A DNA stretch of 64,000 nt from Flaviflexus massiliensis. GTDB lineage: Bacteria > Actinomycetota > Actinomycetes > Actinomycetales > Actinomycetaceae. Both the position numbers and the translations under genes were made by a program. The stretch is from NCBI RefSeq assembly GCF_001375495.1, contig NZ_LN831058.1:1-64000 (forward strand), given 5' to 3'. The notes beneath the pieces were generated by a model. That model was not told where the DNA came from, did not search any database, and was given only the letters and a program-made list of their open reading frames with translations. Shown piece by piece: positions 1 to 64,000 of this stretch. Positions within the stretch are counted from its first letter, which is position 1. The number at the start of each line of letters is the position of its first letter.

Positions 1-4
1 TAAA

Positions 5-121
5 TGGCGGCGGTGTCCTACTCTCCCACACCCTCCCGAGTGCAGTACCATCGGCGCTGGTGGGCTTAGCTTCCGGGTTCGGAATGAGACCGGGCGTTTC
101 CCCACCGCTATAGCCACCGCC
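5..121 (-). rRNA. rrf: 5S ribosomal RNA
   Basis: The minus strand carries the conserved 5S core (GGGGAAACGCCCGGTC, CCGAACCCGGAAGCTAAG) with complementary ends forming helix I. It is the last gene of the rRNA operon, about 150 bases after the 23S 3' end. Its end lies within a few bases of the window edge, so the operon terminator is outside the window. Ends are estimated to within a few bases. Confidence 0.93.
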
Positions 122-187
122 AAAAACACGGAGCAATACAGCAAACAACAATATTTAGTTACATGACGTGTTACCACGGGCCCGAGT

Positions 188-223
188 GGGTTGGGTGGTA
201 ACCATACAGTGGACGCGAACAAC
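188..223 (-). other. Pre-23S processing stem, 3' arm
   Basis: In the transcript this stretch can pair with 3405-3440, upstream of the 23S 5' end. About 32 of 36 positions pair, four of them G-U, including an uninterrupted block around AGTGGACGCGA. Pairing of the two 23S flanks is the usual substrate for RNase III excision of pre-23S. The pairing is read from sequence; the enzyme is inferred. Confidence 0.75.
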
Positions 224-269
224 AGGTTCGTTACAAACATCGAGCACAACATTTTGTTTTCTACAGTGT

Positions 270-3357
<3,088 letters not shown>

Positions 3358-3404
3358 ACAACAAAAAACAAATACTAGAACTCTTCAATTCACAACAAAC
3401 CAAA

Positions 3405-3440
3405 GATGCTCGCGTCCACTATACAGTTACCAAACAACCC
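3405..3440 (-). other. Pre-23S processing stem, 5' arm with spacer motif
   Basis: The transcript here reads GGGTTGTTTGGTAACTGTAT and then AGTGGACGCGAGCATC, and is complementary to the 23S-5S spacer at 188-223. The GTGGACGCGAGCATC string is a familiar conserved element of actinobacterial rRNA spacers. It probably serves both antitermination and processing; that dual role is inference. Confidence 0.7.
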
Positions 3441-3662
3441 ACCCACACAACACAAACAAGAACACAATCCCGCCCGCGTTGCAGAGCACCAGGGCTGCTA
3501 ACCCCAAACCCCAACAGCATGCCGTTTCCCGTTTAAACCATTAACTTTTGCAAATTGCACTTGTTTCGGGTGCGAATCAAGAACGCACCACAACTATCCC
3601 ATCGGCAGGAACATCGCCACCACCAGCCACCACCACACCACAAAGGCATAGTGAAATAAGTG

Positions 3663-3675
3663 TCCAGTGGATTTC
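3663..3675 (-). other. Pre-16S processing stem, 3' arm
   Basis: Just downstream of the 16S 3' end the transcript reads GAAATCCACTGGA, which pairs (with G-U pairs) with TCCAGTGGGTTGC in the leader at 5326-5338. This would bring the 16S flanks together for RNase III-type cleavage. Confidence 0.6.
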
Positions 3676-3688
3676 GGGAAAAACTCCC

Positions 3689-5221
<1,533 letters not shown>

Positions 5222-5300
5222 AAACAGAAGAATCCGAAAACAGACTCAATAAAAAATACAAAACAAAGAAATCAACAAAAAAACAATAAAAACAAAAAAC

Positions 5301-5330
5301 GACACACTATTGAGATTCAAAACAAGCAAC
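5301..5330 (-). promoter_or_regulatory. rRNA leader antitermination-like motif
   Basis: In the leader transcript the string TTGTTTTGAATCTCAATAGT closely resembles the TTGTTTGAGAACTCAATAGT-type element found ahead of actinobacterial 16S genes and associated with NusB/NusE-type antitermination. It lies between the promoters and 16S and overlaps the 5' arm of the 16S processing stem (5326-5338). Confidence 0.55.
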
Positions 5331-5381
5331 CCACTGGAGTTCATCTTCCGTTAAGGAGAAGCTCTCCGGAGCAACCTCTCT

Positions 5382-5409
5382 ATCGTATCATCCGCTTCCT
5401 GGCTGTCAA
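5382..5409 (-). promoter_or_regulatory. rRNA operon promoter (proximal)
   Basis: On the minus strand a perfect -35 TTGACA (complement 5404-5409) is followed after 16 bases by -10 TACGAT (complement 5382-5387). It predicts transcription from about 5375 and a leader of about 150 bases before 16S. This is the strongest sigma-70-type promoter seen in the window. Confidence 0.8.
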
Positions 5410-5497
5410 GTTCAGATCTTGTGATCTGCACCTCGTTGCCTTGCGAATCCTAGGATTCAGAGGTGTTGTTCCCGGGCTTGCCGGAAGCAACTTGATT

Positions 5498-5527
5498 AAT
5501 TTAGGCCGGATCGAAGCGCGGGGTCAA
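5498..5527 (-). promoter_or_regulatory. rRNA operon promoter (distal, weaker)
   Basis: TTGACC (complement 5522-5527), an 18-base gap and TAAATT (complement 5498-5503) on the minus strand form a second possible promoter about 115 bases upstream of the proximal one. Tandem promoters are usual for rRNA operons. An AT-rich stretch just upstream could act as an UP element. Confidence 0.45.
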
Positions 5528-5600
5528 ATTATTTTCAGGTGACGCTAGTTACTGATCTGAGTCACACACTGTTAAACCACTGTTTACCTGCGGAAATACG

Positions 5601-5629
5601 AAAAACGGGGCCCCGCGGACCCCGTTTTT
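5601..5629 (-). terminator. Terminator of gatCAB
   Basis: A 10-bp perfect stem (AAAAACGGGG / CCCCGTTTTT) with a 9-base loop lies just after the gatB stop codon. The arms supply a U-run on either strand, so it is a classic intrinsic terminator, separating gatB from the rRNA promoters. Confidence 0.85.
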
Positions 5630-5664
5630 CTAATTATTTTTGATTTGTTTTTGATTTTTTCGGT

Positions 5665-7155
5665 CTAGTCGAACTGAGCCAGGATGATTTCTCGAACCTT
5701 GGCGGCGTCCGCCTGTCCCCTGGTTGCCTTCATGACTGCACCGACGAGAGCTCCGGCGGCTTGCACTTTTCCTCCCCTGATCTTTTCGACCACGTCGGGG
5801 TTCGCTGCCATCGCGTCGGCCACTGCCTTCTCCAGTGCGGAATCATCGGAGACGATTTCTAGTCCGCGCTTGACAGCAACTTCGGCGGGACTTCCTTCTC
5901 CTGCGAGAGTGCCTTCGAGTGCTTGACGGGCGAGCTTGTCGTTGAGCTTGCCGGACTGGACAAGACCATCGAGCTCAGCAATGTCTGCTGCCGTGACTGG
6001 AGCTTCATCAAGAGCGAGCCCATTTTCGTTGCAGTATCGTGCAATCTCTCCCGTCCACCATTTACGTGCAGCAGCCGGTGTTGCTCCTGCCTTAACGGTT
6101 TCTTCCACAATGTCGAGCGCCTGAGCGTTGACGAGGTCGCGCAGTTCGAGGTCGGAGATGCCCCACTCTTCTTGGAGTCTCTGACGCTTGGCGTGCGGCA
6201 GTTCGGGTAGCGAGCGACGGATCTCGTCAACCCACTCGGCCGAGGGGGCAACGGGAACGAGGTCCGGTTCGGGGAAGTAACGGTAGTCTTCAGCATCGGA
6301 CTTCTCGCGGCCGGAGGAGGTGGAGCCGTCTTCTTCGTGGAAGTGTCGGGTCTCCTGTAGGACCTTCCCGCCATTGGCGAGGATCTGGCCCTGCCTCCTC
6401 ATCTCATACGTCACCGCCTGTTCGATTGCGGTGAAGGAGTTGACGTTCTTTGTCTCGGTACGGATACCGAGGGGCGAATCGGGTGTTTCGCGCAGCGACA
6501 GGTTGATGTCTGCGCGAACGTTGCCGCGTTCCATGCGGGCTTCGGAAACTTCGAGTGCCCGGAAGATGTCGCGCAGGGTACGGACGTAGGCGGCTGCTAC
6601 CTCGGGGGCGCGCCTGCCTGCACCGGGGATGGGCCGGGTGACGATCTCAACGAGGGGAACGCCGGCACGGTTGTAGTCAACGAGGGAGTATTCGGCTCCC
6701 TGGATGCGGCCACTGCCACCGACGTGGCTGTTCTTGCCCGCGTCTTCTTCCATGTGTGCGCGTTCGATCTCGACGCGGAACACTTCACCGTCATCCAGAA
6801 CAACGTCGATCCAGCCGTCGTAGGCAATCGGTTCATCCGACTGCGAGGTCTGGTAGTTCTTCGTCAGGTCTGGGTAGAAGTAGTTCTTGCGAGCGAAGCG
6901 GCACGACTGCGCAATCGTGCAGTTGAGTGCGAGGCCGATCTTGATGGCGTACTCAACGGCCTTCTTGTTAACAACCGGGAGCGATCCGGGCATGCCCAGC
7001 GAGGTGGGGGTGACGAAGGTGTTCGGTTCTCCACCAAATGCGTTGCGCGCACCGTCAAACATTTTCGTTTCGGTTCCGAGTTCGACGTGGACTTCGATTC
7101 CGAGAACGGGATCGAAGGTGCTGGCCGCGACGTCGTAATCCATGAGCTCAGTCAT
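5665..7155 (-). CDS. gatB: Aspartyl/glutamyl-tRNA amidotransferase subunit B
   Basis: GatB binds mischarged Glu-tRNA(Gln) (or Asp-tRNA(Asn)) and activates the carboxylate with ATP so that ammonia from GatA can amidate it. The product is about 496 residues, usual for the family. The N-terminal cradle begins with GIEVHVEL and includes the conserved [15 protein letters not shown] segment; the C-terminal helical YqeY-like tail (about 350-496) ends in [10 protein letters not shown] place the start at 7155 because that ATG overlaps the gatA stop (TGATG) and has a GGGAG ribosome site 7 bases before it; an ATG at 7170 is the alternative. It is the last gene of gatC-gatA-gatB. Confidence 0.97.
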
Positions 7156-8648
7156 CAGTTGTTCTCCCATTCAACAGCCGGGCAGGACCCGGGAACGTTT
7201 CCGGCACCGGCTTCCACAGCTGCGGCAACTTCGTACATGAGGTCATCCCGATAGGTGGGTGCAAGCACCTGGAAGCCAACCGGCAGACCCTGCGAGAGTC
7301 CGCACGGGACGGACATGCCGGGGATACCGGCGAGGTTTGCGGGGATAGTTGCAAGGTCGTTGAGGTACATCGCCATCGGGTCGTCAACCTTTTCCCCGAA
7401 CTTGAATGCCACTGTCGGAGAAGTCGGCGTCACCAGAACATCAACCTTCGCGAAGGCTTCTTCAAGATCCCGCTGGACGAGGGTGCGGACCTTCTGGGCA
7501 GCACCGTAGTAGGCGTCGTAGTTGCCGGTGGACAGAACGTGGGTTCCGAGAATGATGCGGCGCTTCACTTCGTCACCGAATCCCTGGCCGCGGCTTTCCG
7601 CCATGACACGCTCAGCGGTCACCGGTCCTTCGGTGGGCTCGGCCCGAAGGCCGAATCGCATGCCATCGAAGCGCGCCATGTTCGAGGACACTTCTGCCGG
7701 CATGATCAGGTAGTAGGCGGACAGTGCGTAGTCGAAGGAGGGGCAGGACACGGTGACGACTTCGGCGCCGGCTTCTTCCAGCCGAGCAATGGTCGCATCG
7801 AACTGTTCACTCACGCCCTTGTCGAAGCCTTCACCCGACAGCTGTTCGACGATGCCGATCTTCAGTCCCTTGACGTCTCCGGCTGCATTGACGAGCTCTT
7901 CGAGCTTCTGGACGGGATTCGGGAGAGAGGTGGAGTCAAGCTCGTCGTGTCCCGCGATGACTTCCTGCAGCGCCGCAGCATCGGCAACGGTGCGGGTGAC
8001 GGGACCGATCTGGTCGAGGGAGGACGCCATGGCGATGAGGCCGTAGCGGGAGACTGCGCCGTAGGTGGGCTTGACACCAACGGTTCCCGTGACGGAGCCG
8101 GGCTGGCGAATCGAACCACCCGTGTCGGAACCGAGCGCGAGGGGAACCATGTATGCGGCCACGGCCGCTGCGCTACCGCCGCCCGAGCCACCGGGGATCC
8201 GGTCGGTGTCCCACGGGTTCTTGGTCGGGCCGAAGGCCGAGAACTCGGTGGAGGATCCCATCGCGAACTCGTCCATGTTCGTCTTGCCGACGATGGGCAT
8301 GCCCGCGTCGCGGATCCTCTGGATCACGGTCGCGTTGTAGGGCGGGAGCCAGCCGTCCAGCATTTTCGACCCGCAGGTGGTCGGCATTCCCTCAATAACG
8401 ATGTTGTCCTTGATGGCGATGGGGATGCCGGCGAGACGCCCCAGCTTCTCCCCCGCCGCGCGGCGAGCATCAATCTCTGCCGCAGTCGCGAGCGCACCCT
8501 CCTCGTCAACGTGGAGGAATGCGTTGATCGTCGGATTGAATTTCTTAATTCGTTCGAGGCTCAGGGTCGTGAGTTCGACGGAGGTGAGCTCACCGGTGAC
8601 GAGCAGATCCGCGAGCTCGGTGGCGGACTTCAGAAGAATGTCGTTCAC
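7155..8648 (-). CDS. gatA: Aspartyl/glutamyl-tRNA amidotransferase subunit A
   Basis: GatA is the glutaminase of the GatCAB complex: it frees ammonia from glutamine for transamidation of mischarged tRNA. The 497-residue protein is an amidase-signature enzyme with the complete Ser-cisSer-Lys triad: Lys80 (IAIKDN), Ser155 (in the GGSGGGS loop) and Ser179 (GSDTGGS). Its start overlaps the gatC stop by four bases (ATGA) and its stop touches the gatB start, so the three subunits are translationally coupled. Confidence 0.98.
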
Positions 8649-8944
8649 GCCTCCTCCCCGAGGATCTGGGGAACGAGGAACTTCCCGTCTTCACTGGCCG
8701 GGGCCTGAGCTAGGAACGCGTCACGGTCCAGTCCGTCCACAACCTTGTCTTCCCGCATGACGTTCCTCAGCGGGATCGGGTGGGAGGTGGCGGGAATGTC
8801 GGAGGTTGCGACTTCGGAAACTTTCGCAACGGCATCGGTCACTACATCGAGTTCACCGGCGTACCGTTGGATCTGCTCCTCGGTCAGGGCAATACGTGCG
8901 AGCGCCGCCATGCGGGCGACCTCATCAGTAGAAAAAGCGGACAT
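8645..8944 (-). CDS. gatC: Aspartyl/glutamyl-tRNA amidotransferase subunit C
   Basis: This is the 99-residue small subunit that wraps around and stabilises GatA. It shows the family's N-terminal helix pattern ([18 protein letters not shown]) and the late hydrophobic LRxD-type segment ([10 protein letters not shown]). It is the first gene of the operon. No ribosome-binding site is visible; instead a TAGACT hexamer sits exactly 6 bases before the ATG, predicting a leaderless mRNA. Confidence 0.96.
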
Positions 8945-8950
8945 GTGGAC

Positions 8951-8956
8951 AGTCTA
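8951..8956 (-). promoter_or_regulatory. -10 element for leaderless gatC
   Basis: The minus strand reads TAGACT followed by six bases and the gatC ATG, which places the expected transcription start on the start codon. No Shine-Dalgarno is seen. Confidence 0.55.
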
Positions 8957-9016
8957 ATGCCACATCGACCTTGCCGATATTCAGCAGTCGGTCAGCATCT
9001 CGATATTTCTTCAACG

Positions 9017-9022
9017 TAGAAT
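9017..9022 (+). promoter_or_regulatory. -10 element for the phospholipase D gene
   Basis: TAGAAT is followed by seven bases and ATG at 9030. It overlaps the upstream ATG at 9021, which argues for 9030 as the real start and a leaderless message. Confidence 0.5.
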
Positions 9023-9029
9023 GCTCACC

Positions 9030-10289
9030 ATGACGAGTTTCTCCCTCCCGACGGGTAAAAGATTGTGGAACCTGGCAAAGACTGCCGCCACCGTCACAGT
9101 TGCCCTTCAAGTTGCCGCCGTGACCGCAGTGATCGCCGTCGACGAGCGACGCAAACGCCGCGAACCACCCACCGGGGAGTTCCCGCACTTCAGTCCCAAG
9201 AAGACCGCGGTACAAAACACGGAGATCACGACCTTCATGTTCGGCCACGACCTTTACGAGTCAATGCTGGACGACATCGACAAGGCCACGAAGTCCGTCT
9301 ATTTCGAGACCTACATTTGGAAAGCCGATGACATCGGGCAAAGATTTAGGGACGCGATCATTGCCGCCGCCGAACGTGGTGTCCAAACCTACGTCATTGT
9401 TGACGTGTTTGGGAATCTCAACCAGGATCCCCGATTCCGTTACTTCCCGAAGCACGAGAACCTGCACGTCCTCCGCTTCCCTTTCTTCAATCGCGGCCGC
9501 ATCATTGGCATGGTTCGCCATTCCGGCCTCGATCACCGTAAGCTTCTCATCGTTGACTCCACCATCTCCTATATCGGCGGATACAACATCGGTCGGCTCT
9601 ACGCCGATCACTGGCGCGATACTCACATCCGTCTCAGCGGCCCCCAAAGCTGGGAGCTGGAAAATGCTTTCATTGACATGTGGAACACCCACCGTCCTCG
9701 GGGCGAGGAGCGCCTGACCGACCGCGGCACCTCCGAATGGAGCTCTTCGCTGCGTGCCGTGCAGAATCTGCCCGCACGGCTCTCCTACCCGATTCGTTCC
9801 ATCTACCTTGATTCGGTTGACCGGGCCTCATCGCGGGCCTGGATCACGATGGGCTATTTCATTCCCGACCGCGATGTTCAAGCAACACTCATTGCCGCCG
9901 CTAAACGCGGGGTCGATGTTCGCGTCCTGATCCCCGAGTATTCGAACCACATCGTGGCGGACTGGGCGGGACGCCCCTCCTACCAGGGTCTGCTCGAGGC
10001 CGGGGTCCGCATCTTCCTGTTCGAGGGCGCCATGGTCCACTCCAAAACATTGACGGTGGATGGCAAGTGGTCAACCGTTGGTACCGCGAACCTCGATGCT
10101 TTGTCCATGCGCGGCAACTACGAGATCAACGTCGAGATCTATTCTGATTCTCATGCGGAGCTCATGGAGAAGATCTTCGAACTCGACCTCACCAACGCTC
10201 GAGAGCTCACGAAAGAGACATGGGCGGGACGGCCCCTTGCGGCACGGATTCTCGAATCCATTCTCCGCCCCCTCGGAGTCATCCTCTAA
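9030..10289 (+). CDS. Phospholipase D-like / cardiolipin synthase family protein
   Basis: This membrane-bound enzyme has two HKD phosphotransfer motifs. After a short basic N-terminus there is one membrane segment (about residues 13-37), then the first HKD (H169-R-K171...D176, followed by GGYNIG) and the second (H337-S-K339...D344, followed by GTANLD). This layout matches ClsA-type cardiolipin synthases, which join two phosphatidylglycerols; a phosphatidyltransferase or phospholipase role cannot be excluded. Length (419 residues) fits a bacterial Cls with a reduced membrane region. The start is set at 9030 rather than 9021 because of the -10 hexamer. It is a single gene, convergent with ligA. 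Confidence 0.85.
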   Translation: MTSFSLPTGKRLWNLAKTAATVTVALQVAAVTAVIAVDERRKRREPPTGEFPHFSPKKTAVQNTEITTFMFGHDLYESMLDDIDKATKSVYFETYIWKADDIGQRFRDAIIAAAERGVQTYVIVDVFGNLNQDPRFRYFPKHENLHVLRFPFFNRGRIIGMVRHSGLDHRKLLIVDSTISYIGGYNIGRLYADHWRDTHIRLSGPQSWELENAFIDMWNTHRPRGEERLTDRGTSEWSSSLRAVQNLPARLSYPIRSIYLDSVDRASSRAWITMGYFIPDRDVQATLIAAAKRGVDVRVLIPEYSNHIVADWAGRPSYQGLLEAGVRIFLFEGAMVHSKTLTVDGKWSTVGTANLDALSMRGNYEINVEIYSDSHAELMEKIFELDLTNARELTKETWAGRPLAARILESILRPLGVIL

Positions 10290-10305
10290 ACACAGAACAG
10301 AGTCA

Positions 10306-10336
10306 GGTCCCAACACCGAATAACGGCGTTGGGACC
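10306..10336. terminator. Bidirectional terminator between phospholipase D gene and ligA
   Basis: A 13-bp stem (GGTCCCAACACCG / CGGCGTTGGGACC, one mismatch) with a 5-base loop lies between two convergent genes. Its U-tails are weak on both strands. Confidence 0.6.
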
Positions 10337-10382
10337 AAACATTTGGGCCTCTTTATCCTGAAACTTCTCCGGGACCGCGTAC

Positions 10383-12788
<2,406 letters not shown>

Positions 12789-12918
12789 GCCTGGCAGGCA
12801 GACCCTTCAGGGTGTCAATTCGTACCCCGTGGACACTCAGGCAAGCACGAGGGAGCAATCGAACATTTCCTTCGCCAACCCCAAACCTTTGCATCTGTGA
12901 CTTCACGGATTAGTCCAC

Positions 12919-12924
12919 TAGTGT
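12919..12924 (+). promoter_or_regulatory. -10 element for the SRAP gene
   Basis: TAGTGT is followed by six bases and ATG at 12931, and no ribosome site is seen. A leaderless transcript is predicted. Confidence 0.5.
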
Positions 12925-12930
12925 GATCGT

Positions 12931-13626
12931 ATGTGCGGACGCTATGCCACCTTCACCAGACTCGATGAACAGCCCGGCCTTTTTGACCTGGACTTCATAA
13001 CCGAGGGCGTGAAAGAACGCCCCGTGAACTACAACGTGGCACCCACCACGAATGTCCCAATCATTGTGGAACGCTACGACGACACCCTTCATCGCGAAGC
13101 CCACCTCGCCCACTGGGGTCTGCTCCCACCCTGGGCTAAAGATCGTTCCTTTTCAGCAAAGATGATCAACGCACGAAGTGAAACTCTGGCCGAGAAACGC
13201 TCGTTTGCGCCCTCGCTGAAGAAGCGTCGTTGCATCGTTCCCGGCGATGGCTACTACGAGTGGAAGAAAGTCGGTAGCCAGAAGCAACCGTACTACATCA
13301 CCCGAAAAGACGGGCAGCCGCTCGCCTTCGCCGGCCTCTACTCGTGGTGGAAGGACGGCGATGAATGGATTCTCAGCACAACGATCATCACCGAGGCCGC
13401 CGTCCAGCTTGCCGACATTCACGAACGAGTCCCCAGCATCCTCGACCAGGAAGACTTCTCCGACTGGCTCGACCCTCACCAAGAGAATCCCGATGCGGCA
13501 CTCGAGATTCTCTCCCACCCCAATCCGGAACTTGTTGCGATCCCCGTGCGCCACGATATTGGCAAGGTCGGTGTCAACACTCCAGACAACATCGTTGAGA
13601 TCCCTGCCTCCGACGTCATCGGATAA
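12931..13626 (+). CDS. SRAP-domain protein (YedK/HMCES family)
   Basis: SRAP proteins trap abasic sites in single-stranded DNA through a thiazolidine bond from Cys2, protecting them during replication. The 231-residue protein starts MCGRY, exposing Cys2 after removal of Met, which also fixes the start. Other family signatures are NYNVAPT (about 33-39), the PGDGYYEW block with Glu110, and IHERVP with the catalytic-type His164. Together these are the expected active-site set. It stands alone between ligA and a strong terminator. Confidence 0.95.
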   Translation: MCGRYATFTRLDEQPGLFDLDFITEGVKERPVNYNVAPTTNVPIIVERYDDTLHREAHLAHWGLLPPWAKDRSFSAKMINARSETLAEKRSFAPSLKKRRCIVPGDGYYEWKKVGSQKQPYYITRKDGQPLAFAGLYSWWKDGDEWILSTTIITEAAVQLADIHERVPSILDQEDFSDWLDPHQENPDAALEILSHPNPELVAIPVRHDIGKVGVNTPDNIVEIPASDVIG

Positions 13627-13677
13627 CCAGATAGGAGATCGAGCCGTCCCGCTGGCTGGGGCTGCCAAACTCGATTC

Positions 13678-13721
13678 GATAAACGAAAGTGGCGACCACA
13701 TGGCCGCCACTTTCGTTTATC
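13678..13721 (+). terminator. Terminator after the SRAP gene
   Basis: A perfect 17-bp stem (GATAAACGAAAGTGGCG and its complement) with a 10-base loop is followed by GTTTCTTCT. It is among the longest perfect stems in the window. Confidence 0.85.
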
Positions 13722-13841
13722 GTTTCTTCTCTTGCTTCAGCAAACTCGTTTGAGATTGCGCTAATCCAGCTTCGTTCGAGCCGGTTCATAGAATTTCGAC
13801 TGACTATCTGAGGCCGTAACTCTCAAGCCATCAAATTCGGG

Positions 13842-14231
13842 CTACAGATCGTTTGAGTATTGGCGCCTGCGCAGGTTGATGAGGGCAGTGCCGACCAGGA
13901 CCGCGTAGATGATGATGGCGATGATGAAACCGGTATGGAGGAAGTCGGTTGAGATGACCGCACCACCGATGAGGAGCACCTGGAGGGTGATGGCGGGGCC
14001 CGTTGCGAACCGCACCTGCTTCCACACGGCAAGCGCGATCCCTGCGAGCAGGATGGCGATCACGAGCATGAAGATTCCCAAGGTGGTGTCACTGCCGTCC
14101 TCGGTCACCACAGTTTCTCCGGATAAGCCCGAGACCAGCACAGTTATCGACCAAATACCCAAAATGAGCGCCTCGAGACCAACTCCGATTGCGGCTAGGC
14201 CACCTGCCCCTAGCGACTTTTCATTCATCAT
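13842..14231 (-). CDS. Small four-helix membrane protein, unknown function
   Basis: A 129-residue protein with four predicted membrane segments (about 12-33, 52-69, 77-94 and 98-118), a short acidic loop after the first (ETVVTEDGSD) and a basic C-terminus (LRRRQY). I recognise no family motif; it resembles generic integral membrane proteins often annotated as hypothetical. The start (ATG-ATG) is 6 bases after a TAGTAT hexamer (complement 14238-14243), suggesting a leaderless mRNA. Confidence 0.75.
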   Translation of the reverse strand: MMNEKSLGAGGLAAIGVGLEALILGIWSITVLVSGLSGETVVTEDGSDTTLGIFMLVIAILLAGIALAVWKQVRFATGPAITLQVLLIGGAVISTDFLHTGFIIAIIIYAVLVGTALINLRRRQYSNDL

Positions 14232-14237
14232 GTGCCA

Positions 14238-14243
14238 ATACTA
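14238..14243 (-). promoter_or_regulatory. -10 element for the small membrane protein
   Basis: TAGTAT on the minus strand is followed by six bases and the ATG at 14231. This is the same spacing as in the other leaderless candidates. Confidence 0.5.
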
Positions 14244-14375
14244 CCTATCACTGCCTGTGAGATAATCCACCGGTGTCGATCGGCTCAACACTCTTTACCG
14301 TTCGCGATCCTCGTGACAAGGTAATGAACTAGATGTTCAGCCGGCCCGGTGCCGGATACAAGGAGACGATTACAT

Positions 14376-14624
14376 ATGGATTGGCGCAATCGCGCGGCTT
14401 GCCTCACTGAAGACCCCGAGCTGTTCTTCCCGATCGGCAATTCCGGTCCTGCGCTCGCCCAGGTTGAGCAGGCGAAGGCCGTATGCCACCGTTGCGAGGT
14501 CAGCGAAACCTGCCTCAAGTGGGCGCTCGAAACGGGCCAGGACGCCGGTGTCTGGGGCGGCATGTCTGAAGAAGAGCGCCGCTCCCTCAAGCGCCGCAAT
14601 GCCCGCGCTCGTCGCGCCTCCTAG
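14376..14624 (+). CDS. whiB1: WhiB-family iron-sulfur transcriptional regulator, WhiB1-like
   Basis: An 82-residue Wbl protein expected to bind a [4Fe-4S] cluster and the primary sigma factor. The four cluster cysteines are C9, C37, C40 and C46 (C-x27-C-x2-C-x5-C), followed by the GVWGG turn (58-62) and a basic DNA-binding tail (RRSLKRRNARARR). MDWRNRAAC, DPELFFP and GNSGPALAQ match mycobacterial WhiB1 closely. I start at 14376, not at an in-frame ATG further upstream, because AAGGAG sits just before it and this matches WhiB1's N-terminus. The neighbouring convergent pdtaS repeats the whiB1-pdtaS order known from mycobacteria. WhiB1 orthologs are essential and nitric-oxide-sensitive in mycobacteria. 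Confidence 0.95.
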   Translation: MDWRNRAACLTEDPELFFPIGNSGPALAQVEQAKAVCHRCEVSETCLKWALETGQDAGVWGGMSEEERRSLKRRNARARRAS

Positions 14625-14636
14625 ATAGAGACTTTG

Positions 14637-14668
14637 AAGTGGTGGTGGCGCAATGTCACCACCACTTT
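14637..14668. terminator. Bidirectional terminator between whiB1 and pdtaS
   Basis: An 11-bp stem (AAGTGGTGGTG / CACCACCACTT) with a 9-base loop and a TTTT tail on the plus strand lies between convergent genes. It is one of several hairpins here built on GTGGTGG arms. Confidence 0.8.
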
Positions 14669-14741
14669 TCTGTCCCAACACCAGTATTTCTCTCCAACCT
14701 GGAGTACTGCATGGAAGCAGTGGGTGGTGTGTGAACGTGCT

Positions 14742-16184
14742 TTAGTCGCGGTGCCTCATGTTGGCGTGAATGGTGACAACCGTGCCTTCTTCCGGTCCGG
14801 GGCTCCAGTTGATAGTGCCGAGCAGGTCGGACTTGATCATCGTTTCCACAATCTGAGTGCCAAGGCCCGAGCCGTGCTGGCCCTCCTTGATACCAATGCC
14901 GTTGTCAGTAATGACCACGTCGAGCTGCTCCCCGTGGCGATCCGCCCGCACGACAATCGCACCGTCACGGCCCTTGAGACCGTGCTCGACAGCGTTCGTA
15001 ATAATTTCGTTCAAGACCACCGCGAGCGACGTTGCTTCTTCTGAGTGGACCCGACCGAAGGATCCCTCGAAGCTTGTGGTTATCTGTTGACCCGTCGCTG
15101 CGACTCCCGCCGCTAACCTCATGAGGCGAGCAAATGTCTCATCAAAATCGACCTTGTCCGCGCCGGTGCGGGCGAGCGCTTCGTGGACCATCGAGATGGT
15201 GTAGATGCGACGCTGAGCATCAACAAGATTCTGCTTCGCACCGGGGTCTTCCACTCTCCTGGACTGGAGGCGGAGCAGTGCAGAGACGGTTTGGAGGTTA
15301 TTTTTCACTCGATGATTGATTTCCCTAATCATCGCGTCCTTCGTCATGAGCTCGCGCTCGGACCGTCGCAGTTCGGTGACATCGCGGCACATGAGCATGG
15401 CACCGGTCCGCGTACCCCTGTCGCGCAGAACAATCGCACGGAGGGAAACAACAACCCCGTAGGATTCGACTTCGGATACCCAGGAGCCCTTACCCAGGAG
15501 CACGACCGGCAGCATCTCATCCGCCGAGGAGCCGTACTCCATCCGGTCCGTCACTAGCTCGGCAAGCACTCGCCCGGGTAGGCGCCCCCGCACCCCGAGC
15601 CGGTGGAAAGCGGAGATCGCGTTGGGGGACGCGTACAGAACCACGCCGTCAGCATCGAGGTGAATAAGTCCGTCCGACACGCGGGGCGTGCCGTGACGAA
15701 GCCCGGACGGCATCCCATCCGCTGGGAACTCTCCCTGCGCAATCATCGTGAGGAGGGATTCGGTGATTTCCGAATAGTTCCGTTGCACGGCGTCGGGTTG
15801 GCGTTCTGTGCGATCATCCTGCGCCACGACGAGCGAGCCGATAATCTTCTCGCTCGGTGTGACGATGGGGACGATCCGGAAACGCACGTGATCAACTCCG
15901 GTCTGGAGAACGTTACCCGTTTCCAGGCATCGCCGCACGGGCTTGTATACCGTGTCGGGAACCTCGTTTCCGACCACGTCCTCCCCCTCAACAGTTCCCG
16001 CGGTCGCGGGACGGCAGTGAGCTGCAATGATCAGTCGTCCATCCGTTGTGGGGAGAACAATGAACAGGTCGGCAAAGGTGACATCGGCAAGCGGATGCCA
16101 GTCGGCTACGAGATGGTGGAGATGTTCCACGCCCTCAGCGTCGAGGGTCCCGGCCTGATTTATCATGTTGGAAAGCGTTGGCAC
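14742..16184 (-). CDS. pdtaS: PdtaS-type sensor histidine kinase
   Basis: A cytosolic two-component kinase whose usual partner is the ANTAR-domain RNA-binding antiterminator PdtaR. Domains in order are an N-terminal GAF-like region (about 1-140), PAS (about 170-275), the HisKA_2 dimerisation helix with phospho-acceptor H291 in INHRVKNNLQT, and an HWE/HATPase domain (N box NEIITNAVEHG, G1 ITDNGIGI, G2 GSGLGTQIV). No membrane helix is seen. At 480 residues it is close to the mycobacterial protein. pdtaR is not in this window. Start is a GTG 6 bases after TAGGCT, without a ribosome site. Confidence 0.93.
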   Translation of the reverse strand: MPTLSNMINQAGTLDAEGVEHLHHLVADWHPLADVTFADLFIVLPTTDGRLIIAAHCRPATAGTVEGEDVVGNEVPDTVYKPVRRCLETGNVLQTGVDHVRFRIVPIVTPSEKIIGSLVVAQDDRTERQPDAVQRNYSEITESLLTMIAQGEFPADGMPSGLRHGTPRVSDGLIHLDADGVVLYASPNAISAFHRLGVRGRLPGRVLAELVTDRMEYGSSADEMLPVVLLGKGSWVSEVESYGVVVSLRAIVLRDRGTRTGAMLMCRDVTELRRSERELMTKDAMIREINHRVKNNLQTVSALLRLQSRRVEDPGAKQNLVDAQRRIYTISMVHEALARTGADKVDFDETFARLMRLAAGVAATGQQITTSFEGSFGRVHSEEATSLAVVLNEIITNAVEHGLKGRDGAIVVRADRHGEQLDVVITDNGIGIKEGQHGSGLGTQIVETMIKSDLLGTINWSPGPEEGTVVTIHANMRHRD

Positions 16185-16190
16185 ACCGCT

Positions 16191-16196
16191 AGCCTA
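16191..16196 (-). promoter_or_regulatory. -10 element for leaderless pdtaS
   Basis: TAGGCT on the minus strand is followed by six bases and the GTG start of pdtaS. Confidence 0.5.
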
Positions 16197-16218
16197 GCCC
16201 GTCCCGACAGGAGAATAC

Positions 16219-16710
16219 ATGCGAGTAGAACGCACAATCTCATATTCCGCAGATCTCGCCTCAGTTCAGCAGTCCTACATATCAACAGAGCTTGCGCAGG
16301 CCCGCGCCAAGACAGGCAACCTAGCGCAGCCCAAGCACGTCATCTCAAATGAAGACACGACCCCGCTGGCTGTCACTTCCCTCATGGTGCCCGCCGACAA
16401 GCTCCCAGAGAAGGCTCGCCGACTCATCAAGCGCGACATCAACGCCACCATCACCCAGCAGTGGGATGGGACTGGACCGGACAGCGCAACAGCGCAGTTC
16501 ACGGTGGATGCTGGTTCGCTCCCCGTTTCGGTCACACTCACCCAAACACTTCGTCAGGACGGAGACACAACCTCGTGCACGTTCGCGGGGGACGTCAAGG
16601 TCAACGTGCCCTTCGTTGGTGCGAAGCTCGAGCAGATCGCGGTCTCTAAAGTTGATGAACTCATCAACGGTGACCAGAAGCTTGTCGAGCAAATTATGGC
16701 GAGCAAATGA
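16219..16710 (+). CDS. DUF2505 family protein
   Basis: A 163-residue soluble protein of the DUF2505 type, an actinobacterial family with a START/SRPBCC-like (ligand-binding) fold. Characteristic features are the N-terminal RVERTISYSADLASV segment and a C-terminal amphipathic helix (GAKLEQIAVSKVDELINGDQ). Function is unknown. It has an AGGAG ribosome site, is divergent from pdtaS and overlaps the following OsmC-like reading frame by four bases (ATGA), so the pair is probably one operon. Confidence 0.85.
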   Translation: MRVERTISYSADLASVQQSYISTELAQARAKTGNLAQPKHVISNEDTTPLAVTSLMVPADKLPEKARRLIKRDINATITQQWDGTGPDSATAQFTVDAGSLPVSVTLTQTLRQDGDTTSCTFAGDVKVNVPFVGAKLEQIAVSKVDELINGDQKLVEQIMASK

Positions 16711-17124
16711 GGGCCGTCCGCACCGGGGTACGCGAATGGATCGCAACCAACGATCGCGGCGCGATCGTCAAAGTAGGCGATGCCGAAGCACCCGATGTTT
16801 TCTCACCCGGGGAACTCCTCCAACTCGCCGCGGCAACGTGTACCGGTCTCTCCATGGACCACAGGCTCACCTACGCACTTGGTGAGGACATTCAGGTCTC
16901 CCTCGAAGTCGAACCGGTCCGTGTGGAAGAAGAGAACCGCTACTCCGCAATCAACACCACGTTCTCCCTTGATCTGTCCTCTCTCCCCTGAAGAACTCGC
17001 AAAGCTCAAGGACAGGGTGAATGCTGCGGTGGAACGGTCCTGCACCGTCGGACGCACCCTCGAAGCATCAGCCGAATCAACCTTCGAACTCGTCAGCCGC
17101 ACGCCGCAGGTAGACGCACCCTAG
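16707..17124 (+). pseudogene. OsmC-like protein interrupted by a frameshift
   Basis: The first frame (16707-16991) encodes the N-terminal part of an OsmC/Ohr-type peroxide-stress protein: SPGELLQLAAATCTGLSM with the first conserved cysteine, then the TTFSLDL strand. It stops at TGA in CTC-CCC-TGA. The rest of the family continues in the +1 frame up to 17124 (SPEELAKLKDRVNAAVERSCTV with the second conserved cysteine). One surplus C in the CCCC run at 16985-16988 explains the break. Whether it is a true mutation, a sequence error or +1 recoding cannot be told here. Its start overlaps the DUF2505 stop. Confidence 0.85.
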
Positions 17125-17161
17125 GTAGTTCAGCCAACACTTTCAATCAATACAATCAGGT

Positions 17162-17188
17162 TTGGGACCGGCTTGAAGCCGGTCCCAA
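17162..17188 (+). terminator. Terminator after the OsmC-like gene
   Basis: An 11-bp perfect stem (TTGGGACCGGC / GCCGGTCCCAA) with a TTGAA loop is followed by a pyrimidine-rich TCTCTTTCTCT tail. The rest of 17189-17390 is T/C-rich with no gene visible. Confidence 0.75.
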
Positions 17189-17396
17189 TCTCTTTCTCTG
17201 CCTCTTCCACCACTCAGCCGATTCGCCACTCTGTCATTTCCCCTCTACCTCTACTTCCTTCACACTTTCCCTTTACTTCCTCCCTCAGTTTTCCGCACAT
17301 CTTTCACCCCTGCCCCGCCACCGGAATCCTTCTCCGTTGCCGGAACCCCCACCATTTTCCAGCCCATCCAAAGTTGATTCGCTGCACATCGTTCAT

Positions 17397-17417
17397 CTTG
17401 AGCGAACTACACTCAAC
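17397..17417 (+). promoter_or_regulatory. HAIR-type operator (HspR binding site)
   Basis: CTTGAGC, seven bases, ACTCAAC. The HAIR consensus is CTTGAGT-N7-ACTCAAG, so each arm matches in 6 of 7 positions with exact spacing. It ends 5 bases before the -35 of the Hsp20 promoter, a place where a bound repressor would block polymerase. Confidence 0.75.
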
Positions 17418-17422
17418 TTTAT

Positions 17423-17451
17423 TTGACTCGCATCGAAGCTATTTCCATACT
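17423..17451 (+). promoter_or_regulatory. Hsp20 promoter
   Basis: TTGACT (17423-17428), a 17-base spacer and CATACT (17446-17451) lie about 50 bases before the Hsp20 start, immediately downstream of the HAIR operator. Confidence 0.65.
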
Positions 17452-17501
17452 GGTATCAGCAGGTCCGATAAGACGGACCACCGAGAGGAAGAGAGAGAAA
17501 A

Positions 17502-17924
17502 ATGGCACGACGTAACGACCCCTTCCAGGACCTGGAACGCCTGTTTAACATGAACATCAGCCGCCCCACCGGGCCGGGAATGCCGATGGACCTGGTGCGC
17601 ACCGGCGAGGAATACCTCGCTGAAATCGACCTGCCGGGAGTCGATCCAGAAACGATCGATATCGACATTGACGACCGCACCCTCACGATCCGAGCAGAGC
17701 GCAAGCCCCGCGAGGGTGACCTCGAGTGGCTGACCAAGGAACGCCCCACCGGCACCTTTGCTCGCCAGCTAACCCTGGGCCCCGGAGTTGCCGTGGACAA
17801 GATCAATGCAAACTACGAGAGCGGCGTCCTCACCCTGACGTTCCCCGTGGCAGATGAGGCCAAGCCTCGCAAGATCTCCGTCACGACGAACCCGTCAGAT
17901 AGCAACACGATTGACGCCGCCTAA
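17502..17924 (+). CDS. Hsp20/alpha-crystallin small heat-shock protein
   Basis: A 140-residue ATP-independent holdase chaperone that forms oligomers and keeps unfolding proteins soluble. The alpha-crystallin domain spans about 31-125, with the typical EYLAEIDLPGVDPETIDI start and the conserved G-V-L motif (SGVLTLTFP) near its end. N-terminal MARRNDPFQDLERLF matches the mycobacterial Hsp18/Acr2 class. A GAGAGA ribosome site precedes the ATG. A HAIR operator upstream points to HspR control and heat induction. Confidence 0.95.
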   Translation: MARRNDPFQDLERLFNMNISRPTGPGMPMDLVRTGEEYLAEIDLPGVDPETIDIDIDDRTLTIRAERKPREGDLEWLTKERPTGTFARQLTLGPGVAVDKINANYESGVLTLTFPVADEAKPRKISVTTNPSDSNTIDAA

Positions 17925-17976
17925 CAGCTACATCGCTCCAATCACGCACGACTCTGATAGTGAGTAGTCGCTGATT

Positions 17977-18012
17977 CTGTGCCCCGTCCCCCAAAGTGTG
18001 GACGGGGCACAG
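17977..18012 (+). terminator. Terminator after Hsp20
   Basis: A 13-bp perfect stem (CTGTGCCCCGTCC and complement) with a 10-base loop lies 50 bases after the stop. There is no clear U-tail. Confidence 0.55.
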
Positions 18013-18136
18013 TCATGTGAAGGCACCTCGCGAAACCTATTACAACCCTCTGGCGTGTTCCCTGCGTACTCACTCTGTGCTCACTCTGTACCCGGTACGG
18101 TCGGGCCTGGGACTCACGCGAGAGGTACAACTGGCT

Positions 18137-18142
18137 TAGACT
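18137..18142 (+). promoter_or_regulatory. -10 element for leaderless thyA
   Basis: TAGACT is followed by six bases and the GTG start of thyA. No Shine-Dalgarno is seen. Confidence 0.55.
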
Positions 18143-18148
18143 GGGCGC

Positions 18149-18943
18149 GTGAACACTGCGTATGAAGATCTGCTCCGACACGTCCTCGAAAACGGGAACC
18201 GCAAGACGGACCGCACCGGCACCGGTACGCGCTCGGTGTTTGGGCACCAGATGAGGTTTGATTTGGCGGAGGGATTCCCTCGGATCACCACGAAGTTTGT
18301 GGCCATGAAAGCAGTCAAGGGTGAGCTTTTGTGGTTCCTTCGCGGGGACACCAATATCAGGTGGTTGCAGGAGCGCGGCATCACCATCTGGGACGAGTGG
18401 GCCGATGAAAACGGCGAGCTCGGTCCCGTGTACGGATACCAGTGGCGTTCGTGGCCGACCCCTGATGGTCAGCACATCGATCAGATCCAGCGGGTCATTG
18501 ACCAGCTCATGAACACGCCGGATTCACGGCGGATCATCGTCTCGGCATGGAATGTGGCGGACCTGGACGAGATGGCTCTCCAGCCGTGCCACACGATGTT
18601 CCAGTTTTACGTGGCTGACGGAAAACTGTCCTGCCAGCTCTATCAGCGTAGCGCTGACCTCTTCCTCGGGGTTCCGTTCAACATCGCCTCCTACGCACTG
18701 CTCACCCATATGATTGCCCAGCAGGTCGGCCTGGAGGTTGGGGAGTTTATCTGGACGGGCGGTGACTGCCACATCTACGACAATCACGTCGAGCAGGTGA
18801 AGGAGCAGCTCTCGCGCGAGACACTGCCCTTCCCCACTCTGGATCTGAAGAAGGCTGCCTCCATCTTCGAATACGACATGGACGATATCTTCACGGTCGG
18901 ATACGAGCACCACCCCGCGATCAAGGCCCCGGTGGCGGTATGA
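18149..18943 (+). CDS. thyA: Thymidylate synthase
   Basis: ThyA methylates dUMP to dTMP using methylenetetrahydrofolate, leaving dihydrofolate for the next gene. The 264-residue protein has the usual length for the short ThyA form: catalytic C147 in [11 protein letters not shown], the phosphate-binding [10 protein letters not shown] block, and [19 protein letters not shown]. The GTG start is set by the -10 hexamer six bases upstream. It overlaps dfrA by four bases (ATGA). Confidence 0.98.
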
Positions 18944-19470
18944 GCCTCGTGGCGATTTGGGCACAGGCCCACGGCCGTGCAATCGGCAGGGATGGAACAA
19001 TGCCGTGGCATCTGCCTGAGGACCTGGCGCACTTTAAGCGCATGACTACGGGACACCCTGTCATCATGGGGTCCCGTACCTACGATTCGCTAGGCGAAAA
19101 GTACCGGCCGCTCCGGGGCCGCCGCAACATAGTCATAACCCGGTCGAACCGGGAGTTCCCCGGATGCGAAACCGTGTCATCGCTCAAGCAGGCGCGGGAC
19201 ATGTTTGCGGATGAGCTGGCGTGGATCATGGGCGGGGCCCAGATCTACGAGGCCGCCATGCCCTACCTCGATGGCATTGTGGTGACCGATATTGACATGG
19301 AGGTGGAAGGAGCAGATGCCTTTGCTCCCCCGCTTCCGGACTGGGACGTGGTCGGCGCGGAACCGGACCGCGGTTGGCTCACCTCAAAGAATGGCCTTCA
19401 GTATCGTTTTACCGCGCTCGCAAAGCGAGGATCCTCCCCCTGGGACAGTGACCCCTTCCTCACGTCCTAG
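18940..19470 (+). CDS. dfrA: Dihydrofolate reductase
   Basis: DHFR regenerates tetrahydrofolate from the dihydrofolate made by ThyA, and is the trimethoprim target. The 176-residue protein shows the family motifs in order: [20 protein letters not shown] (substrate and Met20 loop), [22 protein letters not shown] and [13 protein letters not shown] (NADPH binding). Its ATG overlaps the thyA stop, giving a compact thyA-dfrA unit. Confidence 0.96.
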
Positions 19471-19563
19471 GATCTCAGGGACGGATCAGGGAAATACCTG
19501 ATTCATCGGATAGCGTGGCCTTGGTTAACTGGTTGAGCAGGCCGATACTCAAGGAGAATCCTC

Positions 19564-20331
19564 ATGTCCACGCCCACGTCAGCGTTCACACGCGAACTCG
19601 CCCCCATTCCCGATCCCGTCGTTACCGTCCACCAACTCACCAAGACATTCGGCATGGGAACAACTCTCGTTCCCGCATTGCGCGGCATCAACCTTGATAT
19701 TGGCAGGGGCGAACTCACCGCCATCATGGGGCCTTCAGGGTCTGGCAAATCCACCCTCATGCACTGCATTGTTGGCCTCGAAGCAGCAACCTCCGGCACC
19801 GTCACCATTGACGATAAAGAAGTGACGGCCATGAAAGAATCCCAGCTCACCAAACTACGCCGGGACAACATTGGTTTCATCTTTCAGTCCTTCAACCTCG
19901 TCCCCACCCTGACTGCCCGGGAGAATATCAATCTGCCGGCAACCATTGCGGGCAGAAAGATCGACGAGGACCGTTTCAATCAGGTGATCGAAACGGTGGG
20001 ACTTGCCGATCGACTCGACCACCGGCCCTCGGAACTGTCCGGCGGACAGCAGCAGCGAGTGGCATGCGCCAGGGCCATGGTCGGTTCACCGGATGTGGTG
20101 TTCGCCGACGAACCCACCGGTAACCTCGACTCCACCGCAACCGAGCAGATCCTCAAGTTCCTCCGCACCTCCGTGGACGAACTCGGCCAGTCCGTTGTCA
20201 TGGTGACGCACGAACCGGATGCTGCGGCCTGGGCAGACAGGGTCGTGATCCTGCGTGACGGCCAGATCCTCGGAGAACTGCGCAACCCCACTCGTGACTC
20301 TGTGCTTGATGCGCTGCGGGATGGTCGCTAA
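19564..20331 (+). CDS. ABC transporter ATP-binding protein, MacB/LolD type
   Basis: A 255-residue ATPase that powers the FtsX-type permease encoded next. Walker A is GPSGSGKST (about 56-64), followed by a Q-loop (FIFQSFNLVPTLTARENI), the signature LSGGQQQRVACARA, Walker B VVFADEPTGNLDS and the switch histidine (VTHEP). The DEPTGNLDS and FQSFNL strings mark the MacB/LolD subfamily, which moves lipoproteins, peptides or drugs mechanically rather than pumping through a channel. AAGGAG precedes the start. Only two bases separate it from the permease gene. Confidence 0.93.
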   Translation: MSTPTSAFTRELAPIPDPVVTVHQLTKTFGMGTTLVPALRGINLDIGRGELTAIMGPSGSGKSTLMHCIVGLEAATSGTVTIDDKEVTAMKESQLTKLRRDNIGFIFQSFNLVPTLTARENINLPATIAGRKIDEDRFNQVIETVGLADRLDHRPSELSGGQQQRVACARAMVGSPDVVFADEPTGNLDSTATEQILKFLRTSVDELGQSVVMVTHEPDAAAWADRVVILRDGQILGELRNPTRDSVLDALRDGR

Positions 20332-20333
20332 TC

Positions 20334-22856
20334 ATGTGGCAGGTGACGATGCGCGGTATTCGCGCGCACATTGGACGGTTTTTTCTCACGGCCATGTCGG
20401 TCATGCTTGGCATCGCCTTCCTCTCCGGCACCCTCGCCTTCCGCGAGGTTCTTGGACAAACCTTTGAAGAACTCACGGCCAGCACCTCCGGTGTCGACCT
20501 CACGGTGCGCGGTGAAGCCGTCGATTCCGATGATCCATTCACGGCCGGCAACGCTCCCATTTCCATTGACACAATCGCCGAGATAGAGAAGGTTGAGGGG
20601 CTTGCTGGGGCGTACCCGCAGTATTCGGGGAACGCCATGATCTTCGATCACGACTCTCAGCCCGCGAACCTCGCGCAAGCACCCGCCCTTGCCTTCAACT
20701 GGATCGATGAGCTTGACGACGACATGCTCATCGAGGGCCGCAACATTGAGGCCCCGAACGAAGTCATCATCGAGGAGTCGACCGCCGAGAATTCTGGGCT
20801 TAAGGTCGGTGACGAGACCGTGCTCCTCATCGGTGGGTCACCAATGGATGTTGAGGTCGTGGGTGTTGCTACCTTCGGCACGTCCATAGCCGGCGCCTCG
20901 GTGACGTTCCTCCAGGAGGATCTCGCCGCACAATACTTCAGTTCGAATGGCATGGTTTCCGAGATCACGGTCGTGGCAGACGATGATCCGGTTGCCGTTC
21001 AGGACCGTCTCCAAGAAGCTCTGTCTAACGAGTACGTGGTCATGACAGCGGAGGAAGTCCAGGCGGAGTGGGATGAGCAGATTTCATCCGTTCTCGACAT
21101 GATCAACACCTTCCTCCTGATCTTTGTTGCCCTCGCGCTCGGCATTTCGATCTTCATCATCACGAACACGTTCCGGATCTCCGTCAAGCAGCGGCAGAAG
21201 GAATTTGCACTCCTGCGTGCCGTGGGAGCATCCCCACGGCAGGTCTTTAGCGTGGTCTTTATCCAGGCCATTGTTATCGGACTCATCGGCTCCGTGATTG
21301 GTGTTCTTGCTGGGCAGGGTCTTGTTCTTGCGATCCGGGCTCTCCTGGAGTCGTATGGCATGTCGCTCGATGCGGATCTCATCATGACCCCGGACATCAT
21401 CATCACCTCAATTGTTATCGGCGTGATCGTCACGATCGTGGCGGCGCTTCTGCCGGCCCGTAGTGCCGCTCTCATTCCTCCGATTGAGGCCATGAGGGAG
21501 ACGTCGGGAGCCACCGAGAAGTCACTGAAGTTCCGCACCATCGCGGGAGCTATCACGCTCACTATTGGCGTTGTTGGCTTCGTCATGGGTTCGTTCCGAA
21601 TGACTGGCCAGTCTGGTTTGTTCCTCGGAATCGGTGCGGCCCTGATCATGATCGGGCTGATCGTTCTCATTCCCGCTCTCATCAAGCCCGCGGTGTGGGT
21701 TCTGGGGTGGCCGCTACGCAAGCTTTCCCCGGTGCTCGGCAAGGTTGCATCCGAGTCCACGGTTGCCAGCCCCCGTAAGACCGCGTCCACGGCCTCCGCC
21801 CTCATGATCGGTGTTGCCCTGGTCGCAACGGGTGCCACGCTCGCCACCTCGGTCAAGGCCTCCGTGGCCGACATCATCGAATCATCGGTCACGGCCGATC
21901 TCATCGTGACAACGAATGCTGGGGTCGCCGATCCCGGTGTCGGTGTGGAACGAATGATGGACGTGGAGGGGGTCGAATCGGTCGATTCTTCTCTCAAGAC
22001 GGGCCGCGCCTTCATTCCCGGCGATCAGCCCACACCGCTGTACGCTGCCGCCCTGTCCAGCTATGTTTCCGGTGCTACGGGACTCGAGTACGTCGAGGGC
22101 AGCTACGAGAGTCTCGACGGGGATTCGATTGCGGTTGGTGACTGGTTTGCGGAAGACCAGGACCTCTCCCTCGGAGACGAGCTGCCGCTGACGATGAGCG
22201 ACGGCACGACAAAGACGTTCACGGTGGACGCGATCATTTCGACGGAGATCGTGATGTCTTATATCTACGTCACGGAGGACGTATTCTCGGAGCTTCAAAC
22301 GGACCAGGTCACAACCGCAATCATCCTCATCGATGTTGCGGACGGTGCCGATCTTGAGACCGTGAAGCAAGAAGTCATCGATTCGGTCGCCGATCTCTAT
22401 CTCTTCCAGGTCTTTGACAAGGATGAGTTCGTTGGCCAGGTCGCAGCCAGCATCGATCTCGTACTCACCATGCTGTACGCGCTGCTTGGGCTCTCGATTG
22501 TCATTGCCGCCCTCGGCATCGTCAACACCCTCTCCCTGTCCGTTTCGGATAGGACACGAGAGATCGGGCTCCTCCGAGCCATCGGACTCTCGAAGGGTGG
22601 GGTGCGTGGATCGATCGTTATCGAATCAATGATCCTCGCTCTTCTCGGCGCCATCATCGGCATCCTGGTCGGTGTCCCCCTGGCCCTTGGCCTCAACACC
22701 TACCTCGCTGACGATTCAACCCTTGTCAACGTGATCCCCTGGGGAACCCTCGGCACCATCCTCGTCCTCGCGGTGATCGTCGGCGCACTGGCGTCGGTCT
22801 TGCCCGCGCGGCGGGCTGCACGCCTTGACGTGCTCGATGCCATCGCAACCGAATAG
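20334..22856 (+). CDS. FtsX/MacB-family ABC permease, duplicated form
   Basis: An 840-residue membrane protein with two copies of the MacB-core plus FtsX module. An N-terminal membrane segment (about 15-35) is followed by a long extracytoplasmic domain, three helices (about 255-385), a link with two more helices (about 400-450), a second anchor and periplasmic-type domain (about 485-700), and three C-terminal helices (about 710-830). FtsX signatures (EFALLRAVGASPRQV; EIGLLRAIGLSKGGV) occur in both halves. Paired with the preceding ATPase it forms an exporter or lipoprotein/peptide-handling machine; substrate unknown. Confidence 0.92.
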   Translation: MWQVTMRGIRAHIGRFFLTAMSVMLGIAFLSGTLAFREVLGQTFEELTASTSGVDLTVRGEAVDSDDPFTAGNAPISIDTIAEIEKVEGLAGAYPQYSGNAMIFDHDSQPANLAQAPALAFNWIDELDDDMLIEGRNIEAPNEVIIEESTAENSGLKVGDETVLLIGGSPMDVEVVGVATFGTSIAGASVTFLQEDLAAQYFSSNGMVSEITVVADDDPVAVQDRLQEALSNEYVVMTAEEVQAEWDEQISSVLDMINTFLLIFVALALGISIFIITNTFRISVKQRQKEFALLRAVGASPRQVFSVVFIQAIVIGLIGSVIGVLAGQGLVLAIRALLESYGMSLDADLIMTPDIIITSIVIGVIVTIVAALLPARSAALIPPIEAMRETSGATEKSLKFRTIAGAITLTIGVVGFVMGSFRMTGQSGLFLGIGAALIMIGLIVLIPALIKPAVWVLGWPLRKLSPVLGKVASESTVASPRKTASTASALMIGVALVATGATLATSVKASVADIIESSVTADLIVTTNAGVADPGVGVERMMDVEGVESVDSSLKTGRAFIPGDQPTPLYAAALSSYVSGATGLEYVEGSYESLDGDSIAVGDWFAEDQDLSLGDELPLTMSDGTTKTFTVDAIISTEIVMSYIYVTEDVFSELQTDQVTTAIILIDVADGADLETVKQEVIDSVADLYLFQVFDKDEFVGQVAASIDLVLTMLYALLGLSIVIAALGIVNTLSLSVSDRTREIGLLRAIGLSKGGVRGSIVIESMILALLGAIIGILVGVPLALGLNTYLADDSTLVNVIPWGTLGTILVLAVIVGALASVLPARRAARLDVLDAIATE

Positions 22857-22881
22857 GACCGAATAGGAAAGATGCAGACTT

Positions 22882-22909
22882 GTGCCCGTCCGCGCTCGCG
22901 GGCGGGCAC
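22882..22909 (+). terminator. Terminator after the ABC permease
   Basis: A GC-rich stem (GTGCCCGTCCG / CGGGCGGGCAC, one G-U) lies 25 bases after the stop and is followed by TTCTGCG. The U-tail is weak. Confidence 0.5.
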
Positions 22910-22971
22910 TTCTGCGCTGTGAGCTAATTTGTAGGATCGTTCACGAAATGACCCGGCTCGGATTATCAGCG

Positions 22972-23214
22972 TCACGTCTTGTCCGCAAGCAATTCCAGGC
23001 CTTCTTTGTCAACCAAAAATCCATCCCTGAAGAAAAGCTGACTTTCCACCGATAAATTCATGTGTTCACAGAGATCTAAGGCAAGACTGTTCCAGACATC
23101 ACATGCACCCAAAGTCACATAGGTGTTTTTCGCGCTGGCAAGTTTTTGGGGCCTTTTCTTCGCCAAGGAATTGAGATATGTGAAAACACCGGGCGGGACG
23201 ACATTTATCGGCAT
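22972..23214 (-). CDS. Orphan 80-residue ORF in an AT-richer island
   Basis: I do not recognise this ORF. It encodes an 80-residue soluble protein with two cysteines (LGACDVWNSLALDLCEH) and no membrane segment. Its base composition is clearly more AT-rich than the genes on either side, and its ribosome site is weak (GAGG about 14 bases before ATG). It may be a small acquired gene, the end of a lost larger gene, or not coding at all. It is divergent from the peptide transporter gene. Confidence 0.3.
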   Translation of the reverse strand: MPINVVPPGVFTYLNSLAKKRPQKLASAKNTYVTLGACDVWNSLALDLCEHMNLSVESQLFFRDGFLVDKEGLELLADKT

Positions 23215-23304
23215 AGGGTGATGAAGTACCTCAAATTGGCAAGGAAACGGTTATTCGCCCGAGGGTGAGTAACGGCCACATGATGTCTAGCGAGAGGCCC
23301 GTCG

Positions 23305-24921
23305 ATGTCCGATAACTCATCGAATCAGCCACCAGGTCGTTTTTTGGGTGGAGACTCCAACCGGAAGAATCCCGAGCCTGGGGGGCTCACGGGAGAGAGC
23401 CAGGAAACTGCGCCCCTGACCGAGACTGAAGTAAAGGCTGATCGGGCCGCGAAGAAGGCCGACCGCAAGGCTCGTTCAGATAAGTCATTCCTGGGTCATC
23501 CGCGCGGCCTCATGACTCTGTTCAGCGTGGAAATGTGGGAGAGGTTCTCGTACCTGGGCTTCCAGGCGATCCTCGTCCTGTACCTGTCCGATGCTGTGGC
23601 CAACGGTGGTCTTGGCTATTCGGAAGATGTCGCTTCCTCTGTCGTGGCCGCCTATGGCGCACTCCTCTACCTGCTCTCGATCGTGGGTGCCTGGATTTCT
23701 GACCGCATGACGGGAACGCATCACGCGGTCCTGTGGGGTGCGATCGTCATTGCGGGTGGTCACATCCTCATGGGTATCCCCACGGAGTGGGCAACCTGGG
23801 GTGGTCTCGGCCTCATCATCATCGGCACCGGCCTGCTGAAGCCCAACATCAACTCGATGGTGGGTGAGCTCTACGATAAGGGCGATGAGCGGCGCGATGC
23901 CGGGTTCTCGATCTATTACGCGGGCATCAACATCGGTGCTTTCGCCGGCCCGCTCGTTGCTGGCTGGCTCGGCCAGACCTACTTCTGGCATGCGGGCTTC
24001 ATGGCTGCAGCTGTTGGCATGGTGCTGGGTGTTATTCAGTACCTTGTCGGCTCCCGCCACCTCGCCGGCCGTTCCCGCGGTCAAAAGATTCGCCGGAACT
24101 TCCAGATGGACGCAACGATGTGGCGTCTCATCGGCCTGGTTGTCGTCGTCATCGCTATAGCCGTTGCCTTCACCGTCGCCCAGGACGATGTCCTGACGTC
24201 CTTGGTCGATATCATCACGGCGCTCACGATTATCGTGCCAGTCATTTTCTTTGTCTGGATGTACCGCTCCCCAAAGGTCACCCCGACCGAGCGCGGTAAC
24301 CTCCTCCCCTACCTTCTCCTCCTGTTCGCCCTCGTTCTGTACAACCTGCTGTACTTCCAGTCGGGCAACACCCTCAACCTCCTTGCCCTCAACGGGGTTG
24401 ATAACTCGGTCTTCGGCTTCGACTACCCGTCGACCTGGTACATCTCACTAGCCGCAATCGTCGAGATCATCATGGGTCCCGTCCTTGCGTGGCTGTGGAT
24501 CAAGATGGGTTCAAAGCAGCCTCATGTCGCCGCGAAGGTCGGTATCGGTGCCGTGTTTGGCGGCATCGGCTTCCTCTTCGTTGCCCTCGGTGCCAGCATC
24601 ACCCCCGGTGGTGCGCTCATGTCGGGCGTCTGGCTCGTCATCTGCTACATCTTCCTTGGCATGGGTGACCTCACCCTGCAGACGTCCGGCATGTCGGCCA
24701 CCACGAAGCTCGCTCCCCGCGCTTTTGCTTCCCAGACGATGGCTCTCTGGTTCGCTGCCATGGCTCTTGCCCAAGGCATCCAGGCACAGATCGTGCAACT
24801 CTACGAACTGGAGAACTCGGTGACCTACTTCGGTATCCAGGGACTCGTAGTGCTGGGCTACGGCCTTCTGCTCGTTGCCCTCACCCCGTACCTGAAGAAG
24901 CGCATGCACTCGGTGGCATAG
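23305..24921 (+). CDS. POT/PTR2-family proton-coupled peptide transporter
   Basis: An MFS-type importer of di- and tripeptides driven by protons. A hydrophilic N-terminal stretch of about 65 residues precedes some 14 membrane helices. The family signature ExxER is present (FSVEMWERFSYLGFQAILVLYL), as are the PTR2 motifs GTGLLKPNINSMVGELY and DAGFSIYYAGINIGAFAGP. Closest in layout to bacterial DtpT. A putative peptidase gene follows 80 bases downstream with only a tiny GNRA-loop hairpin (24921-24934) between, so the two are probably cotranscribed for peptide use. Confidence 0.94.
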   Translation: MSDNSSNQPPGRFLGGDSNRKNPEPGGLTGESQETAPLTETEVKADRAAKKADRKARSDKSFLGHPRGLMTLFSVEMWERFSYLGFQAILVLYLSDAVANGGLGYSEDVASSVVAAYGALLYLLSIVGAWISDRMTGTHHAVLWGAIVIAGGHILMGIPTEWATWGGLGLIIIGTGLLKPNINSMVGELYDKGDERRDAGFSIYYAGINIGAFAGPLVAGWLGQTYFWHAGFMAAAVGMVLGVIQYLVGSRHLAGRSRGQKIRRNFQMDATMWRLIGLVVVVIAIAVAFTVAQDDVLTSLVDIITALTIIVPVIFFVWMYRSPKVTPTERGNLLPYLLLLFALVLYNLLYFQSGNTLNLLALNGVDNSVFGFDYPSTWYISLAAIVEIIMGPVLAWLWIKMGSKQPHVAAKVGIGAVFGGIGFLFVALGASITPGGALMSGVWLVICYIFLGMGDLTLQTSGMSATTKLAPRAFASQTMALWFAAMALAQGIQAQIVQLYELENSVTYFGIQGLVVLGYGLLLVALTPYLKKRMHSVA

Positions 24922-25001
24922 CACCGAAAGGTGCGAGCCGCACGAATAACTGAATATGCCAGTCACAGCTCATTAGGCCAGTCACGAATTGAAAGGAAAC
25001 C

Positions 25002-27053
25002 ATGAAATACGTCAAGGATTTCCCCTACGAAACACGGATCGTTGAGGATTGGATCCCGCTCTCGGATGGTACGAGGCTGTGGATGAAGGGATGGTTCCCG
25101 GTCACGGACGAACCGGTCCCTGCACTGCTCGAATACCTGCCGTACCGGGCTGGGGACTGGACTGCCCCGCGCGACCACGAACGCCACCCGTACTATGCGG
25201 GGCACGGCTATGCCTCCATCCGCGTCGACATTCGCGGACACGGCAACTCCGAAGGCATCCCCGGTGATGAATACGATGCTCAGGAGCATGCTGATGGCGT
25301 CGAAGTTATCAACTGGATTGCGGAGCAGGACTGGTGCACGGGCAAGCTCGGCATGTTCGGCATCAGCTGGGGCGGATTCAACTCCCTCCAACTCGCCGCC
25401 CTCCGCCCCGACCCCCTCAAGGCCATCGTCACCACCTGTTCGACCGATGATCGGTACGACAACGACGTGCACTACTTTGGGGGCTCACTCCTTGCTGTCG
25501 ACATGCATGCCTGGGCCTCGACGATGCTCGCCTTCGAATCCCGCCCGCCGGACCCGCGCGTGTGGGGAGATGATTGGCTGGACCAGTGGAAGGAACGCCT
25601 GAACGGCATGGAGCCGTACCTGGATGAGTGGCTTGCCCACCAAACCAGGGACGAGTTCTGGAAGCACGGCTCGGTCTGTGAAGACTACGATTCGATCGAT
25701 GCGGCGGTCATGGCCGTGGGCGGCTGGTACGACCCCTACCGTGACACTGTTCTGCGCCTGATCGACAACCTCTCTCAGCGTGGCAAGAATGTGCGCGGCC
25801 TACTCGGCCCTTGGGCCCACCAGTACCCGGACCGCGACATCAAGCCCGGCCCCCACATCGACTTCCTCGGTGAAACACTGCGCTGGTGGGATCACTGGCT
25901 CAAGGACGAAGATACGGGTGTTATGGAGGATCCGCTGCTGCGCACCTGGATCACCAATCCCCTGCCGGCCGAGACCCATTACGACGAGATTCCGGGACGC
26001 TGGGTTGCCGAACAGTCCTGGCCCTCCCCTCAGATCACCCCCACCAAGCATGACCTGGGCGGATCGAACATCACTCCCCCGGTGCACGACGGGGCGGCGT
26101 TCATTCACTCCCCCCAAAACACCGGTACCGGTTCGGGACGCTACTTCCCGTACGGGAACACCGCCGACCTGCCAACCGATCAGCGTGAGGACGACGGGCG
26201 TAGCACTACGTTCGACATTCCCGTAACCGAAACATTCGAGATTCTCGGCAACGGCAGTGTTGATCTGCGAGTCAAGTCCCCCACCGAGAAGGGGCAAATT
26301 TATGCTCGCCTCGTTGACGTGGCACCCGACGGTTCCGCAACCCTTGTAACCCGAGGCAACCTCAACCTCACCGCCCGGGAGGGCCGCGACAAGGTGGTTC
26401 CCATGCTCGAGGACTGGGTGGACGTCTCCTTCCCACTCACGGGCATTGGCTACCGTTTTACGAAGGGCCACACACTGCGACTCTCGCTGTCCACCGCCTA
26501 CTGGCCGTGGATCTGGCCTCAGGCCAAGGCCGAGGGACTGTACGTGGATCCTACCCACTCTTCTCTTACTCTTCCGCACCGCACCATCCCTGTCGCAGGT
26601 AGCGAGCAAGAGAAGCTGGACTCCTCGGTCTCCTTCGGCAGCCCCGTGCAACCCGTTCCCCTCGATGTGGAATACCCGGAGGCTGGTCGAGCAGGTAGCA
26701 GGAGGCCCGAGCGGCTCATCTCCCACGACGTGGCGGCAAAGGAGACGATGCTGCAGGCCGATCCGAACTACGGCGGCACCCGCATCTACCCCGACGGCCT
26801 CCACTTCACCGAGGACTCGGTGGAACGCTACTGGATCAACTGGGACGATCCCACCACCGCCCGCACCGAGGCCGAATGGATTGTTGCCCTGGAGCGCCCC
26901 GAAATCGGTTGGAAGGCTTCCCTGACTGCCGATACAAGGATCCGCTGCGACGAGGAGAACTTCTACACCCAGTCAGTTGTCACCTGCTACGCGGATGAAG
27001 ACAAGATCTTCGAGAAGGAATGGACAAGAACCATCCCGCGCGAAGCTTCCTAA
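25002..27053 (+). CDS. CocE/NonD-type hydrolase (S15 peptidase family)
   Basis: A 683-residue alpha/beta hydrolase of the S15 / Xaa-Pro dipeptidyl-peptidase group, with the full triad visible: Ser122 in GISWGG, Asp244 in GWYDPY and His273 in GPWAHQYP. The C-terminal part (about 330-600) is the jelly-roll PepX_C domain; a further 80 residues end the protein. S15 enzymes cleave X-Pro dipeptides or esters (CocE); the gene's position after a peptide importer favours a peptidase. No signal peptide, so it is likely cytosolic. Ribosome site GAAAGGA precedes ATG. Confidence 0.9.
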   Translation: MKYVKDFPYETRIVEDWIPLSDGTRLWMKGWFPVTDEPVPALLEYLPYRAGDWTAPRDHERHPYYAGHGYASIRVDIRGHGNSEGIPGDEYDAQEHADGVEVINWIAEQDWCTGKLGMFGISWGGFNSLQLAALRPDPLKAIVTTCSTDDRYDNDVHYFGGSLLAVDMHAWASTMLAFESRPPDPRVWGDDWLDQWKERLNGMEPYLDEWLAHQTRDEFWKHGSVCEDYDSIDAAVMAVGGWYDPYRDTVLRLIDNLSQRGKNVRGLLGPWAHQYPDRDIKPGPHIDFLGETLRWWDHWLKDEDTGVMEDPLLRTWITNPLPAETHYDEIPGRWVAEQSWPSPQITPTKHDLGGSNITPPVHDGAAFIHSPQNTGTGSGRYFPYGNTADLPTDQREDDGRSTTFDIPVTETFEILGNGSVDLRVKSPTEKGQIYARLVDVAPDGSATLVTRGNLNLTAREGRDKVVPMLEDWVDVSFPLTGIGYRFTKGHTLRLSLSTAYWPWIWPQAKAEGLYVDPTHSSLTLPHRTIPVAGSEQEKLDSSVSFGSPVQPVPLDVEYPEAGRAGSRRPERLISHDVAAKETMLQADPNYGGTRIYPDGLHFTEDSVERYWINWDDPTTARTEAEWIVALERPEIGWKASLTADTRIRCDEENFYTQSVVTCYADEDKIFEKEWTRTIPREAS

Positions 27054-27104
27054 TACGCAACGTTCTTGACGTCGCTTTGACCGGCTGACGCCTAACATTG
27101 TGTG

Positions 27105-27149
27105 AGTTACGTGGTGGTGCAGGCCTACGGCCCGCACCACCACGTAACT
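27105..27149 (+). terminator. Terminator after the S15-family hydrolase
   Basis: A perfect 16-bp stem (AGTTACGTGGTGGTGC and complement) with a 13-base loop is followed by TCTG. It also contains the recurrent GTGGTGG arm. An upstream in-frame start of the HD gene would lie inside this hairpin and is therefore unlikely. Confidence 0.75.
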
Positions 27150-27190
27150 TCTGCCAAAGTGGGGCGTTCTTCCCAGCAAGTGCCGGGTTC

Positions 27191-27196
27191 TATACT
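27191..27196 (+). promoter_or_regulatory. -10 element for the leaderless HD-domain gene
   Basis: TATACT is followed by six bases (GTGGGC) and a GTG that begins the conserved protein. Confidence 0.6.
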
Positions 27197-27202
27197 GTGG
27201 GC

Positions 27203-27868
27203 GTGACTTCTTCCCTGTTTGAACCCGCCCGGCAAGCACTCCACGGCCACCTGTTCTCAAGAAGTATTGACGAGTCGTCGATTCGGTACCGGTACGAGCA
27301 TTGCCTCCGGGTCGGTGCGATTGGGCGGACGGTTGCGCTCGCGGAGGGCCTGGATGCTGATCTGCTCGAGCTTGCCTGTCTCCTTCACGACATCGGGAAG
27401 TTCGATGCCACGGTGGCCGTTGATCACGGCAGGGCTGGTGCCAGGATCGCGAAATCGATTCTGGACGGTCTTGGGCTAGGGGAAGCAGAGCAGCGTGAAG
27501 TCCTTCAGGGGATCGCGATGCACACGGATGGGAAATGGAACTACGACCAGGACTCCCCCGATCATCCCGGCTTCGATCTGTTCACGGCCCAGCCCTCGGT
27601 GCTATCCCGAAGCGTTGGAGATTGCGACAACGTTGATCGATACTCACTCCTGCGGATCCATGGCACGATGAACTGGGTGAAGTTCTCAGAAAAGACCACC
27701 CCGGAGGCGCTCTCCTGGATCGATGAATACCTTGCGCACCTTGACCGCGAGCGCACCTATGTTTGCGCAACCGAGACAGCGCAGGAGCTGTGGATGTCGG
27801 CACTGGATGATCATGAGCAGTACTTCACGAGGCTCGCCCAGCAGCTGAAGTCCGGACTGACTGCGTAG
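27203..27868 (+). CDS. HD-domain phosphohydrolase-like protein
   Basis: A soluble 221-residue protein with an HD metal-binding domain: His33 (YEHCLRV), the HD pair His62-Asp63 with Lys66 (LLHDIGKF) and a late Asp (VGDCDNVDRYS). HD proteins hydrolyse phosphate esters such as nucleotides; the substrate here cannot be named. The GTG at 27203 is chosen because a TATACT box lies 6 bases before it and because an upstream start would run through the preceding terminator. It is a monocistronic gene, convergent with pflB-pflA. Confidence 0.85.
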   Translation: MTSSLFEPARQALHGHLFSRSIDESSIRYRYEHCLRVGAIGRTVALAEGLDADLLELACLLHDIGKFDATVAVDHGRAGARIAKSILDGLGLGEAEQREVLQGIAMHTDGKWNYDQDSPDHPGFDLFTAQPSVLSRSVGDCDNVDRYSLLRIHGTMNWVKFSEKTTPEALSWIDEYLAHLDRERTYVCATETAQELWMSALDDHEQYFTRLAQQLKSGLTA

Positions 27869-27929
27869 GTTTGTACCTCCACCGCCGTCCTCTCAACCAA
27901 TGAGGTAGGCGGGCTCAAACAAGTCGGTA

Positions 27930-27966
27930 GGTGGTGGTGTTCCGGCACTGTTGCCGGGCCACCACC
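27930..27966. terminator. Terminator hairpin between the HD gene and pflA (first)
   Basis: Outer arms GGTGGTG / CACCACC enclose an inner CCGGCA-CTGT-TGCCGG stem. It shares the GTGGTGG theme with other hairpins of the window. Confidence 0.65.
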
Positions 27967-27985
27967 CTCTCAATTTCATGTAAAG

Positions 27986-28018
27986 AATGCTGGCAGCCTG
28001 TAGGAGACTGCCAGCATT
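27986..28018. terminator. Terminator hairpin between the HD gene and pflA (second)
   Basis: A perfect 11-bp stem (AATGCTGGCAG / CTGCCAGCATT) with an 11-base loop. Two hairpins in series separate the convergent units. Confidence 0.65.
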
Positions 28019-28092
28019 GCTTCACGCCAAATATTGGGTTTAAGGACGAGAGCGTTTCTTCCATGGCGCCGGGTGGCTCTTAAACCAATGGG

Positions 28093-28962
28093 TTAGTAGA
28101 CGAGCGGAACACCGAGGTCGCGGAAGCGTTGGCGGATGGCGTCAACGCTCTCGTTACCGGGCGGTTCGACGCCATCGAGCTGGTAGTTGAGTCCAAGCGT
28201 TTCCCACTTGTCTCTGCCCATCTGGTGGAAGGGCAGGACTTCGAGTCGTTCGACGTTGGGCCACCTTGTGATGATCTTGGCGACCGCGTCGATGTTCTCG
28301 GGTGCGTCCGTCCATCCCGGCACCACAACGAACCTGATCCACACATTCTTGTTGGCCTTGGCGAGCCTGTCACCGAAGTCGATGGTGGGTTGGAGTTCGC
28401 GTCCCGTCAGTTCTCGATATGTTTCGGGGATTCCTGACTTGACGTCGAGGAGAACAAGGTCGAGATCGTCCAGGTCCTCGTCACGAAAGTAGTGCCCGAG
28501 GTTGCCAGAGGTGTCGATCGCGGTGTGAATATCGTGCTTCTTGGCTTCCCTCAGAATGGATTTGAGGAAGGCCGGTTGCATCATCGGTTCGCCACCGGAG
28601 ATCGTGAGCCCGCCACCACTCGCCTGGAAGATCCGCCGGTATCGGAGCACCCTTTTCATGATGTCGTCCACCATGACAGGTTCCCCGTCCTTCATTTTCA
28701 ACGTATCGGGATTGTGGCAGTAGAGGCACCTGAGGGGGCAGCCCGCTAGGAATAGTGTCATCCGGTTGCCCGGGCCGTCCACTGCTGTGACGAGTTCCCA
28801 CGAGTGGACGGAGCCGAGGCGTCCTTCACGGACCGCCTGGAAGTGCTCGCTGCGGGACAGTTCGGGGGCGGGCGTGAGTCCGTCGATACCGGAGCCGGCG
28901 GTCCGAGGCACCTCGATGTCGAGGGCCTCGGGGGCCGCTAGGCCGGTCACACCGTCCGTCAT
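28093..28962 (-). CDS. pflA: Pyruvate formate-lyase activating enzyme
   Basis: A radical-SAM enzyme that abstracts hydrogen from the PflB glycine to create the glycyl radical. The cluster motif is C75-x3-C79-x2-C82 ([13 protein letters not shown]), followed by the SAM-binding GGE motif ([10 protein letters not shown]). At 289 residues it has about 45 residues more at the N-terminus than E. coli Pfl[16 protein letters not shown] begins the family-conserved part. The ATG overlaps the pflB stop (ATGA), so it is translationally coupled to its target. Confidence 0.96.
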
Positions 28963-31202
28963 ACGCGATCGTGGAAGGTGCGGGAGATAACGTCGAGTTG
29001 CTGTTCCCTCGTCAACCGCACGAAGTTCACGGCGTATCCGGATACTCGGATGGTTAGCTGGGGGTACTTCTGCGGGTTCTCCATGGCGTCGTACAGCGTG
29101 TCCCGGTTGAGGACGTTGATGTTGACGTGGAAGCCCTGCTCCACCATGTACGAGTCCAACAGACCGACGAGGTTCTTCACCTGCTCCTTCAGGTCACGGC
29201 CGAGTCCCGAGGGCACCACCGTGTTGGTGAGGGAGATGCCGTCCTGGGCTTCGGAGTACGGGAGCTTAGCAACCGACAATGCGGAGGCGAGCATGCCGTG
29301 GGTGTCGCGGCCGTTCATGGGGTTCGCACCCGGTGCGAACGGCTCGCCGAGGCGGCGACCGTCGGGGGTGTTGCCCGTGTTCTTGCCGTACACGACGTTC
29401 GAGGTGATCGTGAGGACCGACTGGGTGTGGAGCGAATTGCGGTAGGTGGGGAGCTTGCGGATCTTGTCCATGAAGCTACGAACCAGTTCAACAGCGATCT
29501 CGTCCACGCGATCATCATCGTTACCGAAGGTCGGGAAGCCGCCCTCAACCTCGTAGTCGGTAACCAGTCCATCCTCGTTGCGAACGGGCTTGACAGTCGC
29601 GTACTTGATTGCGGAGAGCGAGTCGGCTGCGACCGAGAGGCCGGCGATGCCGCAGGCCATGGTGCGCAGAATGTTCGCATCGTGCAGCGCCATCTCAATC
29701 CGCTCGTACGCGTACTTGTCATGCATGTAGTGAATGCAGTTGAGCGCATCAACGTAGGTCTGGGCAAGCCAGTCCATCATGACATCTAGCTTGTTACGAA
29801 CATCCTCGTAGTCGAGGACATCGCCTTCGACGGAGGGCATGATCGGGGCTACCTGGGTGCCGGAGATCTCGTCACGACCACCGTTGATCGCGTACAGGAG
29901 GGTCTTAGCAAGGTTGACGCGAGCTCCGAAGAACTGCATCTGCTTACCGATCGCCATGGCCGACACGCAGCAGGCGATGCCGGCGTCGTCGCCCCAGCTA
30001 TCCTTGATCAGGTCATCGGATTCGTACTGAATCGCTGAGGTTTCGATCGAGGTGCGTGCACAGAAGTCCTTGAAGCCCTGCGGGAGCTTGTCCGTCCAGA
30101 GGACCGTCAGGTTCGGTTCCGGTGCGGGCCCCAGGTTGTGGAGGGTCTGGAGGAAACGGAACGAGTTCTTGGTGACAAGCGGGCGACCGTCGTGCCCGAT
30201 GCCGCCGATCGATTCGGTAACCCAGGTCGGGTCGCCGGAGAACAGCTCATCGTATTCCGGGGTGCGGAGGAATCGAACAATGCGCAGTTTGATGACGAAG
30301 TCATCAATGATTTCCTGTGCTTCTGTCTCGGTGATGATGCCGGCCTGGAGGTCACGTTCAAAGTAGACGTCGAGGAAGGTCGAGGTGCGGCCGAGGGACA
30401 TGGCAGCGCCGTTCTGCTCCTTCACGGCAGCCAGGTAGGCGAAGTACAGCCACTGAACTGCTTCCTTGGCGGAGCCTGCGGGGCGGGAAATATCATAACC
30501 GTACGACTGCGCCATTTCCTTCAATTCACCCAGTGCGCGGATCTGTTCGGCCAGTTCTTCACGGTCACGGATCACGTCCTCAACCGAACGCTCATCGTCC
30601 AGCGCTGCCTTCTCAGCCTTCTTGGCTTCGATCAGGTAGTCAACACCGTATAGGGCAACGCGGCGGTAGTCACCGATGATGCGGCCGCGACCATAAGCAT
30701 CGGGGAGCCCGGTCACGATGTGGGAGGAGCGTGCCCTGCGAACGCTGGGCGGGTACACGTCGAAGACACCCTGGTTGTGGGTCTTCCGGTACTTGGTGAA
30801 AACGTCCTTGAGGAAAGGATCAACCTCATAACCGTAGGTCTTGAGAGCGCCTTCCACCATGCGCCAGCCACCATTCGGCATGATTGCGCGCTTCAGCGGG
30901 GCATCGGTTTGCAGTCCAACGATGACTTCGTTGCCTTCATCGATGTAGCCGGGTGCATGAGCTGTGATCGTCGAGGGAGTGGTGGCATCAACGTCGTAGA
31001 CACCGCGTTCGCGCTCTTCGGGGAACATTCCGGAGAGGATCTCCCAGATCTTCAGAGTGCGTTCGGTAGGACCGGCCAGGAACGAATCGTCACCTTCGAA
31101 AGGGGTGTAGTTCTTTTGGATGAAGTCCCGAACATCAACGTGCTCATTCCAGGCTCCCGATTCAAAGCCCTGCCACGCCTTAGTTTCGTCAATAACGCTC
31201 AT
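28959..31202 (-). CDS. pflB: Pyruvate formate-lyase
   Basis: PflB converts pyruvate and CoA to acetyl-CoA and formate under anaerobic conditions. The 747-residue protein has the adjacent catalytic cysteines C411-C412 (GIACCVSA) and the radical glycine G722 in RVSGYAVNF, 25 residues from the C-terminus as in true PFLs rather than in diol dehydratase relatives. The ribosome site GGAAGGA precedes ATG. It is followed at once by pflA. The upstream region (31203-31330) shows no clear FNR-like palindrome by eye. Confidence 0.98.
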
Positions 31203-31430
31203 TACATTCCTTCCCGATCGGGCGGGTCACGCCCTTCTTCGTCGATATTTCAAGGCTATGGACGGGGAAGAAGAAAAACGTGGGCGGGAAGTCCTAGATC
31301 CGATTAAAACCGGGTAAACACGTGCGTGCGTTTTGTCACCAATCAGGACTTACGGCGCCACACGAGAAGGGCCAAGTGGCGTAATAGGACGCGTGCCACA
31401 GCAAGCATCTACGGGATGGGAAGAAGGCTC

Positions 31431-32195
31431 TCAGCCGATTCGCTGGGCGGCTTCGCGGTAGCGCTCGGCGGCACCCGCGACCTGATTGTTGTAGTCGAGG
31501 GACCGATTGTAGGACCAGACAGCATCCACCCACTCCGCATCATCGGCCAGCGTCCCACCGTGGCACAGGTGCCGAGCAGCGGTGAGAACGGCATCGTCGA
31601 TCTGCTGGGGATCGGACTCACCATCCCGGTTACCATCGGCCCCGAGATAGGCCCAGGTTCCGGGTATGAACTGCATAGGCCCCATCGCGCGATCCCACTC
31701 ATCATCACCATCGAGCACTCCCCCATCGGTGTCCGGCACGGCAGCCGACCTACTCCCGTCGAGGGGAATGCCGAACATGTGGGGAGTCTGGTAGCCATCA
31801 CCATCGATGTGCCCGCCGTGAAGTGTGCCGTGTCGGGATTCCACGTATCCGAGACCGGCGAGAGTCGACCAGTCCACCTGGCAGCCGCCACCGCTCTGCG
31901 TGAACGCAATTTCCGCCCCCGCATATGCCCTCAAGACCCGGGGAGGAATTCCGGTCACGTCCGCAACCTGACCAATCCATTCGTCATCGACTAGTTCGGC
32001 GATTCCGTATTCGCCAAAGTGCCGATCATTCCCCACCGCTTCGACGCGCTCTTCCTGAGGGGAGACAAGCTTGGGTTCTTCCGGTCCCGAATCTGGTTCG
32101 ACTCCCTGGAGCGCTACTGCGATTCCGAGGAGGCAGCTCACGGACAGGATGGCTCCGAGAACTGATCCGCGAGAACTCTTCTTTGTCACACTCAC
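31431..32195 (-). CDS. Lytic murein transglycosylase (SLT/MltB-like)
   Basis: A secreted or membrane-anchored enzyme that cleaves peptidoglycan glycan strands. The N-terminus is basic followed by a signal anchor (KKSSRGSVLGAILSVSCLLGI), then a variable linker and the lysozyme-like domain (about 80-255) with catalytic Glu in GYVESRHG and the MGPMQFIPGTW motif. I place the start at the GTG at 32195, near the signal sequence; a longer reading frame begins with ATG at 32279 but puts 28 uninformative residues before it. The exact start is uncertain. Confidence 0.85.
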   Translation of the reverse strand: MSVTKKSSRGSVLGAILSVSCLLGIAVALQGVEPDSGPEEPKLVSPQEERVEAVGNDRHFGEYGIAELVDDEWIGQVADVTGIPPRVLRAYAGAEIAFTQSGGGCQVDWSTLAGLGYVESRHGTLHGGHIDGDGYQTPHMFGIPLDGSRSAAVPDTDGGVLDGDDEWDRAMGPMQFIPGTWAYLGADGNRDGESDPQQIDDAVLTAARHLCHGGTLADDAEWVDAVWSYNRSLDYNNQVAGAAERYREAAQRIG

Positions 32196-32304
32196 CTGCC
32201 CTGCCCCAGTGATCCGGTCTAGTCCCCTAATCAACCCCTCCAATTCAACAGTGCCTACCGCTCCCCGGCAATTGGGCACCGCGTGGGAAACGGAACAGCA
32301 AACA

Positions 32305-32338
32305 GGGTGGTGGCCCCGGTATATGCCGGGGCCACCAC
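32305..32338 (-). terminator. Terminator after the hemerythrin-like gene
   Basis: A perfect 14-bp stem (GGTGGTGGCCCCGG / CCGGGGCCACCACC) with a 6-base loop lies downstream of the 82-residue gene on the minus strand. It is another GTGGTGG-armed hairpin. No U-run follows. Confidence 0.65.
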
Positions 32339-32379
32339 CTACCCTGACACTCCGCAGATAGGTGCGGGTGCCGAGTTAT

Positions 32380-32628
32380 TTAGCTTGCGAATTCCCTGTC
32401 AGCTTCCTTCAGCGCACCGTAGAGAGCCTCGACGGTTTCGCAGGTATCGGCCGGAGGCACGTAGTTGTTGGTCAGTTCGCGTAACTCGGCAAACACCTGA
32501 TGATCATTCTCCGTCTCGGCGCCTACCGCATCGGTCAGTTCCCTGACGCGTGCCATTTCCGGGTGATGGGGTCCGTGCACTCGTTCAACGATGGGCGCGA
32601 GCTCACGGGCTTTGGCTAGGGTTGTCAC
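32380..32628 (-). CDS. Small hemerythrin-like protein (partial RIC/YtfE similarity)
   Basis: An 82-residue protein with a good ribosome site (AAGGAG before a GTG start). The patterns HHPEM..VREL, ELRELTNNYVPP and TVEALYGALKEAD follow the second half of the hemerythrin-like domain of iron-sulfur-repair proteins (RIC/YtfE/ScdA), which bind a di-iron centre. Several of the histidine and glutamate ligands of that domain are absent or beyond the C-terminus, so it may not bind iron. It could be a decayed domain kept as a small protein. The similarity is judged by eye and is tentative. Confidence 0.6.
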   Translation of the reverse strand: MTTLAKARELAPIVERVHGPHHPEMARVRELTDAVGAETENDHQVFAELRELTNNYVPPADTCETVEALYGALKEADREFAS

Positions 32629-32937
32629 GATTAATCTCCTTCACTGTCGTTGCCCCCATTATTCGATTGACGCCCCAGATAGGTCCTTGACCCCGATCAA
32701 TTTCCGATCGTGGCCCCACTCACGCCGTGGAAGTGCTCGCCTCCCCACCCTGACCGCCATCAAGCCATAACGCCGTCTCCCGTATCACTCAGGGACTGCT
32801 CCTGTGCTGGCTGGATGAAGCGCCGCATCTCTATCTTGTTTGTAAAAGAGGTGATCCCCGGGCTTTATCGCTCAGGGATCACCTGTCATTCATGAGGGCT
32901 TGATCAGCTCCAAATCAGTTCTTGAATGTCACCCAGT
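32629..32937. other. Intergenic region with one hairpin
   Basis: No gene is visible in these 309 bases. The only structured element is the hairpin at 32849-32884, assigned to the siderophore-interacting protein gene. The remainder is non-coding in all frames by composition and lack of ribosome sites. Confidence 0.5.
32849..32884 (-). terminator. Terminator after the siderophore-interacting protein gene
   Basis: A perfect 10-bp stem (AGGTGATCCC / GGGATCACCT) with a 16-base loop, followed on the minus strand by CTTTTAC. It ends the iron-uptake locus. Confidence 0.7.
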
Positions 32938-33747
32938 TCAGATCTTGCCCATTTCGGCGCGCTTTTCTGCCTGGAATACGTCCTCGACGCGGCCGTAGGC
33001 CCAATATCCGGAGATGGAGAGGCGCTCGCGCGGAATCTCGAGATCAGAGAAGACTCGTCGGAGCTGCTTCATAGCATCGCGCTCACCGTGAGCAAACACG
33101 GAGATGTTCCCCTTGTCCTTCAGGTCGAGGGAACGCACGCGCTTCGCGAGGGCTTCGGGGTCGTAGTCGTTTCCGCCTCGGACGATCCAGTCCAGCGTGA
33201 TGCCGGCAGGATGCTGGACGTTGACAACGTGTTCGGACACCTCGACAACGACCACTCCGCGAGCATCCTCCGGCAGCCTTTCGAGACTTGCTGAGATAGC
33301 GGGGAGGGACGATTCGTCACCCACAAATAAGTGGAAATCGCTGGTCTCATCGGGCGACCATTTGCCGCCGGGACCCATGAATTGGATCATGTCACCGATA
33401 CTGCAGTTAACTGCCCAGGGGGCTGCCACCCCCTCATCGCCGTGGATAACAAAGTCGAGGGCGAGGCGCTGACGATCGTGGTCCACCCAGCGCACGGTGT
33501 AGGTGCGGGTCTTGGGCCACTTCTCCCGAGGCTCCTCCTCCCTCATCTTCGTCACATCAACCGGGCTGGAATACGGATTGCCATCGGGATCAAAAACGAT
33601 TTTGACGTACGCCTCAGGGAGCCCGTTGTCGCGGAATGCGGGGAAATTCGAACCACCAACGATAAGTCGAAGCATGTCGGGCGTCAACCACTCCTTGGAC
33701 AGCACCTCGAGGTGAGTGGTGGGGCGGTTTGGGCGATTATTCGTCAT
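32938..33747 (-). CDS. Siderophore-interacting protein (ViuB-like ferric reductase)
   Basis: A cytosolic flavoprotein that reduces ferric siderophores to release iron. The 269-residue protein shows the FAD-binding RTYTVRW motif, the DFVIHGDEGVAAPWA segment and the terminal SGYWAYGRVED block of the ViuB/YqjH family. It is the last gene of the siderophore uptake locus and has its own iron-box-like operator (33758-33776) directly ahead of its AGGAG ribosome site, so it can be transcribed separately from the transporter. Confidence 0.93.
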   Translation of the reverse strand: MTNNRPNRPTTHLEVLSKEWLTPDMLRLIVGGSNFPAFRDNGLPEAYVKIVFDPDGNPYSSPVDVTKMREEEPREKWPKTRTYTVRWVDHDRQRLALDFVIHGDEGVAAPWAVNCSIGDMIQFMGPGGKWSPDETSDFHLFVGDESSLPAISASLERLPEDARGVVVVEVSEHVVNVQHPAGITLDWIVRGGNDYDPEALAKRVRSLDLKDKGNISVFAHGERDAMKQLRRVFSDLEIPRERLSISGYWAYGRVEDVFQAEKRAEMGKI

Positions 33748-33757
33748 ACCTCTCCTA

Positions 33758-33776
33758 TCAAGTTAGGGCTACCTAA
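33758..33776 (-). promoter_or_regulatory. DtxR/IdeR-type iron box (imperfect)
   Basis: The minus strand reads TTAGGTAGCCCTAACTTGA, matching the 19-base consensus TTAGGTTAGSCTAACCTAA at about 14 positions, with both TTAGG and CTAAC half-sites kept. It lies about 10 bases before the siderophore-interacting protein start, where binding would block expression. Confidence 0.6.
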
Positions 33777-33897
33777 CTCTATGCGGGCGCGTCCCGGTTT
33801 ACCATGAGCCATGTCACGAACATGGATTTGGTGAACTTGCTGCACCTGTTTCTTCGCCAGTTTGTCTGCGGGGTGGTTTTCTACGTCTCTTAGTTTC

Positions 33898-34653
33898 CTA
33901 GTAGTAGGAGGCGATGAGCCCCTGATCCGTCTCCAACACGTGGACGTCGGTCTTGAAGACCCGGGACAGGACCTCGGGGCGCATGATCTCTTCGGCCGTA
34001 CCAAACTCGGTGACCAGCCCGTCGTTCATCGTACAAATGTAGTCCGCGTACTTGCCTGCAAAATTGATGTCGTGAATGACGATGACAATCGTCTTTCCTA
34101 GCTCGTCTGCGGCCTTGCGGAGCTGCTTCATCATCTGCACTGAATGCTGCATGTCCAGGTTGTTGAGCGGCTCGTCAAGGAGCACAAAGTCGGTATTTTG
34201 GGCGAGCACCATGGCGACGTAGGCGCGCTGGCGCTGACCGCCCGACAGCTGGTCAAGGAAACGGTTCTCCAGTCCGGTCAAGTTGAGGAAGTCGATGGCC
34301 TGGGAGATGTATTCCTCATCCTCTACCGTCAGTCTCCCCTGCGAGTAGGGGTAGCGCCCAAAACCAACGAGCTGACGTACGGTCAGCCTCGTAATGAAGT
34401 GGTTTTCCTGACGGAGAATCGAAAGCTTCTTGGCGATCTCCTTCGAAGAGCAAGTTGCGACATTCATGCCCGCCACCTCGATCGTCCCCTCATCAATATC
34501 GAGGAGACGGCCGATCATGGTGAGGATCGTGGACTTGCCTGCACCGTTGGGCCCAACGAGTGCGGTGATGCCACCGACGGGAAGATCGAGGGTGACGGGG
34601 CCGATTTGAACGTCCTCGCCGTACCTCTTCACTACGTCCTTGAGCCGAATCAC
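33898..34653 (-). CDS. Iron-siderophore ABC transporter ATPase
   Basis: A 251-residue ATPase of the FecE/FepC/YclP class. Walker A is GPNGAGKST (about 34-42), the signature is LSGGQRQRAYVAMVLAQ, Walker B is FVLLDEPLNNLD and the switch histidine is in VIVIHDINFA. It is coupled by a 4-base overlap to the second permease gene, completing a four-gene importer. Substrate is inferred to be a ferric siderophore from the context. Confidence 0.94.
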   Translation of the reverse strand: MIRLKDVVKRYGEDVQIGPVTLDLPVGGITALVGPNGAGKSTILTMIGRLLDIDEGTIEVAGMNVATCSSKEIAKKLSILRQENHFITRLTVRQLVGFGRYPYSQGRLTVEDEEYISQAIDFLNLTGLENRFLDQLSGGQRQRAYVAMVLAQNTDFVLLDEPLNNLDMQHSVQMMKQLRKAADELGKTIVIVIHDINFAGKYADYICTMNDGLVTEFGTAEEIMRPEVLSRVFKTDVHVLETDQGLIASYY

Positions 34654-35897
34654 AGGCGTCCCTTTCGCATGATGACAAAGAGGAAGACAACGCCACCAAC
34701 GAGTTCGATGATGATGGTGACGGCACCTCCCGCGTAAAAAATATTTCGCAAAACGAAGTAGGCGGCTCCGAGCACGACGAAGGCGAGCAGGCTCGCAACT
34801 GGGAAGATCAACTTGTGATCGTAGGTATCGGTGAGCGAATAGGCGAGTGTCGCCACAAGGAAACCGAGGAAAGTCATGGGTCCAACGAGCGAGGTTGTCA
34901 TGGCCATGAGGATCGACACGAGGAAAAGAACGATCATGACCTCGCGGCGATGATTAACACCGAGGTTGGTGCTTACATCCTTGCCGAGAGAAATGGTGTT
35001 GAGCTTGGGGGATTTCACCCACAGCAGTGCGGCCGTGACCAGGACGATGGGGATGACGATCGGGTACAGGTCCGAGTCAGCATTCGACAGGTTGCCGAAG
35101 AGCCGGGCTGTGAGGATATCGAATTCGTTCGGATCCATCATGCGTTGCATAAAGGTGGAAAGAGCTCCGAGGCCACCACCAACAACCACGCCGACGAGCA
35201 GCATGATATGCATGTTGCCGAACCGGCCCGATAGGAGCCAGCCGTAGAGCAGACAGGCAAGACCAACCATGAGAACAGCCTGCAGAAGGAACTGCCCGGC
35301 ACCCATCACCATCGTCACGCCCGCGGCACCGAAGAAGAAAACTACACCGGTTTGGATGACCGTGTAGAGGGCTTCAAAGCCCATAATCGAGGGCGTGATG
35401 ATGCGGTTGCCGGTCACGGTCTGGAATGCAACGGTCGCGAAAGCCTGGCAGATTGCCACGATCACCATGGCGATGAGAACATCGGCCCTCATGGAAGCAA
35501 TCTTCCAGTAGCCGGCGCTACCGAATTCCATTCCATTATCCCACGAGAGAATAGCGAAGGCGATCGCGACGGCGAGGACAACGAGGGTGCCGACGATGAC
35601 GCCGTAGCGAACCTTCTGCTTCCTACTCGTTAAAGGACCGGAGGAGGCACCTCGTTTGCAACACGCCTCGTCACGCTTCAGCGGCAGGCGGGGCCTACGA
35701 CCGCCCTTCACCTTGCCTGTCAGCACCTGCCCACCGGAATTCTTCAGCTCGGGACTTTCCTTAGGTCCCTCGGATGGCGAGGAGTGAAGCAGATTCTGAG
35801 TATCTGGGTAGTCGTGGTGGACTGCGATCTCAACGAGGGGCTCCGAAAACGTTGCGCGGTCATTTTTAACAACGGGATGGTTGATAACACTAGCCAT
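34650..35897 (-). CDS. Iron-siderophore ABC permease (FecCD family), long N-terminus
   Basis: A FecCD-type permease with about nine membrane helices from residue 97 on, including the coupling segment TVTGNRIITPSIMGFEAL and the NLGVNHRREVMI loop. The 415-residue protein is about 90 longer than usual because of a hydrophilic N-terminal extension rich in charged and proline residues (about 1-96, with a CC pair near 78). Its ATG overlaps the end of the preceding permease gene by 8 bases. No better internal ATG exists before the first helix, so the extension may be genuine, or the start may be an internal GTG. Confidence 0.88.
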   Translation of the reverse strand: MASVINHPVVKNDRATFSEPLVEIAVHHDYPDTQNLLHSSPSEGPKESPELKNSGGQVLTGKVKGGRRPRLPLKRDEACCKRGASSGPLTSRKQKVRYGVIVGTLVVLAVAIAFAILSWDNGMEFGSAGYWKIASMRADVLIAMVIVAICQAFATVAFQTVTGNRIITPSIMGFEALYTVIQTGVVFFFGAAGVTMVMGAGQFLLQAVLMVGLACLLYGWLLSGRFGNMHIMLLVGVVVGGGLGALSTFMQRMMDPNEFDILTARLFGNLSNADSDLYPIVIPIVLVTAALLWVKSPKLNTISLGKDVSTNLGVNHRREVMIVLFLVSILMAMTTSLVGPMTFLGFLVATLAYSLTDTYDHKLIFPVASLLAFVVLGAAYFVLRNIFYAGGAVTIIIELVGGVVFLFVIMRKGRL

Positions 35898-36903
35898 TTC
35901 GACGCTGCCTCACGAGTAGGAAAACAAAGACGACCGCCCCCAGCACGCCGAGGATGAGAGAGACGGGGACTTCCAAGGGCATGACAATCGTGCGACCGAC
36001 GATGTCGCACAGGGTGACGATGCAGATGCCAACGATGCAAACCCAGGCCAGGTTGGATCGGAGATTGTCTCCCCGGAAGAGGGACACCATATTGGGAACG
36101 ATGAGCCCAAGGAATGGTAGGGAACCGATGACGACCGTCACTACACCGGTGACTGCCGCGACGATGGTGATGCCGGTGAAGATCACGGCGTTGTAGTTGA
36201 GTCCCACATTCGTTGCCACGTCTTTTCCGAGACCCACCACCGTAAAACGGTCCGCGATAAAGAAGACGACGATGAGGAGGATGAAGACGATCCACAGGAG
36301 CTCGTAGCGGCCACGCACCACCGTGGTGAACGAGCCAGCGAACCAGATCCCAATGTTTTGTAGCATGTCCGTCTGCAGGGCGATGAACGTGGAGAACGCC
36401 CCCACAACCGCGCCGAGCATGATGCCGACTATGGGGACGATGAGGGAGGACTTGAGGGTAACGCGGCGCAGGAACATGAAGAATACGATCGTTCCCACGA
36501 ACGCAAAGAGGATCGCGCCGATCATGCGAACAACGATCGGTGCGGAGGGGAAGGCAATCATCGTGAGCAGCAGGCCCAGGCCCGCCCACTCCGTTGTACC
36601 GACCGTGGTGGGTTCGACGAACCGGTTCTGAGTCATGAGCTGCATGACGAGGCCGGCGATGGACATGGCGGCCCCGGCCAGAACGAGAGCGATCGTGCGG
36701 GGAACCCGGGTGATGAAGAACATGTTCCAGCCATCGTCATGACCCGCAATGTCGTAGACACCAACGAAGAGGGAGAGCACAACGAGGCCGATCGTGACGA
36801 CAATACCAACGACAAGTGGCCACTTGCGGTCAGCGCTAGTGGCCAGACCCCGCACCGCAGGCCGCTGCTCGTTGACGATATCCGTCTGGACGACTGTTGC
36901 CAC
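35890..36903 (-). CDS. Iron-siderophore ABC permease (FecCD family)
   Basis: A 337-residue FecCD permease of usual length with about nine helices. Conserved pieces include RVPRTIALVLAGAAMSIAGLVMQ, NRFVEPTTVGTTEWAGLG (the TxNPLA-type region) and the cytoplasmic VGLGKDVATNVGL segment contacting the ATPase. It starts with GTG behind GGAAG. It pairs with the next permease to form the heterodimeric channel. Confidence 0.93.
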   Translation of the reverse strand: MATVVQTDIVNEQRPAVRGLATSADRKWPLVVGIVVTIGLVVLSLFVGVYDIAGHDDGWNMFFITRVPRTIALVLAGAAMSIAGLVMQLMTQNRFVEPTTVGTTEWAGLGLLLTMIAFPSAPIVVRMIGAILFAFVGTIVFFMFLRRVTLKSSLIVPIVGIMLGAVVGAFSTFIALQTDMLQNIGIWFAGSFTTVVRGRYELLWIVFILLIVVFFIADRFTVVGLGKDVATNVGLNYNAVIFTGITIVAAVTGVVTVVIGSLPFLGLIVPNMVSLFRGDNLRSNLAWVCIVGICIVTLCDIVGRTIVMPLEVPVSLILGVLGAVVFVFLLVRQRRNG

Positions 36904-36988
36904 GTATCTTCCTTTGATCTGGGTGTGGGGCGCTCCCCGGCATTGACCGGCGGAGCACCCCGACAGTGTTTACTGGTGCTGCACGTGA

Positions 36989-38050
36989 CTATTCGGCTGA
37001 GAAGGCTTCTGCCAGCTGGTTGAACAGTTCCGTGTAGTGCTGAATATCTTCAGCGGTGTAGAAGTTCGGATCCAGGTAAATGATGTTCCCCTCCTTGACT
37101 GCGGTCACGTTGGCAAGAGCCTCGGACTCAGCAATCAGTTCCTCGGCGGACGAGAAGTTCTCCGTGCCAGCCCCAGCATCACGGTCCAGGACAATGATCC
37201 AGTCCGGGTTGGCCTCGGCAATTGCCTCAACGGAGATATCGTCACCCTGGTGGTTTGTTGAACCGTCGATTTCGAGCGCCGGAGTCAGGCCCAGAACATC
37301 GAAGACGGGGCCGATGGAGCGGCCGGTCGAGGGTGCCGAGTAGTTAATCGAGCCACCCGAGGTGATGAGACCGGCAACGGTCTGCTCTGGGTCGTAGGCT
37401 TCGGCAGCGGCCTCGATGGAGGCATCAAAGTCGGCGATCAGCTGTTCAGCTTCGGCCTGGTGTCCAAAAACCTCACCAAGCAGGGTCGTGAGGGCCTTGA
37501 GTTCCTCATCGATCGGCTTGTTCTCGATATCAATATTCGTGTCCACAAACGCAACATCATCGCCAACGAGATCGACAATATCTTCCCCGTACTGGGCAAA
37601 ACGCTGGCCGTTGAGGATCAGGTCGGGCTCGGCCGTGATGAAGACTTCCATGTCCGGCTCACGGTGGTTACCCAGATTCTGAACATCGGAATTGTCGATG
37701 TACATCGACAGGTTATCTTCACCCGCGGGCATGAGATCAATCGGAGCTGCGGAGAGCTCGATACCCCAGTCGGCCAGGGTGCCAAAGATACGGTTGTCGG
37801 TTGCGATGATCGACTGCGGATCCTCAGGCAGGGAAACGGTGTTGCCGGCCATGTCCGTCACTTCAGAGGCGGGAGCGTCAGCGCCAGCTTCGTCGCCGTT
37901 CGAGCCCTCGGTCTCGGTGTCACCAGCGGTGGTCTCATCCGAATTATCGGTGGCGTCGTCGGTGTCGCTACCACATGCGGCCAGTGTGAGTGCGGCAACC
38001 GCCGCCATGGCGAATACTCCCGAACGACGGGTGCGGTGCAGAACTTTCAT
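36989..38050 (-). CDS. Iron-siderophore substrate-binding lipoprotein
   Basis: The extracellular receptor of the importer. An N-terminal signal peptide ends in the lipobox LAAC with lipidated Cys26, followed by a 30-residue acidic linker and a type III (FhuD/BtuF-like) binding fold with the long central helix (about 55-353). VTDMAGNTVSLPEDPQSIIATD is the usual start of the family. The pattern is closest to the CeuE/YclQ group that takes catecholate siderophores; this is a judgement by eye. It is the first gene of the locus, downstream of a near-perfect iron box. Confidence 0.94.
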   Translation of the reverse strand: MKVLHRTRRSGVFAMAAVAALTLAACGSDTDDATDNSDETTAGDTETEGSNGDEAGADAPASEVTDMAGNTVSLPEDPQSIIATDNRIFGTLADWGIELSAAPIDLMPAGEDNLSMYIDNSDVQNLGNHREPDMEVFITAEPDLILNGQRFAQYGEDIVDLVGDDVAFVDTNIDIENKPIDEELKALTTLLGEVFGHQAEAEQLIADFDASIEAAAEAYDPEQTVAGLITSGGSINYSAPSTGRSIGPVFDVLGLTPALEIDGSTNHQGDDISVEAIAEANPDWIIVLDRDAGAGTENFSSAEELIAESEALANVTAVKEGNIIYLDPNFYTAEDIQHYTELFNQLAEAFSAE

Positions 38051-38094
38051 TCAAGATCCTTTAGTAAGCGCATGGGATTCCTCTCGAATCCCTA

Positions 38095-38113
38095 TGAAGT
38101 TAGGCTAACCTAA
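38095..38113 (-). promoter_or_regulatory. DtxR/IdeR-type iron box, strong match
   Basis: On the plus strand TGAAGTTAGGCTAACCTAA matches the palindromic consensus TWAGGTTAGSCTAACCTWA at 17 of 19 positions. It lies 45-63 bases before the substrate-binding lipoprotein start, in promoter position, so the transporter should be repressed by DtxR/IdeR when iron is plentiful. Confidence 0.85.
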
Positions 38114-38545
38114 CTCATTTAGAGAATGCCACTGTTTCGTAATTCAAATTCCGCACCAACAAGCCAATAAAGACAAAGGTCCCAAGTGTCAATTTGTGCG
38201 AAATGGCCATTTGGTGCCGAAAAATCTGATATAGATTTCAAACGCTGGTGGCATTTGTCACGATATTTTGTCCCAATAATCAGATTGATTGGAGTTAATC
38301 CACAATCTGGATTTCTTAAATATTGAACGTTTTATCCCGATATTCCGGCCTTTTTCTCTTTTCCCACCTGATTGAATGGCATGGACGAAGGTCCCAGTTC
38401 CACAAACTGCTCGCTTCAAACTCCGACTCTTCTCAAAAATAGGTGGTGGCAGGCGAGAACATTTCATTCCAGCAACCACTATTCCAACCTTTAACTGTCA
38501 CTGGCTGCGCAAATATGTCACCTGCGATGCAAACGTGAACTGCAT
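38114..38545. other. AT-rich intergenic region
   Basis: These 432 bases are markedly richer in A and T than the genes around them. I see no convincing gene: one 73-codon minus-strand frame (38258-38479) lacks a ribosome site and family features. No terminal repeats, tRNA or transposase remnants are visible. It may be a scar of lost or acquired DNA. Confidence 0.5.
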
Positions 38546-39310
38546 TCAGTCGTGGAAGTTAATGACTAGGGTATATCCCTGATCGAAGAGGACCTCGGCG
38601 AGCTTGTCGGCTTCCTCATCGGGCACTGCCAGAATGATGGGCGTCTCAAGACTTGGCAGATCAGGGTGCCCTTCAAGATCATCTCCATCGCTCTCAATAA
38701 CTGTGGTGTCGTTGAAGTGTCCGAGCTCCTCATCAGTGAACGGCTCCCCGGTGTTGATAACCGTTGCTCCGACATATCGTGCGAACTCTGCTTCCGCCCG
38801 ATAGCCGCCTTTCGAATCCTCGCTTCCAAACGTGACGAGTCCGATGTCTTCAGCACCGAGCAGGACTGTGGCGGTGCGAGCTCCACACTGGAGCGGATAC
38901 GATTCAGCACAAAAATCAGCTGGATCGACAATCTCAATAACGTCGCCAAACTGAATATCGACTTCTTCGTCGAACGCCCAAAAGACGGGATCTGGCGCGC
39001 TACTTCCCTCCAACTGACCTTCAGTCAGCCCAAGAACTTGGGTCGGGTTCAAACTGGGGTTGGCACTTACGATGAGGTACTGACCTTTCTGAAGCGATAT
39101 TGGGGCCGGGTTGGTGATCACCGGCTCAGTTCTAGGATCGGCAGAATCGTCACCGGTTGTTGGATCGGCAGGATCACTAGGAGTTGTGAAATCACCCGTT
39201 CCAGTGCTGGTCATGGGATCATTTTTCGGCTCGGTGGCCGATCCTTCTGCTCCATCACTCGACGAGCAAGCAGCCAGGACCAATAGCAGTGCTACTCCCA
39301 CGTACCTCAT
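38546..39310 (-). CDS. Putative lipoprotein, unknown function
   Basis: A 254-residue secreted lipoprotein with lipobox LAAC (Cys15). The start is the ATG at 39310 (ribosome site GGGG just upstream), not the TTG seven codons earlier. After a Thr/Asp/Pro-rich linker (about 16-70) comes a globular domain of about 180 residues with one CysX7Cys pair (CAESYPLQC) that could form a disulfide. I recognise no family. It stands between the iron locus and a TSUP permease gene, with no evident link to either. Confidence 0.75.
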   Translation of the reverse strand: MRYVGVALLLVLAACSSSDGAEGSATEPKNDPMTSTGTGDFTTPSDPADPTTGDDSADPRTEPVITNPAPISLQKGQYLIVSANPSLNPTQVLGLTEGQLEGSSAPDPVFWAFDEEVDIQFGDVIEIVDPADFCAESYPLQCGARTATVLLGAEDIGLVTFGSEDSKGGYRAEAEFARYVGATVINTGEPFTDEELGHFNDTTVIESDGDDLEGHPDLPSLETPIILAVPDEEADKLAEVLFDQGYTLVINFHD

Positions 39311-39544
39311 TGCCCCAATGTAGCGAGGCAACTTCGCTCCGTCTATGGTTCCGCGAGACCTCAGGTGGTGCAGCTGTCTCCTATCTACTACTCCCCTGCA
39401 ATTTCCAGAGTTTTCGGGGCTCCTGCCCTACTTTCTCTCCTAGCTTTTCTTTACCTCGATGGTTAATCGTCTACTGTTCGTGCTGCACTTCAGCACATGA
39501 CAGACTCTGCACTACCGAGTCATTGCCCGATGAGAAAGTTGGGT

Positions 39545-40321
39545 CTAGAACCAGCTTTGACTTACCGTGTAGATCCCAACGAGGGCAACAAGCACGGAGA
39601 AGATTCCAGACAGAGCCCGTGGTGGGAGTTTCCTGGAACAGACGGAACCAATCAGTCCACCAACAATGGATCCTCCAACAAACAGTCCCAGCATTCCAAA
39701 ATCTACCCCGGGTTCGATCGGGAAGCGGCCGAGTATTCCCACGAGCGAGGCAATGACCATGATGAGGAGGGAAGTGCCAACGGCTTTTCTCATTCGGGTG
39801 TTCATAACCAGCACGAGCGCTGGCACCACCATGAATCCCCCGCCCACGCCAAAGAGGCCGGTCGCAAAACCGGTGATTGTCGCAACCACCACGAGAACAA
39901 CCTTCTCCCCGGTGGTCATGGGTTCACCGTGCGCCTCGAGTGTTTCTTCTTCTCCGCGGAACGTTTGAAACGCAAAGAGCACGGCCACAAGCAGGAGGAA
40001 GATCGCGAAGATCCTGATAATGAGCAGTTCATCGATTAGGAGGGACAGTCGCGCACCGGCGAAGGAGCCAACTACGGACAGCCCCGCAAAAACCAATCCC
40101 TTCTTGACCTCAACGTTTCCCGCTCGGAGGTGGATGATGAGGGAGCCGGCCGACGTGAGGAGAACTCCTGCCAGTGACCCGAGCGCGGCCACGTGAGCCG
40201 ACTGGTGGAGGAGGTACATGAGGGCGGGAACCGACAGGATCCCGCCACCAGCCCCGAGCAGGCCAACAACAATCCCGATCCCTAGACCAACAACGAGAGG
40301 AAGAATGACAGCGCCTTTCAG
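39545..40321 (-). CDS. TSUP-family (TauE/SafE) membrane transporter, abnormal start
   Basis: A membrane protein of about 258 residues of the sulfite-exporter/TSUP family, with some eight helices. The diagnostic glycine-rich motifs occur in both halves: VVGLLGAGGGILSVPAL at the N-terminus and TGLFGVGGGFMVVPALVL in the second half. The first motif lies upstream of the first usable ATG (40219). The frame stays open to CTG at 40321 right after a TGA, and contains no ATG, GTG or TTG before 40219. Either CTG is the start, or one surplus A in GTGACTG shifts the true GTG out of frame. Substrate unknown. Confidence 0.8.
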   Translation of the reverse strand: MKGAVILPLVVGLGIGIVVGLLGAGGGILSVPALMYLLHQSAHVAALGSLAGVLLTSAGSLIIHLRAGNVEVKKGLVFAGLSVVGSFAGARLSLLIDELLIIRIFAIFLLLVAVLFAFQTFRGEEETLEAHGEPMTTGEKVVLVVVATITGFATGLFGVGGGFMVVPALVLVMNTRMRKAVGTSLLIMVIASLVGILGRFPIEPGVDFGMLGLFVGGSIVGGLIGSVCSRKLPPRALSGIFSVLVALVGIYTVSQSWF

Positions 40322-40468
40322 TCACGCAATTACCGCACGACAGTACCACTTGATACTAGACCCAACGGGGTTCGTGGTGAGGATCAGCAAAGACTAGGAA
40401 CAGCTCACTTCCTCACAGCAACCGGCCTGATACAGCAACTCCCAAGTGCTCTCGAAAGGCTCTGGAAT

Positions 40469-41496
40469 CTAGCTGGCGGTGCGAACGACCGTATTACCGT
40501 GCTCGCCACTTTCGACTTGCCTGTGTGCCTCCGCAATTTCCCCCATGTCAAATACATGCACTGGCAAACCAGATCCTTCACCGATGCTCAGGGCACCGTC
40601 CGCGAGTGTTTTCAAAACGACCCGCGCCTCGATCGACCTCAGTTCTTGTGAAAGATCGACAGTGCGAAGTCCCCGAATCTCAATGTTTCGGTACTGCAGT
40701 ACTTTGAAGTTCATGAGGGCCTCGTCTCCGCCCTCCCGCCCATAGTGGGAGATGGTTGCCTGCGGTGCGGTCACCCGTAGATTCGATTCCATGTTGGCCC
40801 CGGGAGCAACATCGACGATCACATCCGCACCATCTGTCAGAGCATCGACAAGCTGCTGCTCATAATCAGATTGCCCTCGCGCCACCACGACATCAGCCCC
40901 CGCAGCTAGCAGTGCTTCTCTCTTGGATTCCTGTGCGGTCACAACCGTTCGAGCACCCGCCCATTTCGCCAGTTGACGGCAAAATGACCAACTGCACCGC
41001 CACCTCGAACAAGAGCTGTCTTCCCTTCATACGGCTTTTCTGCAAGGTCCACATCGCTACCAGAGAGACGGTTGAGTGCAAGGGCTGCCGTGATCGCGGG
41101 TATGCCGAGCGATGCGCCGAGCTCAAAATCAGCATTGTCGGGCAGGGAAGTAACTCGTTCTACTTGTACGTAGGCGATCTCGGCGGCAGTTCCCAGATCC
41201 GTGCCGACTCCCCACACCCACACCCGGTCACCGATTTTGAAGTTCTCGACTTTTGCTCCGATATCGATCACGGTGCCGGCCCCATCCGTATGCGGAACGA
41301 TTCCGTCCGATGGGATCTCCCGGTTTTGCGCTCCCCCACGTAACACAATATCGAGAGGGTTAACGCCCGAGGCAGGGATTTGAACCACAACTTCCTGATC
41401 CGCCGGCTTCCTCACGGTCTTGGTGACGGTTCGGAGGACATCAACTCCACCAAAGGCCGTATAGGTAATAGCTTCAGACGTCTTAGCTGAACTCAT
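40469..41496 (-). pseudogene. Zinc-type alcohol dehydrogenase / quinone oxidoreductase-like gene with frameshift
   Basis: Two adjoining frames encode one medium-chain dehydrogenase/reductase of the NADPH:quinone oxidoreductase (zeta-crystallin) kind, about 340 residues if rejoined. The first part (41496 to about 40975) has the GroES-like domain (SGVNPLDIVLRGG, HTDGAGTVIDIG, GDRVWVWG) up to the NADP-binding GGGAVGHFAV. The second (from about 40972 to 40469) continues LAKWAGARTVVTAQESKRE and the Rossmann fold to the C-terminus. One missing base after GTCAA near 40973 explains the break. No zinc ligands are seen. A good ribosome site (AGGAAG) precedes the ATG. Confidence 0.85.
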
Positions 41497-41765
41497 CTTT
41501 GACTTCCTGTTTCACGTTTTCCAGGAATCGCCTATTCGGTGGCATCGTCACCACCCTGCATCGTTGTCCTGGAGGAACTTCATTCAGCCTAGCCCGCCTC
41601 ATCGGCTCCGGCCGTTCTCTACGTTCGCCCTAAGCCCATTCAAACCAAACCGGTGAGGGAGACGGGTTCTGTATCAGAGTCCAGCATCTCCCGATGGAGC
41701 GTATTGCCGACCACCTGTCTCAACCACCCGCATCAGCCCGTCTCGGACCTCACCGAGGTAAAAGG
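41497..41765. other. Intergenic region, nothing recognised
   Basis: Between the dehydrogenase-like gene start and the tRNA terminator I see no gene, repeat or structured RNA. The promoter of the dehydrogenase-like gene should lie near 41500-41560 on the minus strand but has no clear -10/-35 pair. Confidence 0.4.
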
Positions 41766-41796
41766 AAAGGCCCCAGAACTTTGTTCTGGGGCCTTT
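41766..41796 (-). terminator. Terminator of the initiator tRNA gene
   Basis: A perfect 14-bp stem (AAAGGCCCCAGAAC / GTTCTGGGGCCTTT) with a TTT loop lies 6 bases after the tRNA 3' end and is followed by CCTTTTA on the minus strand. Confidence 0.88.
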
Positions 41797-41802
41797 GCCA
41801 CT

Positions 41803-41879
41803 TGGTGGCGGGGGCAGGATTTGAACCTACGACCTCCGGGTTATGAGCCCGGCGAGCTACCGAACTGCTCCACCCCGCG
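41803..41879 (-). tRNA. Initiator tRNA-fMet (CAT anticodon)
   Basis: A 77-nt cloverleaf with anticodon CAT in CCGGGCTCATAACCCGG, giving the three consecutive G-C pairs of the anticodon stem that mark initiator tRNAs. The acceptor position 1-72 is an unpaired C-C, also an initiator hallmark. The D-loop (AGCAGTTCGGTAGCT) and T-arm (GGTTCAAATCC) are regular, and the 3' CCA is encoded. A strong terminator follows immediately, so it is transcribed as a single gene. Confidence 0.96.
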
Positions 41880-42137
41880 GCGACTCATCTACTCTATGCC
41901 ACATGCTCGAACAATCCAAAGCGGGAGCACCGTTAGACCCCTCACATGGCATGGATCACTGAAGCCGATAAAAGTTTTTCGGGTGAGTTGCTCTGGTCCC
42001 CTACCCCAGTTCGTGTCTCTAATTCTGATGATTCCATGGCTTGACCATGTGCTGTGAAAGCGTCCGATATTGAGTGAGCAGCCCGGTAGGAATGGGGGGG
42101 CATAGGGCGGTTCCGGTGGGAATGAGTGGGCTTGAGA
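41880..42137. other. Intergenic region upstream of tRNA-fMet
   Basis: About 260 bases without a recognisable gene. A possible minus-strand -10 (TAGAGT or TAGATG) lies 10-20 bases before the tRNA, but no matching -35 is convincing. A run of seven or more G on the plus strand occurs near 42095. Confidence 0.4.
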
Positions 42138-42169
42138 ATGGGGAGGGCATCTATTGATGCCCTCCCCAT
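42138..42169 (-). terminator. Terminator after the UPF0182 gene
   Basis: A perfect 14-bp stem (ATGGGGAGGGCATC and complement) with a TATT tetraloop lies 25 bases after the stop codon. Confidence 0.75.
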
Positions 42170-42193
42170 GACCTCAGGAATTAGTCCTGGGGT

Positions 42194-45100
42194 TTAGTTT
42201 TCTCCGTCGAGTTCCTGCTGTGCGTCGACTGCGCGTTGCAGGGCTTCGTTGAGCTTGTCCTGGGCTTCGCCGTAGGCCGCCCAGTCACCATCGGTCATCG
42301 CCTGCTGGGATTCTTCCATCGCGGACTGTGCGTCGGAGAGAGCGATGTCGAGGCGTTCCTGAGGCGAACCAACAACGGGTGCTCCGCCGGTCGGATCCTC
42401 GGAGGGTTCCTCGGTGGGTTCGTCGGTTGGCTGCTCGGTCGGCTCATCTGTTGCGCCTTCCTTCGCCTCCTCGGCTAGTGCCTCTCTCTCGTCTGAATCC
42501 ACGTTCGAGTCGCCTGCTTCGGCTCCCGAGTCACCCTCGAAGACTTGGTCGAGTGCTTCATCGAGGGTGGGAGCGAATCCGACCTGGTCACCGAAGGCAA
42601 CGAGGACGTACTGGAGCAGCGGGTAGGACGTACCTTGCGATGCTTGGACGTAGACGGGCTGGACGTAGAGCAGACCGTCACCCATGGGCAGGGTCAGGAG
42701 GTTACCGGAACGAACGGTGGAGCCACCTTGACGGAGCAGGTTAAGTTCCCTCGACACGTCGGCGTTGGCGTTGAAGTTGTTCTGGACCTGGCCGGGGCCC
42801 GGCACCGTGAGGTCACGGGGTAGCTCGAGGAGCCTCAGCTGACCGTAGTCATCGTCCTTCACTCCCATTTCAGATCCGGCGTCGGCATTGACCGCGAGGA
42901 AGCCCGTGAGGACGTTCCTGTCGGTGTTACCACCGGGGATAAAGGAGGTGGATAGGGAGAAGGTCGCTTCGTCCGTGCCCGGCATCTGCAGCGTCTGGTA
43001 GTACGGGGGCTGCGCCGTTGTGGTCGCGCCCTCACCCACGGTCGGGTCCGGGGGAATATTCCAGAAGTCACCACCGGAGTAGAACGAGGCAGCATCGGTC
43101 ACGTGGTAGCGCGTGAGGAGCTGACGCTGCACCTTGAAGAGATCTTCGGGGTAGCGAACGTGGCTCATGAGGTCACCGGACATCTCGTCCATGCTCGTCA
43201 GCTGACCCGGGAAGATCTTGTCCCATGCCTTGAGGATCGGGTCCTCTTCATCCCACTGGTAGAGGGTGACGGATCCGTCGTATGCGTTGACGACTGCCTT
43301 GACCGAGTTGCGAATGTAGTTCACTTCCTCGGGAATGTAGCCAACAATCTGGCTGTTCGGGTCAGTCGTGGTCGTCGCATCCTCGAGGGATTCACGGGCC
43401 GAGTACGGGTACTGGTTCGTGGTCGTGTAGCCATCGATGATCCACACGAGATCCTTTGGGGTGTCCTCGTCCCCATCCATATCCACGACCGCAGGGTAGG
43501 CCTTCGAGTCGAGAGTGAGGTAGGGAGCGACCTTCTCCACGCGGGTGTGGGGATCACGGTCGTACAGGATCTGCGAGTTCTCGTTCACGCGGTCGGAGAA
43601 GAAGATCTCCTGGTCGCGGAACTTCGTGGCGAACATGATCTTGTTCCAGAGATTGCCGATGTTGGGGCCACCATCACCCTCAAAGGTGTTGTTGACCTGT
43701 CCGTTGGGGGCATCGTCGTTCGGGTAGTCAAGCTCCCACGGGTCGGAACCTTCCGGTGCACCAACGATCGAGTAGTCGGGGAGGTTCTGTCCGAAGTAGA
43801 CACGGGGCTCGTAGTCTCCGAGCTCGCCGACGGAGGGAATACCTTGCTCGAAGAAGGCCGGACGACCATCATTCTGCGCAGTATTGCCGTAGGCAGCAAC
43901 AACGCCGTAGCCGTGGGTGAAGACCGTGTGGTCGTTAACCCACGTACGCTGATCGTCACCCAGACCATCGAGGTTGAGTTCACGAACCGCGATCACGGTG
44001 TCACGCATCTCCCCCTCGATCGTGTACTTGTCGACAGCCAGTTGCTGGGCGAAGCCGTAGTATTGACGGTTCTGCTGCAGCTGGTTGAACGTGGGTGAGA
44101 CGATGTTCGGGTCAACGAGACGGATCTGCGCAGTCGACTGCGAGTCCTTCCTCAGCTGACCCGCCGTTGCCTCGGTCTCAGCGTTGTAGGTTCGAATGTC
44201 GATATCTTCAAGGCCGTAGGCCTTGAGCGTGGCATCAATGTTGCGCTGAATGTAGGGCGATTCAAGTTCGACCGCGTTCGGTTGCACCTGGAACTGCTGC
44301 ACGAGTGCCGGGTAGGCGGTGCCCACCACGATCTGCGCGACAATGGCGACGGCAATACCCGTGACCGCGATCCGCACCGCACCGCGGACGGCAACGTAAA
44401 CGAAGATGCCGGCGATGATGACGCAGATGCCGGCCATGATCTCCCTGGCGGGAAGCGATGCCTGGACCTCGGTGAAGGACGCACCCGCGTAGCGCGCGTT
44501 TTCGCTGACGAGAAGCTCGTACCTGGAAAGCCAGAAGTAGGCGGCCGCCGTGAGCGACGAGATCGCACCAAGCACTGCCAGATGGATACGTGCCTTCTTC
44601 GAGAAGTACATGGGCTTCTGCGTCGGGTCAATCCCGCCATACAAGTAGTGCATGACGAGGGCCACGATCCAGGATGCGATGAGCAGCCTGACGATGAAGG
44701 ACAGGATGAGGGACAGCATCGGGAGGGTAAAAACAAAGAACCCAATGTCGATGCCGAACTGGGGGTCGACTTCGTTAAAGGGCTCTCGGTTAATGAACAG
44801 GAGGATGGTGCGCCACTGGCTACCCGTCCCCGCAGCAAACATGAGGCCGAACAGGAGCGGCAGTCCGTAGAAGGCGGCCTTGCGATACTTGCTGATCCCG
44901 TCCCTGTAGGGGTCCAGGTTGCGGTTGCGAATCGCACCCGGCTCCGGAATCCCATCGGCCGGATAGGCCAGTTTCATGTTGAGCCAAATAACGACGGCGA
45001 GAATGAGAACGGCAACGGTTCCCACGCCAATCTGGGCACCCCATTGGGTCCAGAAGACGCGCACGGCCTCAAGCTGGTCGTACCAGAGGACATCCGTCCA

Positions 45101-45271
45101 CACGTTCGACACGATGACGAACAGGAAGAGGAGGGCGGCAAGAATAACGACGGTAGGAATGAACGCCCCGCCGGCTCCGCCACCCGCCGTGGCTCCGGGC
45201 CGTTGCCCCGAGCCTCCGCCCGGACTCCACGGGCGCTCGTTTGAAGAAGAAGTGGTCACAGGTTTCTCCAT
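42194..45271 (-). CDS. UPF0182 family membrane protein
   Basis: A 1025-residue protein of the actinobacterial UPF0182 family (mycobacterial Rv3193c type). Seven predicted membrane helices occupy about residues 35-330, followed by a large extracytoplasmic domain (about 340-880) with conserved motifs such as YGFAQQLAVDKY and FTHGYGVVAAYGN, and an acidic, repetitive tail (TDEPTEQPTDEPTEEP near 940-960) ending in a charged helix. Function is unknown. It is divergent from the PPA1309 gene and close to the YlbL-like protease gene. Confidence 0.94.
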   Translation of the reverse strand: MEKPVTTSSSNERPWSPGGGSGQRPGATAGGGAGGAFIPTVVILAALLFLFVIVSNVWTDVLWYDQLEAVRVFWTQWGAQIGVGTVAVLILAVVIWLNMKLAYPADGIPEPGAIRNRNLDPYRDGISKYRKAAFYGLPLLFGLMFAAGTGSQWRTILLFINREPFNEVDPQFGIDIGFFVFTLPMLSLILSFIVRLLIASWIVALVMHYLYGGIDPTQKPMYFSKKARIHLAVLGAISSLTAAAYFWLSRYELLVSENARYAGASFTEVQASLPAREIMAGICVIIAGIFVYVAVRGAVRIAVTGIAVAIVAQIVVGTAYPALVQQFQVQPNAVELESPYIQRNIDATLKAYGLEDIDIRTYNAETEATAGQLRKDSQSTAQIRLVDPNIVSPTFNQLQQNRQYYGFAQQLAVDKYTIEGEMRDTVIAVRELNLDGLGDDQRTWVNDHTVFTHGYGVVAAYGNTAQNDGRPAFFEQGIPSVGELGDYEPRVYFGQNLPDYSIVGAPEGSDPWELDYPNDDAPNGQVNNTFEGDGGPNIGNLWNKIMFATKFRDQEIFFSDRVNENSQILYDRDPHTRVEKVAPYLTLDSKAYPAVVDMDGDEDTPKDLVWIIDGYTTTNQYPYSARESLEDATTTTDPNSQIVGYIPEEVNYIRNSVKAVVNAYDGSVTLYQWDEEDPILKAWDKIFPGQLTSMDEMSGDLMSHVRYPEDLFKVQRQLLTRYHVTDAASFYSGGDFWNIPPDPTVGEGATTTAQPPYYQTLQMPGTDEATFSLSTSFIPGGNTDRNVLTGFLAVNADAGSEMGVKDDDYGQLRLLELPRDLTVPGPGQVQNNFNANADVSRELNLLRQGGSTVRSGNLLTLPMGDGLLYVQPVYVQASQGTSYPLLQYVLVAFGDQVGFAPTLDEALDQVFEGDSGAEAGDSNVDSDEREALAEEAKEGATDEPTEQPTDEPTEEPSEDPTGGAPVVGSPQERLDIALSDAQSAMEESQQAMTDGDWAAYGEAQDKLNEALQRAVDAQQELDGEN

Positions 45272-45379
45272 GATTTGGAAAATGTACCCTCTAACCGTAT
45301 CGCACCATTCTGGGAGCGTGACAGGTGCTTCTTCCGTTCTATGTCACGTTGACTTTCACCCGTATGACACCATTAACCC

Positions 45380-45922
45380 ATGGAGTTGAACCCTAAGGTT
45401 GCCGCGCTGAAAGATGCCGTCACAGATATTGAAAAGTTCGTCGCCTCGGATGGTTGGGATGCACCAATCAGGATCTTTGCCATCATTAAGGCCGTTCCCG
45501 CACTTGAAAAGGCGCCGCAACTCGCGGAAGAACTTCCCGCCGATGTCGCACTGAACGCGATTACCGATCCGCACACTTTGTTCTCGGTCGAACAGGAAGG
45601 GCTCCCCGAGGCCTCCACCCTCGAAGAACTTCTCGCTCAATTGGCGTGGCCCGACGAGGTTGATGGGGCCGCAATTGTGGCAGAACGCATCATCGTTCCC
45701 CCGTCAGCTGAAAAAGATTTGCCTAAAGACCCGAAACTTGCCCTCATTGCCCTGTCCGAGCATCCCGAGAAGGAAGATGTTCGCATGGCCGTGGGCTACA
45801 TGCGCGAGGGAGAAACCTGGTGTGCGATCCGCACGCGCACGCATGACAGCGACGATTCCGTGGTAGGCAGCCCTGACGCGGTGCCCGGCCTCATCTCGGC
45901 ACTCAAGGCAACCTTCGACTAG
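45380..45922 (+). CDS. PPA1309 family protein
   Basis: A 180-residue soluble, acidic protein of the actinobacterial PPA1309 family of unknown function. Typical pieces are the N-terminal HVG/DGWDAPIRIFAI-like segment, the VAERIIVPPSAE strand and the late VGYMREGETWCAIRTRTHDSDD block. The gene habitually sits between the UPF0182 and PDZ-protease genes in actinobacteria, as here. A TTGACT box (45349-45354) is followed by an imperfect -10 (CATTAA) very near the ATG, so the message may have little or no leader. Confidence 0.88.
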   Translation: MELNPKVAALKDAVTDIEKFVASDGWDAPIRIFAIIKAVPALEKAPQLAEELPADVALNAITDPHTLFSVEQEGLPEASTLEELLAQLAWPDEVDGAAIVAERIIVPPSAEKDLPKDPKLALIALSEHPEKEDVRMAVGYMREGETWCAIRTRTHDSDDSVVGSPDAVPGLISALKATFD

Positions 45923-45939
45923 GGAAAACTTGTGTCCAG

Positions 45940-45971
45940 GCTCCGCGAAGTTCCTTGCAACTTCGCGGAGC
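45940..45971. terminator. Bidirectional terminator between PPA1309 and protease genes
   Basis: A perfect 13-bp stem (GCTCCGCGAAGTT / AACTTCGCGGAGC) with a 6-base loop lies between two convergent genes. U-tails are weak. Confidence 0.65.
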
Positions 45972-46018
45972 TACCAGGAAAGCGAAGCTATAAATAACTA
46001 TGTGGAGATAAGGGGAAC

Positions 46019-47140
46019 TTAGGGGGCTTCGCAGGTCGGCAGGTCTGCCGTATCCCCGCTCTTGATCGCTTCGAGTGCTTCGAGGGAGTCATCGAGGTTA
46101 TCGACGGCAATGATTTGCATGCCGTCAATCTCGTGGGCGATCACCTCATCGCAGTTCTCGATCGGTGCCAGGAAGTATTCGGCCCCCGCGTCCTTCGCGC
46201 CAACGAGCTTGTAACGGATGCCCCCAATCGGGCCAATATCGCCCCGAGCATCCACCGTCCCTGTCCCAGCAATGACATTATCGCCGCCCACAGAACCCTC
46301 GGTTAGCTGATCGTAGATCTCGAGGGCAAACATTTGTCCTGCACTCGGCCCACCGATGTCGTGGAGGCGGATATCGGCGCTCGGCGATCCTTCTTCCACC
46401 TCCGTGGATACGAGAACTCCGAGGAGCGAACCCTCACTATCATCGTCAGGTTCGGAGGTCGTCACCTGCTCGGAATGCTCGGTCCCGTTGCGTTCAACGG
46501 TGACCGTCAGTTCCGTTCCCGGCTCGACGGTTGCCAAGTACTCCCTTAGCTCGGAGAAGTTCACGGGACTGAACGGGTCTTCACCGGGTGCCTGAAGAGA
46601 GAGCAGGATATCGCCCTCGCGGAGCTTCCCCTCGGCATCCGACCCCTCGGACATGCCCTCAATTATTGTCGTGGTCGGGATGTCAATGCCGGCCAGTGAA
46701 TAACCTGCAAGGACCGCGTTGACCTGGGATTCGGCCATCATGGCCGCGCTCGCGGCACGCACGTCCTCGTTCGTGTCCTCGGCCGTGTAGAGCAGGCGGA
46801 CGGGGATCAGATCCTTGTTGCTATCGAGAAGAGCCTCTACAGCAGCGGCTCCTCGCACGGACGCATCCGGGTTACCAAAGGTGGAGACGGTCGTGAGGTG
46901 AAGATCGGTATCGGATGGGAAGGTTTCCGCATCGGTGTTCGTCAGTTCAATAACCTGCTGGCCTTCGATCTCCACGACCGATAGCGCGGGCCCGGGGGCC
47001 TGATAAAGATAGGTGGTGGGCATGAAAGCCTGCCAGGTGAGGAGCGCACCAAAACCAATGGCCACGACCCCTCCGAGAAGAACTCGCGGCGGGGTGGGCT
47101 GGAAATTGTCGTCCCGATACCTCACCGTCCAATGATGCAC
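46019..47140 (-). CDS. PDZ-domain Lon-like serine protease (YlbL type)
   Basis: A membrane-anchored protease with a single N-terminal helix (about 19-40), a PDZ domain (about 150-235) and a C-terminal Lon-type proteolytic domain with the Ser-Lys dyad Ser266 (GGPSAGQ) and Lys311 (GIRYKLVGA). In Bacillus, YlbL degrades a cell-division inhibitor; the mycobacterial ortholog is Rv3194c. At 373 residues it is of normal length. The start is GTG. Located next to UPF0182 as in mycobacteria. Confidence 0.93.
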   Translation of the reverse strand: MHHWTVRYRDDNFQPTPPRVLLGGVVAIGFGALLTWQAFMPTTYLYQAPGPALSVVEIEGQQVIELTNTDAETFPSDTDLHLTTVSTFGNPDASVRGAAAVEALLDSNKDLIPVRLLYTAEDTNEDVRAASAAMMAESQVNAVLAGYSLAGIDIPTTTIIEGMSEGSDAEGKLREGDILLSLQAPGEDPFSPVNFSELREYLATVEPGTELTVTVERNGTEHSEQVTTSEPDDDSEGSLLGVLVSTEVEEGSPSADIRLHDIGGPSAGQMFALEIYDQLTEGSVGGDNVIAGTGTVDARGDIGPIGGIRYKLVGAKDAGAEYFLAPIENCDEVIAHEIDGMQIIAVDNLDDSLEALEAIKSGDTADLPTCEAP

Positions 47141-47253
47141 CGGGGCGGGGTCACTATTGCAAACCGGGCAGGTGTTTCGCCCATAGCACGGATACTGGTA
47201 TTCGGGACCTCCGCTCCACTAGCCTGGACATCAAAGTAACGGAGGAGCTAATC

Positions 47254-48651
47254 GTGAGCAATGACCCCCATCCCCACGGTGATGACTGGAAAGACATGTT
47301 GCGTGCAGTCCTGGGCGACCAGGCTGCCGATGAAGTCATCGCCTCCATGGAAGCCCAGGGACTCGATCCAGCTAACTTCGCTCGCATGAATGCTTCGGGG
47401 GCGGACATGTCCGTCCTCATGAGCCAGCTGCGGACCATGATGTCCGGTACCCCCGGCGGCCCCGTCAACTGGCAGATCGCCGAACAGGTCGCGAAAGACT
47501 CCATCACCCGTGAAGGCGTCGACACGCTGACGAAGGGTGAGGTGGAAAAGGTTAAGCAGGACCTGCAGCTCGCCAACATGTGGCTCAACCAGGCAACGGC
47601 TCTCGACCCGTCCTACGGACCGGAGCAGGCATGGACAAGGCTGGACTGGATCGCTCACGCACAGTCAACGTTCCGCCGCATGACAGAACCGGTTGCCGCG
47701 AACCTCACGGCCGCATTCACGCGCGCCCTCGAGGAGCAGATGGAGCACATGCCGGAGGAAATGAAAGCGATGATGGGTGGCCAGGCCTCCACCTTCATCA
47801 GCCACATGATGTCCTCCATGACCGGCATGCAGTTCGGTGCCGCGCTCGGCGAGCTCGCCAAGCAGTCCTTCGGTTCCACCGATACGGGCCTGCCCTTCGT
47901 CGAAGGTCACACAACCGCACTCGTTCCATCCAACGTTGCGGAGTTCGCGGAGGGACTGGAGATCTCCCCCGAAGAGGTTTCCCTCTACGTGGCGGTACGG
48001 GAGCACGCTCATGCTCGCCTGTTTGCCTCATCATCGTGGCTACGCGCATACCTCCTCGACACGATCGAGGCGTGGGCGCGCGACATCAACATCGACATGA
48101 GTGCTGTTGATGAGCAACTGCGAAGCATCGACATGTCCAATCCGCAGGCAGTTCCCGAAATCGATCTGACCGACGTGTTCAGCCCCGCCCCAACCGAGTC
48201 ACAGCAGGCTGTTCTCACCCAGCTGGAGACAATCCTTGCTCTCATCGAGGGCTGGGTCAGCGAGGTCACCGACATTGCAACGGCCGGCACTCTCCCGGGA
48301 GCGGATGCGTTGCGTGAAATGTTTACGCGACGCCGCGCCACGGGCGGCCCCGCCGAGGTGACGTTCGGAAGCCTTGTAGGACTTGAACTCCGTCCCAAGA
48401 GGGTCCGTGAAGCGGCCCAGTTCTGGAAGGTTGCCCTCGAGAAGGGTGACCTTGAGTCCCGCGATCACCTGTGGTCCCATCCGGACCTGCTCCCCGACAG
48501 TGACGATCTGGATAATCCGGATGCGTTCTTCTCCGATCAGGAAACCGATCTGGAATCTGAGATCGACAATCTGCTCGCGGGTATCTTTGCCGATGAGGAA
48601 GCGGGCGAGGACCCCTCGGGTCCGGAAGAGCCGCTTCCTCCCACAAACTAA
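47254..48651 (+). CDS. DUF2342 zinc-dependent metalloprotease-like protein
   Basis: A 465-residue protein of the actinobacterial DUF2342 family (Rv3195 type), described as zincin-like. The conserved block is VREHAHARLFASSSWLR, where the zincin histidines would lie, followed by the amphipathic IEAWARDINID helix. N-terminal residues are acidic and methionine-rich; no signal peptide, so it is cytosolic. It starts with GTG behind GGAGGAG. The substrate is unknown, and it is not established that it has protease activity. Confidence 0.9.
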   Translation: MSNDPHPHGDDWKDMLRAVLGDQAADEVIASMEAQGLDPANFARMNASGADMSVLMSQLRTMMSGTPGGPVNWQIAEQVAKDSITREGVDTLTKGEVEKVKQDLQLANMWLNQATALDPSYGPEQAWTRLDWIAHAQSTFRRMTEPVAANLTAAFTRALEEQMEHMPEEMKAMMGGQASTFISHMMSSMTGMQFGAALGELAKQSFGSTDTGLPFVEGHTTALVPSNVAEFAEGLEISPEEVSLYVAVREHAHARLFASSSWLRAYLLDTIEAWARDINIDMSAVDEQLRSIDMSNPQAVPEIDLTDVFSPAPTESQQAVLTQLETILALIEGWVSEVTDIATAGTLPGADALREMFTRRRATGGPAEVTFGSLVGLELRPKRVREAAQFWKVALEKGDLESRDHLWSHPDLLPDSDDLDNPDAFFSDQETDLESEIDNLLAGIFADEEAGEDPSGPEEPLPPTN

Positions 48652-48710
48652 GCCGCGGATCACGAGGGAGGGAACACCTACCCCTTCAATCAATCTCGGT
48701 ACACAAACCA

Positions 48711-48754
48711 AGCTGATCCCCCTGCCTGTGGAAACTCGGGCAGGGGGATCAGCT
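48711..48754 (+). terminator. Terminator after the DUF2342 gene
   Basis: A perfect 16-bp stem (AGCTGATCCCCCTGCC and complement) with a 12-base loop lies between the DUF2342 and ThiF-like genes, showing that they are separate transcripts. Confidence 0.75.
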
Positions 48755-48762
48755 TATCCGGC

Positions 48763-48768
48763 TAGGCT
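48763..48768 (+). promoter_or_regulatory. -10 element for the leaderless ThiF-like gene
   Basis: TAGGCT is followed by six bases and ATG at 48775, starting just 9 bases after the preceding terminator stem. Confidence 0.55.
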
Positions 48769-48774
48769 GTCCGC

Positions 48775-49719
48775 ATGTATCTTCCGGATGGTCTTGGTGT
48801 GTATTGGCGCGATCATGACAGTGTTCAGGTGGGTTTACATCCTGAGCGCAGTGCTATCTTTGATGGTCTCTATCCGCGCGAGATCTCCCTCTTTAACCTT
48901 TTGCGGAACCCGTGCACTCCCGAAGACGTCTCCCATTGGGCTTCTTCCCATCAGGTTGATCGGGAACGTGCCACCAAGATTTGGGACCAGGTCGAAGAAT
49001 CCGGACTAGCGGTACAGAACACCCTGCCGGGGAACATGGCGAGAACGGAGTTCTTGGCGCTCGCGAGGGCCGGTTCCGTCTTTCCCGAACGTGCCTCCCG
49101 CACCGGCATTGAAATCCACGGCACTGGAGTCATCGGGATTCTCCTCGCCCTTGCCCTCAATAATTACGGGTTCGCCAGCATCCATTTTTCGGATTCAAAA
49201 CCCGTGACCGAAGCCCAGTCGCGATGGCTGGGAACAGCTGCCTTTGGGCAACCGACCGAGCAGGTGGTGAGGCCACTCCTCCTCCCGCCACGCAAGAAAC
49301 CCGAACGCACCTTCGTCGTTTCGGTGACGAGCAGGGTCTTTCCCCGGCACATTGCGCGCGTGGCGCTGGCTAATGATGTGGGGTATTTGCCTGTTGTGGT
49401 GGCAGAAGCTGATGTTCAGGTCGGGCCATTCGTCACGGACTCTCCCTGCATTGAATGCGTAGAACTATCCCGTAGGGATCGTGACGAGAAGTGGCCGCTA
49501 CTTGTCAATCAGGGAGAGCGTCTCCCGGTCGTGGAAACGGATATTGCGAGCGCCTTCCAGGCGGCCTCCTGGGTGGTGGGGGAAATACTGCACACCCTGG
49601 CGTATCCGAGCATGTTGCCGCGCCTGCATTCGAGCGTGCTTCACATCCCTCCCCCGCCAGCATGGCCAACCATTGAAAACCTCAGCCCACATCAGGAGTG
49701 CGGCTGCAACGACCTGTAA
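48775..49719 (+). CDS. ThiF/E1-like protein with CxxC and CGC zinc ligands
   Basis: A 314-residue protein resembling the ThiF/MoeB/E1 fold and the cyclodehydratase partner proteins of azole peptide (TOMM) clusters. The nucleotide-binding glycine motif is GTGVIG (116-121) followed by an acidic strand end (IHFSDSK). Two cysteine pairs, C225-x2-C228 (SPCIECVE) and the terminal C309-G-C311 (HQECGCN), match the structural zinc site of E1 enzymes. The N-terminal 100 residues look like a winged-helix domain. No precursor peptide or sulfur carrier is nearby. The gene sits where mycobacteria have Rv3196. Confidence 0.8.
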   Translation: MYLPDGLGVYWRDHDSVQVGLHPERSAIFDGLYPREISLFNLLRNPCTPEDVSHWASSHQVDRERATKIWDQVEESGLAVQNTLPGNMARTEFLALARAGSVFPERASRTGIEIHGTGVIGILLALALNNYGFASIHFSDSKPVTEAQSRWLGTAAFGQPTEQVVRPLLLPPRKKPERTFVVSVTSRVFPRHIARVALANDVGYLPVVVAEADVQVGPFVTDSPCIECVELSRRDRDEKWPLLVNQGERLPVVETDIASAFQAASWVVGEILHTLAYPSMLPRLHSSVLHIPPPPAWPTIENLSPHQECGCNDL

Positions 49720-49721
49720 TC

Positions 49722-49769
49722 GTCCCGTAAGCGAATTCATCCAAATGCGATGCATGAAAGTGACGGGAC
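49722..49769. terminator. Possible bidirectional terminator between ThiF-like gene and uvrD2
   Basis: Outer arms GTCCCGT / ACGGGAC enclose an inner TTCAT / ATGAA pairing. It fills most of the 68-base gap between convergent genes, with TTCGCTCTTCT following on the plus strand. Confidence 0.45.
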
Positions 49770-49787
49770 TTCGCTCTTCTCTAGTTC

Positions 49788-51782
49788 CTACCTCGTGGCA
49801 TCGATGACCTGAAGGATTGCGGCGCCGTAGTTGTCGAGCTTCGTCATCCCGATCCCCTTCACCTTGCCGAGTTCGTGGATGGTTGCGGGCTTGGCGGAGG
49901 CAATATTCATGAGCACCGTGTCAACAAGGATGAGATAGGCAGGCTTGCGTTCTTCGGCTGCCTGTACCTTCCGCCAAGCTTTCAAATTGTTCAGAAGCTC
50001 AACATCGTTCGGATGGTTGAGTTCAAACTCGAGGGCCGCTTCCTTTGTTCGTCTCCGCGTCTGGGTAGCTCGGGAAACCTTGGCGGTTTCGGGCCAGATG
50101 CCGTCAAGGAACCTGGTGCGCTTGCGGTTGCCGCGGCCGCTGTTGGAGCGTGACCTCGCGTAGCTCACGTACAGGTGTTCGCGGGCACGGGTGATGCCGA
50201 CGTAAAGGAGGCGCCGCTCCTCGTCGATGGCCTGCGGTGTTTCTGCGAGCGAGATCGGCATGAGTCCCTCGCTCATACCGGCCAGGAAGACAGCATCCCA
50301 TTCTAGGCCCTTCGCCGCGTGCATCGTCGAAATCGTCACACCCTCAACGGTCGGGGCATTCTGGTGGGAGGCTCGCTCTTCCAGCTCTGCCACAAATCCC
50401 GCCAGGTCGGCACCCCGGCTTTCGTGGATGTCATCGGCGAGGATGACAAGGGCGTTGAGCGCTTCCCAGCGCTCCCGCTGAGCACCTGCGACCTTTGGGG
50501 CGTTCGTTTCCCAGCCGAGCCGGCGCACAACTTCGCGGACGATCTCGGGCATGGACTGTTCGGCCCCGCTCCGTGCGAAAGACCGCATCATGACCATGGC
50601 CTCACGGATCTCTTTTCGCGAGAAGTAGCGTTCGCCTCCCCGGATCGTGAATCCAATCCCCGCATCAGCCAGTGCCGTCTCAAAAGCTTGGGACTGGGAG
50701 TTCGTGCGGAGCAGAATGGCGATCTCTGATAGGAGCACGCCGCGACGCTGAAGATCAATGATGCGCTTCGCAATATCCTTAGCCTCCGCATCATCATCCT
50801 CGTAGTCCCGGTAGTCAACTGCCGGACCCGAGGGCCGCTGGGCAACGAGCTTGACCGCGCCCTGGAGGCGTCCGGGTGCGATGACCCGGTTGGCAGCATC
50901 AACAATCTGGGGTGTGGATCGGTAGTCCCGCACCAGCTCAACTTCGCTTGCTTCCTTGAAGCGCTTCCGGAAGTCTCTCAGGTAGCTCGGGGTAGCCCCG
51001 GTGAAGGAGTAGATCGTCTGGGACACGTCGCCCACCACGCACAGGTCCCGCCTCTCCCCCAACCAGTGGTCGAGAAGTCGCTGCTGAAGGGGTGACACGT
51101 CCTGGTATTCGTCGACGACAAAGTGACGGTACTGGTGGCGGATCTGGCGAGCAATATCGTCCCGCTCAACCATGATCCCGATGAGGATGAGAAGAATATC
51201 CTCGAAGTCGATGACGCCCCTGGCCGACTTGGCTTCCTCATAGGCGGCAATGAGCCTGCCGACCGTTTCGAGAGTCTGCCCGGCCACGCCGTCGCGCCCG
51301 GTCTTCCTGGCCTTCTCGACGTAGCGCTCCTGGCCGGTGAGCGTCACCTTGGACCATTCGATCTCGGCTGCGAGGTCACGAACGCTCGCCCGGTCAACAC
51401 CAATACCGAGCTGTCCGGCAGCTTGCGAGATGAGTCCAATCTTCGATTCTTGGATTTGGGGCATCGGACCACCGACGGCGTGCGGCCAAAAGTACGACAG
51501 CTGACGAAGGGCCGCAGCGTGAAAGGTTTGTGCTTGCACCCCGTGCGCACCGAGGTCTCGCAGGCGCGACCGCATCTCTCCCGCCGCGCGGGACGTGAAA
51601 GTGACGGCAAGGACATTGCTGGGATGGTAGGCGCCAACGAGCACGCCGTGCGCGATCCGATAGGTGATGGCTCGGGTCTTGCCCGTGCCTGCACCTGCCC
51701 TCACAACCAGGGGGCCCTTGAGTGTTTCAGCCACCTGGCGTTGATCCGGGTCCAGGGCCGACAGCAGTTCTTCCTTGTCCAT
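49788..51782 (-). CDS. uvrD2: UvrD-like DNA helicase with HRDC domain
   Basis: A 664-residue superfamily 1A helicase that unwinds DNA 3' to 5' in repair or replication. Motifs in order: Q-motif (LDPDQRQVA), Walker A GAGTGKT (30-36), motif Ia (TFTSRAAGEM), motif II VDEYQDVSPLQ, motif III (GDVSQTIYSF), motif IV-V (TMHAAKGLEWD) and VI (VGITRAREHLYVS). A C-terminal HRDC domain (about 590-664, HELGKVKGIGMTKLDNYG) marks mycobacterial UvrD2. An SD (GGGAGGA) precedes the ATG. The nudC gene follows in the same orientation upstream, as in mycobacteria. Confidence 0.95.
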   Translation of the reverse strand: MDKEELLSALDPDQRQVAETLKGPLVVRAGAGTGKTRAITYRIAHGVLVGAYHPSNVLAVTFTSRAAGEMRSRLRDLGAHGVQAQTFHAAALRQLSYFWPHAVGGPMPQIQESKIGLISQAAGQLGIGVDRASVRDLAAEIEWSKVTLTGQERYVEKARKTGRDGVAGQTLETVGRLIAAYEEAKSARGVIDFEDILLILIGIMVERDDIARQIRHQYRHFVVDEYQDVSPLQQRLLDHWLGERRDLCVVGDVSQTIYSFTGATPSYLRDFRKRFKEASEVELVRDYRSTPQIVDAANRVIAPGRLQGAVKLVAQRPSGPAVDYRDYEDDDAEAKDIAKRIIDLQRRGVLLSEIAILLRTNSQSQAFETALADAGIGFTIRGGERYFSRKEIREAMVMMRSFARSGAEQSMPEIVREVVRRLGWETNAPKVAGAQRERWEALNALVILADDIHESRGADLAGFVAELEERASHQNAPTVEGVTISTMHAAKGLEWDAVFLAGMSEGLMPISLAETPQAIDEERRLLYVGITRAREHLYVSYARSRSNSGRGNRKRTRFLDGIWPETAKVSRATQTRRRTKEAALEFELNHPNDVELLNNLKAWRKVQAAEERKPAYLILVDTVLMNIASAKPATIHELGKVKGIGMTKLDNYGAAILQVIDATR

Positions 51783-52064
51783 TCATTCCTCCCAAACCAG
51801 TCTGTCATGGCACCCGGACACGACTGAACCCAGCCTGCGGCCGTGTGCCCCACACCTGCTGTGGATATCGGAACGCACACTTCACAGACTCGCGTTGTCC
51901 ACAAGCACTGCAAGAGCGCAGCCATCGCACGCACACGAGACTGTCTAGCAACCAGAGGTGGCTCAGGGGCAGCGCGTGGTTCAGGGAAAGAACCGGAACC
52001 CAGAACGGGAAGTTCAGGCGCTTCCTTACGGCCCGTGAAGCAGTGTAGTTGCTGAATCGTTCGT

Positions 52065-52997
52065 TCAGGATTCGCTGAGCGGGAGTGGCCCGCCATACCA
52101 GTCCTCGATGAGGTAACGAGCAACCGACGAGGACATGGGGACGGTGAGATTGCCGGCTGCGATTTCGTCTTTAAACTCTTCGCGAGTGAAAAATCGTGCC
52201 CGGGTGATTTCTTCACCGTCGACATTGACGTCGCTCGTAGACGTCCATGCCCTAAACGAGGCCATGAGGCTCCGCGGGAACGGCCATGGCTGCGAACCGA
52301 AGTATTCAACGCGGTCGATAACAACGCCGGCCTCTTCCATCGATTCCCGCTCCACCGCGTGCTCGAGGGATTCCCCCGCCTCGACAAAGCCAGCCAGGCA
52401 CGAGTATCTCGTGGGTTCCCAGTTGGATGCGTGGCCCAGAAGCAACCTGTCGTGCTGGTCGCGGATCGCCATGATCACGCTCGGGTCGGTGCGCGGGTAG
52501 CTAATGAGCTTGCAGTCGCTGCACACACCTTCCCAGCCGGCTGCCTGCGCGGCGATGATGCCGCCGCAGGCCTGGCAGTGCTTGCGATCATCACGCCAGG
52601 CTCCGAGGGCTGTCGCGGTTGTGGCGAGTCCCGATTCGAGTCCGCTTAATTGGTGTCCAATCTTTCGTAGCGACACGAACGGGTGGCGGTGAAGAGCGGT
52701 GAGCCTGCGGTCCCCGTAGGGTATTCCTTCCGGATCGAGCTCAAAACTGGTGGTGACAAGGTGGAGGGCGGCCCACAGAGTATCCTCGGTCTTCCCCAGG
52801 TAGGACAGGTGGTCCCAGGTCAAGAGTTCGTCGGGCACGTCATTCTTCATCACCGTGATGAGCCCCGTGTCGGTGGCTGCGATCTGCCCTTCTCGTACGA
52901 GAAGGATAGTGAATTCTTCATCGAGCAGGGACGGATCCGTACGTCGCACCGCATCGGTATCGTGCTCAATTCTGGACAGGGGGAGTGCCGTGCTCAT
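52065..52997 (-). CDS. nudC: NAD+ diphosphatase / NAD-capped RNA decapping Nudix hydrolase
   Basis: NudC hydrolyses NADH to NMNH and AMP and removes NAD caps from RNA. The 310-residue protein has a four-Cys zinc ribbon (C141, C144, C159, C162), the complete Nudix box (G203-x5-E209-x7-R217-E218-x2-E221-E222-x-G224) and the NADH-specific SQPWPF motif (235-240). A CAGAAT hexamer (complement 53004-53009) lies 6 bases before the ATG, so the message may be leaderless. Confidence 0.96.
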   Translation of the reverse strand: MSTALPLSRIEHDTDAVRRTDPSLLDEEFTILLVREGQIAATDTGLITVMKNDVPDELLTWDHLSYLGKTEDTLWAALHLVTTSFELDPEGIPYGDRRLTALHRHPFVSLRKIGHQLSGLESGLATTATALGAWRDDRKHCQACGGIIAAQAAGWEGVCSDCKLISYPRTDPSVIMAIRDQHDRLLLGHASNWEPTRYSCLAGFVEAGESLEHAVERESMEEAGVVIDRVEYFGSQPWPFPRSLMASFRAWTSTSDVNVDGEEITRARFFTREEFKDEIAAGNLTVPMSSSVARYLIEDWYGGPLPLSES

Positions 52998-53134
52998 GTC
53001 CTCATTCTGTCACGAACCGGCTCGAAGCAAAGCTGTCGCTTAAGAATATGGCAGGGCATTCTCCCCGTAATTCCCAGCGATGACTTAGCAAGGACGTTTC
53101 CCAGGTTGAGTTGGCAAAGAAGATAGAGAAATCA

Positions 53135-53157
53135 CGGAGCGACAAAGCGTCACTCCG
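53135..53157 (-). terminator. Terminator of the etfB-etfA-iscS-mnmA operon
   Basis: A 9-bp stem (CGGAGCGAC / GTCACTCCG, one G-U) with a 5-base loop lies 20 bases after the mnmA stop and is followed by TGATTTCTC on the minus strand. Confidence 0.6.
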
Positions 53158-53175
53158 GGATCATTAAAGGTCTTA

Positions 53176-54267
53176 CTATTCGGTTTCTTCGACGGTGGCC
53201 TGACCAAGCACGCGGCTGCCGGAGTAGATGACGGCGGACTGCCCCGCGGCCAGTCCCCTCAGGGGCTCATCCAGGTCGATGACGAGCTTCTCGTCAACGG
53301 ACTGGACGGTGGCGGGGATTTCACGGCCGTGTGCACGGACCTGAACGCCTGCTCGGATGGGCTCGGAAGGGTCGATGTCCGGGGCAAGCCACACGGTGTC
53401 GCTTCCCGTGATTCGGTGAATATCGAGGTGTTCGACCGGTCCAACTCGGACCGTATTCGTTTCGATGTCGACCTTCGTGACGAAGCGGGGCTGACCATCC
53501 TTGGCGGGAATGCCGAGGCCGAGGCCGCGGCGCTGCCCCACCGTGTAGGCGAATGCACCGAGGTGTTCGCCAACGACCGCTCCGGTTTCGTCCACGATCG
53601 GTCCCGGGTTTTCGCCGAGCCTCCTGCGGAGGAAGCCACGAGTGTCACCATCGGCGATGAAGCAAATGTCGTAGGAGTCCGGTTTGAGCGAGACTCCCAG
53701 GCCGCGGGCGGCCGCTTCGACCCTCACCTGGTCCTTCGTTTCGACCGTGCCGAGGGGGAAGAGGACGTTACCGAGAACCTGCTTACCCATGACGGCAAGG
53801 ACGTATGACTGGTCCTTCGGGTGGTTGGCGGCCCGGTGAAGCTCGTGACGGACGGAACCATCTGCTTCGATATCGCGCAGATCCGCGTAGTGTCCGGTGC
53901 ACACGGCATCGAAGCCCATTGCCAGGCCCCGCTCGAGGAGGGCCGCGAACTTCACGTGCTCATTGCAGCGCACACACGGGTTCGGGGTGCGTCCAGCCGA
54001 GTATTCGGACAGGAAGTCTGCCACGACCGTGTCTTCAAAGTCATCGGACAGATCCCACACGTAGTAGGGGATGCCGAGTTTGTCGGCGGCACGTCGCGCA
54101 TCGTAACCGTCCTCAACGGAACAGCATCCTCGGTTCCCGTTGCGGTGTTCGGCACGGGATTTGGACAGCGCCATGTGCACCCCGACAACGTCGTGGCCGG
54201 CATCGACCGCTCGCGCGGCCGCCACTGCCGAATCGACGCCTCCGGACATTGCTGCCAAAACTCTCAT
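53176..54267 (-). CDS. mnmA: tRNA-specific 2-thiouridylase MnmA
   Basis: MnmA thiolates U34 in the wobble position of tRNAs for Lys, Glu and Gln, using sulfur relayed from a cysteine desulfurase. The 363-residue protein has the PP-loop SGGVDS (8-13) and the two catalytic cysteines C98 (PNPCVRC) and C202 ([10 protein letters not shown]). The next gene upstream, encoding the desulfurase, overlaps its start by four bases, so donor and acceptor of the sulfur are made together. Confidence 0.97.
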
Positions 54268-55376
54268 GTTCGAGCTGCCTTTCGCGCCATGTTGACAGCC
54301 CCGGGTAAGGCCGCCACCAGGGCGTCTATCTCGCTTTGGTTCGTACTGTCTCCCGTGGAGAACCGTAGAGCAGTATAGGTGTCTTCGGCTACCCCCATGG
54401 CCTCCAAGACCGTCGAGGGGCGGTAGACGCCAGCGGAGCAGGCGGATCCTGTCGAGCAGGAAATCCCCGCCATATCAAGCCCCAGGAGCAGTGCCTCGGG
54501 GTCGGTGCCGGGGAAGATCACGTGCGTAATGTGAGGAAGTCGTGGCACGTCGCCACCGCTCCGGTATCCGCCAAGGGCCTCGGAGGCGGCAACGATCTGG
54601 GCCGAGAAGTTGGCAAGCACCCGCGCCTTCTCCTCTTTCTTGGCAAGAGCGTCCTCGAGGGCTGCCGCGAGCGCCACGGCACCGGCCACGTTGATCGTCC
54701 CGGAGCGGACCTTGCGTTCCTGCCCGCCTCCGCCCTCGAGGGCGATGAGCGGGTAGTCGCGGGCGGCGATGAGTGCCCCGATTCCGACGGGGGCTCCGAG
54801 CTTGTGCCCCGAGATCGTGATCGCATAACCATCCGGGATGGTGATGGTGGAGATGGCCTGCACGGCATCCGTGTGGAGCCTTGCCTGCGGCGCCTTCTCG
54901 GCCACGAGGTCCTTGATTTCGGCCAGCGGCTGGATGATTCCGGACTCGTTATTTGCGGCCATGACCGAAACCAGTGCAACGGACTCGTCCAGCGGGTCAG
55001 CCAAGGCGTTCAGATCTACTACTCCGTCCGGGGTGACGGGAATGACCCGGGTGGTTCCTCCAGAGCGGGCTGCGATGTCGGCTGCTTCCTGGATGGCGGG
55101 GTGTTCGATCGCGGAATAGAGAACCGTCCCCTTCGTGGCCGGTCCCGCAATTGCCAGATTGTCGGCTTCCGTGCCCCCGGAAGTGAAGATCACTTCGGCA
55201 GCATCAACGCCGAGCAGGCTCGCGATCTTCTCGCGAGCATCCTCCAGGATCGACCGTGAGGCCCGACCTGCGCCGTGGATGGCGGAGGCGTTCCCCTGGA
55301 CGGAGGTGGCCTCCAGCCACGCGGCTTTCGCCACGTCGGACAGGGGTGCTGTTGCCGCGTAGTCGAGGTAGATCAC
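54264..55376 (-). CDS. iscS: Cysteine desulfurase (IscS/NifS family)
   Basis: A pyridoxal-phosphate enzyme that removes sulfur from cysteine and carries it as a persulfide. Lys192 ([10 protein letters not shown]) binds PLP and C313 (SACSAG, in a class I-type loop) is the persulfide cysteine. At 370 residues it matches actinobacterial IscS. Its stop overlaps mnmA and it begins immediately after the etfA stop. The mycobacterial order fixA-fixB-iscS-mnmA is conserved. Supply of sulfur to MnmA is the most direct role. Confidence 0.95.
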
Positions 55377-56348
55377 CTACAGGCCGGCCTTCTTGAGTTC
55401 GGCAATGGCCTGCGGGAGAACATTGTCGAGGTCGCCAACCACACCGAAGTCTGCGATCTCGAAGATGGGGGCTTCGGCATCGTCGCTGATGGCGACGATT
55501 GTTTCGGAGGCGAGCATCCCGCTCGTGTGGTGCACCGCGCCCGATACGCCGAGGCCGATGTAGAGCTTGGGGGCGATGGTTTCACCGGTCTGACCGATCT
55601 GGGCCGACCGATCAATCCACCCCTCATCGCACGCCACGCGGGTGGCGCCAACGGCTCCCCCGAGAAGCTCCGCGAGTTCACGTGCGGGACCAAAATCGCC
55701 GTCCAGTCCGCGCCCACCAACGACCACGACCTGGGACTCAGTGAGGTTCGGTCCCGTGTTTTCACGGACGGTTCGTGACACGAGACGGGTCCGCCCTGCT
55801 CGTTCGGGCACCTCAATCGTGAGCGGGGTGACCGTTGCCTCGGTACGGTCGGTCGCGACCGCTTCGACCGCGGTGGGCCGCAGTGCGACGACGGGGATGC
55901 CGCGGATGATTTCACCCGAGGTGGCCCAGCTTCCCGAGAACACCGCCTTGGTGATCGAGAGCTGGTTATTGTCGACCGTCACCGAATCGGCGTCCGTAAT
56001 AACACCCGAGTCAAGGGTGACCGCTGTTTGCGCGGCGATTTCCTTACCCAAGTACGAGGAGGCGAGGAAGACAGCGCGCGGATTCACCTGCTTTGCTGCC
56101 GCGACCGCGAGCGCCGACCACACGGCCGGATGGTTGGGGTCAGCACCTGCGGCTTCCACCGTGGCGGGATCGACGGCAAGGATTTCGTCAGCTCCGTAGC
56201 GGGCGAGTTCAGCGACGGGAGGTTCCCCAAACGTTGCGGACACAACCCGGTCTGCTACGTTGCGTGCGGCGGTCAGCATCTCTCGCGAGGATTCGGAGAG
56301 CTCGTGGCCGTCGTGGCGGGAGAGGACGAGTACTGTTTCTACCTTCAC
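55377..56348 (-). CDS. etfA: Electron transfer flavoprotein alpha subunit
   Basis: A 323-residue ETF-alpha (FixB type). The C-terminal FAD-binding domain carries the family signature GLGVSGAVHHTSGM, followed by ISDDAEAPIFEIADFGVVGDL. With ETF-beta it shuttles electrons from acyl-CoA and other dehydrogenases to the respiratory chain. The ATG overlaps the etfB stop (ATGA), and the stop directly abuts the iscS start. Confidence 0.95.
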   Translation of the reverse strand: MKVETVLVLSRHDGHELSESSREMLTAARNVADRVVSATFGEPPVAELARYGADEILAVDPATVEAAGADPNHPAVWSALAVAAAKQVNPRAVFLASSYLGKEIAAQTAVTLDSGVITDADSVTVDNNQLSITKAVFSGSWATSGEIIRGIPVVALRPTAVEAVATDRTEATVTPLTIEVPERAGRTRLVSRTVRENTGPNLTESQVVVVGGRGLDGDFGPARELAELLGGAVGATRVACDEGWIDRSAQIGQTGETIAPKLYIGLGVSGAVHHTSGMLASETIVAISDDAEAPIFEIADFGVVGDLDNVLPQAIAELKKAGL

Positions 56349-57121
56349 TTCATGACTCCAAGAATGTAGTTCGCGAGCTGGGTTCCAGCATCTCCAGCAT
56401 CCTGCACAATTTCCCCAGCTTCCCTGGGCGGCCGTTGCTCTGCTGCGTTGACCTTCGTGGCGGCACCTGCCGTACCCACCTGTTCACCGGCAAGGCCGAG
56501 GTCGTCGAGGTTGAGTTCCGTGATGGGCTTTTTCTTCGCGGCCATGATCGCACGGAAGTTCGGGTACATGATTTCGTTGGCCTGGTCAGTGACAGAAAGG
56601 ATCGCGGGCAGGTCCGCTTCCAGCACCTCGTCGTAGGTACCCATGGTGCGGTGCACGCGAATGGTTCGTCCGTCGAGTTCCACCTTCTTCGCCATCGTCA
56701 GTGCGGGCAGGTCGAGGTGGGCTGCGAGTGCGGAGGGGATTGTGGCTGTCATACCGTCAAGAGCGGCCATGCCCGTCACGACGAGATCGATCGGACCGTC
56801 CTGTTGGAGGCGATCGATCGTGGCACTGAGAACCCGGGCGGTTCCGAGGACATCGGAGCCTGCTGCCCGTTCGTCGCAGACGTGGATGGCGCTGTCGGCA
56901 CCGAGTGCGAGTGCGCGGCGCAGTCCATCAACCGCGTCTTCGGGGCCCATGGTAATGACGATGACTTCACCGTCACCGTCGGCCAGGTTCACGGCCTCTT
57001 GGACGGCGTTCTCGTCAAGTTCATTGAGCACATCGTCGTCCCCGCGGACGAGGTAACCCGATTCCAGGGTTCGTTCCGCTTGAACGTCGGGTACGTGTTT
57101 TACGCATACAACAATCCTCAT
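56345..57121 (-). CDS. etfB: Electron transfer flavoprotein beta subunit
   Basis: A 258-residue ETF-beta (FixA type) that starts MRIVVCVKHVPD, the typical N-terminus, and contains the AMP/adenine-binding signature VVTGMAALDGMTATIPSALA. The same frame is open far upstream (to 58159), but that stretch is only the antisense of glgX. The ATG at 57121 is preceded at 7 bases by CAATCT and a TTGAAT -35, with no proper ribosome site, so the operon's mRNA is probably leaderless. First gene of etfB-etfA-iscS-mnmA. Confidence 0.95.
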   Translation of the reverse strand: MRIVVCVKHVPDVQAERTLESGYLVRGDDDVLNELDENAVQEAVNLADGDGEVIVITMGPEDAVDGLRRALALGADSAIHVCDERAAGSDVLGTARVLSATIDRLQQDGPIDLVVTGMAALDGMTATIPSALAAHLDLPALTMAKKVELDGRTIRVHRTMGTYDEVLEADLPAILSVTDQANEIMYPNFRAIMAAKKKPITELNLDDLGLAGEQVGTAGAATKVNAAEQRPPREAGEIVQDAGDAGTQLANYILGVMK

Positions 57122-57128
57122 ACCTTCT

Positions 57129-57156
57129 AGATTGTCACCGAAATACCCGTATTCAA
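57129..57156 (-). promoter_or_regulatory. Promoter of the etfB operon
   Basis: On the minus strand TTGAAT (complement 57151-57156), a 16-base gap and CAATCT (complement 57129-57134) end 7 bases before the etfB ATG, predicting a leaderless or near-leaderless start. Confidence 0.5.
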
Positions 57157-57229
57157 AGAGACATATGCCATGAGTGGACATGGTCGGTGCTGGTCGGTCG
57201 ACTTCGAACAGATGCGAGGTGGAAGGTGA

Positions 57230-57235
57230 GACAAT
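57230..57235 (+). promoter_or_regulatory. Possible -10 element for glgX
   Basis: GACAAT is followed by six bases and the GTG at 57242. The nearby GGAAGG could instead serve as a ribosome site for the GTG at 57236. Confidence 0.35.
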
Positions 57236-57241
57236 GTGCGG

Positions 57242-59455
57242 GTGACACAGACATCCCATCACCGTATCGAGCCCAAGCGCTATATTGCGCGGGCTCCTGA
57301 ACCAACCGCCCCCTCCCGTACGCACGCCAGCCAACTCGGCGTTTTCGTGCATCCTGACGGGGTCGATGTTGCGATTACCGCCCCGCTCGCTTCGGGGGTT
57401 GAGTTCTGCGCGATCGACCGCGGGCCAGCAGGAACGATCCTGGAGCGCCGCTATGCTCTCAACGGTCCTGAGCTCGGGGTGTGGACCGGGTTTATTCCGG
57501 GTATTGAGGTTGGTCAACACTACGGTTTCCGGGTGCACGGTAGGTGGGATCCCGAGGCCGGTATGAGACACAATCCCGCGAAGTTGCTGCTCGACCCGTA
57601 CGGAAGGGGTGTTGCTGGAGATTTCGATCTGGGCCCGGCCGTGTTTTCTCACGAGGTTGACGAGAATCTCCATCCCATCCCCGGTCCGCGCAAGATCAAC
57701 GAGTTGGATTCCGCCCCTCACGTCCCCCACTCGGTGATCGTTGACGACAGCTATTACGGCACCGTGGAAGCGCTCCACACCCCGTGGGACAGGACAGTTA
57801 TTTACGAGGCACACGTGCGCGGGCTGACGATGAACCTGCCCGGTGTGCCCACTCACCTTCGGGGAACCTATGCGGGGCTCGCTCACCCGGCAACGATTGC
57901 GCACCTGCAAAGGCTTGGCATCACCGCCATCGAACTCCTCCCGATCCAGGCGAAACTGTCGGAAACCTTCCTGATCGAGAAGGGGCTGTCCAACTACTGG
58001 GGGTACAACACTCTCGGATTCTTTGCTCCCGAACCTAGCTATGCGACCAAGGCCGCCCAAGCCGAAGGACCCTCGGCGGTCCTCCGGGAGGTCAAGGGCA
58101 TGGTGTCGCTCCTGCACGAGGCCGGGATCGAGGTGATCTTGGACGTGGTCTATAACCACACGTGCGAGGGTGGCACCGATGGGCCGACCCTGTCGTGGCG
58201 GGGATTTGGCGAATCAAACTTCTACATGCAAAAGCCCGGCAATCCCGGCGAATTTGATGACGTGACCGGCTGCGGCAACTCTCTCGACTTCCGCCTGCGC
58301 CGGGTCATCCAAATGTCTCTCGATTCGCTCCGCTACTGGGCGGAAGAAGTTGGGATTGACGGCTTTAGGTTTGACCTGGCGGTCACGCTTGGTCGGCAGG
58401 GCCGCGACTTCCACTCCCACCACCCGTTCTTCGTGGCCATGACCACCGACCCGGTTCTCCGGTCTCGCAAGCTCATCACCGAACCCTGGGACCTCGGGCA
58501 CAACGGGTGGCGCACGGGACAGTTCCCAAGCCCCATGGCGGACTGGAACGACCGCTACCGCAACACGGTCCGCTCCTTCTGGCTATCGGACCAGGCAGCG
58601 ATGGCCGACGGCAAGAGGCCCGCGGACTCCCGCGAGCTCGTCACCCGCCTGTCCGGTTCAGCCGATCTATTCTCGCGCGGCCGGGTTCCCGGTGGGCGCG
58701 GCACGTTTGCCTCCATTAACTTCGTGACCGCTCACGATGGCTTCACCCTGGGCGATCTCGTGACCTACAACTACAAGCACAACGAAGCGAACCTGGAAGA
58801 CAATCGTGATGGGACCGATGACAACAGGTCGTGGAATCACGGGAATGAAGGGCCGGATGCGGCCCTTCTGGCGGCACGTCAGAAGTCGATGAGGAACCTC
58901 ATCGCCACCCTCCTCCTGTCCTCGGGCACCCCGATGATCACCGCCGGTGACGAGATCGGGCGCACCCAGTTCGGCAACAACAACCCCTACTGCCAGGACA
59001 ACACCCTGTCGTGGGTGGATTGGCGCCTCCAACCCTGGCAGGAAGACTTCCAGGAAACCGTGTCCTACCTGATTCGGCTCCGCCGCGAGCACACGGTCTT
59101 CCGACCCACGGGCTTCTACACGGGAACGCCCCGGAACGGGGACCCGCTGCCCGACGTCACGTGGCTGGCGAGGGACGGGGAGGAAATGCCCGCATGGAAA
59201 TGGTTCGAACCATCCTCGCGCTCCTTCCAGATGTTGCGGTCCGGAGGTGGCACGGATGTGGATGCCCTCATCATCATCAACGGCCTGAACGAACCCCGAG
59301 AGTTCACGTTCCCAATTGGTCGAGGCAGGCCCTTTGATCTTGCCTGGGACTCGACCGTGGCCCGCCCGAACGGGTTCCGTGAACGCAAGCTCCCCGGTTC
59401 AACGATTGAGATGGAAGAGCAGTCGATTCGCCTCTACCTGTCGAACCCCGCCTAA
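57242..59455 (+). CDS. glgX: Glycogen debranching enzyme GlgX
   Basis: A GH13 alpha-1,6-glucosidase that removes limit-dextrin branches in glycogen breakdown. After an N-terminal CBM48 domain (about 35-150) comes the TIM barrel with DVVYNHT (region I), GFRFDLAV with the nucleophile Asp (region II), LITEPWDLG with the acid Glu (region III) and FVTAHDGFTLGDLV (region IV). WNDRYRNTVRSFW and NEANLEDNRDGTDDN are GlgX hallmarks. Length (737 residues) is usual. The start is either GTG 57242 (favoured by a -10-like GACAAT at 6 bases) or GTG 57236. Confidence 0.95.
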   Translation: MTQTSHHRIEPKRYIARAPEPTAPSRTHASQLGVFVHPDGVDVAITAPLASGVEFCAIDRGPAGTILERRYALNGPELGVWTGFIPGIEVGQHYGFRVHGRWDPEAGMRHNPAKLLLDPYGRGVAGDFDLGPAVFSHEVDENLHPIPGPRKINELDSAPHVPHSVIVDDSYYGTVEALHTPWDRTVIYEAHVRGLTMNLPGVPTHLRGTYAGLAHPATIAHLQRLGITAIELLPIQAKLSETFLIEKGLSNYWGYNTLGFFAPEPSYATKAAQAEGPSAVLREVKGMVSLLHEAGIEVILDVVYNHTCEGGTDGPTLSWRGFGESNFYMQKPGNPGEFDDVTGCGNSLDFRLRRVIQMSLDSLRYWAEEVGIDGFRFDLAVTLGRQGRDFHSHHPFFVAMTTDPVLRSRKLITEPWDLGHNGWRTGQFPSPMADWNDRYRNTVRSFWLSDQAAMADGKRPADSRELVTRLSGSADLFSRGRVPGGRGTFASINFVTAHDGFTLGDLVTYNYKHNEANLEDNRDGTDDNRSWNHGNEGPDAALLAARQKSMRNLIATLLLSSGTPMITAGDEIGRTQFGNNNPYCQDNTLSWVDWRLQPWQEDFQETVSYLIRLRREHTVFRPTGFYTGTPRNGDPLPDVTWLARDGEEMPAWKWFEPSSRSFQMLRSGGGTDVDALIIINGLNEPREFTFPIGRGRPFDLAWDSTVARPNGFRERKLPGSTIEMEEQSIRLYLSNPA

Positions 59456-59523
59456 GCTGGAAACAGCACCCCAACCACCACTTCACATAGGATGTGACCG
59501 GAACGTTCCGGAAAGGATAATTC

Positions 59524-60633
59524 ATGGCTCATGACGAGGAAGTAGACCTCGAAACCACAATCGGTGAGGACTCGCTTCGCCACTCGGAAAAGGTCAGCGA
59601 GGAGCTGCTCCAGAAGATTCAGGAAGACGCCTCCCCCTTCAGGATGCTGACCGGCGACCGCCCCACCGGCAAACTCCACCTCGGCCACTACTTCGGTTCC
59701 CTCAAGAACCGCGTAGAACTCCAGAAAGCCGGAGTGGAAACGTGGCTCGTTGTTGCCGACTACCAGGTCATCACCGACCGTGACGCGGTTGGCGAAATCC
59801 GTGACCGGGTTTACGGACTGGTAACCGACTACCTGTCGGTCGGGATCGACCCCGAGAAGGCCGTGATCTTCCCGCACTCGCAGATCCCGGAACTGAACGA
59901 ACTCGTCATCCCCTTCCTCTCGATCGTCACCGATTCCGAGCTGCGCCGGAACCCCACGGTCAAGGCCGAACTCGATGCGTCTGGCAACCGGCCCATGTCC
60001 GGACTCCTCCTCACCTACCCGGTGCACCAGGCGGCCGACATCCTCTTCTGTAAGGCCAACGTCGTACCCGTCGGCAAGGACCAACTCCCCCACCTCGAAC
60101 AGGCCCGTGTCATCGCCCAGCGTTTCAACAAACGCTATGGCCGCCCCAAGGGACAAAAACACCCGATCTTCCCCCGCCCCCAAGCACTCCTGTCCGAGGC
60201 TCCCTCGGTGCTGGGCCTCGATGGTCAGAAGATGTCCAAGTCCCGCCACAACACGATCGAGCTGGCAATGACCGCGGATGAGACGGCAGCTCGCCTGAAG
60301 AAGGCCGTCACCGACTCTGAGCGCACGATCACTTACGATCCGGTCAATCGCCCCGAGGTTGCCAACCTCGTTCAGCTCACCGCACTATCAACCGGCCGGG
60401 ATCCGCACGAGATTGCGGGCGAGATCGGTGACGGCGGCGCAGGCACCCTGAAGAAGGTGGCCACCGAGGCTATTAACGAGATGCTGGCACCGATCCGCGA
60501 GCGCCGCGCTGAAATTGAAGCGAACCAGGACTTTGTTCGCGACGTTCTCCGCACCGGCATTGAGAAGGCCAATGAGCAGGCCCGCGAAACCGCACGCGAG
60601 GTGCACGAGGCACTGCAGATGCAGTACTTCTAA
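59524..60633 (+). CDS. trpS: Tryptophanyl-tRNA synthetase
   Basis: A class I synthetase charging tRNA(Trp). The 369-residue protein has the ATP-binding HLGH (52-55) and KMSKS (236-240) motifs, the TrpRS-typical GDRPTGKLHLGHYFGSL and LLLTYPVHQAADILF segments, and an acidic N-terminal extension of about 35 residues. GGAAAGGA precedes ATG. It is separate from glgX (68 bases between) and followed by a strong hairpin. Confidence 0.97.
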   Translation: MAHDEEVDLETTIGEDSLRHSEKVSEELLQKIQEDASPFRMLTGDRPTGKLHLGHYFGSLKNRVELQKAGVETWLVVADYQVITDRDAVGEIRDRVYGLVTDYLSVGIDPEKAVIFPHSQIPELNELVIPFLSIVTDSELRRNPTVKAELDASGNRPMSGLLLTYPVHQAADILFCKANVVPVGKDQLPHLEQARVIAQRFNKRYGRPKGQKHPIFPRPQALLSEAPSVLGLDGQKMSKSRHNTIELAMTADETAARLKKAVTDSERTITYDPVNRPEVANLVQLTALSTGRDPHEIAGEIGDGGAGTLKKVATEAINEMLAPIRERRAEIEANQDFVRDVLRTGIEKANEQARETAREVHEALQMQYF

Positions 60634-60659
60634 GAAAGCAGCAACACTAAGAACATTGC

Positions 60660-60707
60660 GAGGGAAGTAGTGACAGCAATACAGACTGAATAGTCTGTGC
60701 TTCCCTC
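60660..60707 (+). repeat. Compound inverted repeat after trpS
   Basis: Outer arms GAGGGAAG / CTTCCCTC enclose an inner perfect ACAGACT-GAAT-AGTCTGT hairpin. It lies between the trpS stop and the terminator at 60712 and could be part of a composite 3' end or a protein-binding site. Confidence 0.5.
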
Positions 60708-60711
60708 AAGG

Positions 60712-60734
60712 CTGGTGCCCTGACAGGGCACCAG
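60712..60734 (+). terminator. Terminator after trpS
   Basis: A perfect 9-bp stem (CTGGTGCCC / GGGCACCAG) with a TGACA loop and a TCCTTCC tail. Confidence 0.75.
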
Positions 60735-61147
60735 TCCTTCCATATTCGAGCCCTTTTCTTATCCAACCCTTTCCTCATTCACGTAAGGAACAGACGCTCA
60801 AAAACACTTTCTCAACAGTGTTTACATACCGTGCGGCACGCCGATCAGCATTTCGCAATGCCAATTGGGGCACACTCCCCATCTGTCCAACTCGGCCCAC
60901 ACTCCCACCATTTCGTTGAAATATCAACGATTGCTTCGGGTGGGGAAATCCACGCACTACCAGGCTTTTCACAGGAAAAGCGGTTGGACGGTCCCCGCTT
61001 TTGTGAGGTAAACAATGGGGAGTTCCGGGCCCTTCGTCCCTGGTTCCCGGAGAAAAAGGACTCAAAACGAGTTCAGGGAACCTGTTTCGGCATGTATTCT
61101 CAAACTCGTTAAGACATTTGGTCTAGCCCCAACTCAAGGAGAATGAC
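60735..61147. other. Long upstream region of the lipoprotein cluster
   Basis: About 410 bases without a credible gene; frames here lack ribosome sites and known features. It contains a small hairpin (AAACACT / AGTGTTT near 60798) and a pair of inverted AACGAGTT / AACTCGTT segments about 60-80 bases before the first lipoprotein gene. The promoter of the cluster should be here, but I cannot identify it with confidence. Confidence 0.4.
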
Positions 61148-61501
61148 ATGCGCACACATTCAATGAAGCGATCATTGGTTGTGGCGGGCCTTGCCCTGGC
61201 ACTCCCGTTTGGCCTCACTGCCTGTGGTGGTGGCAAGCCGTCGAAGGAAGACGTCAAGGAGGGCATGGTCAGCATGCTCAACGAGTCTGGTTTTGATGCT
61301 GAAAGCATGGAAGCCGCCGGCATCTCTCAGGATGCACTCGACGACTACTACAACTGCGTTGTCGAAGACCTGTACGACAACGTTTCGGACGACACCCTGA
61401 AGGCTCTGGCCGACGGTGACGCTTCGGCTCCGATGTCGGCCGAGGATAGCCCGAAGTTCAACGAGGCCGCCCAGGCCTGCATCAGCAACCTCGGCTTCTA
61501 A
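61148..61501 (+). CDS. Small lipoprotein, paralog A of tandem family
   Basis: A 117-residue lipoprotein: signal peptide, lipobox LTAC with Cys26, a 3-residue Gly linker, then a domain of about 85 residues. The domain has KPSKEDV, GMVSML, an MEAAGIS segment, YYNCVVEDLYDNVSDDTL with the first conserved cysteine, and a terminal CISNLGF with the second. A disulfide is likely outside the membrane. AAGGAG lies exactly 6 bases before the ATG. Very close to paralog B in signal peptide and domain, pointing to recent duplication. I recognise no named family and propose no function. Confidence 0.9.
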   Translation: MRTHSMKRSLVVAGLALALPFGLTACGGGKPSKEDVKEGMVSMLNESGFDAESMEAAGISQDALDDYYNCVVEDLYDNVSDDTLKALADGDASAPMSAEDSPKFNEAAQACISNLGF

Positions 61502-61699
61502 CAAGGAATTCTGACAGCTGTTTCAGCCCGTCCGAATCCCCTGAATTTATAACTCAATCAAGCTTTGCGACCGAAACCGATTGTTGTTTCTTGCAGTGAT
61601 GACAAGCATCCGGTTCCCCAGTCCCGATGGCTGACGGAATCGTCCGGTCCAATAAACTCTCACACAAGCAGTGCCGTGACGGCACAAAAGGAGACAGAT

Positions 61700-62047
61700 A
61701 TGCGCACCAATTCACTGAAGCGATCCATTGTTGTTGCTGGCCTCGCCCTAGCACTTCCCTTCGGACTCACCGCCTGCGGTGGCGGTAAGCCCTCCAAGGA
61801 AGACGTGAAGGACGGCATGGCCACCATCCTCGAAGACTACGGCGTCAGCGCTGAGACCATGGAAGCCGCCGGCATCTCCGGAGAGCAGCTCGACGGCTAC
61901 TATGCCTGCATTGTCGACGACGTCTACGACGATGTTTCCGATGACACCCTCAACGCCATTGCCGACGGCGAAGACAAGATGCTCGCCGAAGACCAGTCCG
62001 CTTTCAACACCGCAGTCACCAACTGCCAGAGCGAACTCGGCCTCTAA
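61700..62047 (+). CDS. Small lipoprotein, paralog B of tandem family
   Basis: A 115-residue lipoprotein, lipobox LTAC with Cys26, linker GGG, then the family domain (KPSKEDV, GMATIL, TMEAAGIS, YYACIVDDVYDDVSDDTL, terminal CQSELGL). An in-frame ATG at 61565 is rejected because it adds a non-signal segment and lacks a ribosome site, whereas AAGGAG sits 6 bases before 61700, as in paralog A. A short imperfect palindrome GTGCCGTGACGGCAC precedes the ribosome site. A hairpin at 62062-62094 ends the unit. Confidence 0.9.
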   Translation: MRTNSLKRSIVVAGLALALPFGLTACGGGKPSKEDVKDGMATILEDYGVSAETMEAAGISGEQLDGYYACIVDDVYDDVSDDTLNAIADGEDKMLAEDQSAFNTAVTNCQSELGL

Positions 62048-62061
62048 TTCGGTAAAACGGC

Positions 62062-62094
62062 GGTCTGCGCGGGCACTCACTGCCCGCGCAGACC
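62062..62094 (+). terminator. Terminator-like hairpin after paralog B
   Basis: A perfect 14-bp stem (GGTCTGCGCGGGCA and complement) with a CTCAC loop. There is no U-tail, so it might attenuate or stabilise rather than terminate. Confidence 0.6.
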
Positions 62095-62182
62095 CATATC
62101 TACCACCAAGCCCCAATCGACCATCGATTAAGAAGAAAAATGAAACTCGATGGAGATAAACGCACAATCTGAGGAGAAATAC

Positions 62183-62542
62183 TTGTGTACCAACACGATG
62201 AAGCGAACCCTGACAGCTCTCGGACTTGCCGTGGCACTGCCCTTTACTCTCGCAGCCTGCGGGGAAGAAGCGGCAAAGCCCAGTAAGGATGAAGTCAGCG
62301 CGGCCATGGATGACCTCCTAGCGGCCTCGGGCATGAGTCCCGAAACACTGGAAGCAACGGGACTCAGCGAGGAGCAGTTCAACGGCTACCGCAACTGCAT
62401 CGTTAACTCGATCTACGATGACGTCTCGGCCGAGTCCCTCCAGTACCTGGTTGACGGAGACTACGAGTCCCCCGTGTCGAAGGACGACAGCGACAAGATC
62501 GACAGCGCCATCCAGACCTGCGCTTCCGAACTCGGAGTCTAG
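62183..62542 (+). CDS. Small lipoprotein, paralog C of tandem family
   Basis: A 119-residue lipoprotein. I start at TTG 62183: GAGGAG lies 6 bases before it (the spacing used by A and B), and the resulting signal peptide aligns residue by residue with A and B, putting the lipid Cys at position 26 (LAAC). An in-frame ATG at 62150 has no ribosome site. The linker is five residues (GEEAA), then KPSKDEV, YRNCIVNSIYDDVSAESL with cysteine 1 and the terminal CASELGV with cysteine 2. Function unknown. Confidence 0.87.
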   Translation: MCTNTMKRTLTALGLAVALPFTLAACGEEAAKPSKDEVSAAMDDLLAASGMSPETLEATGLSEEQFNGYRNCIVNSIYDDVSAESLQYLVDGDYESPVSKDDSDKIDSAIQTCASELGV

Positions 62543-62815
62543 GACCTAGGAGTATTCCGATGGGTGGGTGGCCGCTGGCATCATCGTTTGCGCCACTCAC
62601 TAATTCTTATAGTCGATTCACACTGTGCCGCGCGGGTGAAGCGGTCGAGGACATTGCAGAACACCGATCCCTAACCACCATGCCAACCCCTCGAGACAAG
62701 ACACTGACATTCCTAACAACCCAGTGAAGTCTACCTACCAATCGTTCACACCTGTCGAACATCGGGGCTATGGACGGTAAGCTTTCAATGGCGTCCAGAA
62801 CCTGAGGAAGAGTAA

Positions 62816-63334
62816 ATGAAGCGGCCTTTTCGAACAGCTTTCCTGCTGCTCACCATCCCCCTAGCTCTCGCGGCTTGCTCCTCTGACAATGAGGAGGCCT
62901 CATCCGAGACTTCCTCCGAACTCTCGGTGGACCCGACCGAGGACGATCTCAGCCCCGGAATCAACGACGTACCCCAACCCGGTCCCGACGACTCGTCAAA
63001 CGCTGAAGAACCCGAGCTCCCAGAGCCAACAGAGGATGCCGAGGAACCGGTCGACCCTGCGGATGGTCCCAGCAAGCAAGAGGTGGCTGACGGCCTGCGG
63101 GTGATGATGATGGAGGAGCTGGCTGTCACCGAAGAAGATCTTGAAGAGTCAGGTGCAACAGAACTCATGGAAGAGTTCTACACGTGCGCGACCGACTCCG
63201 TATACGACTCCGTCTCCACCGAGGCACTGGTGGCGCTCGCGGAATCAAATATTGATGCGGAGCTGTCCGAAGAGGACTCCTCCATTCTCAATACGGCAAC
63301 GATCGAGTGCGGAAACAGCATCTCAACCCGGTAG
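62816..63334 (+). CDS. Small lipoprotein, paralog D of tandem family, long linker
   Basis: A 172-residue lipoprotein with lipobox LAAC (Cys21), then an acidic, Ser/Pro-rich disordered linker of about 63 residues (rich in DE, with PELPEPTEDAEEP) before the family domain (PSKQEVADGL, MMEELAVTEEDLEESG, FYTCATDSVYDSVSTEAL with cysteine 1, terminal ECGNS with cysteine 2). It is the most diverged copy: the C-terminal SELGL motif is lost. GAGGAAG precedes the ATG. A 273-base gap separates it from C, so it probably has its own promoter. Confidence 0.85.
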   Translation: MKRPFRTAFLLLTIPLALAACSSDNEEASSETSSELSVDPTEDDLSPGINDVPQPGPDDSSNAEEPELPEPTEDAEEPVDPADGPSKQEVADGLRVMMMEELAVTEEDLEESGATELMEEFYTCATDSVYDSVSTEALVALAESNIDAELSEEDSSILNTATIECGNSISTR

Positions 63335-63460
63335 CTCTCCTCGCCCGTTTGACCGTCCCCAGCCTCGAACAATCAGCAAGGATCCAGCTCCCCTTCTTTT
63401 TGCACACGGATAGTCAGCAATCTGGCACCCCACTCCGTATGATCGAGAAAATGTGATCTG

Positions 63461-63505
63461 AGGAGCCTGATCGCCCATCCTGATGTTTATCAGGTGGAGC
63501 CTCCT
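63461..63505 (+). other. Structured leader of paralog E
   Basis: Outer arms AGGAG / CTCCT enclose a perfect CCTGAT-GTTT-ATCAGG hairpin (63479-63494), ending 29 bases before the paralog E start. The AGGAG in the outer arm is not the gene's own ribosome site. A folding role in the leader RNA is conceivable but unproven. Confidence 0.35.
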
Positions 63506-63533
63506 TACAGGTCAGGGAACATTGGGGAAGCTC

Positions 63534-64000
63534 ATGAAGACAAAACTAGGTTTGCGTTCCTTGTACGCAGTGGCTCTGACCGTTGTCCTGCCACTTGGGT
63601 TGACAGCATGCGGAGACAACTCTGCCAACACCAGTAGCGAGACGTCTAGCGAGATCATCGAGGGTGAAGAGGACGATCCCACCGAATCCGTAGACGCACC
63701 GAGCAGCGGGGACAACAGCACCTCAACCGATAAACCCACGAAGGACGAAGTTGTCGATGGAATAGCGCAGATGCTGGCAGAGCACGGGCTCACCGACGAG
63801 TATATGGAAGCCAGCGGCGGCTCCGCCGAGCAACTCCACAACTACTACGTGTGCACCGTTGATGGCTTCTACGACGATGTCTCTACAGAGACACTCGAGA
63901 ACATCGCAAACGGGAAAGATGAGATGCCCGACGATGAACAGGCACTATTTGACGCGGCTGCCGACAATTGCGTGGGCGAACTCGGCCTCGAGGACGACAC
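63534..64000 (+). CDS. Small lipoprotein, paralog E of tandem family (cut by window end)
   Basis: The gene starts at ATG 63534 (GGGGAAG before it) and is still open at the last base. Lipobox LTAC gives Cys26. A linker of about 40 residues rich in Ser, Thr, Asp and Glu follows, then the family domain: KPTKDEVVDGI, EYMEASGG, YYVCTVDGFYDDVSTETL with cysteine 1, and NCVGELGLEDD with cysteine 2. At least 155 residues are seen; the stop should come within a few codons, since the SELGL-type end is reached. The array may continue beyond the window. Confidence 0.88.
   Translation, partial: MKTKLGLRSLYAVALTVVLPLGLTACGDNSANTSSETSSEIIEGEEDDPTESVDAPSSGDNSTSTDKPTKDEVVDGIAQMLAEHGLTDEYMEASGGSAEQLHNYYVCTVDGFYDDVSTETLENIANGKDEMPDDEQALFDAAADNCVGELGLEDD

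Follow-up and report, generated by a model that had tools for sequence, protein, structure and literature searches.

Tandem lipoprotein genes carrying a shared five-helix-predicted domain of no recognised family in the trpS-glgE interval of Flaviflexus massiliensis

Described tandem lipoproteins and the genes of the trpS-glgE interval

In staphylococci, the Lpl/TilA lipoproteins (DUF576) are encoded, according to the available portions of two reports, by tandem, same-strand, non-identical genes that lie at several loci and vary in copy number (PMC10730906, PMC4470592). The esaG immunity paralogues, as far as the accessible part of their description goes, also form tandem non-identical copies, and these are tied to the polymorphic toxins of the firmicute T7SS (PMC9484751). 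In a window of 64,000 nucleotides from F. massiliensis (the whole stretch of DNA that was analyzed) we studied an array that shares with Lpl/TilA, as those portions describe it, tandem, same-strand, non-identical lipoprotein paralogues, several loci and a variable copy number, and shares with the esaG strings of the accessible text its tandem non-identical copies. In contrast to Lpl/TilA, the array proteins of the window showed no DUF576 in a Pfam search extended to E 10, no toxin-chaperone cassette was recognised beside the array by reading, and the domain is predicted to be all-helical, is patchy over Actinomycetota and is also found on transmembrane anchors; and unlike the esaG strings, as there described, the array yielded no link to toxins. 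Literature searches covering tandem lipoproteins, the lipoproteins of Actinomycetaceae, Tad, immunity and Flaviflexus turned up no account of the domain family.

The initial annotation had reported five consecutive genes on the + strand, each with a lipobox signal peptide and a common domain of about 85 residues. The ORFs bore this out, as did a search of the own genome with gene B, in which A was matched at E 3e-45, C at 8e-27, E at 6e-23 and D at 5e-11, so that the paralogy is far beyond chance. It had also been suspected that the array runs past the window, and indeed gene E continues to 64277 with a second domain and is followed by a sixth gene, F (contig 64695-65267, + strand), and then by glgE; the trpS-glgE interval thus holds six same-strand lipoprotein genes, A to F, together with seven copies of the domain. 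Gene A (61148..61501, +; 117 aa), recognised from its ORF, its sequence and the own-genome match, has the lipobox LTAC, with Cys26, and one domain at 61235-61498. Gene B (61700..62047, +; 115 aa; ORF, own-genome search and model) has the lipobox LTAC and one domain at 61787-62044. For gene C (62183..62542, +; 119 aa; domain at 62276-62539 by own-genome search) a TTG start codon, preceded by GAGGAG, was picked, because the N-terminus then resembles those of A and B. Gene D (62816..63334, +; 172 aa; ORF and own-genome search) has an acidic linker of 62 residues and one domain at 63065-63331, and has an orthologue in the congener G001 (a tree pair with G001_I_d, support 99/94). Gene E (63534..64277, +; 247 aa), which passes the window edge at 64000, has a 40-residue linker and two domains, E1 at 63732-63992 and E2, past the window, at 64020-64274. 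All six gene products carry a lipobox, LTAC or LAAC, with the cysteine at positions 21-26, as bacterial lipoproteins do; the Pfam LPAM_1 matches to the window lipoproteins were below cut-off only. The linkers range from 3 to 78 residues, and the long ones are acidic.

The left flank of the array is a gene named trpS by resemblance (59524..60633, +; matched in 6/6 genus genomes) and the right flank, past the window, is glgE; both conserved flanks were located in all six genomes of the genus. Farther to the left lies a glgX-like glycogen debranching enzyme gene (57236..59455, +; Pfam alpha-amylase and CBM_48, synteny), so that the array, locus I, has glgX-trpS on one side and glgE-treS on the other. 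The array is not a compact operon, its intergenic gaps being of 135-417 bp. One promoter-like and two terminator-like sites were detected within it, both terminators on the other strand, and shuffled sequences gave more; no Rfam match was found in the array, and its DNA repeats coincide with the homology of the genes themselves.

The domain, its predicted fold and its standing among known families

The sequence patterns initially proposed for the domain held in part: they do mark a common domain, and D is without the LG end, but they are not strict, since C has YRNC and ...ESL, and A ends in CISNLGF. The claim of two conserved cysteines was fully upheld, both being invariant in 49/49 members of alignment A2; 38 residues separate them in B. 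In the wider alignment A9 the second cysteine is aligned in 32 of the 33 rows having a letter there, and two f19 rows without it in that column have a cysteine a few residues downstream. A disulfide between the two cysteines, on the outside of the cell, is probable. Within the window's genus, the domains whose charge was listed have values of -10 to -23; one G208 member has +6, the f17 members have -1 to -4, and lysine-rich members occur outside the class, which contradicts acidity as an essential trait of the family.

AlphaFold2 predicted a compact five-helix fold for the B domain (pLDDT 92.7), and the D domain model (pLDDT 92.4) places its five helices almost identically, although the two models are not independent, the alignments behind both containing the same eight sequences. 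The structure prediction recommended in the initial annotation thus returned one fold for both copies. In the model the conserved polar residues S3 and S51 immediately precede helix starts, and D69 belongs to the last helix, within its first turn; such placement is expected of a fold that is preserved amid variation elsewhere. Searches against the PDB gave a best E of 2.1 with Foldseek and, with VIA-align, a best Z of 4.1 (66 residues at 3.4 A), a value that common helical arrangements also reach; neither method returned a convincing PDB fold match or any fold match giving a function. Solved structures were matched by sequence at a best E of only 0.34, and no viral fold match was better than E 0.89.

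As had been stated at the outset, the domain matched no recognised family: in Pfam and NCBIfam the ~85-residue domain of the window proteins had no match above the curated cut-off, and the PADLOC defence families gave no match to the array proteins. Matches to Hha, cytochrome c551, SpsC, the WKL lipoprotein and the like were rejected, since each was limited to 1-2/49 members, scored under the cut-off or fell within the signal peptide, and so was a SigW match (E 0.00028) in one member of 49. The best PHROGs match (E 0.0003) spanned the signal peptide and the first residues. Relatives of the domain were not found in one scan of viral contigs; with this result, and with viral fold matches at E >= 0.89, a phage origin was rejected.

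A candidate suggested by the cysteine spacing was DUF732 (PF05305), a family of ~70 residues with two cysteines that are invariant in 26 aligned sequences and separated by 38 residues in the first row. DUF732 proteins are exported and of helical character. The likeness extends to the invariance of the two cysteines, their 38-residue spacing and the many copies in some genomes (30 DUF732 matches in G592). Identity with DUF732 was rejected, hhalign giving a probability of 0.2% where a positive control, two parts of the domain family, gave 99.8%. In addition, Pfam gave none of the five window proteins a DUF732 match at any E to 10, DUF732 was absent among the matches listed for the 49 members (25 of 33 families), and no DUF732 match at E 1e-6 was found in the own genome. 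By sequence, DUF732 itself matched the PDB at a best E of 0.045 (PIT54 protein), which is not convincing.

Copies on other anchors, divergence and copy number

The domain was found at three loci in the window's genome, and also outside the class. Of the 11 domains in the own genome, seven lie at trpS-glgE and four at two other loci, II and III, where the domain terminates transmembrane proteins whose N-terminal part is rich in Q, G, P and Y. A general architecture of actinobacterial proteins joins a disordered part in the cytoplasm, through a single membrane span, to a domain outside the cell. The copies of loci II and III have this one-span layout; they differ by carrying this unassigned domain, which is also found on lipoproteins. 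A further own-genome match at 532283 (E 0.06) lies within mnh/mrp-like genes and was dropped. In the tree, B, E1, E2 and F cluster with the transmembrane copy G (support 100/96), and in the congener G001 the lipoprotein I_a clusters with the transmembrane copies II_3 and II_4 (98/96); hence in two lineages, and in at least two clusters, domains group across lipid and transmembrane anchors.

Genes A and B, which had been taken for near duplicates, are near-identical in the signal peptide only; their domains are 59% identical (dS 0.85), and the B domain is nearest to that of F (72% identical). The dN/dS of the 21 pairs computed ranged from 0.05 to 0.81, none being above 1, with values of 0.18-0.81 for array copies against relatives and 0.05-0.15 for H1 orthologues. 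The least-constrained pairs (A-C, A-g1a, g1a-g1II4 and g9_1-g9_2) could equally reflect relaxed selection. The selection by hosts, competitors or phages raised in the initial annotation was not demonstrated by these ratios, or by the viral-contig and defence-family searches.

Within the window's family, Actinomycetaceae, the domain was detected in 35/213 genomes, 20 of the 35 having a single match, and it was sparser in the samples of the order, class and phylum. Comparison of copy number in related genomes, another of the checks proposed initially, revealed change at a fixed site: among six congeners, trpS-glgE holds seven domains in G000 (the window's genome), three in G001, one in G003, one plus a frame-broken copy in G002, and none in G004 and G005. 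Two congeners have at the array site just a signal peptide with an acidic tail, so that the domain is dispensable there; the two congeners without it at this site still have copies at the ctaF-sodA site. Separate multi-copy clusters occur elsewhere (G009, with 8 matches, G033, G208 and G457). Three of the nine class-sample positives (G315, G755 and G763; E 3-6e-6) may be chance matches, inspection having revealed no such lipoprotein. One genome-contig scan gave no match at all, and another matched L110 alone.

Explanations of the array and their bearing on the family

The observation itself was thus confirmed, and the interpretation first put on it was partly supported. The explanation that we tentatively prefer, at somewhat less than even chances, is a surface-tethered recognition module under birth-and-death evolution, in which selection would act on variety over dose. 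On this view an unnamed family of membrane-tethered, exported domains would have expanded locally to give the array, with each gene encoding a lipobox signal peptide, then a linker and one or two putative five-helix domains. The domain would be a candidate protein- or ligand-binding module, presented in the wall or on the outside of the membrane; a lineage would renew its set as copies duplicate in tandem, are lost and pass from one locus or anchor type to another, and related cells may come to display different sets of diverged variants. On the other side of this recognition reading stand the 20 of 35 positive genomes with one match, the lack of any pair with dN/dS above 1 and the dispensability of the domain at the array site of two congeners.

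In 9/21 Actinomycetaceae genomes outside the genus, from four genera, copies adjoin a divergent ssd-tadA and lie ahead of a holin-like gene (in G011 one copy is ahead of it and two behind), which would suit an accessory lipoprotein of a conserved envelope locus, whose ancestral gene would have acted with the Ssd/Tad pilus genes or the holin-like gene and whose descendants in the window's genus would have been relocated in the same housekeeping role. We consider this rather unlikely, since the ssd-holin interval was located in 6/6 genomes of the window's genus with no copy inside, though ssd and tadA are present, the remaining 12/21 genomes had no ssd or tadA match in the stretch inspected, and the more distant loci inspected have other neighbours. 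Less probable still is a small acidic lipoprotein with a physical job, such as retaining cations or water next to the membrane, duplicated neutrally or for dose: the acidity of the genus domains and of the long linkers, and the acidic lipoprotein that persists without the domain in two congeners, speak for it, whereas charge varies across the family as given above, the conserved features are the fold-related pattern and the cysteines, and the copies diverge and do not stay alike.

An immunity repertoire, in which the copies neutralise variant extracellular antibacterial toxins and the strays are orphan immunity genes, is just as doubtful. Its anatomy follows the TilA/Lpl precedent, where non-identical lipoprotein genes stand in tandem at several sites and vary in number, as the available portions describe it (PMC10730906, PMC4470592), and anchor switching fits protection acting outside the membrane. 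Against it, reading of the surroundings of loci I-III and of the relatives inspected, together with homology to flanking genes, brought up no recognisable toxin gene, PADLOC gave no match, and a WXG100 match was present in 12/35 domain-positive and in 154/178 other genomes (kinship uncorrected), so that the domain is commoner where WXG100 is absent. As this co-occurrence ran the opposite way, immunity to T7SS toxins was rejected. Within the genus the WXG100-bearing species G000 and G001 do have the most copies, to which no weight was given, because G009, with its 8 copies, lacks a WXG100 match.

With the recognition module as the preferred reading, the wider proposal of a variable surface repertoire in Actinomycetota, with copies amplified at fixed slots, moved and re-anchored so that each strain would present its own choice of diverged variants to phages, competitors or hosts, is unlikely as it stands. 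The analysis defines a recurrent exported domain that has no model in the Pfam and NCBIfam copies searched. It also offers a clean evolutionary system, one domain at two fixed sites between conserved genes with 0-7 copies at one of them, to whose value the clusters crossing anchor types, at least two, add. If the array does turn out to be a repertoire for recognition or immunity, the tandem lipoproteins of staphylococci would have in it an actinobacterial counterpart, one built from an unrelated family.

A lipoprotein array that extends past the window

The initial annotation described five consecutive same-strand lipoprotein genes with a common domain of about 85 residues at positions 61148-64000 and allowed for a longer array. 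The five genes (A to E) were confirmed there, and the sequence past the window edge bears out the second point: it holds the rest of E, a two-domain gene (E1 and E2) whose last position on the contig is 64277, and a sixth gene, F, located between E and glgE, bringing the array to seven domains in six genes. All six genes encode a lipobox (LTAC or LAAC), the linker between lipobox and domain ranges from 3 to 78 residues, and a TTG start gives C an N-terminus like those of A and B. When protein B was searched against its own genome (2.63 Mb, 7 contigs), it matched A (E 3e-45), C (8e-27), E (6e-23) and D (5e-11), and also several further copies beyond the window. A and B had been taken for near duplicates, but their domains are only 59% identical (dS 0.85), and the near-match is confined to the signal peptides. 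The names trpS, glgE, treS, ctaCDF, sodA, qcrAB, mnh/mrp, ssd, tadA, holin-like, ephE, nth, crp and IS3 are presumed here from resemblance; only glgX was checked with Pfam.

In the own genome, 11 domains were counted, array included. H1, H2 and H3, three transmembrane proteins, are encoded in the interval from ctaF to sodA-qcrB. A fourth, G, sits near 540 kb and has a Q/G/Y-rich N-terminus and a membrane span, together with a further Cys-rich stretch and the array domain (spans of the G and H proteins were assigned by eye). An additional short protein of the ctaF-sodA interval, H0, scores weakly (E 0.03); it is probably a diverged member, since its counterparts in three other genomes of the genus score well (1.5e-10 in G003, 5e-6 in G004 and 2e-6 in G005). 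At L016:10235-13086 (contig 7, ~538-541 kb) two adjoining transmembrane proteins carry cysteine-containing DALYDACGGGDMAACDDLY-type repeats, and one of them also bears the array domain; for either protein Pfam gave nothing at or above the cut-off, and NCBIfam nothing at E 0.01. In several species the motif NPLSPHADDP and EYDQ-type repeats mark a short hydrophilic protein encoded near ctaF (L017:3436-3729, with similar frames in L077, L079, L080 and L081), and the L017 copy had no match in Pfam (E 0.1) or NCBIfam (E 0.01).

Family identity and predicted fold

The absence of a recognised family was upheld, as 0/5 window proteins scored above the cut-off of any Pfam or NCBIfam model. When the 49 members of alignment A2 were scanned singly, each Pfam family matched one member at most (among the best 25 of 33 families, ranked by members matched), and each NCBIfam family at most two. 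The strongest single matches were to SigW, with E 0.00028 in one member, and to SpsC, with E 0.0022 at best in two members, the first of which scored 17.6 bits where the cut-off is 280. Nothing on this family was found in the open-access library searched.

Both cysteines noted earlier as conserved are invariant in A2 (49/49). In the wider alignment A9 the first occurs in 34/34 rows and the second in 32/33 rows with a letter there, and in two rows (f19) the second is displaced a few residues C-terminal. The other top conserved positions, counted partly only among rows with a letter at the site, were P2, G10, S3, S51, D69, G29, D48 and D44, with Y47 in A2. AlphaFold2 models on eight sequences were helical for both B (pLDDT 92.7, pTM 0.80; helices 4-17, 22-27, 32-46, 52-59 and 67-84) and D (pLDDT 92.4, pTM 0.80; helices 4-19, 23-29, 32-46, 52-59 and 69-87), an agreement partly expected because the same eight sequences were used for both. 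In the predicted secondary structure S3 and S51 directly precede helix starts and D69 falls within the opening turn of the final helix, placements that point to helix capping as a probable cause of much of the conservation at polar sites. Foldseek gave no match below E 2.1 against the PDB and none below E 0.89 among viral structures, and the best VIA-align Z (4.1) is too low to carry meaning for a helical bundle; hence the domain is placed with no known fold, which does not make its fold new.

Copy number, anchor exchange and distribution

The trpS ... glgE-treS flanks are kept in the six genomes of the genus, and the comparison of copy number between them gave 7 domains in the own genome (G000), 3 in G001, 1 in G003 and 0 in G004 and G005, with one intact and one frame-broken domain in G002. 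In the broken copy (L082:5102-5569) the domain is out of frame with the signal peptide and ends early, which looks like either gene decay or misassembly. Between the same flanks G004 and G005 hold a 63- or 72-codon frame, similar in both species (L102:1584-1775 and L103:6409-6627), that encodes a signal peptide, a lipobox and an acidic tail and no domain; it looks like an F-type carrier after domain loss. The ctaF-sodA site, divided between two contigs in G002, is also variable: G001 has five copies with two transposase-like genes among them, an IS3-type pair by resemblance (L077:7820-9042) that is a possible agent of copy rearrangement.

In an unrooted tree of 42 rows, a subset of the known copies, B, E1, E2 and F cluster with transmembrane G (100/96; own genome only), and in G001 the lipoprotein I_a groups with the transmembrane II_3 and II_4 (98/96), so that the domain has crossed between anchor types in two lineages; the direction is not readable from an unrooted tree with many weak inner forks (15/39 starred). 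Some copies are old and stable, as seen in the pairing of D with G001_I_d (99/94) and the grouping of H1-type copies from five genomes (99/89). The position of H3, on a very long branch, is unsure.

The domain was detected in 35/213 genomes of the family (profile A1, 0.001), 13/347 of the order sample (A2, 1e-4), 9/394 of the class sample (A9, 1e-5) and 2/296 of the phylum sample (A9, 1e-5); the own genome is part of all four counts, the samples share members, profiles and thresholds differ, and 35/213 is a lower bound, as the order search adds G028 and G030 of the same family. Among the nine of the class sample, G315, G755 and G763 are weak, unconfirmed matches, and G805 and G825, outside the order, encode clear lipoproteins with the domain. 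The other positive genome of the phylum sample does not belong to the class; two AT-rich genes in it have a lipobox-like signal and the motifs PSK-x-DV or ASK-x-DV and C-x2-D-x2-YD, one with stops counted within the match. In G457, from another family of the order, six domain-bearing lipoproteins form a cluster of their own (L128:5702-10353), within a few kb of genes resembling rpsF, ssb and rplI. G592 had 30 matches, several close together, to DUF732, a further two-cysteine domain whose paralogues have multiplied strongly there.

Constraint and possible role

Pairwise dN/dS (Nei-Gojobori counting) was below 1 in 21/21 pairs, giving no evidence of positive selection: 0.18-0.58 between array copies, 0.24-0.81 in other array-type pairs and 0.05-0.15 between H1 orthologues, figures that are rough because dS is at least 0.78 in 18 of the pairs. 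The values point only to weaker constraint on the duplicated copies.

Outside the genus, loci were compared in 21 Actinomycetaceae genomes. In nine of them, from four genera (G009, G011, G023, G033, G130, G140, G142, G208 and G210), the lipoprotein genes adjoin divergent ssd-tadA and precede a holin-like gene; eight of the nine have ephE after it, along with nth or crp, and ephE was not found in G011, where 2/3 copies lie beyond the holin-like gene. We take this neighbourhood to resemble the Rv3660c-Rv3676 region of M. tuberculosis. No match to ssd or tadA was found in the stretch read from the other 12 genomes, and in the genus itself the ssd-holin interval is present in 6/6 genomes with no detectable domain copy. 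Housekeeping at the Tad/Ssd locus remains an alternative; the location may be the ancestral one in the family, and position shows no functional link. Physical or neutral explanations for the array also remain.

In anatomy the array comes closest to the staphylococcal Lpl/TilA array, where the member TilA inhibits the T7SS lipase TslA (PMC10730906). T7SS immunity of this type is unsupported here: WXG100 matches occurred in 12/35 domain-positive versus 154/178 other family genomes (raw counts, kinship ignored; the 178 include G028 and G030, both with no listed WXG100). No toxin genes adjoining the domain genes were recognised at the loci read. Tandem lipoprotein arrays themselves are already known; what is found here is a family with no model and with unusual swapping of anchors. 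On the reading with most support, a tether would present a small helical domain, probably disulfide-stabilised, on the outer side of the membrane, with carriers and copy numbers changing fast while the domain would remain constrained, and the predicted role is most likely one of binding or recognition.
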